Virus record (IMG/VR): IMGVR_UViG_3300032053_000201 | Coordinates: 1 to 38,981 of that record | DNA: 38,981 nt | Strand: one strand, 5' to 3' | From: a virus | Shown: one piece after another, positions 1 through 38,981 of the stretch | Position numbering within the stretch: position 1 is the stretch's first letter | Layout: the number at the start of each line of letters is the position of its first letter | The notes under the pieces: model-generated | Database searches by the model: none | Told to the model about the DNA's origin: nothing | The model's input: only the letters and a program-made list of their open reading frames with translations | Made by a program: the position numbers and the translations under genes

Positions 1-1
1 G

Positions 2-481
2 GCGGGCACGCCGAGCTTCGTGCTGACGGCGAACGCGGCCACGCTTAGGGCGGCGCGCAGGCTGGTGGCGGGCACGGCGAGCTTCGCGCTGACGGCGAAC
101 GCGGCCACGCTTAGGGCGGCGCGCAGGCTGGCGGCGGCTGCGGCGAGCTTCGCGCTCACGGCCAATGCGGCTACTCTGCGGGCGGCGCGCAGGCTGGCTG
201 TGACCACGGCGAGGTTCACACTTACCTGCAATACAGTCACTCTCAGGGCGGCACGGAAGCTGGCAGCGGCGACGGCAACCTATGTCCTCACCGTCCTTTC
301 CGTCGTTCTGAGGTATGGCGGAGTCCCTTCGACGGCCGTCACGTCCGTCACGGCGACGATCGCCGAAAACGATGTGCGCGCGATTCTGCCAGCGAGCCGC
401 GTTAGCCTGCATCTGCCTCGCAACGAAGTGCGGGTCGTCCTCCCGCCGATGAACGATGCGGTCGCCCGGATAGAGGAGTGA
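2..481 (+). CDS. Repeat tail protein, C-terminal part (gene continues from the other window end)
   Basis: The frame is open from base 2 and ends with TGA at 479-481, so the start lies outside the window. Four good copies of a 66-bp (22-residue) unit begin at 17, 83, 149 and 215, with a decayed fifth from 281. Each unit carries the pattern F-x-L-T-A-N-A-A-T-L-R-A-A-R-R-L. A non-repeat tail of about 45 residues, rich in Val and Arg, closes the protein. The same unit fills the 3' end of the gene starting at 38073, so this is its C-terminus in a circular or permuted genome. Similar beta-rich FxLTGxxAxLxxxRxL repeats are known in phage and prophage structural proteins of unknown role. A tail appendage or fibre is the likely function, inferred from the repeats and the position after the tail and lysis genes. 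Confidence 0.75.
   Translation, partial: AGTPSFVLTANAATLRAARRLVAGTASFALTANAATLRAARRLAAAAASFALTANAATLRAARRLAVTTARFTLTCNTVTLRAARKLAAATATYVLTVLSVVLRYGGVPSTAVTSVTATIAENDVRAILPASRVSLHLPRNEVRVVLPPMNDAVARIEE
17..346 (+). repeat. 66-bp tandem repeat in tail gene (5' window end)
   Basis: Units start at 17, 83, 149, 215 and, strongly diverged, 281. The first two are nearly identical and later ones drift progressively. Bases 1-126 are identical to 38807-38932 near the other window end. Confidence 0.9.
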
Positions 482-647
482 CACACCCGTAGGGACCTCG
501 CGTCACGCTGGGGCGCTGGCGGGGGGAAGGCGGCAGGCGAGGGGTATCATACCGGCTCGTGAGAGACTGGCGTACCATCGCCTTCTGCGCGGCCCTGGCG
601 GCCCTGGGCCTGCTCTACCACTGGGGACGGCTCAGCGGCTGGTGGGA
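482..647. other. Convergent intergenic region with an 11-bp palindrome
   Basis: Between the end of the tail gene and the end of the leftward lipoprotein gene I see no convincing gene other than the 30-residue frame at 559, and no hairpin followed by a T-run. The perfect palindrome GGTATCATACC lies at 543-553 and could be a protein binding site. A bidirectional terminator would be expected here but is not obvious. Confidence 0.4.
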
Positions 648-651
648 CTAA
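559..651 (+). CDS. Possible 30-residue membrane peptide
   Basis: A short frame runs from GTG at 559 to TAA at 649-651. It encodes a basic start, one hydrophobic segment (residues about 7-20, rich in Ala and Leu) and a Trp-rich end. The upstream purine stretch GAGGGG is about 14 bases from the start, which is a poor fit for a ribosome binding site. It lies between the convergent ends of the tail gene and the lipoprotein gene and overlaps the latter by 4 bases. A tiny membrane peptide is plausible, but chance cannot be excluded. Confidence 0.25.
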   Translation: MRDWRTIAFCAALAALGLLYHWGRLSGWWD

Positions 652-1067
652 GACCCGCGCGTAAAGAGTAGCGCGAAGCTTCCTATGGTATGGGTCACGT
701 TCCCCGCGGCGTCGGTAATCCATTCCGACTCCTGAGCCGACCACGCATCCCCGAGGATCTTGCCAGCAAAACGATAATGCCACCAAACGTCGCCCGGAGT
801 GAGCCCTCCAGCATCTTTGAAATCCGCAGTGAAGACCTCTCCATCGAGAATGCCCTCACCATTCAAGGGAGGGTCCCCAGGGAAGTCGCCGCTGTCCCAG
901 GCGCATGGATAGATACCGCTCTGAGGGGCGCCAATTGTGATACTTCCATATTCAGAGCCAATCCAATGACCGACAGGTCGCATGTCGGCGACTGGAAGTT
1001 GCCCTCCGCCACCACCGCAACCCAGCAGAATGACCGCAAGAACGGTGATAATAAGACTCAGTCGCAT
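648..1067 (-). CDS. Small secreted lipoprotein, probable lysogenic-conversion gene
   Basis: The 139-residue product starts with a type II signal peptide: Arg2, a hydrophobic run, then LLG-C with the lipidated Cys at 17, followed by a Gly run. The rest has no motif I recognise and looks like a small beta domain with several Gly, Trp and Phe. The start is supported by an AAGGAGG-type site about 6 bases upstream on the minus strand. It lies 11 bases after the integrase stop, so it is probably co-transcribed with repressor and integrase and made in lysogens. Its base composition is visibly less GC-rich than neighbouring genes, a common sign of a late-acquired 'moron'. Phage-encoded lipoproteins are known to exclude superinfecting phages or alter the cell surface; here either role is only inferred. 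Confidence 0.75.
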   Translation of the reverse strand: MRLSLIITVLAVILLGCGGGGGQLPVADMRPVGHWIGSEYGSITIGAPQSGIYPCAWDSGDFPGDPPLNGEGILDGEVFTADFKDAGGLTPGDVWWHYRFAGKILGDAWSAQESEWITDAAGNVTHTIGSFALLFTRGS

Positions 1068-1078
1068 CTTGTCCTCCT

Positions 1079-1696
1079 TCAGACAAATCGCATGATGACT
1101 TCCCGCACGCCCCGCTGCGACAGCCGCAGGTAGGCGAGGGTGCTCTTGATGTCGCTGTGGTCCAGCGCGGCCATGGTGAGCAGCAGCCTCTCGCCGCTCT
1201 CCTCGAAGAACCGCTCGGCGAAGCTATGCCTGAAGCTGTGGGTGCTCACTCTGCCTCCCAGGTGCAGTCTCTGCGCCAGACCGGTGAGAGTGTACCGCAC
1301 GCTGACGTCCGTGACGTGCAGCGCGAAGTTGAACTCCTGGTTGGCGCCGCGGCTGACGCCGGGGAAGAGCCAGGCGTCGCGGGGGGCGTCGCGCAGGCCG
1401 GCGAAACCGAGCCAGTCCTGGACCTCCTGCTGCGCGATCGGATGCAGGGGGACCTCGCGGCCGTGGGTCTTGCCCTTGACGTGGCAGCGCTGGACGCAGA
1501 GCCAGTCGCCCGCCTCGCCGCCGCTAGTGACATCGCCCACCTGCAGGCTGACGCACTCGCTGACGCGGATGCCCGTGTAGTACATCACCATGAAGATCGC
1601 CGCGGAGCGGCGCGCCACCAGAGGGCGCAGGTATTCCCCGCACGCCACCAGTAGCTGTGACAACTCCCCGAGAGTGATCGCCCGACAGCCCGCCAT
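1079..1696 (-). CDS. int: Tyrosine recombinase (integrase), catalytic domain only
   Basis: The 205-residue protein carries the full tyrosine recombinase catalytic set: Arg44 in TGIRVSE, Lys74 or Lys76 in KGK, the H153-x-x-R156 box in HSFRHSF, His180 in LDHSD, and the nucleophile Tyr189 nine residues later. It would catalyse site-specific integration and excision at att sites. It is short: the usual N-terminal SAM-like core-binding and arm-binding domains are absent, and a TAG stop lies just upstream in this frame, so no longer start is available. The ATG at 1696 has a GGAAAGG-like site. It lies downstream of the repressor on the same strand, and the repressor frame runs on into it for 173 bases. 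Loss of the N-terminal domain through a frameshift or rearrangement is possible; XerC-like minimal recombinases are an alternative. No attP core could be identified. Confidence 0.88.
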   Translation of the reverse strand: MAGCRAITLGELSQLLVACGEYLRPLVARRSAAIFMVMYYTGIRVSECVSLQVGDVTSGGEAGDWLCVQRCHVKGKTHGREVPLHPIAQQEVQDWLGFAGLRDAPRDAWLFPGVSRGANQEFNFALHVTDVSVRYTLTGLAQRLHLGGRVSTHSFRHSFAERFFEESGERLLLTMAALDHSDIKSTLAYLRLSQRGVREVIMRFV

Positions 1697-2042
1697 GCCT
1701 TTCCGCCTTTCCCAGAACTAGAGTCTCGATTCTATCACCTCTCCCTCCCCGTCCGGCGATCGCCGGATATCCGGTATTCCGATCATCGCCGGGGCCGGGT
1801 GCCGCCGCCGCCACCGGCTCTGGCTGCCAGGCGCCGTCCACAAGCTCGCCGAGGGGCACCTGAAGAGCTTCGGCGATCTTCAGCATGGTGGCCAGCGCTA
1901 GCCGGTCTCCGAAGCGGCCATTGAAGATGTCGTTGATGACTCCAGCGGTCACGCCGCTGCGCCGCGCCAGCTCAGCCTGGTTCATGCGCCTTCGCGCAAG
2001 CAAGACTCTGAGCGTTTCTCCAACACGTTCTGCGTCGATCAT
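1524..2042 (-). CDS. XRE-family helix-turn-helix repressor (CI-like)
   Basis: Residues about 6-70 form a Cro/CI-type helix-turn-helix: LLARRRMNQAELARRSGV followed by a recognition helix and a LKIAEALQVP segment. A lysogeny repressor binding between itself and the rightward operon is the likely role. I place the start at the ATG at 2042, because AGGAG sits 6 bases before it; the TTG at 2048 would abut the AGGAG. The frame stays open to 1524, overlapping the integrase by 173 bases. The C-terminal 60 or so residues are Gly/Arg-rich and look like an out-of-frame reading of integrase DNA. The functional protein may therefore be only about 110 residues with an accidental extension, or a frameshift may be present. 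It is divergent from the Cro-like gene at 2140. Confidence 0.8.
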   Translation of the reverse strand: MIDAERVGETLRVLLARRRMNQAELARRSGVTAGVINDIFNGRFGDRLALATMLKIAEALQVPLGELVDGAWQPEPVAAAAPGPGDDRNTGYPAIAGRGGRGDRIETLVLGKAERHGGLSGDHSRGVVTATGGVRGIPAPSGGAPLRGDLHGDVLHGHPRQRVRQPAGGRCH

Positions 2043-2078
2043 AGCCAACTCCTACCCGCCTGAGAGCAGGCTAGAGAA

Positions 2079-2084
2079 ATTGTA
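2079..2084 (-). promoter_or_regulatory. Possible -10 box of the leftward repressor promoter
   Basis: Read on the minus strand this is TACAAT, about 37 bases upstream of the repressor ATG. No good -35 hexamer stands 16-18 bases further up, so it may be an activated or weak promoter. Confidence 0.4.
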
Positions 2085-2105
2085 CCAGATTGCTCCCGAA
2101 AAGTA

Positions 2106-2133
2106 TTGACTTTCTACTCAGACGCGGTATAAT
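2106..2133 (+). promoter_or_regulatory. Strong sigma70-type rightward promoter
   Basis: TTGACT at 2106-2111 and TATAAT at 2128-2133 are separated by 16 bases, the best consensus promoter seen in the window. It reads into the early operon. The predicted transcription start is at about 2140, which is the GTG of the first gene, so the mRNA appears leaderless. It faces the leftward repressor promoter across a region of under 100 bp, the usual place for CI/Cro operators. Confidence 0.75.
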
Positions 2134-2139
2134 CTTCGC

Positions 2140-2553
2140 GTGCATACCAGTCTCAACGGCGCACCCCGCAGACTCCAGGATGTCCGGATCGCCCTTGGTA
2201 TGAGCATGGAAGAGGGCGCGGTGGGCTTTCGCTGCGGCTACCAGACGATCAAGAACTACGAGAGTGGGTACCGCGGCTCGGGAGCAGCCTTCCAGCGCAA
2301 CCTGCGGCGGTACTGCGAGTGGCTGGCGGAGGAGGCGGTGCGGCGGGGGAAGCCCCAGCTGGCGCTGAGCCCCGAGGAGCTGGCGCCGGACGTGTTCGGA
2401 GCAGTTGCCGGTTGCCGGTTGCCGGTTGCCAGCGGACCGGGGGAGGAAGCAGTTGCCGGTTGCCGGTTGCCGGTTGCCAGCGGACCGGGGGAGGAAGCAG
2501 TTGCCGGTTGCCGGTTGCCGGTTGCCAGCGGACCGGGGGAGGAAGAGGAATGA
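2140..2553 (+). CDS. Cro-like XRE helix-turn-helix protein with a repeat-encoded tail
   Basis: This is the first gene of the rightward operon, 137 residues. Residues about 10-45 (LQDVRIALGMSMEEGAVGF, then CGYQTIKNYESG) fit an XRE-type helix-turn-helix, so a Cro-like early regulator opposing the leftward repressor is inferred. The C-terminal third is three identical 16-residue units encoded by a 48-bp tandem repeat built from GTTGCCG heptamers, and is probably not part of the DNA-binding fold. The GTG at 2140 lies 7 bases after the -10 box, implying a leaderless message; an ATG at 2198 is an alternative but lacks a ribosome binding site. The stop overlaps the next ATG (ATGA). Confidence 0.65.
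   Translation: MHTSLNGAPRRLQDVRIALGMSMEEGAVGFRCGYQTIKNYESGYRGSGAAFQRNLRRYCEWLAEEAVRRGKPQLALSPEELAPDVFGAVAGCRLPVASGPGEEAVAGCRLPVASGPGEEAVAGCRLPVASGPGEEEE
2401..2544 (+). repeat. Three tandem 48-bp units containing GTTGCCG heptamers
   Basis: Units are 2401-2448, 2449-2496 and 2497-2544, apparently identical. Each holds three GTTGCCG units plus GTTGCCA, then a segment ending in GGGGGAGGAA, which resembles a ribosome binding site. The last copy provides the Shine-Dalgarno for the gene at 2550. Being a multiple of three, each copy adds 16 in-frame residues to the upstream gene. Confidence 0.95.
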
Positions 2554-2846
2554 GCAGCAGGTTACAGGTTACAGGGGACGGGTTACAGGAAGAGCGCGAT
2601 GCGGCGCTGTGCGACCTGATGATGGCGTTGAACGTCCAGCGCAACCGCTTCGGGACGGGCACCGTGGTGCAGCTGGTGCGGGACGCGCTGACCGCCGAGG
2701 AGCGCGAGACGCTGTTCTGGCTGCTGGCCGCGGAGAGGGCGAAGCATGGCTTCGCCCCTACGGAAACCCCGGAGAGCATGGCGGCAGCGCTCGCCGAAGC
2801 CGGAGTCCTAGCGGCGCTACACGCACAGACGGGGCAGACGGCATGA
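2550..2846 (+). CDS. Hypothetical protein, 98 residues
   Basis: It starts at the ATG in the ATGA overlap at 2550, with GGGGAGGAAGAGG just upstream. The mostly helical sequence has a segment LVRDALTAEERETLFWLLAAE, and no family is recognised. Its first ten codons contain a GTTACAG heptamer array, so the N-terminus is repeat-derived. It lies between the Cro-like gene and the transglycosylase and ends in another ATGA overlap. Confidence 0.7.
   Translation: MSSRLQVTGDGLQEERDAALCDLMMALNVQRNRFGTGTVVQLVRDALTAEERETLFWLLAAERAKHGFAPTETPESMAAALAEAGVLAALHAQTGQTA
2561..2588 (+). repeat. GTTACAG heptamer array
   Basis: Four units in register: GTTACAG, GTTACAG, GGGACGG and GTTACAG. They are coding, at the 5' end of the gene at 2550. 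This is the only GTTACAG-type array in the window. Confidence 0.85.
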
Positions 2847-3748
2847 GCCTGCCCCCCCCCTCAGCTTATCAGCCTACCTCCCATACGGTCCGGGCCGCGA
2901 ACGCTCCGGACGGCAGAGCGGCCCGGGCCCTCGATCTCCTCAACGCCGGCGACTTCGCCATCGAGGCGCTGAGCGCCCTCTGGCTGGCGGCGCTGCTCTT
3001 CGGCGGCTGCTGGCTGGCGGCAAGCGCGATTCCTCCTACCTATGGTCCTGCCGGAGTTCCCCCCCCCTCTCCGGTTGGTTCTCAAGCAGCCGCGGGCCGG
3101 GGTCTACCCCGGGCCCCGTTGCCCGCGGTTTCCTCCACCGCCTTACATGATTCGGCTAAGCGCGCCATCGTCAAGCGCATGGCGCGAAGGGCCGGGCAAG
3201 AGATCGCCGGCGCGGCGGTCAAAGTGCCGGGCCCGCTCGTCCGCTGGACGATCTCCCGCTACATTCGCGACTGCGACCCCTCCCTCGACGCGGACTCCCT
3301 GGCGCGGACGTTCTGGGTCTGTGGCACCGCAGGCGGCATGTCGCCGCTGCTCATGGCTAGCCTAGGACGCTACGAGTCGAGCTTCGACCCGGGCGACATC
3401 GGCGCCGCCGGCGAGCTCGGGATGCTACAGGTGCACCCGATCCACCGCCGCAGCATGGCGCGTGCGGGCCTGCGATTCGGCAACCGCGAGGACGAGCTGG
3501 CCTTCGCCTGCATCCTGTACCGCAGCGAGGGGCTGCGCCCCTGGGCGGTGCGCGCCAAGGCGCGGCGAGACTATGAGCGCCTGCTCGCAGAGCTTCGCCA
3601 TCAATGCCTTCCTCTTCTACCCGGCGCGGCGGGGCCCACAGCCCCCGCCCGCCGGGCTTCCCGAGTCAACCCCCCGTTTTTCGCCTATCTGGAGCCGTCT
3701 TCACCCGGGGACGGCTCCCCTTCCTCAACCACAGGATGGGCGCGGTGA
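2843..3748 (+). CDS. Membrane-anchored lytic transglycosylase-like protein
   Basis: The 301-residue protein starts at the ATGA overlap at 2843. A transmembrane segment lies at about residues 42-63. After a Pro-rich linker comes an SLT-like domain at about 150-260: the probable catalytic Glu178 in YESSFDP, then GELGMLQVHP around residue 194, matching the family's G-x-x-QxxP box. The fold cleaves the glycan strand of peptidoglycan with 1,6-anhydro product formation. A Pro/Ser-rich tail ends the protein. Its place among early genes rather than in the tail or lysis block is unusual. It may help a DNA-ejection or membrane complex, or be a moron; this is inference. Confidence 0.7.
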   Translation: MSLPPPSAYQPTSHTVRAANAPDGRAARALDLLNAGDFAIEALSALWLAALLFGGCWLAASAIPPTYGPAGVPPPSPVGSQAAAGRGLPRAPLPAVSSTALHDSAKRAIVKRMARRAGQEIAGAAVKVPGPLVRWTISRYIRDCDPSLDADSLARTFWVCGTAGGMSPLLMASLGRYESSFDPGDIGAAGELGMLQVHPIHRRSMARAGLRFGNREDELAFACILYRSEGLRPWAVRAKARRDYERLLAELRHQCLPLLPGAAGPTAPARRASRVNPPFFAYLEPSSPGDGSPSSTTGWAR

Positions 3749-3758
3749 AGCGAGAGCA

Positions 3759-3786
3759 GTTGTCAGTTGCCGGTTGCCGGTTGTCA
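3759..3786 (+). repeat. GTTGNCN heptamer array
   Basis: Four units: GTTGTCA, GTTGCCG, GTTGCCG, GTTGTCA. It is intergenic, between the transglycosylase stop (3748) and the ATG at 3816, and is followed by a purine-rich segment serving that gene. Confidence 0.95.
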
Positions 3787-3815
3787 GTGAACCAAAGGCG
3801 GAAGAGGGCGGGAGC

Positions 3816-4037
3816 ATGAGCACGCCGCGGACGGACAAGGACTTCACACAGGCCCGGCTGGCATACAAGCGGCTGGCGATGAAGGCTTGGCGGGCACGGA
3901 GTCCCGCCCCACCGAGAATGCAGCGGGACGAGACGGCGGCCGGATTGGGCTGCGCCGTGGGCTGGACGCTCTCGCTCCTCGCGGCCGCGCTCAGCCTGCT
4001 GGCCAGTATCAGCCTGATGCTGGGAGATGCGAGATGA
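3816..4037 (+). CDS. Small membrane protein, 73 residues
   Basis: The N-terminal half is basic (many Arg and Lys). The C-terminal half is a single hydrophobic segment at about residues 48-70, rich in Leu, Ala and Ser. The start at 3816 follows a GGCGGGAG stretch. It ends in an ATGA overlap with the next gene. No family is recognised; an N-in single-span membrane protein is the simplest reading. Confidence 0.6.
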   Translation: MSTPRTDKDFTQARLAYKRLAMKAWRARSPAPPRMQRDETAAGLGCAVGWTLSLLAAALSLLASISLMLGDAR

Positions 4038-4306
4038 AGCCGACCGTGCTCAACGCCTTGCCCGTAGGTGCGCTGGTGGCGACGCCGTCGGCGCTGTACC
4101 GCAAGGAGGATTGCCCCTGCGGACTCAAGGGCGACGGCCGCGAGCGCGACGCGTACTGGCAGCGCGTCATGGAGTTGGGGCGCCACCGTAGCGCGTACTG
4201 CCTGGAGACGGAAGAGCTGCGGAAGCTGCGCGGCACGCGCGTCGTGAAGCTGATCGACGCCGCCACGGGCGTTGAGATCGGCCCGGACGGAAGGGAGAAG
4301 CCGTGA
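4034..4306 (+). CDS. Hypothetical protein, 90 residues
   Basis: It starts in the ATGA overlap at 4034 and ends in a GTGA overlap with the next gene. It contains a CPCG pair near residue 25 and a charged helical middle (ERDAYWQRVMELGRHRSAYC). Translational coupling on both sides supports it as real. No function can be assigned. Confidence 0.65.
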   Translation: MKPTVLNALPVGALVATPSALYRKEDCPCGLKGDGRERDAYWQRVMELGRHRSAYCLETEELRKLRGTRVVKLIDAATGVEIGPDGREKP

Positions 4307-4788
4307 AGCCGGGCAAGTGCGAGATCAAGTCCCGCATCCGCGCGCTGCAGGTGCTCAACGCCTTCGAGGCCGGTCGCTGCGCGGAGATCGGACCCTACGT
4401 CTGGCGCTGCTGCCAGACGGCGGGGCCCGGCGTCTCGGCGCGGTTCGAGCGCTGCGACGACGTCGACTACCAGCACGCGGCGACATCCCTGGCCGACATC
4501 GTCATGGCGCCGGAGATCGCCGGGGTGATGATCATCCGCGCCCTCGCCACGGATGGCGGCGACGGGCAAGCGCCGGGCGCCTCGGGAACCCCCAAGAGGA
4601 CGCCTTTCAAGGTCCTCGGCGAGCCGAACCGGCGCATCCGGCTCAGCGTCGCCGAGCGCATCCGCCGCCAGGTGGACATGCGGGTGGTCGACGTGGAGCG
4701 CCAGCTGGCAGCCCTTGACATCCGCCGCACTGCGCTCCTCAAGGAGCGGGAGGAGCTGCAAAGCATCCGGGGAGGCTTGGGCGCATGA
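4303..4788 (+). CDS. Hypothetical protein with C-terminal coiled coil
   Basis: 161 residues, with GTG start at 4303 overlapping the previous stop. Residues about 110-157 are charged and heptad-like (RIRRQVDMRVVDVERQL onward), suggesting a coiled coil and oligomerisation. The N-terminal part has several Cys residues (positions about 6, 24, 34, 35, 50) but no clear zinc motif. Its function is unknown. It is part of the early operon and coupled by overlaps on both sides. Confidence 0.65.
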   Translation: MKPGKCEIKSRIRALQVLNAFEAGRCAEIGPYVWRCCQTAGPGVSARFERCDDVDYQHAATSLADIVMAPEIAGVMIIRALATDGGDGQAPGASGTPKRTPFKVLGEPNRRIRLSVAERIRRQVDMRVVDVERQLAALDIRRTALLKEREELQSIRGGLGA

Positions 4789-5096
4789 GCATGCTTCCCG
4801 GCCTGTCCCCCGCTCCGCCGCGCTACGAATACCACCTCACGGGCGAAGAGGCCATGGCCATGGAGCGCCTTCGCGGCCAGCAGCGGCACATACGGGCCAG
4901 CCGCGGCCTGCTGCTCGACCATGTCTGCGCCAACCTCAGCCCGCGCTATCCCCAGAGCACCCCGCGCCTGCTGGCCTACGTCAACGCCGGGCGCCTGGGC
5001 GTGTATACCCGCGGCGAGCTGCTGGCGCTGCTCATCGAGCTGCGAGGGGCGGGTCGCGCCCTGAAGATCCCCGGCAAGGGATGGCTGCGGAAGTGA
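4785..5096 (+). CDS. Hypothetical protein, 103 residues
   Basis: It starts at the ATGA overlap at 4785. It is a basic, helical protein with a C-terminal segment LLALLIELRGAGRALKIPGKGW. The family is not recognised. A DNA-binding role is conceivable from the charge, but nothing specific is visible. It is followed by a heptamer array. Confidence 0.6.
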   Translation: MSMLPGLSPAPPRYEYHLTGEEAMAMERLRGQQRHIRASRGLLLDHVCANLSPRYPQSTPRLLAYVNAGRLGVYTRGELLALLIELRGAGRALKIPGKGWLRK

Positions 5097-5106
5097 GCAG
5101 CAAGCA

Positions 5107-5134
5107 GTTCTCAGTTACCGGTTGTCAGTTGTCA
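5107..5134 (+). repeat. GTTGTCA-type heptamer array
   Basis: Four units: GTTCTCA, GTTACCG, GTTGTCA, GTTGTCA. It fills most of the 55-base gap between 5096 and the ATG at 5152 and is followed by AGGAAGAAGGCGGGG. Confidence 0.95.
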
Positions 5135-5151
5135 GTAGGAAGAAGGCGGGG

Positions 5152-5490
5152 ATGAGCAGCAACGCGGTCGTGATGCTCACCATGCACCGCTGCGCGGACC
5201 GCCGGCTGGGGCCCGTGGTGGCGGTGTATGGCCGTACGGGGATCGCCAGCCGGGACCTGCGCAACCTGGGTTTCAGCTGCCGCAAGGTGAGCGGCAAGAC
5301 GGAGAACGGCGGGCCGGGACACAGCGTGCCGCACGTCTGGGTGGTGCCGCTGGCCAGATGGGATGACGACGCCCTGCTGCGCGCCGAGGTGGAGCTGCTC
5401 ATGGCGCGCAACAACGGCGTGTCGGCAAACAGGCTCCTGGAGCTCCAGCGCAATGCTTCCGTGCTGCGCGGGGAGGGCCGGAAGGCATGA
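5152..5490 (+). CDS. Hypothetical protein, 112 residues
   Basis: I chose the ATG at 5152, which follows a purine-rich site, rather than a start within the repeat upstream. The protein is mixed alpha/beta with a basic centre and two Cys (residues about 14 and 43). No family is recognised. It ends in an ATGA overlap with the ASCH-like gene. Confidence 0.6.
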   Translation: MSSNAVVMLTMHRCADRRLGPVVAVYGRTGIASRDLRNLGFSCRKVSGKTENGGPGHSVPHVWVVPLARWDDDALLRAEVELLMARNNGVSANRLLELQRNASVLRGEGRKA

Positions 5491-5876
5491 GCCGCCAGAC
5501 GCCCCGGACCATCCCGATGCTGCTGGAGAACCAGCAGGCGGTCCTGCGGGGAGAGAAAACGACGACGCTGCGCGGGGACCGCTTGCTGAAGGGCGGCGTT
5601 TACGCCATGGAGGATGCGCGCACCGGCGAGACGCTCGGCTGCTGCGAGATCGTGGCGCTGGACGACGAGCAGACTTTATGGCCAAAGCTCAGCCCCGAGC
5701 AGCGCGAGGAGCTGGCGCGGACTGAGGGCTGCCGCGACGTGGGCAGCCTCATCCGCGAGCTCGGGCGGCTGGGGCACCGCCGCTTTCTGCAGGGCCAGCG
5801 CGGACTCTGGAAGCATCAGGTGCGTCCAGCAACTGAAAGAGATACAACGCCCAAGGAGGAACATCATGGCGACTGA
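5487..5876 (+). CDS. ASCH/PUA-like domain protein
   Basis: 129 residues. The segment MLLENQQAVLRGEKTTTLR, followed by GGVYAMEDARTGETLGCCEI and VALDD, matches the general layout of small ASCH (PUA-like) beta-barrel proteins: a K-T-x-T-x-R substrate-facing strand followed by a G-x-Y strand. The family binds RNA or modified nucleosides, and some members are N4-acetylcytidine amidohydrolases. The exact activity here is unknown. It overlaps the preceding gene (ATGA), and its end overlaps the start of the clamp gene by 11 bases. A second ASCH gene lies at 8322. Confidence 0.6.
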   Translation: MSRQTPRTIPMLLENQQAVLRGEKTTTLRGDRLLKGGVYAMEDARTGETLGCCEIVALDDEQTLWPKLSPEQREELARTEGCRDVGSLIRELGRLGHRRFLQGQRGLWKHQVRPATERDTTPKEEHHGD

Positions 5877-7140
5877 GATGATAGATAGGGCAGCGGCGCC
5901 CGAGGACGCGAAACCCGTTCCGCGCTGCGGCTGTGCGGACCTGCGGCCGGATGAGCTGTTGAAGGCGGTCAGTCAGCTGCGGCCGCTGATGAACCGGCGG
6001 AAGGAGTCTCCGCGCTTCGCTGAAAGGCGGAGTCTCTGGATCGAGGCCAACGGCGAGAGCATGACGTTGTCGGCGTCCGATGGGGTCGTCTGGCGCAGCA
6101 AGAGCATCGGCGTCTCGGGCGGCCTCACGCCTTTCGCCTGCGGCGTCGACGGCTGCGCGCTCCTGGCTGCGACGGAGGCCCGGGCCGAAGATACGTTCAC
6201 GCTCGATTTCGAGGCGGAGACCAAGCTCCTGCGGGTGCGATACCAAAGGGGTACGGTCTGCCTCCCGGCGACCGGCGAGGCGCCGTTCACACGCCCGCAG
6301 GTCGAGGGCATGCCGCTCATCCTGCCTTGGGATCAACTGCGCGCGGCTCTCAAGGCCCTGCGCGATCTGCCCGCCGAGACGTCCAGTGCAGGAGTCCATT
6401 ACAGCCAGGGGTTCTGGCTGGAAGCGCAGGATGGCAAGCTGGAGGTGGTCGCCACCGACGGCCACCGCCTGGCGACGGTCCGGCTCGACGCGCCGGGACT
6501 GATTCTCCCCCCGGCCAAGCCGCCGACGGAGCAGCAGGAGAAGTTTGCGAAGGAGCACCCCGGCCTCCAGCAGACCTTCTCCGCCGCGCCGGGATTGATC
6601 CTCGACGGAGCGCCCGTGATGCGGCTGCTCAAGGATCGGGCGACAGAGGAGCCGCCCCTGCTGATAATCCTCGGCGAGGAGGCGCTGCTGCTCGAATGGG
6701 CAGCTTGCAGCTACGTCCTGCCGATCCTCGATGTGAAGCGCCCCGCCTGGCGGCGCATCATGCCGCCCGAATCCCCGCGGCGGATGACGGTCAACCTCGG
6801 CGAGCTCTCGTACAGCCTCTCCCGCATCGCGGCGCTGATCGGCGCTCTGCCCGAGCACGGCTATAACATGGCGAGGTTGCTCGCTAAGGACACGCAGCTA
6901 ACCGTCTCCTGGCGCGATCCCGCCGTTGGCCTCGGGCTCAAGGAGCGGATGGCCTGCAACTTCAGCGGCAGCCTTTCGGTCAGCGTCAACCCCGGCTATC
7001 TGCTCAGCCTGAGCCCGAAGGAGGCCGTGACCCTCACCCTCGACTTCGGCGAGAAGCCGCATACGCCCATATTCATCTGCACCCCGGAGAAGCCGGAATG
7101 GCGCGCCATCCTGATGCCGATCGCGGAAGATTTGAAATGA
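5866..7140 (+). CDS. dnaN-like: DnaN-like DNA polymerase III beta sliding clamp
   Basis: 424 residues, starting at the ATG after a strong AAGGAGGA site. The central hallmark VVATDGHRLATV is the DnaN domain signature. Near residues 285-310 the segment YVLPILDVKRPAWRRIMP matches the domain-3 region that precedes the P-x-Y-x-x-V-x-P motif of bacterial clamps. The family forms a ring around DNA and tethers DNA polymerase. At 424 residues it is longer than the usual 365-380, with an N-terminal extension of about 25. No phage DNA polymerase is visible in the window, so it probably recruits host polymerase or competes with the host clamp. It is strongly expressed by its ribosome site and coupled to the next gene by ATGA. 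Confidence 0.8.
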   Translation: MATEMIDRAAAPEDAKPVPRCGCADLRPDELLKAVSQLRPLMNRRKESPRFAERRSLWIEANGESMTLSASDGVVWRSKSIGVSGGLTPFACGVDGCALLAATEARAEDTFTLDFEAETKLLRVRYQRGTVCLPATGEAPFTRPQVEGMPLILPWDQLRAALKALRDLPAETSSAGVHYSQGFWLEAQDGKLEVVATDGHRLATVRLDAPGLILPPAKPPTEQQEKFAKEHPGLQQTFSAAPGLILDGAPVMRLLKDRATEEPPLLIILGEEALLLEWAACSYVLPILDVKRPAWRRIMPPESPRRMTVNLGELSYSLSRIAALIGALPEHGYNMARLLAKDTQLTVSWRDPAVGLGLKERMACNFSGSLSVSVNPGYLLSLSPKEAVTLTLDFGEKPHTPIFICTPEKPEWRAILMPIAEDLK

Positions 7141-7373
7141 GCCGCAAGGACCCGACGGCGGGGCGCCTGGCCGACATGCTCCTGGGCGCGCTGAGCTCCG
7201 GGGCGATCACGCGCGAGACCCCCATCGCCGCCGGAGCGCGGACGCAGAGCAGCATCGAGGTCTACGGCCTCGCCAAGGCGGACTACGACGGCGGGTACGT
7301 CAAGCGCAAGCTGCGGTCGGTGCACGAGGTGCACGTGGACGCCAAGCGCGTGGTCCTCTGGAGCGAGCTATGA
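7137..7373 (+). CDS. Hypothetical protein, 78 residues
   Basis: It starts at the ATGA overlap with the clamp gene. Small, basic, ending in a beta-like segment (VHVDAKRVVLW). No family is recognised; coupling to the clamp gene suggests a replication-related accessory role, which is inference. Confidence 0.6.
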   Translation: MSRKDPTAGRLADMLLGALSSGAITRETPIAAGARTQSSIEVYGLAKADYDGGYVKRKLRSVHEVHVDAKRVVLWSEL

Positions 7374-7387
7374 GCGGCCATGGAAGA

Positions 7388-7415
7388 GTTGCCGGTTGCC
7401 GGTTGCCGGTTGCCG
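7388..7415 (+). repeat. (GTTGCCG)4 heptamer array
   Basis: Four perfect units in the gap between 7373 and the GTG at 7435. The segment that follows, ACCGGGGAGGAAG, closely matches the one after the repeats at 2401-2544, so array and ribosome site look like one shared module. Confidence 0.95.
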
Positions 7416-7434
7416 GCAAACCGGGGAGGAAGTC

Positions 7435-8325
7435 GTGAGCGGCGAGAGCCTCATCGAATGGACGGACAAGACCTGGAACCCGGTGACGGGCTGCTCGCCG
7501 GTAGGGCCGGCGTGCGAGCATTGCTGGGCGGCGAAGTTCGCCGGGACGCGTGCCAGGCACCTCCAGCGTTACAAGGGGCTTTCGGTGGCGATCCTCGACG
7601 GGCATCCCATCTGTCGTCGCTATCAGTTCGTCGGCGACGTGCGCTGCCACGAGGACCTATTGGCGAGACCGCTCGGCTGGCGCAAGCCCGCCAGGATCGC
7701 GGTGAGCATGCACGGCGACCTTTTCCACGAGAAGGTCCCCAACGAGTTCATCTGGCGCGTCTTGGAGGTTATGGCGCTCTGCCCGCAGCATACCTTCCAG
7801 GTCCTGACGAAGCGCCCGCTACGAGCCTTGCAGTTGCTCAGCAAGGGCCCCAGCGGCGGCACCTGGGAACTGGCGGGTTTCTGTTCGCCGGTGACGGCGG
7901 CGGAGCTTAAGAAACGCGGCAAGATCTTCGTCGAGGTCCCCTGGCCGCTGCCAAACGTCTGGCTGGGCGCCAGCCCCTGGGACCAGGACAGCGCGGATGA
8001 GATGACGCCCCTGCTGCTGCGGACGCCGGCGGCGCTGCACTTCCTAAGCATCGAGCCGATGCTGGGACCGATCACTATATTGCGCACTGGCCTGAAGCTC
8101 GGCGACGAGGTCAGCGGTCGCCTCGATTGGGTGATCCTCGGTGGTGAGACGGGTCCCGGCGCGCGCAAGATGGAGCGGGACTGGGCAGAGGATGTCGCGA
8201 AGCTCTGCCAAGTCGCGGGCCGCCCCTGCTTCTTCAAACAGGCCGGGACCGCCGCGGACTGGGACGCCGGCGATTTGCTGAAGCTGCGGCAGTTCCCGGC
8301 CGCAAGGCAAGGAGCACCGGCATGA
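7435..8325 (+). CDS. DUF5131 / phage Gp37-Gp68 family protein
   Basis: 296 residues from the GTG after GGGGAGGA. The N-terminal signature WNPVTGC, then C-x-x-C in ACEHCWA, gives Cys20, Cys27 and Cys30. Later segments VLTKRP and WVILGGETGPGAR are typical of the DUF5131 (Gp37/Gp68) family found in many phages. The family is distantly radical-SAM-like; its reaction is not established. It overlaps the next ASCH gene by 4 bases, a pairing that suggests a joint role in nucleic-acid or nucleotide modification (inference). The preceding heptamer array ends just before its ribosome site. Confidence 0.82.
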   Translation: MSGESLIEWTDKTWNPVTGCSPVGPACEHCWAAKFAGTRARHLQRYKGLSVAILDGHPICRRYQFVGDVRCHEDLLARPLGWRKPARIAVSMHGDLFHEKVPNEFIWRVLEVMALCPQHTFQVLTKRPLRALQLLSKGPSGGTWELAGFCSPVTAAELKKRGKIFVEVPWPLPNVWLGASPWDQDSADEMTPLLLRTPAALHFLSIEPMLGPITILRTGLKLGDEVSGRLDWVILGGETGPGARKMERDWAEDVAKLCQVAGRPCFFKQAGTAADWDAGDLLKLRQFPAARQGAPA

Positions 8326-8855
8326 AGGCACTCAGCCTCTGGCAGCCCTGGGCGTCGGCGATTGCGATGGGCGCGAAGCGTATCGAAACGCGGAGCTGGA
8401 GCACGACCTACCGCGGGCCGCTGCTGATCCATGCCGCACAGCGATGGGACAACAAAACGGGCAGGATTGATGTCTGCTACCACGAGGAGATCTGGAAGGA
8501 TGTGTTCCCGGCCTACGAATCCAGCTCCGAGAAAGAACGGATATGGTGGTGGATGGGCCGGACGCTGCCAGTTGGCACGCTGCTCGCCGTGGCGGACTTG
8601 GTGGACTGCAAACCAACTGACTATCTCACGAGCACTGACAGCACCTTGTTTCGGTCAGTCTGGAATCTGCGCCACTGGGAGCGCGAGCAGCAGCTTGGCG
8701 ACTACTCCCCAGGCCGCTGCGGCTGGGTGCTCGCCAACGTCCACGCGCTGCCCGAGCCGATCCCGTACAAGGGCAGCCAGGGCTTGTTTAACATCGACGA
8801 CCCGGCCATCGTCATGAAGTTGGAAGCGCTGCAAAAGGAACGCCGCGATGTTTGA
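8322..8855 (+). CDS. ASCH domain protein (TRIP4-type)
   Basis: 177 residues, beginning with MKALSLWQPWASAI, then KRIETRSW and YRGPLLIHAA, a textbook ASCH N-terminus. The family has a PUA-like RNA-binding barrel. The start follows AAGGAG and overlaps the DUF5131 stop. An insertion of about 40 residues rich in Trp and acidic residues separates the halves of the barrel. A role in handling RNA or modified nucleotides is likely; the substrate is unknown. Confidence 0.82.
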   Translation: MKALSLWQPWASAIAMGAKRIETRSWSTTYRGPLLIHAAQRWDNKTGRIDVCYHEEIWKDVFPAYESSSEKERIWWWMGRTLPVGTLLAVADLVDCKPTDYLTSTDSTLFRSVWNLRHWEREQQLGDYSPGRCGWVLANVHALPEPIPYKGSQGLFNIDDPAIVMKLEALQKERRDV

Positions 8856-9354
8856 ACCGATCACCATGCCCAAGTGCAACGGCTGCGACTTTGACTGGAA
8901 CTGCCCCGGCAAGCTCGCCTGCCTGCTGGAGCACATCGAAGAGAAGGGCCTGCCGCCCCTGCCCGACCTCCTCCCCTTCGCCGAAGGCGGTGATGACCTG
9001 GTCTGGCTGGTCGCCTGGGGGCACGACGTCTCCGACGGCCTCTTCATGCTCGCCTGCCTGACCTGGGAGGACGGATATTTCGGCTGGCCCCTCCGCGCCT
9101 GGCTGCGAGAGACCGGCAAGACGTTCGACGAAACCGACCCCCCCCTGCCGCTCATGGAGAAGTGCGAGGCGGGCGACGAGGGCGCGCAGGCGGTCACCCT
9201 GCTGGTGGTGGACGAGGCATATTACGACGCTCGCCACGACGCGAGCGGAGAGCCCCCGGAGGATGAGATCGAGCGCTTCATAGATCTGCTCAATGCCGCC
9301 CTGCGCGCGCCCCAAGACTGCCAGGCCGGTGCAACCCCGCCCCTCGACCCATAA
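8848..9354 (+). CDS. Hypothetical acidic protein, 168 residues
   Basis: It starts at the ATG at 8848, overlapping the ASCH gene by 8 bases. The N-terminus holds C-x-x-C (CNGC) and further Cys residues at about 19 and 25, possibly a small metal site. The rest is acidic and Leu/Pro-rich. No family is recognised. It closes the first part of the early operon. Confidence 0.6.
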   Translation: MFEPITMPKCNGCDFDWNCPGKLACLLEHIEEKGLPPLPDLLPFAEGGDDLVWLVAWGHDVSDGLFMLACLTWEDGYFGWPLRAWLRETGKTFDETDPPLPLMEKCEAGDEGAQAVTLLVVDEAYYDARHDASGEPPEDEIERFIDLLNAALRAPQDCQAGATPPLDP

Positions 9355-9409
9355 CCGCCGGGGCGAAGCGCGGCTTCACCCCTACGGCCCCCCCACGCAC
9401 TGAGGAGAC

Positions 9410-9538
9410 GTGAACCAACAAGAGCACTACAAGCTGGTGCTCAGCGCCGCCGCCGAATACCGGCGGCACGGCTGGTTTCCCGTCCCGCTGACCGGCAAGG
9501 CGCCCCGCGTCGCCGAGTCCTTGGAGGATGGGACTTGA
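9410..9538 (+). CDS. 42-residue prim-pol N-terminal-like peptide
   Basis: Runs from the GTG at 9410, after GAGGAG, to TGA at 9536-9538, which overlaps the TTG start of the primase (TTGA). Its sequence (LSAAAEYRRHGWFPVPLTGKAPR) resembles the N-terminal strand-turn of bifunctional primase-polymerase domains, and resembles residues 15-40 of the next gene. It may be a remnant of a duplicated or broken primase start, now serving as a leader for translational coupling. Confidence 0.5.
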   Translation: MNQQEHYKLVLSAAAEYRRHGWFPVPLTGKAPRVAESLEDGT

Positions 9539-12123
9539 GCGCCGCGGGAATGTTGGACAGCCTGCCCCCAGGTTCTCCAGTTGTTCGTGCCGCCTGCCTC
9601 TACTACCGGCTCGGTTGGTGGCCTGTGGTCCTACGCGAGCCGGTATTCGACGGCAGCCATCAGGACGGCAAGGTCCCGACCCAGAAGGGCTGGCAGACGC
9701 TGCGCATGGACGAGGCGGAGATCGTCCGAGCCTTCCGCGAGAACAGCAATTGCGGGCTGATTCTCGGTGAGGCAAGCGGCCACCTAACCGATGTCGACCT
9801 CGACACCCCCCAGGCCGTGGCCAGCGCCTACGCCCTTCTGCCGGCCACGCCGATGCGCCATGGCCGCAAGAGCGGGGGTGTCGGTCACTACTGGTATCGC
9901 TGTCCCGAGTTGACCGCGATTCACACCTTCGCCGATCCAGAGGATGGTCAGCATCTGGTTCAGATCCGCTATAACGACAAGAAGGGCCTCCAGACGATGG
10001 TTCCGCCGAGCGTCCACGGCGAAACGCGCGATCTGCTGGTCTGGCTGGCGCGGACCGGCGCGGCGATTCTGGACGTTGCTGGCGCCCTGGACGTACTGAA
10101 ACCTGCCGCCGTGACGCGGTCCGCCCTGCTCTCCTCGGCCCAGCATGTCGCCTTGTGCGCGATGGCGGCGCGCGCGATGCCAGCCGCGGGCCTGCACGAA
10201 TGGGGACTGGCCCTCTGCGGATACCTGGCCCGGCATACCAACCCGGAATTCGGACACAAGCTGGTGCGTTGCATCATCCAGGCAGGCGGAAAAGAAGTTC
10301 GGTGCGACGAGTACCGCAAGATGCTGGATGACGCCTATCAACGGCTTGCGTCCGACGGCGGCCCGGTAAAAGGCTGGCAAAGCCTCGTCGAGGCAGTCGG
10401 GGAGAAGCGCGCTAGAAAGATCAGCGAATGGCTGGGCGCGATGGACGCGTTACCCCAGCAAATAAGGGGTCAAGGGGCTGAGCGCGCCGGCTTCCGGATC
10501 TGCTCGAAGTGCCAGGCGCGCCGGCCCGCAGATGAGGAGAAGTGCCCTAGCTGCGGAGCCGCCCGGTCCAAACTCATCAAGCCGCCCTCTGGCAAGCAAA
10601 AGATCGGCGTCAACCCGTACCGCTACGAGCTGAGCCTACTCCTAAACCTTACCGATGAGGGCAACGCCGAGCGCTTTCTCAAGCTCAACACCGGCAAGGT
10701 CCTGAGTTGCGAGCTGCTGGGCGGCTGGTACATCTGGGTCGAGGGCGAGGGCCGCTGGCGCCTGGACACGACGCGGCGGGCGAGGGACCTGGCGCGGGAG
10801 TGCGCCCGGCAGATGAGCGGCGAGGCGCTGGCCATCGCCGAGGACGTCAACGCCAAGGCCGCCGGCACCGAGAAGACGCAGAAGGTCCCGGCGGCGGACG
10901 CGCGGGGGCTGTGCTGCCACTGGGCGAGCCAGACGCTGGGCGGCCAGCGCATGGAGGCGTTGCTCAGTCTGGCGGCCGCGGACCGCCGCGTGGCCGTCGA
11001 GCCCGAGGAGCTGGATAGCGACCCGCTGCTCCTCAACGTGCAGAGCCACCTCCTCAGCCTCAGCGCGGAGGGCCTGGCTTTACCCCCTTTACCCCATGAT
11101 CCAGGCAAGCGCATCACCAAGCTGGCGCCGGTCGTCTACGACCCCGCCGCGACGTGCGAGCGCTGGATGATGTTCCTCTCCGAGATCTTCGGAGCGGACG
11201 AGGCCCTAATCGCGTTCATGCGCCGCCTGGCGGGGTACTGCCTCTTCGGCGGCAACCCGGAGCAGGTGATCGCATTCCTGTGGGGCACCGGCGCGAACGG
11301 CAAGAGCACGTTCCTGGAGACCATCTCCGAGCTGCTGGGCGACTACGCGGCCACGACCACCAGCGAGACGGTGCTGGCCAGGGAGGGCGGCAGCAACAAT
11401 CAGGTGTTCGCGCTGGCACGGCTCAAGGGCGCCCGCCTGGTCACGATGAGCGAGACGGAAGAGGGGCAGCGGCTGGCGGAGAGCCTGGTCAAGGTGATGA
11501 CGGGGGGGGAGAAGATCGCGGCGCGGTTCAGCCACGGCAACTTCTTCGAGTTCGTCCCGGAGTTCATCCCGGTGGTGGTGACCAACCACATGCCGGAGCT
11601 GCGCAACGTCGACGAGGCGATGCGGCGGCGGGTGCTGCTCATCCCCTTCCGCATGACGATCGCCGTCGAGGATCGAGATCCGTTCCTCAAGCGCACGCTG
11701 CGCGAGGAGCTCTCCGGCATCCTGAACTGGGCCCTGGACGGCTTGCGGGAGTACTACGAGCGGGTGAGCGACGGTGCCCCCGGCCTGGCGCCCCCGCCGA
11801 GCGTGCAGAGCGCCACCGCGGAATACTTCTCGGAGCAGGACCCCTTAGGCCCCTTTGCAGAGGGCGTGTGTCTTTTCGAGCCGCAGGCGCGATGTACCAA
11901 GACCGAGATATACAAGGCGTACATGCGGCACTGCGAGGAGACGGGCGCGTACTGCCTCAGCCAGACGCGCTTCGGGCGGCGCATGAAAGACCTGCTGAGC
12001 CTGAAGTACAACGTCCCGCGGGACCAGACCGAGTTCCGCAGCGGCCTGAGCCGCTGGTGGCTGGGCGTCGCGCTCAACGCCGGCGGCTTCATCCCACAGC
12101 CCGGCTCGGAGCCGCTCCTGTGA
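9535..12123 (+). CDS. Primase-polymerase / D5-type SF3 helicase (P4 alpha-like)
   Basis: 862 residues. The TTG start is backed by GGAGGA 6 bases upstream. Domains in order: a bifunctional prim-pol domain (about 15-200) with the acidic cluster Asp86, Asp88, Asp90 in TDVDLD; a zinc ribbon at 323-340 (CSKC and CPSC); a D5_N-type region (about 385-540); and an SF3 helicase with Walker A GTGANGKST at 584-592 followed by a SETEEGQ segment. The C-terminus (about 775-862) looks like a winged-helix D5/PriCT end. The family primes and unwinds DNA at a phage origin. Candidate iterons follow within 20 bases of its stop, as expected for a self-contained initiator. Confidence 0.88.
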   Translation: MSAAGMLDSLPPGSPVVRAACLYYRLGWWPVVLREPVFDGSHQDGKVPTQKGWQTLRMDEAEIVRAFRENSNCGLILGEASGHLTDVDLDTPQAVASAYALLPATPMRHGRKSGGVGHYWYRCPELTAIHTFADPEDGQHLVQIRYNDKKGLQTMVPPSVHGETRDLLVWLARTGAAILDVAGALDVLKPAAVTRSALLSSAQHVALCAMAARAMPAAGLHEWGLALCGYLARHTNPEFGHKLVRCIIQAGGKEVRCDEYRKMLDDAYQRLASDGGPVKGWQSLVEAVGEKRARKISEWLGAMDALPQQIRGQGAERAGFRICSKCQARRPADEEKCPSCGAARSKLIKPPSGKQKIGVNPYRYELSLLLNLTDEGNAERFLKLNTGKVLSCELLGGWYIWVEGEGRWRLDTTRRARDLARECARQMSGEALAIAEDVNAKAAGTEKTQKVPAADARGLCCHWASQTLGGQRMEALLSLAAADRRVAVEPEELDSDPLLLNVQSHLLSLSAEGLALPPLPHDPGKRITKLAPVVYDPAATCERWMMFLSEIFGADEALIAFMRRLAGYCLFGGNPEQVIAFLWGTGANGKSTFLETISELLGDYAATTTSETVLAREGGSNNQVFALARLKGARLVTMSETEEGQRLAESLVKVMTGGEKIAARFSHGNFFEFVPEFIPVVVTNHMPELRNVDEAMRRRVLLIPFRMTIAVEDRDPFLKRTLREELSGILNWALDGLREYYERVSDGAPGLAPPPSVQSATAEYFSEQDPLGPFAEGVCLFEPQARCTKTEIYKAYMRHCEETGAYCLSQTRFGRRMKDLLSLKYNVPRDQTEFRSGLSRWWLGVALNAGGFIPQPGSEPLL

Positions 12124-12140
12124 CCCGCGCCCCACCCCGT

Positions 12141-12281
12141 TTATGACACGATGACGCGTTGTGACACGTTCTAGATCTTTTTCGCGCACGCGTACTACCC
12201 CCTTAAGCGATCTCACTAAGCCCCTAGATCGCATACAAGCAATATATACCTAACGCGTCATAAGGTGTCATGGTGTCATAA
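12141..12281 (+). other. Candidate replication origin with inverted TGACAC iterons
   Basis: Three direct heptamers lie on the left: ATGACAC at 12143-12149, ATGACGC at 12151-12157 and GTGACAC at 12161-12167. Three copies in reverse orientation lie on the right: GCGTCAT at 12255-12261, GTGTCAT at 12265-12271 and GTGTCAT at 12273-12279. Between them is a locally AT-richer stretch (around 12235-12250, with AATATATA) and a TAGATC pair. There is no gene here, and it follows the primase-helicase directly. SF3 primase-helicases of P4-like elements bind repeated sites near their own gene, so an origin is the best reading. An operator is the alternative. Confidence 0.6.
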
Positions 12282-12326
12282 GAGAGAAGTGGACGGGCGA
12301 AGCGGCGAGCTGAAAAGGAGCGTGAT

Positions 12327-12635
12327 ATGAGGCAGAAGAGCCAGTTGCCGGTTGCCGGTTGCCGGTTGCCGGCCGCCCCCGCAGATGATTACCCGGCGCC
12401 TGCCGGGCGCAAGCTCGCGGAGTGGGACGCGGCGCTGCGGCGGGAGCTCGCCCGGCGGGACGAGCGGCTGCTGGCGGTGTACGAGATCTACGCCGACCGC
12501 TTCGGCCGCGACTGCACGGCGGCGCAAATCGCTAGGGCGCTGAAGGAGCAGCATGGCCCCTGGGCACCCTCCGAGCGTAGCTGCCAATACTGGATGCACC
12601 GAGTGCTGAGCCTTCAGGCCGACTTCCAGCCTTGA
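12327..12635 (+). CDS. Hypothetical protein, possibly helix-turn-helix
   Basis: 102 residues, from the ATG at 12327 after AAAAGGAG. Residues 6-16 are encoded by a GTTGCCG array. The rest is helical, with a segment AAQIARALKEQ and later ERSCQYWMHRV, which could be a helix-turn-helix, but I do not recognise the family. Position between origin and terminase suggests a late-gene or replication regulator (inference). Confidence 0.55.
   Translation: MRQKSQLPVAGCRLPAAPADDYPAPAGRKLAEWDAALRRELARRDERLLAVYEIYADRFGRDCTAAQIARALKEQHGPWAPSERSCQYWMHRVLSLQADFQP
12344..12371 (+). repeat. (GTTGCCG)4 heptamer array, coding
   Basis: Four perfect units starting 17 bases into the gene at 12327. One unit more or fewer would shift its frame. 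Confidence 0.95.
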
Positions 12636-12934
12636 GGATGGCCACTTTGCGGTTATTCCGCATCTGTGCGGTTTATCCCCAAAGTGTCCTCAGGATCGGT
12701 TATAAGCTGAGCGATGGCAGTCCTATGCCTTCCTCCTTGGGGTGCGGCGGCCCCGCTCCGTAAGCCGCCAGCCTGCGAGATTGGCCTCTCGTTGGATGGC
12801 GGCCCCATCCCGGTAGGCTCGTGCCGCCGCGCCTCTCGTGGAGTCGAAGGCAGTAGGCAGAAGGCAGAAGGCAGTAAAGGCGGGGGCTTCGTCCGCATTA
12901 GACCCATACTTCATCCGCCGTTCGGAGGCCTCGC
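12636..12934. other. Non-coding region before the terminase genes: stem-loops, possible packaging or regulatory site
   Basis: No convincing gene. An outer inverted repeat (CCACTTTG near 12642 and CAAAGTG near 12680) encloses a short stem-loop TGCGG-TTATT-CCGCA, followed by a second GTGCGG. TATAAG at 12701-12706 lacks a good -35. An AGGCAGN heptamer array lies at 12848-12875. Cos or pac sites often lie just upstream of the small terminase gene, so this is the natural place to look, but nothing proves it. Confidence 0.4.
12848..12875 (+). repeat. AGGCAGN heptamer array, intergenic
   Basis: Four units: AGGCAGT, AGGCAGA, AGGCAGA, AGGCAGT. It lies in the non-coding region upstream of the terminase small subunit. 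A second array of the same type is inside the portal gene at 18557. Confidence 0.92.
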
Positions 12935-13738
12935 GTGAGAACCCGCGAGGCAGTTGCCGGTTGCCGGTTGCCGGTTGCCGGCGAGCACCGCGAGATCGCG
13001 GACCGCCTCATGCTCCTGCGGTGTCCGCGCGTAGATCCGAAGGACGGCTTCCCGGGCCTGCCCGTCCCTTGGGCCGAGGTGCAGGCCAACCTCGGGCTCT
13101 CCGAGCGCGAGCTGCTGCCGTACCGCTGGCTCATCGCGGCGGAGCTGCATGCCGAGAATCAAGGCTGGAAGAGCATCGCCCTACACCCGGCGGTGGACCT
13201 GCGCGCGGACACGCTCTCGAAAAACCACGCGCGGGCGCGCCTGCCGGGCGGCATCCGCTTCCCGGAGTACGTGCAGGCATTCCGGGAGGCGGCCTGCCGC
13301 CGGCTGCGGGAGCTGCAGGAGGAGCGGGGCGCGGAGGCTGCGGAGCAGCTGCACGGCATCGTCAAGCGCGCGGCGCTCAACCTGGGGCGGGTGCAGGACC
13401 TGCTGGACGACTACTTCGCCAACCCGATGCAGGAGCGCATGGAGACCGCCGAGCAGACAATCATCGAGTTCGGCGCGAAGTTCCCGGGGCGCCCGGCCAA
13501 GCGGCGCATCAAGCCCGACTTCGCGTTGGGCCTGCTCCAGATGCAGACGAACCTCATCGGGGCGGTGAAGCTGGCGCGGGACGTGCTGATGCTGACGGCG
13601 GTCGAGGAAGGGACCGGCCAGCCTCGGGAGGACGTGCTGCCGACGGACGAGGAGACGGCCAAGTTGCTGGCGCGGAGCGAGCGGCTGATCGCCGAGATGC
13701 GCGGCTATGGCGCGACCCGGGAGGCAGCGAGTGCCTAG
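12935..13738 (+). CDS. terS: Probable terminase small subunit
   Basis: 267 residues, from the GTG at 12935 with GGAGG 6 bases upstream. Residues 7-15 come from a heptamer array. The body is helical: an N-terminal part with WAEVQANLGLSERELLPYRW, which could be a helix-turn-helix, and long charged helices at about 105-185 fitting an oligomerisation region. Assignment rests mainly on position directly before the large subunit, whose start overlaps its stop by 8 bases. It would recognise the packaging site and feed DNA to the large subunit. I do not see a named TerS family. Confidence 0.6.
   Translation: MRTREAVAGCRLPVAGEHREIADRLMLLRCPRVDPKDGFPGLPVPWAEVQANLGLSERELLPYRWLIAAELHAENQGWKSIALHPAVDLRADTLSKNHARARLPGGIRFPEYVQAFREAACRRLRELQEERGAEAAEQLHGIVKRAALNLGRVQDLLDDYFANPMQERMETAEQTIIEFGAKFPGRPAKRRIKPDFALGLLQMQTNLIGAVKLARDVLMLTAVEEGTGQPREDVLPTDEETAKLLARSERLIAEMRGYGATREAASA
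12953..12980 (+). repeat. (GTTGCCG)4 heptamer array, coding, in terS
   Basis: Four perfect units beginning 18 bases into the small terminase gene, in frame with it. A one-unit change would put the gene out of frame. Confidence 0.95.
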
Positions 13739-15317
13739 CGCGCCGATGGCGATCGGGAGCACCGCCGCGCAGATGTTCGTCGAGGCGCGGGAGAACCTGC
13801 AGCGGCTCGAGCGCGCGGCCTACCTGGCGCGCATCGAGACGGCGCGGGACCCGCTGATGCGGTTCGCCTTGACGTACTTCCAGCACCGCATGGTGCGACA
13901 GAACGATCCGCTGCGCCTCTTCGTGCCGCCGGCCTGGTTCCACCACGAGCTCACGGCGCGGCTCTATGGGGCGGTTTCGACCGCCAACGCGCAGATGGCG
14001 GGAGCCTACGCCCGGCTCTTCGCGAAGAGCACTTACGGGACGGAGATCTTATCTCTATATGCGGCGGCGACGGAGCAGCGGCGCAACATCGTCGTGATCG
14101 GCGCGCCCAGCGAGGAGAAGGAATACCTCACGCGCGTCCGGAACGTCACACGCGAGCTGGAGCTGAACGACCGTCTCATGGCGGACTACCCCGGCCTCAA
14201 GCCGGCGCGCGACAAAAAGGGGCAATGGGTCTCATACACCGACAAGGAAGTGATCCTGAGCAACGGCTGCCGCATCGCCGGCATGCCGCTGGGGGGCAAC
14301 ATCCGCGGACAGTCCTACGAGGGGTACCGCCCGGACCTGGTGATCCTCGACGACGCGCAGACGCGCAAGATGGCGCGCTCGCCTGAACAGATGCGCAACG
14401 CGCGGCAGTGGATCGAGGAGGATGTGATCGGCAGTCTCGGACCCGGCGCCTCGATGGTCTTCCTCGGCACCTATCTCTCCCATGACTGCCTGCTGAGCTG
14501 GCTGCGCAAGCCGCCGCCAGATGGCAAGGGCTGGGAAGGGCCGGAGGTGCCGGTCGAGAACAGCGAGCAGAAGCCGAACTGGCCCGAGATGTTCCCGTTC
14601 GAGGAATGCCGCCGGCTGGAAAGGGAGCATGGCCCGCGCGCCTACGCCATCGAGCGGCTGCTCAAGCCGCAGGCGGAGAGCGATCGCATCTTCTTCCGCG
14701 AGCAGTTCACGCGCAACGGATACAACCGGGCCTTGCTGGCGCGCACGAGCGACGGCGGGACGGAGTACAACGGCGCGCGGCTGCTGGTGGTCCAGCGCGT
14801 GGATCCCACCGGGGGCGCGAAACGGGACGCGAACAATTGGTGCGCGATCGCCACCATCGGCATCGACCCGCGCACGGAGGTGATGTACCTGCTCGGTCTT
14901 TACCGCTTGCGTGGCCCCTACGGGGCGCAGGTGGACGCCTGCCATCAGGAATACGACGACTGGCGGCCACTGAAGCAGAGGATCGAGAGCAACGCCTGCC
15001 AGGTATGGCTGGCGCAGGGCGTGCTGGAGGAACGGGCGATGCGCGTCGAGCCGGTGAACAGCACGCGCGGCAAGCACGAGCGCATGGAGAGCTGGGCCAT
15101 CCTGGTGGGCAACGACAAGGTGAAGTTCAATCTCGAAGATGCGACGCAGCAGGCGCTGATCGACGAGGCGGAGACGTACCCGCTGGGGCGCAACGACGAT
15201 CTGCTCGATAGCGTAAGTGGCGCCTGCGAGGATGCGCTGGAGCACCGCCCTCCCGCCGGCGCGCCGGAGACGAGCGGCGTGGACCGGGAGAGCACCGCGA
15301 TCGGGGAGGAGTGGTGA
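13731..15317 (+). CDS. terL: Terminase large subunit
   Basis: 528 residues, from the GTG at 13731 with GGGAGG 6 bases upstream. The motor domain has an atypical Walker A (FAKST around Lys99, lacking the usual glycines) and a clear Walker B with Asp207 and Asp208 in LVILDDAQ. The nuclease domain shows Asp358 in RVDPT, a [19 protein letters not shown] strand, and the terminal acidic motif NDDLLDS (Asp489, Asp490, Asp493). It pumps DNA into the prohead with ATP and cuts it to length. It overlaps the small subunit and the following methyltransferase. Confidence 0.9.
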
Positions 15318-16810
15318 GCGCCGCAGAACGAGTTCCCGGTTGCCAGTTGTCAGTTGCCGGCAACACGCAGCCTGAGCCGAACACCGTCTACCAGGGCGAT
15401 TGCGTCGCGGTGATGCGCGGCTGGCCGGATAGCTTCGTGGATACGGTGCTCACCGACCCGCCCTATGAATTGACGAGTGGCGGCAACCGCGGCTTCATGG
15501 GTAAGGCGTGGGATGGCACGGGCGTGAGCTTCCGCGTCGAGACATGGGCCGAAGTGCTGCGCGTCTGCAAGCCCGGCGCCACGATGCTGTGCTTCGGCGG
15601 CACCCGCACCTGGCACCGCCTCTGCTGCGCCATCGAGGACGCGGGCTGGGAGATAACCGACTGCCTGATGTGGCTCTACGGCAGCGGCTTCCCGAAGAGC
15701 CTCGACATCAGCAAGGCGCTCGATGAGCTTGCCTTCCAGGATTGGCTGCGCGCGCACCCGGCGGAAGCGGCGCGGCTGAAGGCATTGAAAGCCGCGAAGG
15801 ATGTCAAGGCGTATCGCGCGCTCAAGACCGAGCTGCGCAAGGCGGCGGGCGCGGAGCGGGAACTCGGAGATGTTCGCGGACCGCGCCAGGCAAACGCTCT
15901 GAAGCTCGGGACTCGCACCAGCGAAGGCCATCATCCCGGCTGGATACGGCCATGGATGAGCGACCCTGAAGGCGTCGAGCGCAATTGCCGCACCTCGATT
16001 CCGGCCACTGACGCCGCGAAGCTCTGGGACGGCTGGGGCACGGCGCTCAAGCCCGCCTGGGAGCCGATCATCTTCGCCCGCAAGCGCCGCGAGGGCTGCT
16101 TTGCCGCCAACGCGCTCAAGCACGGCGTGGCGGGGTTGAACATCGACGGGACGTGGATAGGGGATAGCAAGCGAATCCCTGGGAGCGCGCGCATCGAGGC
16201 GGAGATGGGCTATCACGGCGGTTGGGGACCACGGACCGAAGAGATGACCGGAATGCGTGCGGATGTAGGCCGCTGGCCCGCCAACCTGATGCTCGACGAA
16301 GCCGCCGCCGCGATGCTGGACGAGGCGAGTGGAGAAAGCACTTCGGGTGCGCCACGCGCTGAGCGCGGCGTTGGTGGGATCTGGTCGGTGGGAAATGGCA
16401 TACCAGCGGGCGCTCAGCATGGCGATTCCGGCGGCGCGTCGAGGTTCTTCTACACCGCCAAGGCGAGCAGCTCCGAGCGCAACGCGGGCCTTGGTGCGAT
16501 GAGATTCGAGCGCGTCGTCTCCTCCGTTCATGGCGACATGGGCGACGAGAAGAACCCGAACCTGCCGCGCGGCAACGACCATCCCACGGTCAAGCCGCTG
16601 GCGCTCATGGAATGGCTGGCGAAGCTGACGATGACGCCTACGGGCGGGCTGGTGCTCGACCCCTTCTTTGGCTCAGGCACGACGGGCGTGGCATGCAACC
16701 GCGTGGGGCGGCCCTGGATCGGCATCGAGCTGGACCCGCACTACTGCGACATCGCGCGCAAGCGGTGCGCGCAGCAAGGGTTGATGAACGCGGAGCTGCG
16801 CTATGCCTAG
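15311..16810 (+). CDS. DNA methyltransferase (N4-cytosine/N6-adenine, beta-like order)
   Basis: 499 residues. The catalytic motif DPPY is at 49-52 and precedes the SAM-binding motif DPFFGSGTT at 450-458, the order of beta-class amino-methyltransferases. Between them lie a long insertion and a [10 protein letters not shown] segment (around 428-437), typical of this class just before the SAM site. It probably modifies phage DNA to escape host restriction, or marks packaging-related sites. The GTG at 15311 or 15314 overlaps the terL stop. Residues 8-16 derive from a heptamer array. Such methyltransferases between terminase and portal occur in other phages. Confidence 0.88.
15332..15359 (+). repeat. 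GTTGCCG-type heptamer array, coding, in methyltransferase
   Basis: Four units: GTTCCCG, GTTGCCA, GTTGTCA, GTTGCCG, about 20 bases into the gene and before the catalytic region. Length change by one unit would disrupt the frame. Confidence 0.9.
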
Positions 16811-19322
16811 GAGAGGCTGGTCCTGGCAGAACGGGCAGGTGATCGTCGAGAATCGCCCCGGCCTCTTCGCGCAAGCCGCACCCGCGACGGCGCCGCGCCC
16901 GGCGTTGCGCGTCGAGGTGGCGCCCTCCAAACGCGACACCTACGAGACCGGCGCCGAGTACCTGGACGTCCTGCCGAACCCCGACGTCACGCTGGCCCGG
17001 GCCCAGGCCAAGCACAGCGAGTACCGCTACCCCTACGGCGTCTATGAGGAGGTCCGCCGGCGCGACCTGCACCTCCAGAGCGTCCTGGCGCAGCGTATCG
17101 GCGCGGTGCTGGCGGCGCCCCGCGCCATCCAGCCGGGCAACGAGACGCCGGCGGGGATGGCCTGCGCCGAGCTGGCGCGGGCGGCGGTCGACGCCCTCGA
17201 AGGCTGGGAGACCGACCTGCGCCAGATGCAGGGCGCCATCTACCTCGGACTGAGCGTGCACGAGGTGCTATGGACGCTGGACAGCCTGGAGCTGCCCGGC
17301 GGGGCGAGCCGCGAGACGGTACGGCCGCTCAGGCTGATGCAGCGCCACCCTCGACGCTTCCTCTTCAACGCCGACAGCGAGCTCCGGCTGCTGACCCCGG
17401 ACACGATGAACAACGGCATCGAGGTGCCGGAGCGGACCTTCATCGTGCATACGCCGCTGGCGGAGTACGAGAACCCCTACGGCGACGGGCTGGCCGGCAG
17501 CACGTACTTCTATAGCCTCTTCAAGCGGGATGCACTTCTCTGGTGGCAATTATTCAACGAACGATTCGCCAGCCCCACGGTCAAACTGACGCATCCGGCG
17601 CAGGCGACCGACAGCGAGAAGAACAACTACAAGAGCATCATCCGCAGCATGCAGCAGCAGACCGGCGTGCTGATCCCCGAAGGCATCCTGCTGGAGCTGC
17701 TCGAAGCCAACCGCACCGGGACGGTCACCAGCTACAAGACGTTCCTGGAGTACGTCGACGCCGCCGAGAGCAAGCTGGTGCTGGGCCAGACGCTCACGAC
17801 GCAGCAGAGCGACACCGGCTCGTACTCGCTGGGCAAGGTGCATCTGCTGGTGCGCGGCGACATCATCGCCCAGGACGCGCAGGCGCTATGCCAGACAGTG
17901 AACCTGCTGCTGCGCTGGATCATCGACCTCAACTTCGCGCCCGGACAGAGGGTCTATCCGGTCTACCAAATCGACCTCGACGCACCGGAGGACGCGGCGG
18001 CGAACCTCAACAAGTTCGACGTGGCGCTGAACAAGCTGCGCCTGCCGCTGAGCAAGGCGCAGATCTACGCCGAGGCGAACCTAGTGCGTCCGGAGCTGGC
18101 GCCGGGGACGCCGGACGACGACGTACTCATGCCGCCGGCGCCCGCGGCCAACCCATTCGCCGCCCCGCTGGACTTCACTGCGACTTCGCTGCGCGGAGGA
18201 GGCGCAAGGCGCGATGGGCTGCACCCGCAACGCGGAAATACCGCAATGGCGGGGCGCGTATACAGCCTGGCGGCCAGCGAAGGGCAGCTGCCGGGACGGC
18301 GCCTGGTGGAGCTGATGCGCGCGGGCGTGTCCGCCTGCGCCAAGTACACCGAGCTGATCCCGGACTTCACCCGCGATTGGATACTCGAGCAGGCCGGGAA
18401 GCTGGGCCTCAAAGCGGGCGAGCCCGTCGGCGACCCGGCGAAGCTGCCCTGGGACGAATGGGCGCTGCCGGACGAGATGCGGGAGTCCCTGCTGGACCGG
18501 CTCAATGATGATCTGATCATCGGGTACCTCGTCGGCCGCGAGACGGCGATGAAAGAAGGCAGTAGGCAGAAGGCAGCAGGCAGTAGGCAGCAACTACTCA
18601 GCGCGGCGGACGAGACCAAGCCGCGCGAGAACCCGCTGATCGAGCCGCTTTTCGGGACCAAGCGGATGATCCCGCGCGAGGTTCTCAGCGTGTTCACCCG
18701 CATGGTGCACGAGGGCATGACCTGGGAGGAGTTCTACAGGCTGGACGCCCTCGGGCGCCACGCCAGCTTTACCGCCTGGGATCTCTGCGAGGCCGACGTG
18801 CGCCACATCGGCGGCGCGATGCAGGACGCGATGCACTGGGGCTGGACAGTGCAGCAGTTCGCCGACTACCTCTACGACCGCCTGGAGGCGCGCTACGTCG
18901 AGCAGGGGACGGCGCTGCACGCCTGGCACGTCGAAACGATCTACCACACGAACCTGGCGAAGGCGTACAACACGGCGCAAATGGACGAGGTGTGGGCGGA
19001 CAAAGAGTTGTTCCCGTACATCGAGTTCCTGAACCCGGACCCGCAGTACCCGACGTGCGTGGAGATGAGCGGCAAAGTCTGGCCGGTGGACGACCCGACA
19101 TGGCGCAGCTACATTCCGCCGCTGCACTTCAACTGCGGCAGCAGCATCGCCACGGTCACCGCGGGGATGCTGGAGAGGTCCGGCGTCAAGCCGCAGACCG
19201 CGCCGCCGGTGGGACAGCCGGAGTGGTACTCCGGCCCCGGCGGCAAGGGCGTCGCCGCCCCCTTCGGCGCCTGGGCGCCCAGCGACGAGCGATACAAGAA
19301 CCTGGAGGAGCAGATGAGATGA
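16803..19322 (+). CDS. Fused portal (Mu gp29-like, DUF935) and MuF head morphogenesis protein
   Basis: 839 residues. Residues about 30-430 match the Mu gp29/DUF935 portal family: [13 protein letters not shown] early, then [23 protein letters not shown] and a helical stem. Residues about 640-810 carry a MuF domain: [22 protein letters not shown] (about 752), and the closing PPLHFNCGS in place of the usual PxHxxCRC. In Mu these are separate neighbouring genes (29 and 30/F), so this is a fusion. The linker (residues about 585-597) is coded by an AGGCAGN heptamer array. The portal forms the DNA entry vertex; MuF is a minor head protein, sometimes ejected. It starts 8 bases inside the methyltransferase end. 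Confidence 0.85.
18557..18591 (+). repeat. AGGCAGN heptamer array inside the portal-MuF gene
   Basis: Five units: AGGCAGT, AGGCAGA, AGGCAGC, AGGCAGT, AGGCAGC. They fall in the linker between portal and MuF domains, coding Gly/Ser/Arg/Gln/Lys/Ala-rich residues. Confidence 0.92.
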
Positions 19323-19332
19323 GCAGGAATCA

Positions 19333-19353
19333 GTTCTCAGTTGCCGGTTGCCG
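19333..19353 (+). repeat. GTTGCCG heptamer array, three units
   Basis: GTTCTCA, GTTGCCG, GTTGCCG in the gap between 19322 and the ATG at 19369, ending directly at a GGAGGAGG ribosome site. Confidence 0.92.
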
Positions 19354-19368
19354 GGAGGAGGTGGAGGA

Positions 19369-20538
19369 ATGAGACGCATTCTCAACGCCGCCGCCGACGG
19401 CACCATGGACTACCCGGTGAGTCCGTTCGCGGCGATCTACCGCCGGGTGCCGGTGCTCAAGCCCGGCGTGTACTTCCCCGGCGGCGTCAGCGGCAAGTGG
19501 ACCGTGGACGAAGCATACATGCAGGAGCTGGCCACGACCTACGACCCGTTCTTCTATGCGGCCACCGTGAACTGCGACCACGACCGCTTCTGGGGCCCGG
19601 CGCTGGGCATAGTGCTGGCGCTCGCCGTCGAAGGCGGCATGCTCTATGCGGACGTCGCGATCGTGGACTCCTGGCTGGCGGAGCAGATCGACCGCGGCTC
19701 GTGGCCGCATCGGAGTGTCGAGTGGAGCGATGAAGACCTGACAGGCTACCGCTTCTACGACCGCTTCCCGCGATACTTCACCGGGCTGGGCCTGCTCGGA
19801 GTGCAGAGCCCGGCGGTGCCGGAGCTCGGGCCCATGCCGGCGCGGGAGCCGGACTTGAACGAAGAGGTGCCGCCCGAGCCTCGCTACTACGCCTATCCCC
19901 TGGCCGCCTCAACGGCGCGCCGGCACATCCTCAGTCTGGCGGGCGACGCCCGCAGTAATCCAACCCCCCCGGAGGTGCCCATGCCCCCTCAAGGCACAGG
20001 CAACGCGCCAAAGGCGCCGCTCTCCCCGGCCCAGGCTCCGCCTGGGGCTGAGGATGCGGCGGTGCCGGCGGCGGAACGCGACAAGCTGCTCGCCTCGGTC
20101 GAAGCGCTCACCAAGGAGCGCGACGACTATAAGGCGCAGCACGAGAAGACCCTCGAAATAGACGTGGGCAAGCTGAGCGACCAACTCAGCAAGCTCTCCG
20201 CCGAAGTCGAGGGATACAGGACGAACGAGGCCATGCGCAGCAAGGCCGCCGCCATCGACAGCCTCGTCGCCGGGCTGAAGCGCGAGGGCTACATCGTGCC
20301 CGCCAACGAGGAGAGCGTGCGCATGGTGCTCGACGCGGTGCACGGCAACACGGCGGCGACAGAGCACGTCGTCAAGACGCTCAAGGTCGGAGGGCCGCTG
20401 GTGCGCTACGGCGAGATCGCGAAGGCCGCCCCCGGCGAGTTCGACATGGCCGCGATGACACCCGACTTCGCAGAGGGCTTGAAGGCGTCGGGCTTCGACC
20501 CGAAGACCCTGACGGTGCAGAAGCAAGGAGGTGCCTAA
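19369..20538 (+). CDS. Mu I-like prohead protease with fused scaffold
   Basis: 389 residues, from the ATG after GTGGAGGA. The N-terminal part (about 1-185) fits the Mu I-protein protease family by position and pattern: VNCDHDRFWGPALG, GGMLYADVAIVD, and SVEWSDEDLTGYRFYDRFPRYFTGLGLLG. The C-terminal part is Pro-rich, then coiled coil (about 235-300), as in scaffolds. The protease would mature the prohead while the coiled coil guides capsid assembly. An in-frame ATG at 19981 with its own ribosome site may yield the scaffold alone. Stop overlaps nothing; the capsid genes follow with strong AAGGAGG sites. Confidence 0.78.
   Translation: MRRILNAAADGTMDYPVSPFAAIYRRVPVLKPGVYFPGGVSGKWTVDEAYMQELATTYDPFFYAATVNCDHDRFWGPALGIVLALAVEGGMLYADVAIVDSWLAEQIDRGSWPHRSVEWSDEDLTGYRFYDRFPRYFTGLGLLGVQSPAVPELGPMPAREPDLNEEVPPEPRYYAYPLAASTARRHILSLAGDARSNPTPPEVPMPPQGTGNAPKAPLSPAQAPPGAEDAAVPAAERDKLLASVEALTKERDDYKAQHEKTLEIDVGKLSDQLSKLSAEVEGYRTNEAMRSKAAAIDSLVAGLKREGYIVPANEESVRMVLDAVHGNTAATEHVVKTLKVGGPLVRYGEIAKAAPGEFDMAAMTPDFAEGLKASGFDPKTLTVQKQGGA
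19981..20538 (+). CDS. Internal-start scaffold protein (Mu Z-like), nested in protease gene
   Basis: The ATG at 19981 is in frame with the protease gene and preceded by GGAGGT with 4 bases spacing (19971-19976). It would give a 185-residue product: a Pro-rich start, then a coiled coil and the capsid-binding end. Phage Mu (I/Z) and lambda (C/Nu3) make scaffold exactly this way. The evidence is the site and context; the product itself is inferred. Confidence 0.6.
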   Translation: MPPQGTGNAPKAPLSPAQAPPGAEDAAVPAAERDKLLASVEALTKERDDYKAQHEKTLEIDVGKLSDQLSKLSAEVEGYRTNEAMRSKAAAIDSLVAGLKREGYIVPANEESVRMVLDAVHGNTAATEHVVKTLKVGGPLVRYGEIAKAAPGEFDMAAMTPDFAEGLKASGFDPKTLTVQKQGGA

Positions 20539-21264
20539 ATGGCGCTCTCGGCAAGCACGCAGCGGGATGAGAAGCCGGGCGAGATCGTCGCGTATCCGGT
20601 GAAGTCCGCAACCACCATCTATAAGGGCAGCATGGTGATGATCGACGGCACGGGCTACGCCGTCAAAGCCACCATCGCCGGCGGCCTCTTCAAAGGCATC
20701 GCCATCGAGGAGGTGATCAACCCGTCAGGCGGGACCAAGGTTGTGCGCGTACTCAAGCGCGGCCTGCACAAGTTCGCCAAGACGGGCACGATCACCCAGG
20801 CCAATGTCGGCCAGCCCCTCAAAGTCTATGATGACGACACGGTGGCGCTGTCGGTATCGAGCCTGGCCACCAACCTCACCGGGCACACCAACAACGACAT
20901 CCTGTTCACGGCGATCGCGCCCTACCTGGGCAAGTGCGGCGACCTGATCAACATCACTTACGTCGATCCGGGCGGCACGACCGCCAGCCTCACCTGCACG
21001 GTCTACGGCACGTCGATCGTGATCAGCCTCGCCCGGGCGACAAGCGCCATCAGCAGCATCGGAGACGACATCACGGCGATCATCGCCGCCACGCCCGCCG
21101 CCGCCGCCCTGGTGACCGCCGTCGACAAGACGGGCAACGACGGGACCGGCCTGATGGAGGCGATGGCGCAGACGTTCCTCACCGGCGCCGCGGACTACTG
21201 CGGCGACCTCGAAACCATAGACGGCTCACTCGTCTGGGTCAGAATCGACCGGGCGGTCAACTAA
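20539..21264 (+). CDS. Head decoration/stabilising protein (DUF2190-like N-terminus)
   Basis: 241 residues after an AAGGAGGT site. Residues about 10-110 resemble DUF2190-type decoration proteins: YPVKSATTIYKGSMVMI, then KGIAIEEV and VLKRGLHKF, a small beta-barrel. The C-terminal half (about 130-241) is a second, Thr/Ala-rich domain I cannot name. Located between scaffold and major capsid, it likely binds the capsid surface. Confidence 0.68.
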   Translation: MALSASTQRDEKPGEIVAYPVKSATTIYKGSMVMIDGTGYAVKATIAGGLFKGIAIEEVINPSGGTKVVRVLKRGLHKFAKTGTITQANVGQPLKVYDDDTVALSVSSLATNLTGHTNNDILFTAIAPYLGKCGDLINITYVDPGGTTASLTCTVYGTSIVISLARATSAISSIGDDITAIIAATPAAAALVTAVDKTGNDGTGLMEAMAQTFLTGAADYCGDLETIDGSLVWVRIDRAVN

Positions 21265-21276
21265 GGAGGCACGCCA

Positions 21277-22179
21277 ATGGCACGCATCGTAACCAGTGAC
21301 TTTCTGGCGGGCCTGACGACCGGATACCGGGCCCTATTCAACAAAACGCTCGGCGAGACGACGGCGGACTACCAAGACCTCTGCACCGTCGTGCCGAGCA
21401 CCCACAAGAGCGAGGATTACAGCTGGCTCGGCGCCCTTCCCGGCATGCGGGAGTGGGTCGGCGAGCGCACGCTCTCCGGACTGCGCAACTACCACTACGA
21501 GATCATCAACAAGAAATGGGAGCTGACCGTGCCCGTCGAGCGCGAAGCGATGGAGGACGACCAACTCGACATGATCCGCCCGCGCATCGCGGCCATGGGG
21601 ATGCGCGCTCGCCAGCATCCCGACGAGCTGCTGACCGACCTGCTCAACGGCGCCTTCACCCAGACCTGCTACGACGGGCAGTACTTCTGCTGCGCAACCC
21701 ACTCCGAGGGCGACAGCGGCACGCAGGTCAACAACGAGACCCACAAGGTGGACGCCAGCGGCTACCTCGCCGCCGCCTATGCGGGGATGACCAAGATAAA
21801 AGATGACCGCGGCAAGAGGCTCGGCATCCGGCCGAACATGCTCGTGGTGTCCGCCGTAGACGAGATCCCCACGCGGAACATGCTCAGCAGCGGAATCACC
21901 ATCAGCGGGACGACGCTCGTCGGCAACGCCCTGAATCAGATGTTCACGCTCAAGGTCCTCCCCGGCCTCACGGACCACTACTGGTTCCTGCTCGACACCC
22001 GGCAGCCCGTGCGGCCGCTGATCTATCAGGAGCGCATTCCTCCGCAGTTCGACTCGGTCACCGATCCCGCGAGCGAGTCCGTCTTCAGGAACGACACATT
22101 CCTCTTCGGCGCCCGCAGCCGCGACAACATGGGCTATGGCCTGTGGCAGTGCGGCTTCGGCTCCACCGGGGCGGCCTAA
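21277..22179 (+). CDS. Major capsid protein (Mu gpT-like)
   Basis: 300 residues with a strong AAGGAGG site 7 bases before the ATG. The N-terminus (FLAGLTTGYRALFNKTL), the segment SEDYSWLGALPGMREWVG and NKKWELTVPVEREAMEDD are characteristic of Mu-like major head subunits with the HK97 fold. The C-terminal part has the P-loop-like and A-domain strands (LPGLTDHYWFLLDT, FLFGARSRDNMGYGLWQ). It forms the icosahedral shell. Confidence 0.92.
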   Translation: MARIVTSDFLAGLTTGYRALFNKTLGETTADYQDLCTVVPSTHKSEDYSWLGALPGMREWVGERTLSGLRNYHYEIINKKWELTVPVEREAMEDDQLDMIRPRIAAMGMRARQHPDELLTDLLNGAFTQTCYDGQYFCCATHSEGDSGTQVNNETHKVDASGYLAAAYAGMTKIKDDRGKRLGIRPNMLVVSAVDEIPTRNMLSSGITISGTTLVGNALNQMFTLKVLPGLTDHYWFLLDTRQPVRPLIYQERIPPQFDSVTDPASESVFRNDTFLFGARSRDNMGYGLWQCGFGSTGAA

Positions 22180-22190
22180 GGAGACTGAGC

Positions 22191-22973
22191 ATGGCAAGAG
22201 CCAAAGCGACAACGACCGAGCAGGCGGGGCTGGCTAAGCCGGCCCCGCCGCCGGTTCCACCGGCTCCTCCGGCCAACGAGACGATGACGGTCGAGCCCGC
22301 CCTCGTCATGCATCTAACGCCGGCCGATCCGCCCCCGCCCCTGCCGGAAGCGATCGTCGTGACCGCCGCCAGACAGCTGGCATCTCGCGTCTTGACGCCC
22401 GGCGACATCATCCCCGTTCCCACGGAGGCCGAGCAACGCCTCTGCGCGGAAGGGGCGGCCGAGCGGCTGGAGGAGTGGTGGCCCGGCTTCCCCATCGAGG
22501 AGCCCCTCCTCGACGAGCATCGCTACCCGGTGCTGCGGGAGCGCTTGGACCATGCGGTCTGGGTGCGGACCGGCCCCTGGACGCTGCGCGCGCTCAACGC
22601 CTGCAGCGTCTCGGACGCCTTGCTCGCCGTCGCACGCTGCTCCGTCAAGGCGATCCTGGAGATCGTCGCCGCGGACGGCGCGCAGCCTTCGGTGAGACAG
22701 GCCGCGAAGAGCCGCCTGGGCCTCCTGCTGCCCGAAGCGGAGCAGAAGGCGGGCGGCAGCGTCCTGGCCCTCACGTACAGCGGCGGCCGCGCCATCCGCG
22801 CGGTGACCGCCGCCGGCCTCGAAGTCAACCCCGACGAGCTGACGCTCGGCGAGCTCCTTCCCGCCATCGAGCGCTGCGAGCACTCCGGCGTGCTGCGCGA
22901 CCTCGCACGCAAAGCCCAGCAGGAAGTGAGAGACGCGGCCCTGGCGCGCCTCGCCGAGCTGGAGGGTAAGTAG
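22191..22973 (+). CDS. Hypothetical structural protein, 260 residues
   Basis: From the ATG at 22191, 11 bases after the capsid stop. It has a Pro-rich N-terminal 60 residues, then helical segments. No family recognised. It lies between capsid and the gp36-like connector, so a head or neck role is probable. It carries a HAVWVRTGPWTLRALN segment and a charged C-terminal helix. Confidence 0.6.
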   Translation: MARAKATTTEQAGLAKPAPPPVPPAPPANETMTVEPALVMHLTPADPPPPLPEAIVVTAARQLASRVLTPGDIIPVPTEAEQRLCAEGAAERLEEWWPGFPIEEPLLDEHRYPVLRERLDHAVWVRTGPWTLRALNACSVSDALLAVARCSVKAILEIVAADGAQPSVRQAAKSRLGLLLPEAEQKAGGSVLALTYSGGRAIRAVTAAGLEVNPDELTLGELLPAIERCEHSGVLRDLARKAQQEVRDAALARLAELEGK

Positions 22974-22974
22974 A

Positions 22975-23463
22975 GTGGCGTACTGCACCGTCGCGGATCT
23001 GCGCAACGCCCAGAGCGACGAGCTCCTGGCCCAGCTGGTCGACAATGCGCTCACCGACCCCGACCTTAACTATCAGGACCCGGACTTCTGGAGCGACGGC
23101 GGCGCAGCCGCCCTGCTGGCGCAGGTGATCGCCGACGCCACCGCGTCGGTGGACGACTACCTTGCCGGCCGGGTGGACACTGCCGACGCGACGGTGCAGG
23201 ACGCCCTGCGCCGCTACGCCGTGGCCATGGCCCTCGAAGCCCTCTGGCGGAGGGCGGGTCACGACCCGTCCCGCAACCCCTGGATGAGAGGAGCGGACAG
23301 CGCCCGCGCGCGGCTTAAGGAGATGCGCAAGGGCGAGCTCTCCGCCGGCAGCACCGAGCAGCCCCAGCTGCTCATGAGCTCCACCACCGAGGACGAAGCG
23401 CCGATCTATGCCCGCGACCCCGCGAACCCGGACCGGCGGACCAAGATGGAGGCTGACTGGTAA
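22975..23463 (+). CDS. Head-tail connector, DUF1320 (Mu gp36-like)
   Basis: 162 residues from GTG, preceded by GGAGGG. The start YCTVADLRNA, the helix ATASVDDYLAGR and DALRRYAVAMALEALWRR are typical of DUF1320/gp36 proteins, small helical head-completion or adaptor proteins. It follows the capsid block, as in Mu. The stop overlaps the next ATG (TAATG). Confidence 0.82.
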   Translation: MAYCTVADLRNAQSDELLAQLVDNALTDPDLNYQDPDFWSDGGAAALLAQVIADATASVDDYLAGRVDTADATVQDALRRYAVAMALEALWRRAGHDPSRNPWMRGADSARARLKEMRKGELSAGSTEQPQLLMSSTTEDEAPIYARDPANPDRRTKMEADW

Positions 23464-24047
23464 TGGCGCAGATCGCCCTTCAGGTGCAGGCGCAAGGCTT
23501 CCAAGAGATCGGCGAGGCCATCCGGCGCCTCGTCGCGAACCTGCAAAGCCCGAAGGGCCTGATGAGCGCGATCGGCAAGATGGTGGTCAGCCAGACTAAG
23601 CGCCGCTTCCAGGCGCACAGCGATCCCGAGGGTAAGGCGTGGCCACCCAAGCTCCCCATCTTCGCCGCCTGGGAAGGCGGGAAGAACATCCCCTTGACAT
23701 ACACCGGCGCGCTGATGCAGAGCATCGTGCACCGCGAACCGGACGATCTCACTACCGAGATCGGGTCTCCGCTGCCCTACGCCGCCCGCCACCAGTTCGG
23801 CGGACCGGGCAGCAAGCCCGCGCCCTTCTGGATCCTCCCCGAGCCGGGCGCTGCCGATAAGGGCCTGCCCGCAGGGAAGCTCGTGCTTCGCCAGACGCCC
23901 GGAGCGCGCCTCATCTTCATGAACATCAACATCCGCCCGCGGCCCTTCCTTGGCCTGGGCGACCGCGACATGCCGGCCATCCTCGAAGTCGTGCAGGCGT
24001 ACCTTGCCAAGATGCTCCCGGGCTTCAGCCCGGCGGGAGCCCTCTGA
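23463..24047 (+). CDS. Virion morphogenesis / tail completion protein (Mu gpG, P2 gpS family)
   Basis: 194 residues. Diagnostic segments are RFQAHSDPEGKAWPP, LTYTGALMQSI, YAARHQFGG and RPFLGLGDRD, matching the phage virion morphogenesis family. It caps the tail or neck at head-tail joining. Overlaps both neighbours (TAATG and TGATG). Confidence 0.85.
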   Translation: MAQIALQVQAQGFQEIGEAIRRLVANLQSPKGLMSAIGKMVVSQTKRRFQAHSDPEGKAWPPKLPIFAAWEGGKNIPLTYTGALMQSIVHREPDDLTTEIGSPLPYAARHQFGGPGSKPAPFWILPEPGAADKGLPAGKLVLRQTPGARLIFMNINIRPRPFLGLGDRDMPAILEVVQAYLAKMLPGFSPAGAL

Positions 24048-24499
24048 TGGCCGAGACGTATACCTCGCCCGTCGCCTTGCTGCTGCTCGCCCTCGAGTCG
24101 CTGCTGACGGACGAGACGACGCTCAAGCCGCGGTTCGGGCTGAAGTGCATCGAGATCGGCATGGCCGACGTGCGGCCGCCGGCGTTCCCCGCCGCGATCC
24201 TCGTGCCGGGCGTGACGCAACAGACGGAGAGCCAGGAGGCTACGCATACCCTCGCCCTCGCGCTGATCTCGCGGGCGGTCAAGCCCCGGACCGGCGTGCT
24301 CGGCCTGGCCGACCTGGCGCACACGATCAAGACCGAGATACTCGATCACTCGACGGAGCTGGCCGACGGCTGGGACGTGAGCGCGGAATTGGACATCGAC
24401 CCGCAGCTCATCGGGCGGGCCGGTGCCGACAACGACAAGGGCGGCAAGGACCTCATCTACGTCGCCGTGATCAACCTCACCGCAAGGAGACTGGAATGA
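24047..24499 (+). CDS. Tail terminator-like protein (Mu gp37-like)
   Basis: 150 residues, starting in a TGATG overlap. Mixed alpha/beta with a helical start (LLLLALESLLTDE) and strands such as FPAAILVPG and THTLALALISRA. Position between gpG-like protein and tail tube matches Mu gp37/tail terminators; the sequence similarity I can see is only general. Confidence 0.6.
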   Translation: MAETYTSPVALLLLALESLLTDETTLKPRFGLKCIEIGMADVRPPAFPAAILVPGVTQQTESQEATHTLALALISRAVKPRTGVLGLADLAHTIKTEILDHSTELADGWDVSAELDIDPQLIGRAGADNDKGGKDLIYVAVINLTARRLE

Positions 24500-24792
24500 A
24501 CCCAGAGAAGACCGGCGGCGCGACGGGCGATCCGCCGCCCGCCCTGAAGCAAGCCGGGTCCAGCGGAGAGCCGCCCCCCGGCGTCAAGCCCACGCCCCTG
24601 CCGCCGTCCCGGCCGCACGCCCCGGGCAAGCCGGTGCGGTGCTACGTGCTGCGGGACTTCGCCCACGGCTTCAACAACTACCGCGCCGGCGAGTGGATCG
24701 ACCTCGAAGGGGCATGGTTCGCCCACCACCAGAAGGCGGGCAACGTGACCGATTCGGCGGGGTTTCTCGCCCACACACAGAAGGAGGCCTAA
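24496..24792 (+). CDS. Hypothetical protein in the head-tail joining block
   Basis: 98 residues, starting in an ATGA overlap after AAGGAGACTGG. The first 50 residues are Pro-, Gly- and Lys-rich, followed by a compact YVLRDFAHGFNNYRAGEWIDLEG segment. Its position is that of Mu gp38 (DUF2635), but I see no clear match. Function is unknown. Confidence 0.55.
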   Translation: MNPEKTGGATGDPPPALKQAGSSGEPPPGVKPTPLPPSRPHAPGKPVRCYVLRDFAHGFNNYRAGEWIDLEGAWFAHHQKAGNVTDSAGFLAHTQKEA

Positions 24793-24795
24793 GCA

Positions 24796-26115
24796 ATGAG
24801 CCAATCCAACCAACTGCTCGACAAGGACTTCGTCTTCCGGGGCGAGTGCCGCGTCGCGATCCCCCTCGGGGACGGCGAGCTGATCTTCGGCGAGACGGAA
24901 GCCGTGAACGCCCGCTTCACCATGGAGGACGACACCCTCGAGCACGTCATCATGGGGCAGAGCCAGGTGGTGGACCGCGAGGTCAGCAAAGTCAGCGCTA
25001 CCGTGCAGTTCAGCCTCAAGGAGATCATGGGTCCGCTGGCCCAGGATCTGTTCGTCGGGCAGGGCCTGGCGCAGACGCTCGACACCTCGCCGCGGATGCG
25101 CCGCACGGCCAACATCCTGCGCCTGAAGCAGACCGAGAAGTACTACAACATCACGCCCTACGGCCTGCCCCAGGTCTTCAGCGAGGTCTTCCCCGTCGCC
25201 ACCGGGGTGACGCCCGCGGGCGCCGGCACGGGCACCTTCGCCGACGGCGCCTACCACGTCTGGGTGGTCCCGGTCTACGCCGACGCCGACGAGCACCGCG
25301 GGCTGAGCCTGGCCCTCCCGTTCAGCACGACCCAGCTGCGCGGCCGGCAGTTCGTCTACGGCACACCGAGCGCCAGCGCGCCGGTGACGATCAGCAGCGG
25401 CCCCAAGGGCATGACCGTCTCCTGGACGCCCCCCGTGCCGACCGCCTCGCAGCCCCGCTGGACGCACTTCGCCGTGGTGATCAGCGCGCTCGCCGGAGCC
25501 GACGATATCACCGACTCCGGCGCCAAGGTCGCCGCGCTGGTGGCGGGCGGTCTCAGCGCCGCGACGATCGCCGGTGCGGGCACCGACGTCTTCGGCGCCG
25601 TGCCCTCCCTCGCCGATCTGGCGAACCTGGAGTACATCAGCATCGTCAGCAGCACCCGCACGTACAACACACTGACCTCCGGCACGGACTACGCCTGGGA
25701 CAAGACGACGGGCGCCATCGCCCTCACCACGAGCGGCGCCGAATCCCATTCCGGCAAGGGATTCCGGGTCAATACCTGGGCGGTCTTCGCCCCGAGCATC
25801 GTGCAGCCCTTCGGCGCCGCGGCGAGCAACGAGCGGCTGCTCCCGGTGCGCCTCTACAACCTGCACGGCGACTCCGCGAACGCCAACATCTGGCGCCCCG
25901 TCGGCGGCATCATCGACTTCTGGGAGCTGGACTTCAGCCGGCTGCCCGACGACCTGCTCACCGCCCCCGGCCGCCGCTTCCACACCGCGAAGCAGGTGAC
26001 GCTGCCCGCCAACTTCAACCTGACCAAGGGCGCCATCGGCAGCTTCACCGCGTTCAGCCCCGAATTCAAGAACGCCCTGAACTTCTACGGCAGCGGCATC
26101 TCGGCGGGCGTGTAG
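24796..26115 (+). CDS. Major tail tube protein with inserted/Ig-like domain
   Basis: 439 residues after AAGGAGG. The N-terminal section, with VSKVSATVQFSLKE, fits a tube-forming beta-sandwich. The middle (about 140-250) looks like an Ig/Fn3-type domain (YHVWVVPVYADADEHR, GMTVSWTPP). The end returns to tube-like strands with GAIGSFTAFSPEFKN. It precedes the frameshifted chaperone genes, as major tail proteins do. Tube assembly around the tape measure is the inferred role. Confidence 0.78.
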   Translation: MSQSNQLLDKDFVFRGECRVAIPLGDGELIFGETEAVNARFTMEDDTLEHVIMGQSQVVDREVSKVSATVQFSLKEIMGPLAQDLFVGQGLAQTLDTSPRMRRTANILRLKQTEKYYNITPYGLPQVFSEVFPVATGVTPAGAGTGTFADGAYHVWVVPVYADADEHRGLSLALPFSTTQLRGRQFVYGTPSASAPVTISSGPKGMTVSWTPPVPTASQPRWTHFAVVISALAGADDITDSGAKVAALVAGGLSAATIAGAGTDVFGAVPSLADLANLEYISIVSSTRTYNTLTSGTDYAWDKTTGAIALTTSGAESHSGKGFRVNTWAVFAPSIVQPFGAAASNERLLPVRLYNLHGDSANANIWRPVGGIIDFWELDFSRLPDDLLTAPGRRFHTAKQVTLPANFNLTKGAIGSFTAFSPEFKNALNFYGSGISAGV

Positions 26116-26124
26116 GGCGAGGCA

Positions 26125-26152
26125 GTTGCCGGTTGCCGGTTGTCAGTTGTCA
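26125..26152 (+). repeat. GTTGCCG/GTTGTCA heptamer array
   Basis: Four units: GTTGCCG, GTTGCCG, GTTGTCA, GTTGTCA, in the gap between 26115 and the ATG at 26177, followed by GAACCAGGAGCAGGAG. Confidence 0.95.
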
Positions 26153-26176
26153 GTAGAACCAGGAGCAGGAGTAGCA

Positions 26177-26626
26177 ATGAGCGAGACCGAGATCAACAGC
26201 ATCAGCGAGGCCAGCGCCGCGATCGCCGCCTACGAGCCGCCCCAGCTCTTCGGCTTGACGGTGCGGAAGGTGCCCTGGATGAAGCTGCCCGAGCTCATGG
26301 AGCAGCTCGACAGCCAGATCCTCGCCGCCATCCGCACCTTCGCCGATGAGGAGACGGGCGACCCCGGCCCGGTGCTCGTCTCATCCCTCGCGTTCGCGAA
26401 CAAGCTGCTCCTGCTGAGCTGCCGCATCGACAGCGCCAAGCTGGAGTCGCTGGATATGGACTGGGACCAGGGCGCGCAGCTCGCCGCCCTGGCCGTCAAG
26501 GTTAACATCCAGGACCTGAAGGCGGTCATCGGTTTTTTCGCCGACGCGCTGAAAGACGCGCTGAGCGGTTTCAGGAGCAAGTCGAGCGCGGACGGGAGCG
26601 AGTCCTCGAAGCCGGACGAAGGGTAG
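26177..26626 (+). CDS. Tail assembly chaperone G (zero-frame product)
   Basis: 149 residues after AGGAG. Helical, with an acidic, Ser-rich end. It sits between tail tube and tape measure, the fixed place of lambda G-like chaperones. Its 3' part contains the slippery site T TTT TTC at 26533-26539 in the correct register. Ribosomes not slipping end at 26624-26626. G proteins coat the tape measure during tail assembly and are absent from the virion. Confidence 0.78.
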   Translation: MSETEINSISEASAAIAAYEPPQLFGLTVRKVPWMKLPELMEQLDSQILAAIRTFADEETGDPGPVLVSSLAFANKLLLLSCRIDSAKLESLDMDWDQGAQLAALAVKVNIQDLKAVIGFFADALKDALSGFRSKSSADGSESSKPDEG

Positions 26627-27000
26627 TCGAGCTTCCCTCGCACCCGTCCGCCCTGCATGAAGTGCTCGTCGAGATGGCGGGCGCCCTGGGAGGCGTCGAG
26701 CAGGCCAGGGCCCTCTGCCACGAGGAGATGCTGATCTGCATGGCCGTGATCGAGCACAGCCGCACCGTGAGCGCCCTGCAGGAGCAGCTCGACTCGTTCT
26801 ACTCCAACCCGCCCCTGCCGGCGCAGGACGACAACGGCAAGAGCGAGTGCGAGTGGTGCAGCGGGCTCGCCGATGTGGAGGCGGAGCTGCGGACCGAGCT
26901 CGACTGCTGGCATTACCCGCTGGACCATCCCCAAGGCGAGCGCTTTCTAGCAGTTGCCGGTGGCCAGTTGTCAGTTGTCAGTGAAGAAGGTGAGATGTGA
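26177..27000 (+). CDS. Tail assembly chaperone GT, -1 frameshift product
   Basis: Translation of 26177-26539, a -1 slip at TTTTTTC, then reading from base 26539 gives a frame with no stop to TGA at 26998-27000: about 274 residues, 121 from G plus 153 from T. The T part carries helices and a C-x-x-C (ECEWC) and ends in residues coded by a heptamer array. A separate start for T (GTG at 26662) lacks a ribosome site. The frame of T is exactly -1 relative to G, as in lambda G/GT. Confidence 0.75.
26533..26539 (+). promoter_or_regulatory. -1 ribosomal frameshift site T TTT TTC
   Basis: The heptamer fits X XXY YYZ with zero-frame codons TTT and TTC (26534-26539). Both tRNAs can re-pair after slipping one base back. 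About 88 bases of zero frame remain beyond it, while the -1 frame stays open into T. Confidence 0.78.
26953..26980 (+). repeat. GTTGCCG/GTTGTCA heptamer array, coding, end of GT
   Basis: Four units: GTTGCCG, GTGGCCA, GTTGTCA, GTTGTCA. They code the last residues of GT just before the tape measure ribosome site AAGGTGAG. Confidence 0.92.
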
Positions 27001-30000
27001 GCCCGGCGGGGAGCCTCACGGCCAAGCTCACCATCACGGGCAGCACGTCGGGCGCCGTCAGCGAGCTCAAGAAGCTGGAAGCTGGATTCAAGCAAGTCCA
27101 CGACGGCCTACAGAAATTCGATGCGGGTCTGCGCGGCCTGCAGCGCATCGCCGGGATCGGATTCGGCGCTTTGGCCGGCGGGTTCACTCTGGTGGCGCGC
27201 GAAGGCCTGAAGGCCCTGAGCACCGTCGGCAGCCTCACCCGCGGATTCGAGACGCTCCTCAAGAGCAAGGCCGAAGCCGACAAGCTCACCGCCGATCTGC
27301 TCAAGTTCGCCGCCACCTCCCCATTGAAGATCGAGGACATCGGCAGCGCCACGAAGTACCTCCTGCTCCAAGGCGAGGCCGTGAGCGGGCTGACGGACAA
27401 GTGGAAGATCTTCAGCGACGTCGTCTCGGCCCTCAGCACGGCCCAGGAGCCGATGCTGATGCAGGAGGTCGCCGAGTTCTACGAGCGCGCCAAGGCCGGC
27501 GCCCTGCGCGCGCCGATGCTGCTCAGGTTCGGCATCAGCAAGCAGGAGCTGAAGGAGTATGGCGTCCAGTTCGACGAGATGGGCCAGGTCATCAAGGAAG
27601 CGGGGATCACGACCGAAGCTGCCAGCAAGCAGATCGGCGAGGCCATCCTGAGGATCTTCCGGGACACCTTCGCGGGTGCCACGGAGCTGAAGCTCGCCAC
27701 AGCCGGCGGCATGCTCCAGGAACTCAAGAATACGCTGACTCCTGGACTCGCGCTTATCGGGAAGGAGGTGAATGATCAGTGGAAGAGGATACTGAAGAGC
27801 GTCAGGGAGGCGCTCGCCGGCCTGACCGGCGATCCGGAGATCATGGCCGGTTTGAAGGCGGGCGCGAAAGCGCTGGGCGATCTGCTGGAGCCGTTGGTCA
27901 CCGCGGGCACGGGAAAGCTGGCGCAGCTGGCCGCCCGTCTCAAGGAGCACCCGGAGGCATTGGCCGAGAGCGCGAACAAGCTCACCTTCGGACTGAAGGC
28001 GCTGGGTGTCATCCTGGCGATACTGGTGGGAGCCAGCGGCTTGGTGAGACTCGTGGATTGGCTGGTCAAGGTCGCCTTTTACTGCAAGGCCGCCGCCGTG
28101 GTTATCAACACGAGCTTAATCCCCGCCCTCGGCAGACTGGGAGTGGTGATCAGTGGCGTGAAGTTCACGACGATAGCGTCGGGGATCGCCTCCTTGGGGC
28201 CGGCTATTGCTAGCGTCGCGACCGCCGCGGCCAATGCCATCCCATTGCTCGCCGCGCTGGCAGCGGCATGGGAGCTGTATAACCGCATGAAGGGCGGCCC
28301 GCAGGCCAGCTACGCTCGTGAATCAGCGACGTCCGCCGCCCTGGCCTTGGAACTCGGAGGCCCCGCCCCGGGCATCCCGTGGGATGTAGGACAGATGCTC
28401 GCCGGCACCACGTCCAACATCGGCGCCTTGCGACTCGCCGATCTGGCACTGGATCGCGCTCGCGCCAAACTGCCGCGTGGTCGCAAAATCCTCACACCAG
28501 CTGAGACCGAACAGAAAGCCGCCGAAGACCAGGCCGCCAAGGATGCCCGCGAGAAGCTGGAGGCGGGGCTGCGCTCGTTCCTGCCGCCGCAATACAACAT
28601 CATCAGCTCCTGGTACGACTCGCTGCGCAAGGGCGGCATCCATGGCGGTGTGGACTTCCCGGCGCCCGCGGGCACGCCCGTCAAAACCATCGGGGAGATG
28701 ACGGTCAAAGCCATCTACAACACCTATCCCGGAAGCAGCAAGGACAAGGGCGTCGTGCTGGTCGACGCGCAGGGCAACTACGTCGCGTTGCACCACGTGA
28801 CCAACCTGCGCGACGCCCTGGGGCGCGGGCTGGTGGCCGGCGACATCCTCAAAGACAAGACGGCCTTCGCCGACCTCGTAAAGCAGAAGCGCCCGCACCT
28901 CGACGTGAAGGTAATGTCGGCGGCGGTCGGGCAAGCCTGGGAAGCCGCGGGATTCGCGGGGCAGCCTTGGCGCAAAGGGCAGACGTTCGATCCCCTTACA
29001 GCAGGGTACTTCGGCCCGCCGACCGGCGAGCATGCCGCGTCCGTGAAGTTCGGCTGGCAAGCCGCCGCGGCCAGCCCGGTGATGAAAGCCTTCGAGGACG
29101 CGCGCAACGAAGTCGACCAAATGACCCGCAAGCTCGCCGTCTACCGCGAGATGGTGCAGCAGGGCACGCTCAGCCAGGCGCGGCTGACCGACGAGGAGAC
29201 CAAGTACCGCCAGATACTCGCGGGCCTCTACGAGAAGCTGAAGATCAGCCTGAGCGCGGAGGACTTCACGGCGCTGCAGGAGAAGTACCCCGAGATCTTC
29301 GCCAAGATGGAAGCGGCGTCCAAGGAGCTCGTCAGCACCGAGCGCGTCGAGGGCCTGAAGGCGGCGATGAAGACCGCCGAGGAGCGCTTCAACGCCCTGG
29401 CGGCGCAGGTGGACAGCCTGCGGGGCGCGCTGCGCGGCCTGGAAGATGCATATTCCAGCCTGCGGGCCAGTCACGCCAGGATGAAAGGCTTCACGCTGGA
29501 AGCGGTGGGGATCGAGTACGACGCGGAGATGCGGCGGCAGGACCGGGCGCGCGAAGACCTGGAGCGGTACAGGGAGGAGAACGCCAAGGCGCTCGCGGCG
29601 CGAGAGCCGGGGGCTGTCGCTCAAGAAGCGCAGCTGGTAGCACAAGGGCTGGAGGCCATGAAGGGCCTCGTGGACATGGTCACCGGCCTCAAAGCCCAGG
29701 AAGGCATGGCGCCCTACGCCAAGGAGATGGAGGCAGCACTCGGCCCCGCTTATGAGTATTGGGCGGCGCAAGGCGAACAGGCGATAAGCGCCGGTGAGGT
29801 GCAGCTCGTCGCCGCGCAACAACTCGTCCAGGCTGGCGCTGATCTGAAGGGCGCTGCCGGATGGCTGCAGGCCGCGGCGAGCGCGCTGATGAACGCCGCG
29901 GGCCAGATCAGCGCCGCGCAGATTGCGGCTGCGACGGCAGCAGCAGCAGCGGCAATCCAAGGAACGGCACCGGCAATCATTCCGCCGGGAACGGCGGGGG

Positions 30001-30125
30001 CGGAACCCGTGGCCGTCGGGAGCATAGGCGCACCAGGATATGCCGCGTTGGGAACCGCGCCGGCGCTCGGTGGCGGCGGGACGACCCAATATTTCTGGAC
30101 GAAGCCTTGCGAAGGCCCCAGCTGA
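26997..30125 (+). CDS. Tape measure protein, first part, with M23-like domain
   Basis: 1042 residues, GTG start overlapping the GT stop. The N-terminal third has coiled coil and helix-rich stretches, and membrane-like segments lie at about 335-365 and 410-440. An LytM/M23-like peptidase region lies at about 535-640: His549-x3-Asp553 in IHGGVDF, HH at 599-600, but HLD (634-636) where HxH is expected, so catalysis may be lost. Helical coiled coil follows. The tape measure sets tail length and is ejected to aid DNA entry. The frame is interrupted by TGA at 30123-30125, and the same frame is open beyond it to 30842. Confidence 0.85.
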   Translation: MSPAGSLTAKLTITGSTSGAVSELKKLEAGFKQVHDGLQKFDAGLRGLQRIAGIGFGALAGGFTLVAREGLKALSTVGSLTRGFETLLKSKAEADKLTADLLKFAATSPLKIEDIGSATKYLLLQGEAVSGLTDKWKIFSDVVSALSTAQEPMLMQEVAEFYERAKAGALRAPMLLRFGISKQELKEYGVQFDEMGQVIKEAGITTEAASKQIGEAILRIFRDTFAGATELKLATAGGMLQELKNTLTPGLALIGKEVNDQWKRILKSVREALAGLTGDPEIMAGLKAGAKALGDLLEPLVTAGTGKLAQLAARLKEHPEALAESANKLTFGLKALGVILAILVGASGLVRLVDWLVKVAFYCKAAAVVINTSLIPALGRLGVVISGVKFTTIASGIASLGPAIASVATAAANAIPLLAALAAAWELYNRMKGGPQASYARESATSAALALELGGPAPGIPWDVGQMLAGTTSNIGALRLADLALDRARAKLPRGRKILTPAETEQKAAEDQAAKDAREKLEAGLRSFLPPQYNIISSWYDSLRKGGIHGGVDFPAPAGTPVKTIGEMTVKAIYNTYPGSSKDKGVVLVDAQGNYVALHHVTNLRDALGRGLVAGDILKDKTAFADLVKQKRPHLDVKVMSAAVGQAWEAAGFAGQPWRKGQTFDPLTAGYFGPPTGEHAASVKFGWQAAAASPVMKAFEDARNEVDQMTRKLAVYREMVQQGTLSQARLTDEETKYRQILAGLYEKLKISLSAEDFTALQEKYPEIFAKMEAASKELVSTERVEGLKAAMKTAEERFNALAAQVDSLRGALRGLEDAYSSLRASHARMKGFTLEAVGIEYDAEMRRQDRAREDLERYREENAKALAAREPGAVAQEAQLVAQGLEAMKGLVDMVTGLKAQEGMAPYAKEMEAALGPAYEYWAAQGEQAISAGEVQLVAAQQLVQAGADLKGAAGWLQAAASALMNAAGQISAAQIAAATAAAAAAIQGTAPAIIPPGTAGAEPVAVGSIGAPGYAALGTAPALGGGGTTQYFWTKPCEGPS
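28572..28910 (+). other. M23/LytM-like peptidase region in tape measure
   Basis: HxxxD zinc motif at residues 549-553 and a YVALHH strand are present. The final HxH motif reads HLD. Tail-length proteins with cell-wall domains help drill through peptidoglycan; here activity is doubtful. Confidence 0.55.
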
Positions 30126-30159
30126 GGGGCCCCGCAGACTCAGTGGTCCACTGAGAGTC
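30114..30159 (+). other. Two hairpins around the in-frame TGA of the tape measure gene
   Basis: GGCCCC (30114-30119) pairs with GGGGCC (30126-30131), with the TGA (30123-30125) in the loop. CTCAGTGG (30139-30146) pairs with CCACTGAG (30148-30155), extended by GA(C)/GTC. No T-run follows, so a terminator is unlikely; a readthrough or recoding element is possible. Confidence 0.55.
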
Positions 30160-30842
30160 CGGGAGCAGGATGGGAGAAGGGTTACGGCACGAAAACGGTT
30201 GGCGGCCCGGAGTTCAATCCAAGCGGCATGCGCTCCTTCGTGCTGCGAGCGGGCGGCGAGTACCTGGGAGGGGGTTACGGTGAGAAGTACAAGGGGCTCG
30301 GCATCCCCACCGCCGGCGGAGCAGAGGAGCAGCAGAAGGCGCAGGAGGCAGGCCAACAGGCGGGGCAGGACGCGCTCGGCAGCTTCGTGTCCGGCCTCCA
30401 GGAAGCGGCGCGGCTGGCGGGAGAGGCTCTGATCACCGGCGACTGGGCGAGCGCCAAGGAGGCTCTGGCGCGCGCGGTAGGAGACGCGCTCAAGGGCATC
30501 ATCTCCTCCGTCATGCCTAACCTGGGGCCCTTCGGCGGCCTGGTGAGCGGCTTTCTCGGCGGCCTCATCGACGGCCTGGTGAAGAAGTTCGGCGGTAAGA
30601 AGGCCGAGGTGCAGAAGGTCGAGGTCGTCAACGCCGTGCGCGTCATCCCCGACAGCCTCAACTACCTCATCGCCGCCAGCCCCACGTCCCGGCTCTTCGG
30701 GCTGCGCGCGCAGGCCGGCGGCGCCAGCTTCGCGCCCGGCGTCGCGGTGCAGATCAACTTCGCCCCGGGCGCGGATAAGGTGGTCACGGCGATGGTGACG
30801 GGCCGCCTGCGCCTGGCAAACAACTCCGGAGGCGTCCATTGA
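30126..30842 (+). CDS. Tape measure C-terminal part, same frame after in-frame TGA
   Basis: The frame continues without stop from 30126 to TGA at 30840-30842. Its sequence (VSGLQEAARLAGEAL, FGGLVSGFLGGLIDGLVKKFGG) is a typical tape measure C-terminus. The first possible in-frame ATG is at 30228 and has no ribosome site, so independent translation is unlikely. With readthrough the full protein would be about 1281 residues. A sequencing or assembly error, a real nonsense mutation, or recoding all remain possible. Confidence 0.6.
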   Translation, partial: GAPQTQWSTESPGAGWEKGYGTKTVGGPEFNPSGMRSFVLRAGGEYLGGGYGEKYKGLGIPTAGGAEEQQKAQEAGQQAGQDALGSFVSGLQEAARLAGEALITGDWASAKEALARAVGDALKGIISSVMPNLGPFGGLVSGFLGGLIDGLVKKFGGKKAEVQKVEVVNAVRVIPDSLNYLIAASPTSRLFGLRAQAGGASFAPGVAVQINFAPGADKVVTAMVTGRLRLANNSGGVH

Positions 30843-31387
30843 GCGCGATCTCCGCAGTCAGAATCTGGGGCAACGCCACCGTAAGCCATCTCGACTATCT
30901 CACGCTGAAGCTGGCCGCCGTGCTGCCGAAGTACAGCGAGCCGGGCGTGCAGGTCTCGGACCGCCTGGGGCGTTCGCATCTGATCGAGCCGCCCAGCAGC
31001 GTGTACCGCCAGTACGTCACCGGCCTGGCGATCACCTTTCCGGCGCGCTACTGCACGCTGCTCAACAACCAGGCGGCGGATACGCGGCGCTGGCTCAGCG
31101 CCTGGCTGGAGTACTACGTCAACGAGATCCGCCAGGAGCTCTTCATCTATACGAAGACGGTCGTCAAGTCGCACGCGCAGCCCGGCGAGACGACGATCGC
31201 CAACCAGAACGTCTATCGGTGCTACAGGGGGCGCGCCTTCACCGCGCCCCCGGAGCTGCTGGGCATGCTCAACTCGGTCGGCAACTCGCTGCCGCCCTAC
31301 GTCACGCTCGAGATGAACATCACAGACCAGGGGACGTTCAGTGATTGGGCGAAGGTGGCGGACAGCGCCGCCTGGACGGGGCGCTAG
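30839..31387 (+). CDS. Tail tip protein (distal-tail-like position)
   Basis: 182 residues. TTG start with CGGAGG 7 bases upstream, overlapping the tape measure stop (TTGA). Beta-rich with an YVTGLAITFPARYC strand. Directly after the tape measure, a distal tail or tail-tip role is probable from position; I do not recognise the family. Confidence 0.6.
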   Translation: MSAISAVRIWGNATVSHLDYLTLKLAAVLPKYSEPGVQVSDRLGRSHLIEPPSSVYRQYVTGLAITFPARYCTLLNNQAADTRRWLSAWLEYYVNEIRQELFIYTKTVVKSHAQPGETTIANQNVYRCYRGRAFTAPPELLGMLNSVGNSLPPYVTLEMNITDQGTFSDWAKVADSAAWTGR

Positions 31388-33481
31388 ATGGCCTTCACCG
31401 GCAGTGCCTATACCGAGCTCCTCAAATACGAGAAGACCGTCGCCTTCAAGCTGGAGCTCCGCACCAACTTCAGTGCCAGCACGGCCTGGCTGGAGTTCCG
31501 GTACGTCGCGGGGACGCTCAGCATCGAGCACCCGGACAACAAGCCCGGCACGCTGAGCTGCGACCTCGTCTGGTCCGCGACGATCGCCAACGAGCGCAGC
31601 GAGACGAACCGCGCGCAGCTCTTCGCCGAGGCGCGCGTGACCGCCTACGTCGGAACCGAGACCGAGGTGAAGTTCCAAGGGCGCGTCGACAGCTGCGCTC
31701 CCGTAGATCTCGGCTTTCAGCTCCAGGCAACGAGCTGGGACGTGCTGCTGGAGGAATGCGACTGCTCCGTGGCGCTGGCCCCGAGCACTACACCCGTTGT
31801 CGCCGACGATGCCTACCGCCTCGTCACACCCGTCGATCCGGACGTGCTCGGCCCGTACATCTTCGGCTTCGTGGACGACGAGAGCGGCACCGACCCCGCC
31901 TTCGACGAGGCGACGCAGCTTGTCCGCCGCCCCTGGGCGCCGCGCAGTATCCTGCTCAGCGTAGACGAGCCGGGCGCGGACCCGCCGATCGTCAAGGGCG
32001 GCGTGCCGAGCACGCACTGGGGAGTGGACTGGGACGCCGGGGCGCTGACGCTCCTGGAAGACACGACGGGCCGGACGTACTATCTTTCCAACGTCGACGC
32101 GAATCTCGAATCCGCCGCGACCGGCGCGACGAACGTCGACATCACGGTGCTGCTCAAGGCGGCGCTGAAGTGCACGAAGGCCAGCGGCGGAATCGGCGCG
32201 GTAGACGGGGAGATCGACTTCCCCGCCAGCCTCGGGCTCGACCTCGCGCAATCCAAGCGCTACGAGGGCCGCGTGGGCGACCTGCTGCGCGACGTGCAGC
32301 GGGACATGGCGCCGCACCTCCGCCTGTGGTGGGAGCCCGCGACGCAGAAGTGGACCCTGGCGTTGCTGGAGCAGAAGACCGCCGGCAACGAGAACGCGAC
32401 GCTGGTGCATCCGAAGAGCATCGCACTGGTCCGCAGCACGCGCGATCTATACAGCCGGGTGGTGGCCACCGGCAGCATCATGTACCCGCGCAACATCCTG
32501 GCTCAGCCGCAGAGCGGCCCTGACAAGGAAGTGGAGATCACCGTCGGCGCGGAGCTCGCCGGCGGCGTGCTCTGGGGCAGCCGGCAGGGCGGGAAGGACG
32601 ACGCGGCCGGGACGTGGGCCGACAAGTCCCCCTTCATCTGGGACGGGGACGGCAATACCTGCCTGACGGCCTTCGACCTGCCGGGCAACGACCCGGTGCA
32701 CTGGTACGAGCTGATGCGAATCGACATGCTGACCGCGCAGAACGTGGAGTACGTGAACGCGGTGATGGTGAGCAGCAAGAACAAGTGGGCGGCCCAGGGC
32801 AACAACCAGACGGAGCTGCGCGCGGGCTTCTGGCCGGGGCTGAAGCTCATGATCCGCGAGCTCGACACCGACCCGTGGCAGCTCCTCACGCCGGCGCTGG
32901 ACGGGCGCTATGCGCCCTCCTCGCAGATCGAGGTGCCGAAGAGCAAGATCGCTTTCGGCTACGGCCGGTACATCCAGGTGCTCTGCCAGGCGGCGAAGAT
33001 CACGGTGGAGGACACGCACGGGCTGGGCATCGGCATCAGCGAGCTCGTGATCAACACGCGGGTCGCCTACCGGCTGGTCTACGAGATCGACGGCAACGCC
33101 ACCCCCGCCACCTACTACACGTTCACGCGCGACTGGGATGGGGATGGCGATCTCGACCAGTGGCAGCGCAACCATGCCGACCTGTGGACGCGGCTGGGGG
33201 GTCGCCACCGCACGAAGTACATCGACCTGGGGAGTAAGTACCCCGAGACGCTGGCGGGCGACGTGGCGCTCGGCGAGCTCGACGAGAGCGTGCGGCTCTT
33301 CGACGGCGTGAGCTATGAGGCGGTGTGCGACCCGCGCATCCGCCGCGGGTGGACGGTGATCGTCGCCGACGCGATCAACAACACGACGGTGTCGATCCTG
33401 GTCGAGAGCTTCACGCTCAAGGACATGGGGGCGGAGATCTCCGGGGCGAACTACCTGGCGGAGGCGCTCGACAATGGCTAA
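31388..33481 (+). CDS. Baseplate hub / tail tip protein with calcium-loop motif
   Basis: 697 residues, starting right at the previous stop. Beta-rich early domains (about 1-120) fit a hub-like protein. Near residue 575 the motif DWDGDGDLDQW resembles a dockerin or thrombospondin type-3 calcium loop (DxDxDGxxD). The C-terminal part (about 600-697) has LGELDESVRLFDGVSYEAV and WTVIVADAINN, a pattern common in tail proteins with late hub domains. The overlap with the next gene is 8 bases. Confidence 0.65.
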   Translation: MAFTGSAYTELLKYEKTVAFKLELRTNFSASTAWLEFRYVAGTLSIEHPDNKPGTLSCDLVWSATIANERSETNRAQLFAEARVTAYVGTETEVKFQGRVDSCAPVDLGFQLQATSWDVLLEECDCSVALAPSTTPVVADDAYRLVTPVDPDVLGPYIFGFVDDESGTDPAFDEATQLVRRPWAPRSILLSVDEPGADPPIVKGGVPSTHWGVDWDAGALTLLEDTTGRTYYLSNVDANLESAATGATNVDITVLLKAALKCTKASGGIGAVDGEIDFPASLGLDLAQSKRYEGRVGDLLRDVQRDMAPHLRLWWEPATQKWTLALLEQKTAGNENATLVHPKSIALVRSTRDLYSRVVATGSIMYPRNILAQPQSGPDKEVEITVGAELAGGVLWGSRQGGKDDAAGTWADKSPFIWDGDGNTCLTAFDLPGNDPVHWYELMRIDMLTAQNVEYVNAVMVSSKNKWAAQGNNQTELRAGFWPGLKLMIRELDTDPWQLLTPALDGRYAPSSQIEVPKSKIAFGYGRYIQVLCQAAKITVEDTHGLGIGISELVINTRVAYRLVYEIDGNATPATYYTFTRDWDGDGDLDQWQRNHADLWTRLGGRHRTKYIDLGSKYPETLAGDVALGELDESVRLFDGVSYEAVCDPRIRRGWTVIVADAINNTTVSILVESFTLKDMGAEISGANYLAEALDNG

Positions 33482-34814
33482 CCCGTTCCTACGACGGCAG
33501 GCGCTCTCGCACCTCACTGCCGGGCTGCACGACATGGTGGACGAGCGTATTAACGCGAAGCTCAGGGAGCCCGCGCCGGAAATCTCAGCGGCGTATTTCG
33601 GCGCCAGCCCGATGCCGGGCGACGGTGAGGGGGAAGATACGGATCTCCTGGAGCTGGCGCATACGGAGCTGAGGGACATGCCCGGCGCGGACAACGCCGA
33701 TCACGACGGGCGCTATCCGACCGAGGCGGAAGTAGCGGCGGTGGGGACTCCGAGCGGCGCCGACCTGGTGGGCGTGCGCGATACCGCTGCGTACTTCGCC
33801 AGCCACGTGCTTGAGACGATCCTCGCGGCCATCGGCGCGGCGCTCGGGTCGTTGACGAACTACTGGCAGCGCGGCTATGAGACATTGCTCCCAGCAACCG
33901 CCGACGATAACCTCGTCGTCAGCACCAGCACTCAACTGGCCGCTATCACGGGGATCAACAGCAGCCCCTACACCAGGGGCGCCCAGGGCGTCTACGGTGT
34001 CCATACGGGGGAGGCGGACGGCTTCGGGGTATCCGGAGACACGACCAGCAGCGACAATGCGGCCTATGGGGGGTTCTTCGACCGCGAGCGGCTGGAGAAT
34101 TACGAGGACGCCAAGGAGCAGGCGGGCGATCCCGCGACCCCCCCCGCCACCTTCGCGCGCCGCTTCGCCAAGGCCGCGCCGGTCGCCGGCAGCCGCGAGT
34201 CCCTGAAGTCCGACACCGGCGTCGTGCACGACCTGACGCCGCAGCTCAAGCAGATCTTCGCCGCGGGCGGGCAGAAGAACAACACCGCCGGCTGCGCGCT
34301 GTTCTGGGCCTACGGCAAGCATCCCAGCGGCACCATCATAACGCCGGCCGTCGTGGTCGCCACCCAGTATTGCAGCTTCACGGCGCCCGCCGCCGAAGGC
34401 AATGCGGTGCTGCTCACCGACGGCTACTGCCAGTTCGCATGGGCGCCGACGGGCAACCCCACATGGCAGCAGTCCTACTTCGCGGTCGCGGTGCCGGTGC
34501 GGCTGCAGCCCGGCGACGGCGGAGCGACGGGCTGCAAGACGGCGCGGGTCAGCGCCCGCATCCGCATCTCGGCAACCGCCGACATCGCCGCCATCCGCCT
34601 GACGCTGGAGGATTCCGCCGGCAGCGCCGCCTCCAACACGACGATCTGCTCGCCCGGCGGGACGGCCTGGGCGGAGTACATCAGCACGGACATCGACATC
34701 ACCGGCTGGACGGGCCCGCTGCGAATCTCCGTGGCAGTGTACGGCACTGTGGGTTCGACGGCCGCGACGACCGTGGACATCGAGTACCTCAGCCTGGAGC
34801 TGTGGGCGGAGTAG
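33474..34814 (+). CDS. Tail appendage / fibre-like protein
   Basis: 446 residues. The N-terminal segment ADNADHDGRYPTEAEV resembles the D-H-x-x-x-Y motif at the base of many tail fibres. A membrane-like helix follows (AAYFASHVLETILAAIGAALGS, about 105-125). The C-terminal half is beta-rich and Ala/Thr-rich (jelly-roll-like). A fibre or accessory tail role is inferred. Confidence 0.6.
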   Translation: MANPFLRRQALSHLTAGLHDMVDERINAKLREPAPEISAAYFGASPMPGDGEGEDTDLLELAHTELRDMPGADNADHDGRYPTEAEVAAVGTPSGADLVGVRDTAAYFASHVLETILAAIGAALGSLTNYWQRGYETLLPATADDNLVVSTSTQLAAITGINSSPYTRGAQGVYGVHTGEADGFGVSGDTTSSDNAAYGGFFDRERLENYEDAKEQAGDPATPPATFARRFAKAAPVAGSRESLKSDTGVVHDLTPQLKQIFAAGGQKNNTAGCALFWAYGKHPSGTIITPAVVVATQYCSFTAPAAEGNAVLLTDGYCQFAWAPTGNPTWQQSYFAVAVPVRLQPGDGGATGCKTARVSARIRISATADIAAIRLTLEDSAGSAASNTTICSPGGTAWAEYISTDIDITGWTGPLRISVAVYGTVGSTAATTVDIEYLSLELWAE

Positions 34815-34826
34815 GAGGAGAGGAGA

Positions 34827-35186
34827 ATGACCGAAGCTGAAACCGAGGGCCTGCGCAGAGAGCTGACAGCGCAATGCGTGACGCGCCATACCGGCATCGA
34901 GCAGCGGCTGGACAGCATCGACGGCAGGCTCCGCCTCGACACCGAGAACCTCTATGCCAAGGTCAACCGCATCGGCGAGCAGCAGGCCTCGCTCATGGCG
35001 CACGTCGAGAACATCCACTCCGACGTCGCCGCGCTGCGCCAAGGACAGGAGCGAATCCTGGAACGGGACGATCAGCGCCGGCAAGCCTCGAACGGCGAGC
35101 GCACCGGGCGGCTGGTCAGCCTGCTGGTGCTGGTGGCGGGATGGGCCTTCGCGCTGCTGATGTTCGCGCTCAAGGAGCTGAGATGA
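34827..35186 (+). CDS. Coiled-coil membrane protein, holin-associated (XhlA-like)
   Basis: 119 residues after GGAGGAGAGGAG. Residues about 20-85 are a charged coiled coil (RLDSIDGRL, VENIHSDVAALRQ), and residues about 94-115 form one transmembrane helix near the C-terminus. This layout fits XhlA/hemolysin-type proteins that act with holins. It opens the lysis cassette. No separate classical two- or three-span holin is visible. Confidence 0.65.
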   Translation: MTEAETEGLRRELTAQCVTRHTGIEQRLDSIDGRLRLDTENLYAKVNRIGEQQASLMAHVENIHSDVAALRQGQERILERDDQRRQASNGERTGRLVSLLVLVAGWAFALLMFALKELR

Positions 35187-35893
35187 GCCCGGAGCAGTTG
35201 CCGGTTGCCGGTTGCCGGTTGCCGGTTGCCGGTTGCCGGTTGCCGGTTGCCGGTTGTCAGTTATCAGGAGGGCGGGAGCTGAGAGCGGGGGACGTCGTGC
35301 TGTTCGCGCGGCTCACGTTGCGCCAGTCGCTGCGCAGCGAGGGTGCTCGCGGCCTCATCGGCTGGATAGGCCATTGGATCACCGCGGGGTGCAGCTGGTA
35401 CACCGAGGGTCCCTTCGACGGCTTCTGGGAAGACGTGCATGTCGGGATCGTGGTGGAGTGGCAGGGGGCGCCGGCGCTGTTGGAGATGCTGAGCACGACG
35501 AACTTCACCCTCAGCCCGCTCCCCCTGCGCCTGGACGCGTACCCGGGGACCGTGCTCGTGATCCCGCTCAGCGAGCGCTACCGCGCGCACTTCGACGTCC
35601 TGCGCGTCTGCGCGTGGATCGAAGAGCACCGGCGCGACCGCTACCGCTGGGGCGGGCTTCCCTTCGCCGTGCTGCGCTGCATGGTGGGCTGGCGCAGCGC
35701 GGGGGCGATGTTCTGCAGCGAGGCGGTGGTGACGCTGCTGGTGCACCTGGGCATTATCCCGCGGGAGCTGAAGGTGCAGCGCGGAAACCGCACCGCGACC
35801 GCCGAGGTCGAGCCGCAGGGCTACGCACCCTGCGAAGTGGCGCGCCTGCCGCAGCTGGCCCGCAATCTGTTCTGGACCTGGAGGACCCTATGA
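35183..35893 (+). CDS. NlpC/P60-like permuted papain-fold hydrolase with repeat-coded N-terminus
   Basis: 236 residues, starting in the ATGA overlap. Residues 5-27 or so are coded by ten heptamers. After them, GDVVLFA, HVGIVVE with His86, and FCSEAVV with Cys178 match the permuted papain-like (YiiX/NlpC-like) family, in which His precedes Cys. The family hydrolyses amide bonds in peptidoglycan or acyl groups. It lies between the coiled-coil membrane protein and the endolysin. No later start fits, because GDVVLF follows the array within 15 residues. Confidence 0.72.
   Translation: MSPEQLPVAGCRLPVAGCRLPVAGCQLSGGRELRAGDVVLFARLTLRQSLRSEGARGLIGWIGHWITAGCSWYTEGPFDGFWEDVHVGIVVEWQGAPALLEMLSTTNFTLSPLPLRLDAYPGTVLVIPLSERYRAHFDVLRVCAWIEEHRRDRYRWGGLPFAVLRCMVGWRSAGAMFCSEAVVTLLVHLGIIPRELKVQRGNRTATAEVEPQGYAPCEVARLPQLARNLFWTWRTL
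35197..35266 (+). repeat. Longest heptamer array: (GTTGCCG)8 + GTTGTCA + GTTATCA, coding
   Basis: Ten units, 70 bp, eight of them perfect. It starts 14 bases into the hydrolase gene. Perfect repeats of this length are expected to slip in replication, and a one-unit change would shift the reading frame of the hydrolase. Confidence 0.97.
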
Positions 35894-36141
35894 GCATCTT
35901 CTCGAAAATCAGCCGCCGGCGGTTCGCGCGCCGCGTCAAGGGGGCGGTGAAGGACGTCGAGGCCGGGCTGCCGGATCTGCTCGAAGCCGAGTTCGAGGCG
36001 CTGAAGCAGGCCGTGCTGGAGGAAGGGGTGCGGCGGCTAGCCGAGGCCGCGTTGAGACCGATCGCGAACGGCACCGCGCTCCTGGGCGATCCAACACCGC
36101 TACTCGACTCACCACCGCACGGAGGGATACGCCATGTATGA
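35890..36141 (+). CDS. Hypothetical small helical protein
   Basis: 83 residues, starting in an ATGA overlap and overlapping the endolysin by 8 bases. Basic start (KISRRRFARRVKG) and an amphipathic middle with several Glu and Leu. Position suggests a lysis accessory protein; no family recognised. Confidence 0.6.
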   Translation: MSIFSKISRRRFARRVKGAVKDVEAGLPDLLEAEFEALKQAVLEEGVRRLAEAALRPIANGTALLGDPTPLLDSPPHGGIRHV

Positions 36142-36946
36142 CCCTATCGCCGCGCTCTTGGCCCTGCCCAAGGCGCCCCCCATGTTGAAGCCCGGCAGCA
36201 CCGGCTGGGCCGTGCGCCTGCTCTGCCGCCTGCTCGCCGCGCAGGGCGTGGCGCAGAAGGACTGGCTGGCGGAAGGCGTCGCCGTCCCCGGAACGTACAG
36301 CCCCATCGTGAAGGCGCTGGTGCGCAGCTTCCAGCTGCTGGCGGGCATCGAGCCGGACGGCATCTGCGGGCCCGAGACATGGGCCTGGCTGGGGTGCCGC
36401 CGCTTCAAGGACCTGGGAGAGATCACGATGGTCTACGCGCGCGCCGAGGCGTACCTCGGCGCCCGCGAGATCGGCGGCAACAACCGCGGCCCCTGGGTAA
36501 AGAAGTACGTCGGCTGGACGGGCGAGGCGGCGCAGTGGTGCGCGGGCTACGCCACCTGGTGCCTCGCACAGGCCTGCGAGCGCCTCGGCCTCGGCGCGCT
36601 CATCAAGTGGACCAATAAGAACAGCAGCAGCATGATCGCCCGCGACGCGGACGAGCACCGCCGCTTGATCCATCCGTCCCGCGCCTTCAGCTTCACCGCG
36701 GCCGGGAAGCGGGTGCACGCGCTGATGGCGCCGCCGCATCGCGGCGATCTGGCGCTGCGCCTCGGCGGAGCGACGGGCTGCCAGCACACGACGCTGCTCG
36801 ACCGCATCGAGGGCGAGACGGCCTATGTCTGGGAGGGCAATGTGCGGCCGCGCAAGTGGCTGCCGTGGCAGCTCGACGCGGCGCGCCCCGGCAGCTACCC
36901 GCTGAAGCAGATGGTATTCGTCGACCTGGTGCCGAGGCGCGCCTGA
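36134..36946 (+). CDS. Endolysin: peptidoglycan-binding plus CHAP-like amidase
   Basis: 270 residues. Residues about 15-95 are a PG_binding_1-type domain (LKPGSTGWAVRLLCRLL, GIEPDGICGPETWAWL). The C-terminal part is CHAP/NlpC-like: Cys136 in AAQWCAGYATWC and His218 in CQHTTLLDRI, with an aromatic strand YVWEGN. It cleaves peptide or amide bonds of the cell wall to release virions. No signal peptide, so it needs the membrane proteins encoded upstream. Confidence 0.85.
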   Translation: MYDPIAALLALPKAPPMLKPGSTGWAVRLLCRLLAAQGVAQKDWLAEGVAVPGTYSPIVKALVRSFQLLAGIEPDGICGPETWAWLGCRRFKDLGEITMVYARAEAYLGAREIGGNNRGPWVKKYVGWTGEAAQWCAGYATWCLAQACERLGLGALIKWTNKNSSSMIARDADEHRRLIHPSRAFSFTAAGKRVHALMAPPHRGDLALRLGGATGCQHTTLLDRIEGETAYVWEGNVRPRKWLPWQLDAARPGSYPLKQMVFVDLVPRRA

Positions 36947-36957
36947 GGAGGATATCG

Positions 36958-37293
36958 ATGCAATACGTCCTGCGCGAAGGGTCCCAAGAGCCGATTCCGT
37001 TCTATCTCACCCGCGACGACAGGCCATATGACCTCTCCAGCGCGACAGAGGTGCGTCTCTGCCGCAAGTGCGGCAGCGGGCTCGACGATACGCTCAGCAC
37101 GCTGGATGTCGCGGCCATACTGGTAATCAGCGAGGCACAGCAGGGAAAGCTGATGTTGAGTCCCACCACTACCGCGTATTGGACCGGAACCGGGCATTGG
37201 GCGGCGCTGCGCTTCGAGGTGTTCGACGGCGGTATCCGGCTCGATTTCCCCAACGCTTCGTCGCTGCGCTTCAAGATCGTAACTAGAGATTAG
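36958..37293 (+). CDS. BppU-like / Ig-like small tail accessory protein
   Basis: 111 residues after GAGGAGG. The pattern EPIPFYLTRDDRPYDLSSATEVRL, a turn, then YWTGTGHWAALRFEVFDGGIRLDFPN is that of BppU N-terminal-like domains used in tail adsorption apparatus. Role by similarity of layout only. Confidence 0.6.
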   Translation: MQYVLREGSQEPIPFYLTRDDRPYDLSSATEVRLCRKCGSGLDDTLSTLDVAAILVISEAQQGKLMLSPTTTAYWTGTGHWAALRFEVFDGGIRLDFPNASSLRFKIVTRD

Positions 37294-37308
37294 CAAAGGA
37301 GTCCTTGA

Positions 37309-37737
37309 ATGGCGACACCAACCAAGTTCTACTGCTTCGTCGAGGATCGGTCCGAGGGCAAGCACAACCTCGGCTCCGACACGCTCAGGATCGCGCTCAC
37401 CAACACCGCCCCCGTGGTGTCGCAGACGGTCTTCGAGCCCGTCACGCTCCACCCGCCCCCTGCAGCCGCGAACGGCTACACGACCGGCGGCTCGGCGCTG
37501 GTCGTCACCGCCAGCAGCCAGACCGCCGGGGTGTACAAGCTGGTCGCCAACGACCTGGTATTCACCGCCACCGCCGGCGGCATCGGGCCGTTCCGCTACG
37601 CGATCCTGTACAACGACACGTCGGCTACCGACGCGCTGATCTGCTGGTGGGATTACGGATCGAGCATCACGCTGGCGGACACCGAGACTCTGACCGTTGA
37701 CTCCGATCAGACCGGCGGCATCCTGACGGACACATAG
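37309..37737 (+). CDS. Conserved phage structural protein
   Basis: 142 residues after AAAGGAG. The start TKFYCFVEDRSEGKHNLGSDTLRIALTN and GYTTGGSAL match a common family of small phage proteins of unknown role near tail fibres. A tail or head accessory role is probable. Confidence 0.7.
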   Translation: MATPTKFYCFVEDRSEGKHNLGSDTLRIALTNTAPVVSQTVFEPVTLHPPPAAANGYTTGGSALVVTASSQTAGVYKLVANDLVFTATAGGIGPFRYAILYNDTSATDALICWWDYGSSITLADTETLTVDSDQTGGILTDT

Positions 37738-37738
37738 C

Positions 37739-38080
37739 ATGGCTCTCTGCGCCTACCACGTGTGCTGGTTCATCACCGGCGAGGACGGCTACATCAAGCA
37801 GGTGTCCGTGCGCTACGCCGTGGGCGATTACGTCCTGGAGGGGCTGGCGGGCAAGCAGGAGTCGCGCTTCGTTCCCACCTCGCACATCACGGCGAGCATG
37901 GGTAAACGCGACCCGACCGCCAAGGACAGCACGACCTGGCTGCTGACGGACAAGGACTTCGGGAAGATCGCGGGGCAGCCGCATCCTGACCTGGAGGCGC
38001 TGGCGAAGCACTGCGAGGATCACGCCAAGGCGCTGACGGGGCTGGCGGCGTATACGCCGGTGAGGAACAAGGATGCCTAG
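37739..38080 (+). CDS. Hypothetical protein, 113 residues
   Basis: ATG directly after the previous stop. Contains several Cys and a basic C-terminal end; no family. Its last 8 bases overlap the start of the repeat tail gene, suggesting coupling. Confidence 0.6.
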   Translation: MALCAYHVCWFITGEDGYIKQVSVRYAVGDYVLEGLAGKQESRFVPTSHITASMGKRDPTAKDSTTWLLTDKDFGKIAGQPHPDLEALAKHCEDHAKALTGLAAYTPVRNKDA

Positions 38081-38981
38081 CTACCTCACCGTCTATCCCG
38101 ATCCCCACGTTGAAACGCTGACGGTTGACGGGCTATGCGCACGGGGCATTGCGGGTACATGGGCGGAGGTACGAGATGGTGCTGGGACAGCGAGTAGCGA
38201 TAGCGACTCGTCTAATGTTGCACCACGACTTCTCAGTAGTAACACGACTGATGCGTGGGCAAGGATTACCCGTGCGCTATTGCTTTTCGATTGCCGTGCT
38301 CTCACCAGTGCTGCGCAAATTAGTGATGCCTCGCTAAGTCTGCGCGGCAGTGCTGTTGCGAATAACTATGCGGGTTCCGTCATCATTTGTGCATCGGCAC
38401 CTGCGGCTAACACAGCAGTCGCTACTGGTGATTATCTGCTGATGAGAGACTTGACGACGCCGTTCTCCAATCCGTTTGCACTCAGCGGATGGTCTACCGA
38501 CGGCTATAACGTCATCCCGCTTATCGCGGCAGGCATAGCCGCCATTGTCAAATCGGGCGACACGAGCGCGATGACGAAGCTGGGCCTGCGCATCAATTGG
38601 GACATTACGAATACGCCGCCGACATGGCGGAATTCGAGGGAGGATTCCGTTACCTGGCGCACCGCCGACTACGCCAACCTCACCAGCGACCCCTACCTGT
38701 ACATCACGTATACGCTAGGCGGCTCGCCGTACACCTTGACTGCCGATGCCGCCGTGTTCGCGCTGACGGCGAACGCGGCCACGCTTAGGGCGGCGCGTAG
38801 GCTGGTGGCGGGCACGCCGAGCTTCGTGCTGACGGCGAACGCGGCCACGCTTAGGGCGGCGCGCAGGCTGGTGGCGGGCACGGCGAGCTTCGCGCTGACG
38901 GCGAACGCGGCCACGCTTAGGGCGGCGCGCAGACTGGCTGCGGGCACGGCGAGCTTCGTGCTGACGGCGAACGCGGCCACG
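38073..38981 (+). CDS. Repeat tail protein, N-terminal part (open at window end)
   Basis: Open from the ATG at 38073 to the window end with no stop. The first 225 or so residues are a Ser/Ala/Thr-rich, probably beta-rich domain with SVTWRTADYANLTSDPYLYITYTLG near its end, a pattern often seen before receptor-side repeats. Three complete 22-residue units and part of a fourth follow. Joined to the window start by overlapping 38939-38981 with 1-43, the frame continues to 481, for about 448 residues. Bases 38100-38700 are less GC-rich than the rest. A receptor-binding appendage is likely by position and composition. Confidence 0.75.
   Translation, partial: MPSYLTVYPDPHVETLTVDGLCARGIAGTWAEVRDGAGTASSDSDSSNVAPRLLSSNTTDAWARITRALLLFDCRALTSAAQISDASLSLRGSAVANNYAGSVIICASAPAANTAVATGDYLLMRDLTTPFSNPFALSGWSTDGYNVIPLIAAGIAAIVKSGDTSAMTKLGLRINWDITNTPPTWRNSREDSVTWRTADYANLTSDPYLYITYTLGGSPYTLTADAAVFALTANAATLRAARRLVAGTPSFVLTANAATLRAARRLVAGTASFALTANAATLRAARRLAAGTASFVLTANAAT
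38757..38981 (+). repeat. 66-bp tandem repeat in tail gene (3' window end)
   Basis: Units at 38757, 38823, 38889 and a partial one at 38955. The segment 38807-38932 is identical to 1-126. Confidence 0.92.

Follow-up and report, generated by a model that had tools for sequence, protein, structure and literature searches.

A conserved in-frame TGA in a phage tape measure gene and its possible readthrough

The stretch of DNA analysed here (the window) comprises positions 1 to 38,981 of the IMG/VR record IMGVR_UViG_3300032053_000201, an uncultured bacterial virus. On its plus strand one reading frame extends from GTG 26997 to TGA 30842 and contains a single internal stop, the TGA at 30123-30125; translation thus bears out an earlier note on this DNA, according to which this TGA alone breaks the frame. 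The part of the tape measure gene that ends with the UGA (26997-30125) has a GTG start with the Shine-Dalgarno sequence AAGG and encodes 1042 amino acids, which match the tape measure profile phrog_9959 (E 3.5e-7) and include an M23-like domain mid-protein. Its assignment is based on this profile match and on its place between a chaperone frameshift pair, the usual neighbour of tape measure genes, and the distal tail genes. At 26533-26539 the tail chaperone pair (26177-27000) has TTTTTTC, a canonical heptamer for -1 slippage. The -1 frame stays open as far as 27000, and the slippery site is kept in the relative described below. The in-frame coding region that follows the stop (30126-30842, plus strand, 238 codons) corresponds to the C-terminus of the tape measure, the part which usually joins the tail tip. 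A profile search with these 238 codons gave no convincing match; they are helical and hydrophobic in composition, a make-up that is common at tape measure C-termini. TGA terminates 21 of the 37 called genes in the window (TAG 10, TAA 6) and is therefore not generally decoded as sense; a changed genetic code was rejected on this ground, TGA being the commonest ordinary stop. No tRNA genes were found in the window.

A single relative of this tape measure was found, IMGVR_UViG_3300032069_000866, which shares approximately 86% DNA identity with the window phage. It has the identical in-frame TGA at its positions 5992-5994, followed by a fully open frame. The two phages differ by about 14% overall and by 8% over the last 1.7 kb of the tape measure gene, and a sequencing error is excluded because two genomes this divergent would not share one. 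The earlier note had suggested looking for the stop in relatives and had named, as evidence against its own reading, relatives in which two distinct genes have a ribosome site between them; the one relative has the stop, and this two-gene arrangement was not found in it. Viral contigs were scanned with the C-terminal part, the N-terminal part, aligned pairs, the capsid, the terminase, a distal tail gene and the motif FWxKPC[DE]G, and every query returned the same tape measure relative and no second one; nine capsid relatives seen in these scans are without a homologous tape measure. No homologue was found in scans of cellular genomes or, by tblastn, in phage and plasmid collections, and none that lacks the stop in any of these collections or among the viral contigs. 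Since the tape measure was found in two genomes only, what can be said of its function rests on inference. The middle of the protein is swapped between the two phages (28200-29100 in the window, 2842-5991 in the relative) and consists of the M23-like peptidase in the former and of an unrelated Cys-containing segment, with no convincing match in Pfam, in the latter.

Comparison of the window with the relative gives the post-stop frame a dN/dS of 0.16 and 94% amino acid identity, and this dN/dS is similar to the 0.18 before the stop; in the other two frames the ratio is about 1.6 to 2.8. The post-stop frame has no indels and no further stops in either phage. An in-frame stop followed by a conserved and selected frame is what readthrough calls for and, judged by this selection, the post-stop part is used. 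A frameshift at the stop was considered as well: the +1 frame has no stop before 30432, yet the substitutions there follow frame 0 and frameshifting is therefore unsupported. The local absence of synonymous change at 30177-30325 looked suggestive, but a similar stretch occurs at 29709-29828. A weak match to phrog_23287 (unknown function) at 30138-30371, which begins before ATG 30228 and has E values of 0.02-0.09 for proteins and 2e-4 per genome, was discounted because three unrelated control genomes match too. An AlphaFold2 model of the region with the TGA read as Trp had a pLDDT of 34 and was set aside.

The first possible independent start after the stop is ATG 30228 (30228-30230, plus strand), and the 102 nucleotides between the UGA and this codon (30126-30227) contain no in-frame ATG, GTG, TTG, CTG or ATH. 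This stretch is constrained: 6 of its 102 sites differ between the two phages, against about 21 expected from the synonymous rate (P 3e-5), and there are no indels. Read in frame 0 its dS is 0.16 and its dN 0.03, a ratio of about 0.2 that is drawn from six changes only. Its codon score of -3.2 is low for coding sequence in this phage (2.6th percentile among true coding segments), yet it exceeds 98-99% of the wrong-frame segments that are open and roughly 95% of the open shuffles. The score is unevenly distributed, with -6.2 for the first 45 nucleotides after the stop and +2.9 for the last 57 before ATG 30228. We take this stretch to be coding, with a beginning that is RNA-constrained or of low complexity, a reading that stops short of proof.

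Two hairpins surround the stop. Hairpin 1 (30114-30131, plus strand, -13.5 kcal/mol) is a perfect 6-bp stem of GGCCCC (30114-30119) and GGGGCC (30126-30131) that encloses the TGA in the 6-nucleotide loop AGCTGA. Hairpin 2 (30139-30155, plus strand) lies 20 nucleotides past the UGA and has the form CTCAGTG-GTC-CACTGAG, with a 7-bp stem, the loop GTC and -7.6 kcal/mol computed for the 17 nucleotides. Folding thus confirms what had been claimed from the sequence, namely a stop in the loop of a GGCCCC/GGGGCC stem and a second, near-perfect hairpin after it. Both are also present in the one relative, where the earlier note had advised looking for them: hairpin 1 keeps six pairs through a 1-nucleotide bulge despite two base changes (-9.9 kcal/mol), and all seven pairs of hairpin 2 are retained, one of them as G-U in place of G-C. 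Among the 932 TGA triplets on both strands of the window, 14 sit in a loop closed by a perfect stem of at least 6 bp and 15 have a perfect stem of at least 7 bp within 40 nucleotides downstream; this site is the only one of the 932 that combines both features, in a test that was devised after the site had been seen. Compared with shuffles, the fold z-scores of the region are unremarkable within the window (-0.6 to -1.5), and Rfam has no match at the site except a chance match to a CRISPR repeat. Statistics thus lend the hairpins no support as conserved RNA structures.

The most likely explanation for this arrangement, to which we give about an even chance, is that the UGA is decoded by a fraction of ribosomes and that the gene gives rise to tape measure forms of 1042 and 1281 residues. 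Most ribosomes would terminate at codon 1043 and release the short form, while some would decode the UGA as an amino acid, most simply via a near-cognate tRNA-Trp, and so produce the 1281-residue form with its helical and hydrophobic C-terminal part; the RNA structure surrounding the stop would delay termination. That ribosomes read through, which residue they insert and what the hairpins and the two forms do are inferences. Readthrough is supported by the TGA kept in the relative, by the open and selected frame beyond it, by the 102 constrained nucleotides devoid of a start codon and by the Shine-Dalgarno sites that nearly all other genes possess. Against it stand the limitation of the comparison to two genomes, the poor coding score of the first 45 nucleotides with the whole 102 only at the 2.6th percentile, and hairpins that are ordinary in shuffle tests. 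A typical efficiency of a few percent would, moreover, leave the presumably essential full-length form a minor product. The proposal of the earlier note, that readthrough yields short and long forms, accordingly stands as regards the conserved TGA and the selected frame, and is weakened by the possible start at ATG 30228 and by hairpins that lack statistical backing.

The main rival to readthrough is a split gene, in which the UGA marks the end of the tape measure and the last 204 residues form a second protein, initiated at ATG 30228 and perhaps coupled to upstream translation, with both proteins cooperating in the tail. This is a tentative alternative, and a less probable one. ATG 30228 and a GGAG at 30209-30212 are identical in both phages, the codon score climbs before and at this ATG after the poor first 45 nucleotides, and same-frame neighbours of a stop and a start exist elsewhere in the window. 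The GGAG hybrid has -6.1 kcal/mol, and 4 of 23 other starts have hybrids that are no stronger; nearly all other genes of the phage have Shine-Dalgarno sites, with a median hybrid of -9.3 kcal/mol. However, the GGAG is located 15 nucleotides upstream of the ATG, against about 11 at most for other cores in the phage, the other same-frame neighbours among tail and head genes start 0-12 nucleotides past the stop, and the 102 nucleotides upstream of ATG 30228 are constrained in a way that favours frame 0. The claim that there is no ribosome site for an independent start is therefore close to correct: the spacing is outside the range of this phage, although a conserved GGAG exists. A further ATG at 30170, with GGGAG four nucleotides upstream, is in a different frame and opens only 37 codons.

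Selenocysteine insertion is an improbable reading in which SelB decodes the UGA and hairpin 2 serves as the bacterial SECIS element; a conserved Cys lies close by (KPCEGP[S/T]-U-G). In the window phage, hairpin 2 falls inside the bSECIS rules for bacterial selenoproteins with its 3-nucleotide loop starting GU, 7-bp stem, distance of 20 nucleotides from the UGA and -7.6 kcal/mol (PMC13188914). It is retained in the relative with a G-U pair, and the Cys four codons upstream of the UGA, the one positive sign for selenocysteine, is conserved in both phages. Against this, 4-8% of all TGAs in the window pass the same rules, and the upper stem of the relative, at -6.0, lies above the limit of -7.5, the sole rule missed there. 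The protein differs from known cases in being a tail protein for which no Cys homologue was found, the single homologue carrying the TGA as well, and it shows no sign of a redox domain; titles and abstracts of the literature searched hold no phage structural selenoprotein. It is similarly improbable that the full-length tape measure is made as a selenoprotein or by means of a dedicated UGA-readthrough RNA element; if it were, tail assembly would hang on a decoding ratio or on the selenium supply of the host. Decay of the gene, such that the C-terminal part is no longer made, is very unlikely and has nothing in its favour beyond the stop itself; it is contradicted by the selection on the post-stop frame, which equals that before the stop, with no indels or extra stops in either phage. 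Hardly any likelihood attaches to ribosome hopping over a gap that begins at the UGA in the manner of T4 gene 60, where the stop codon also lies in a hairpin within one gene (PMC11194080). The poor coding score of the first 45 nucleotides and a GGGAG within the gap would fit such a bypass, but gene 60 requires identical take-off and landing codons, and the two phages do not offer them: the stop is preceded by AGC in the window phage and by ACC in the relative, and no shared frame-0 landing position fits both.

The readthrough proposed here has partial counterparts in known systems. In phage lambda the tape measure gpH is cleaved to gpH*, a shorter form without the C-terminus, which resembles the proposed short form and arises by proteolysis, not by decoding. 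The A1 protein of Q-beta depends on a UGA in a virion gene that yields short and C-terminally extended forms (PMC8067240, PMC6526423); that gene is the coat gene of an RNA phage, whereas the present case would be a readthrough in the tape measure gene of a dsDNA tailed phage. Recoding in the tail cassette of tailed phages is known from gpG/gpGT and E/E', two proteins with a common N-terminus (PMC5009743, PMC3091744), which result from a -1 frameshift in a chaperone gene and not from a stop in the tape measure gene; in the window phage a site of this kind is present at 26533-26539. Chaperone frameshifts are a known source of two-form expression in phage tail cassettes, and no report of a tape measure gene that retains an internal stop codon was found in the literature searched. 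If real, readthrough at this site would provide a natural system for studying how tail assembly depends on the efficiency of termination.

The genome has several further features of note. At 16803-19322 a single gene of 839 amino acids joins a Mu-type portal to a Mu F-like head protein; the two are separate in many annotated phages that match. A fragment resembling the primase N-terminus of the relative (9410-9515) lies in another frame just before the phage's own primase gene (9535-12123), an arrangement that resembles a recombination scar. The heptamer GTTGCCG and its variants (GTTGTCA) form short arrays that are scattered between genes and at gene starts, at 2400-2590, 7388-7416, 12340-12372, 12953-12981, 26126-26155, 26950-26985 and 35197-35256, and the relative has related sequence close to where its tape measure gene ends. 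One 66-bp tandem repeat array is found at both ends of the record (1-276 and 38750-38981) and corresponds to a single contiguous stretch of the relative; the record is therefore probably circularly permuted, with its break within a gene that bears the repeats.
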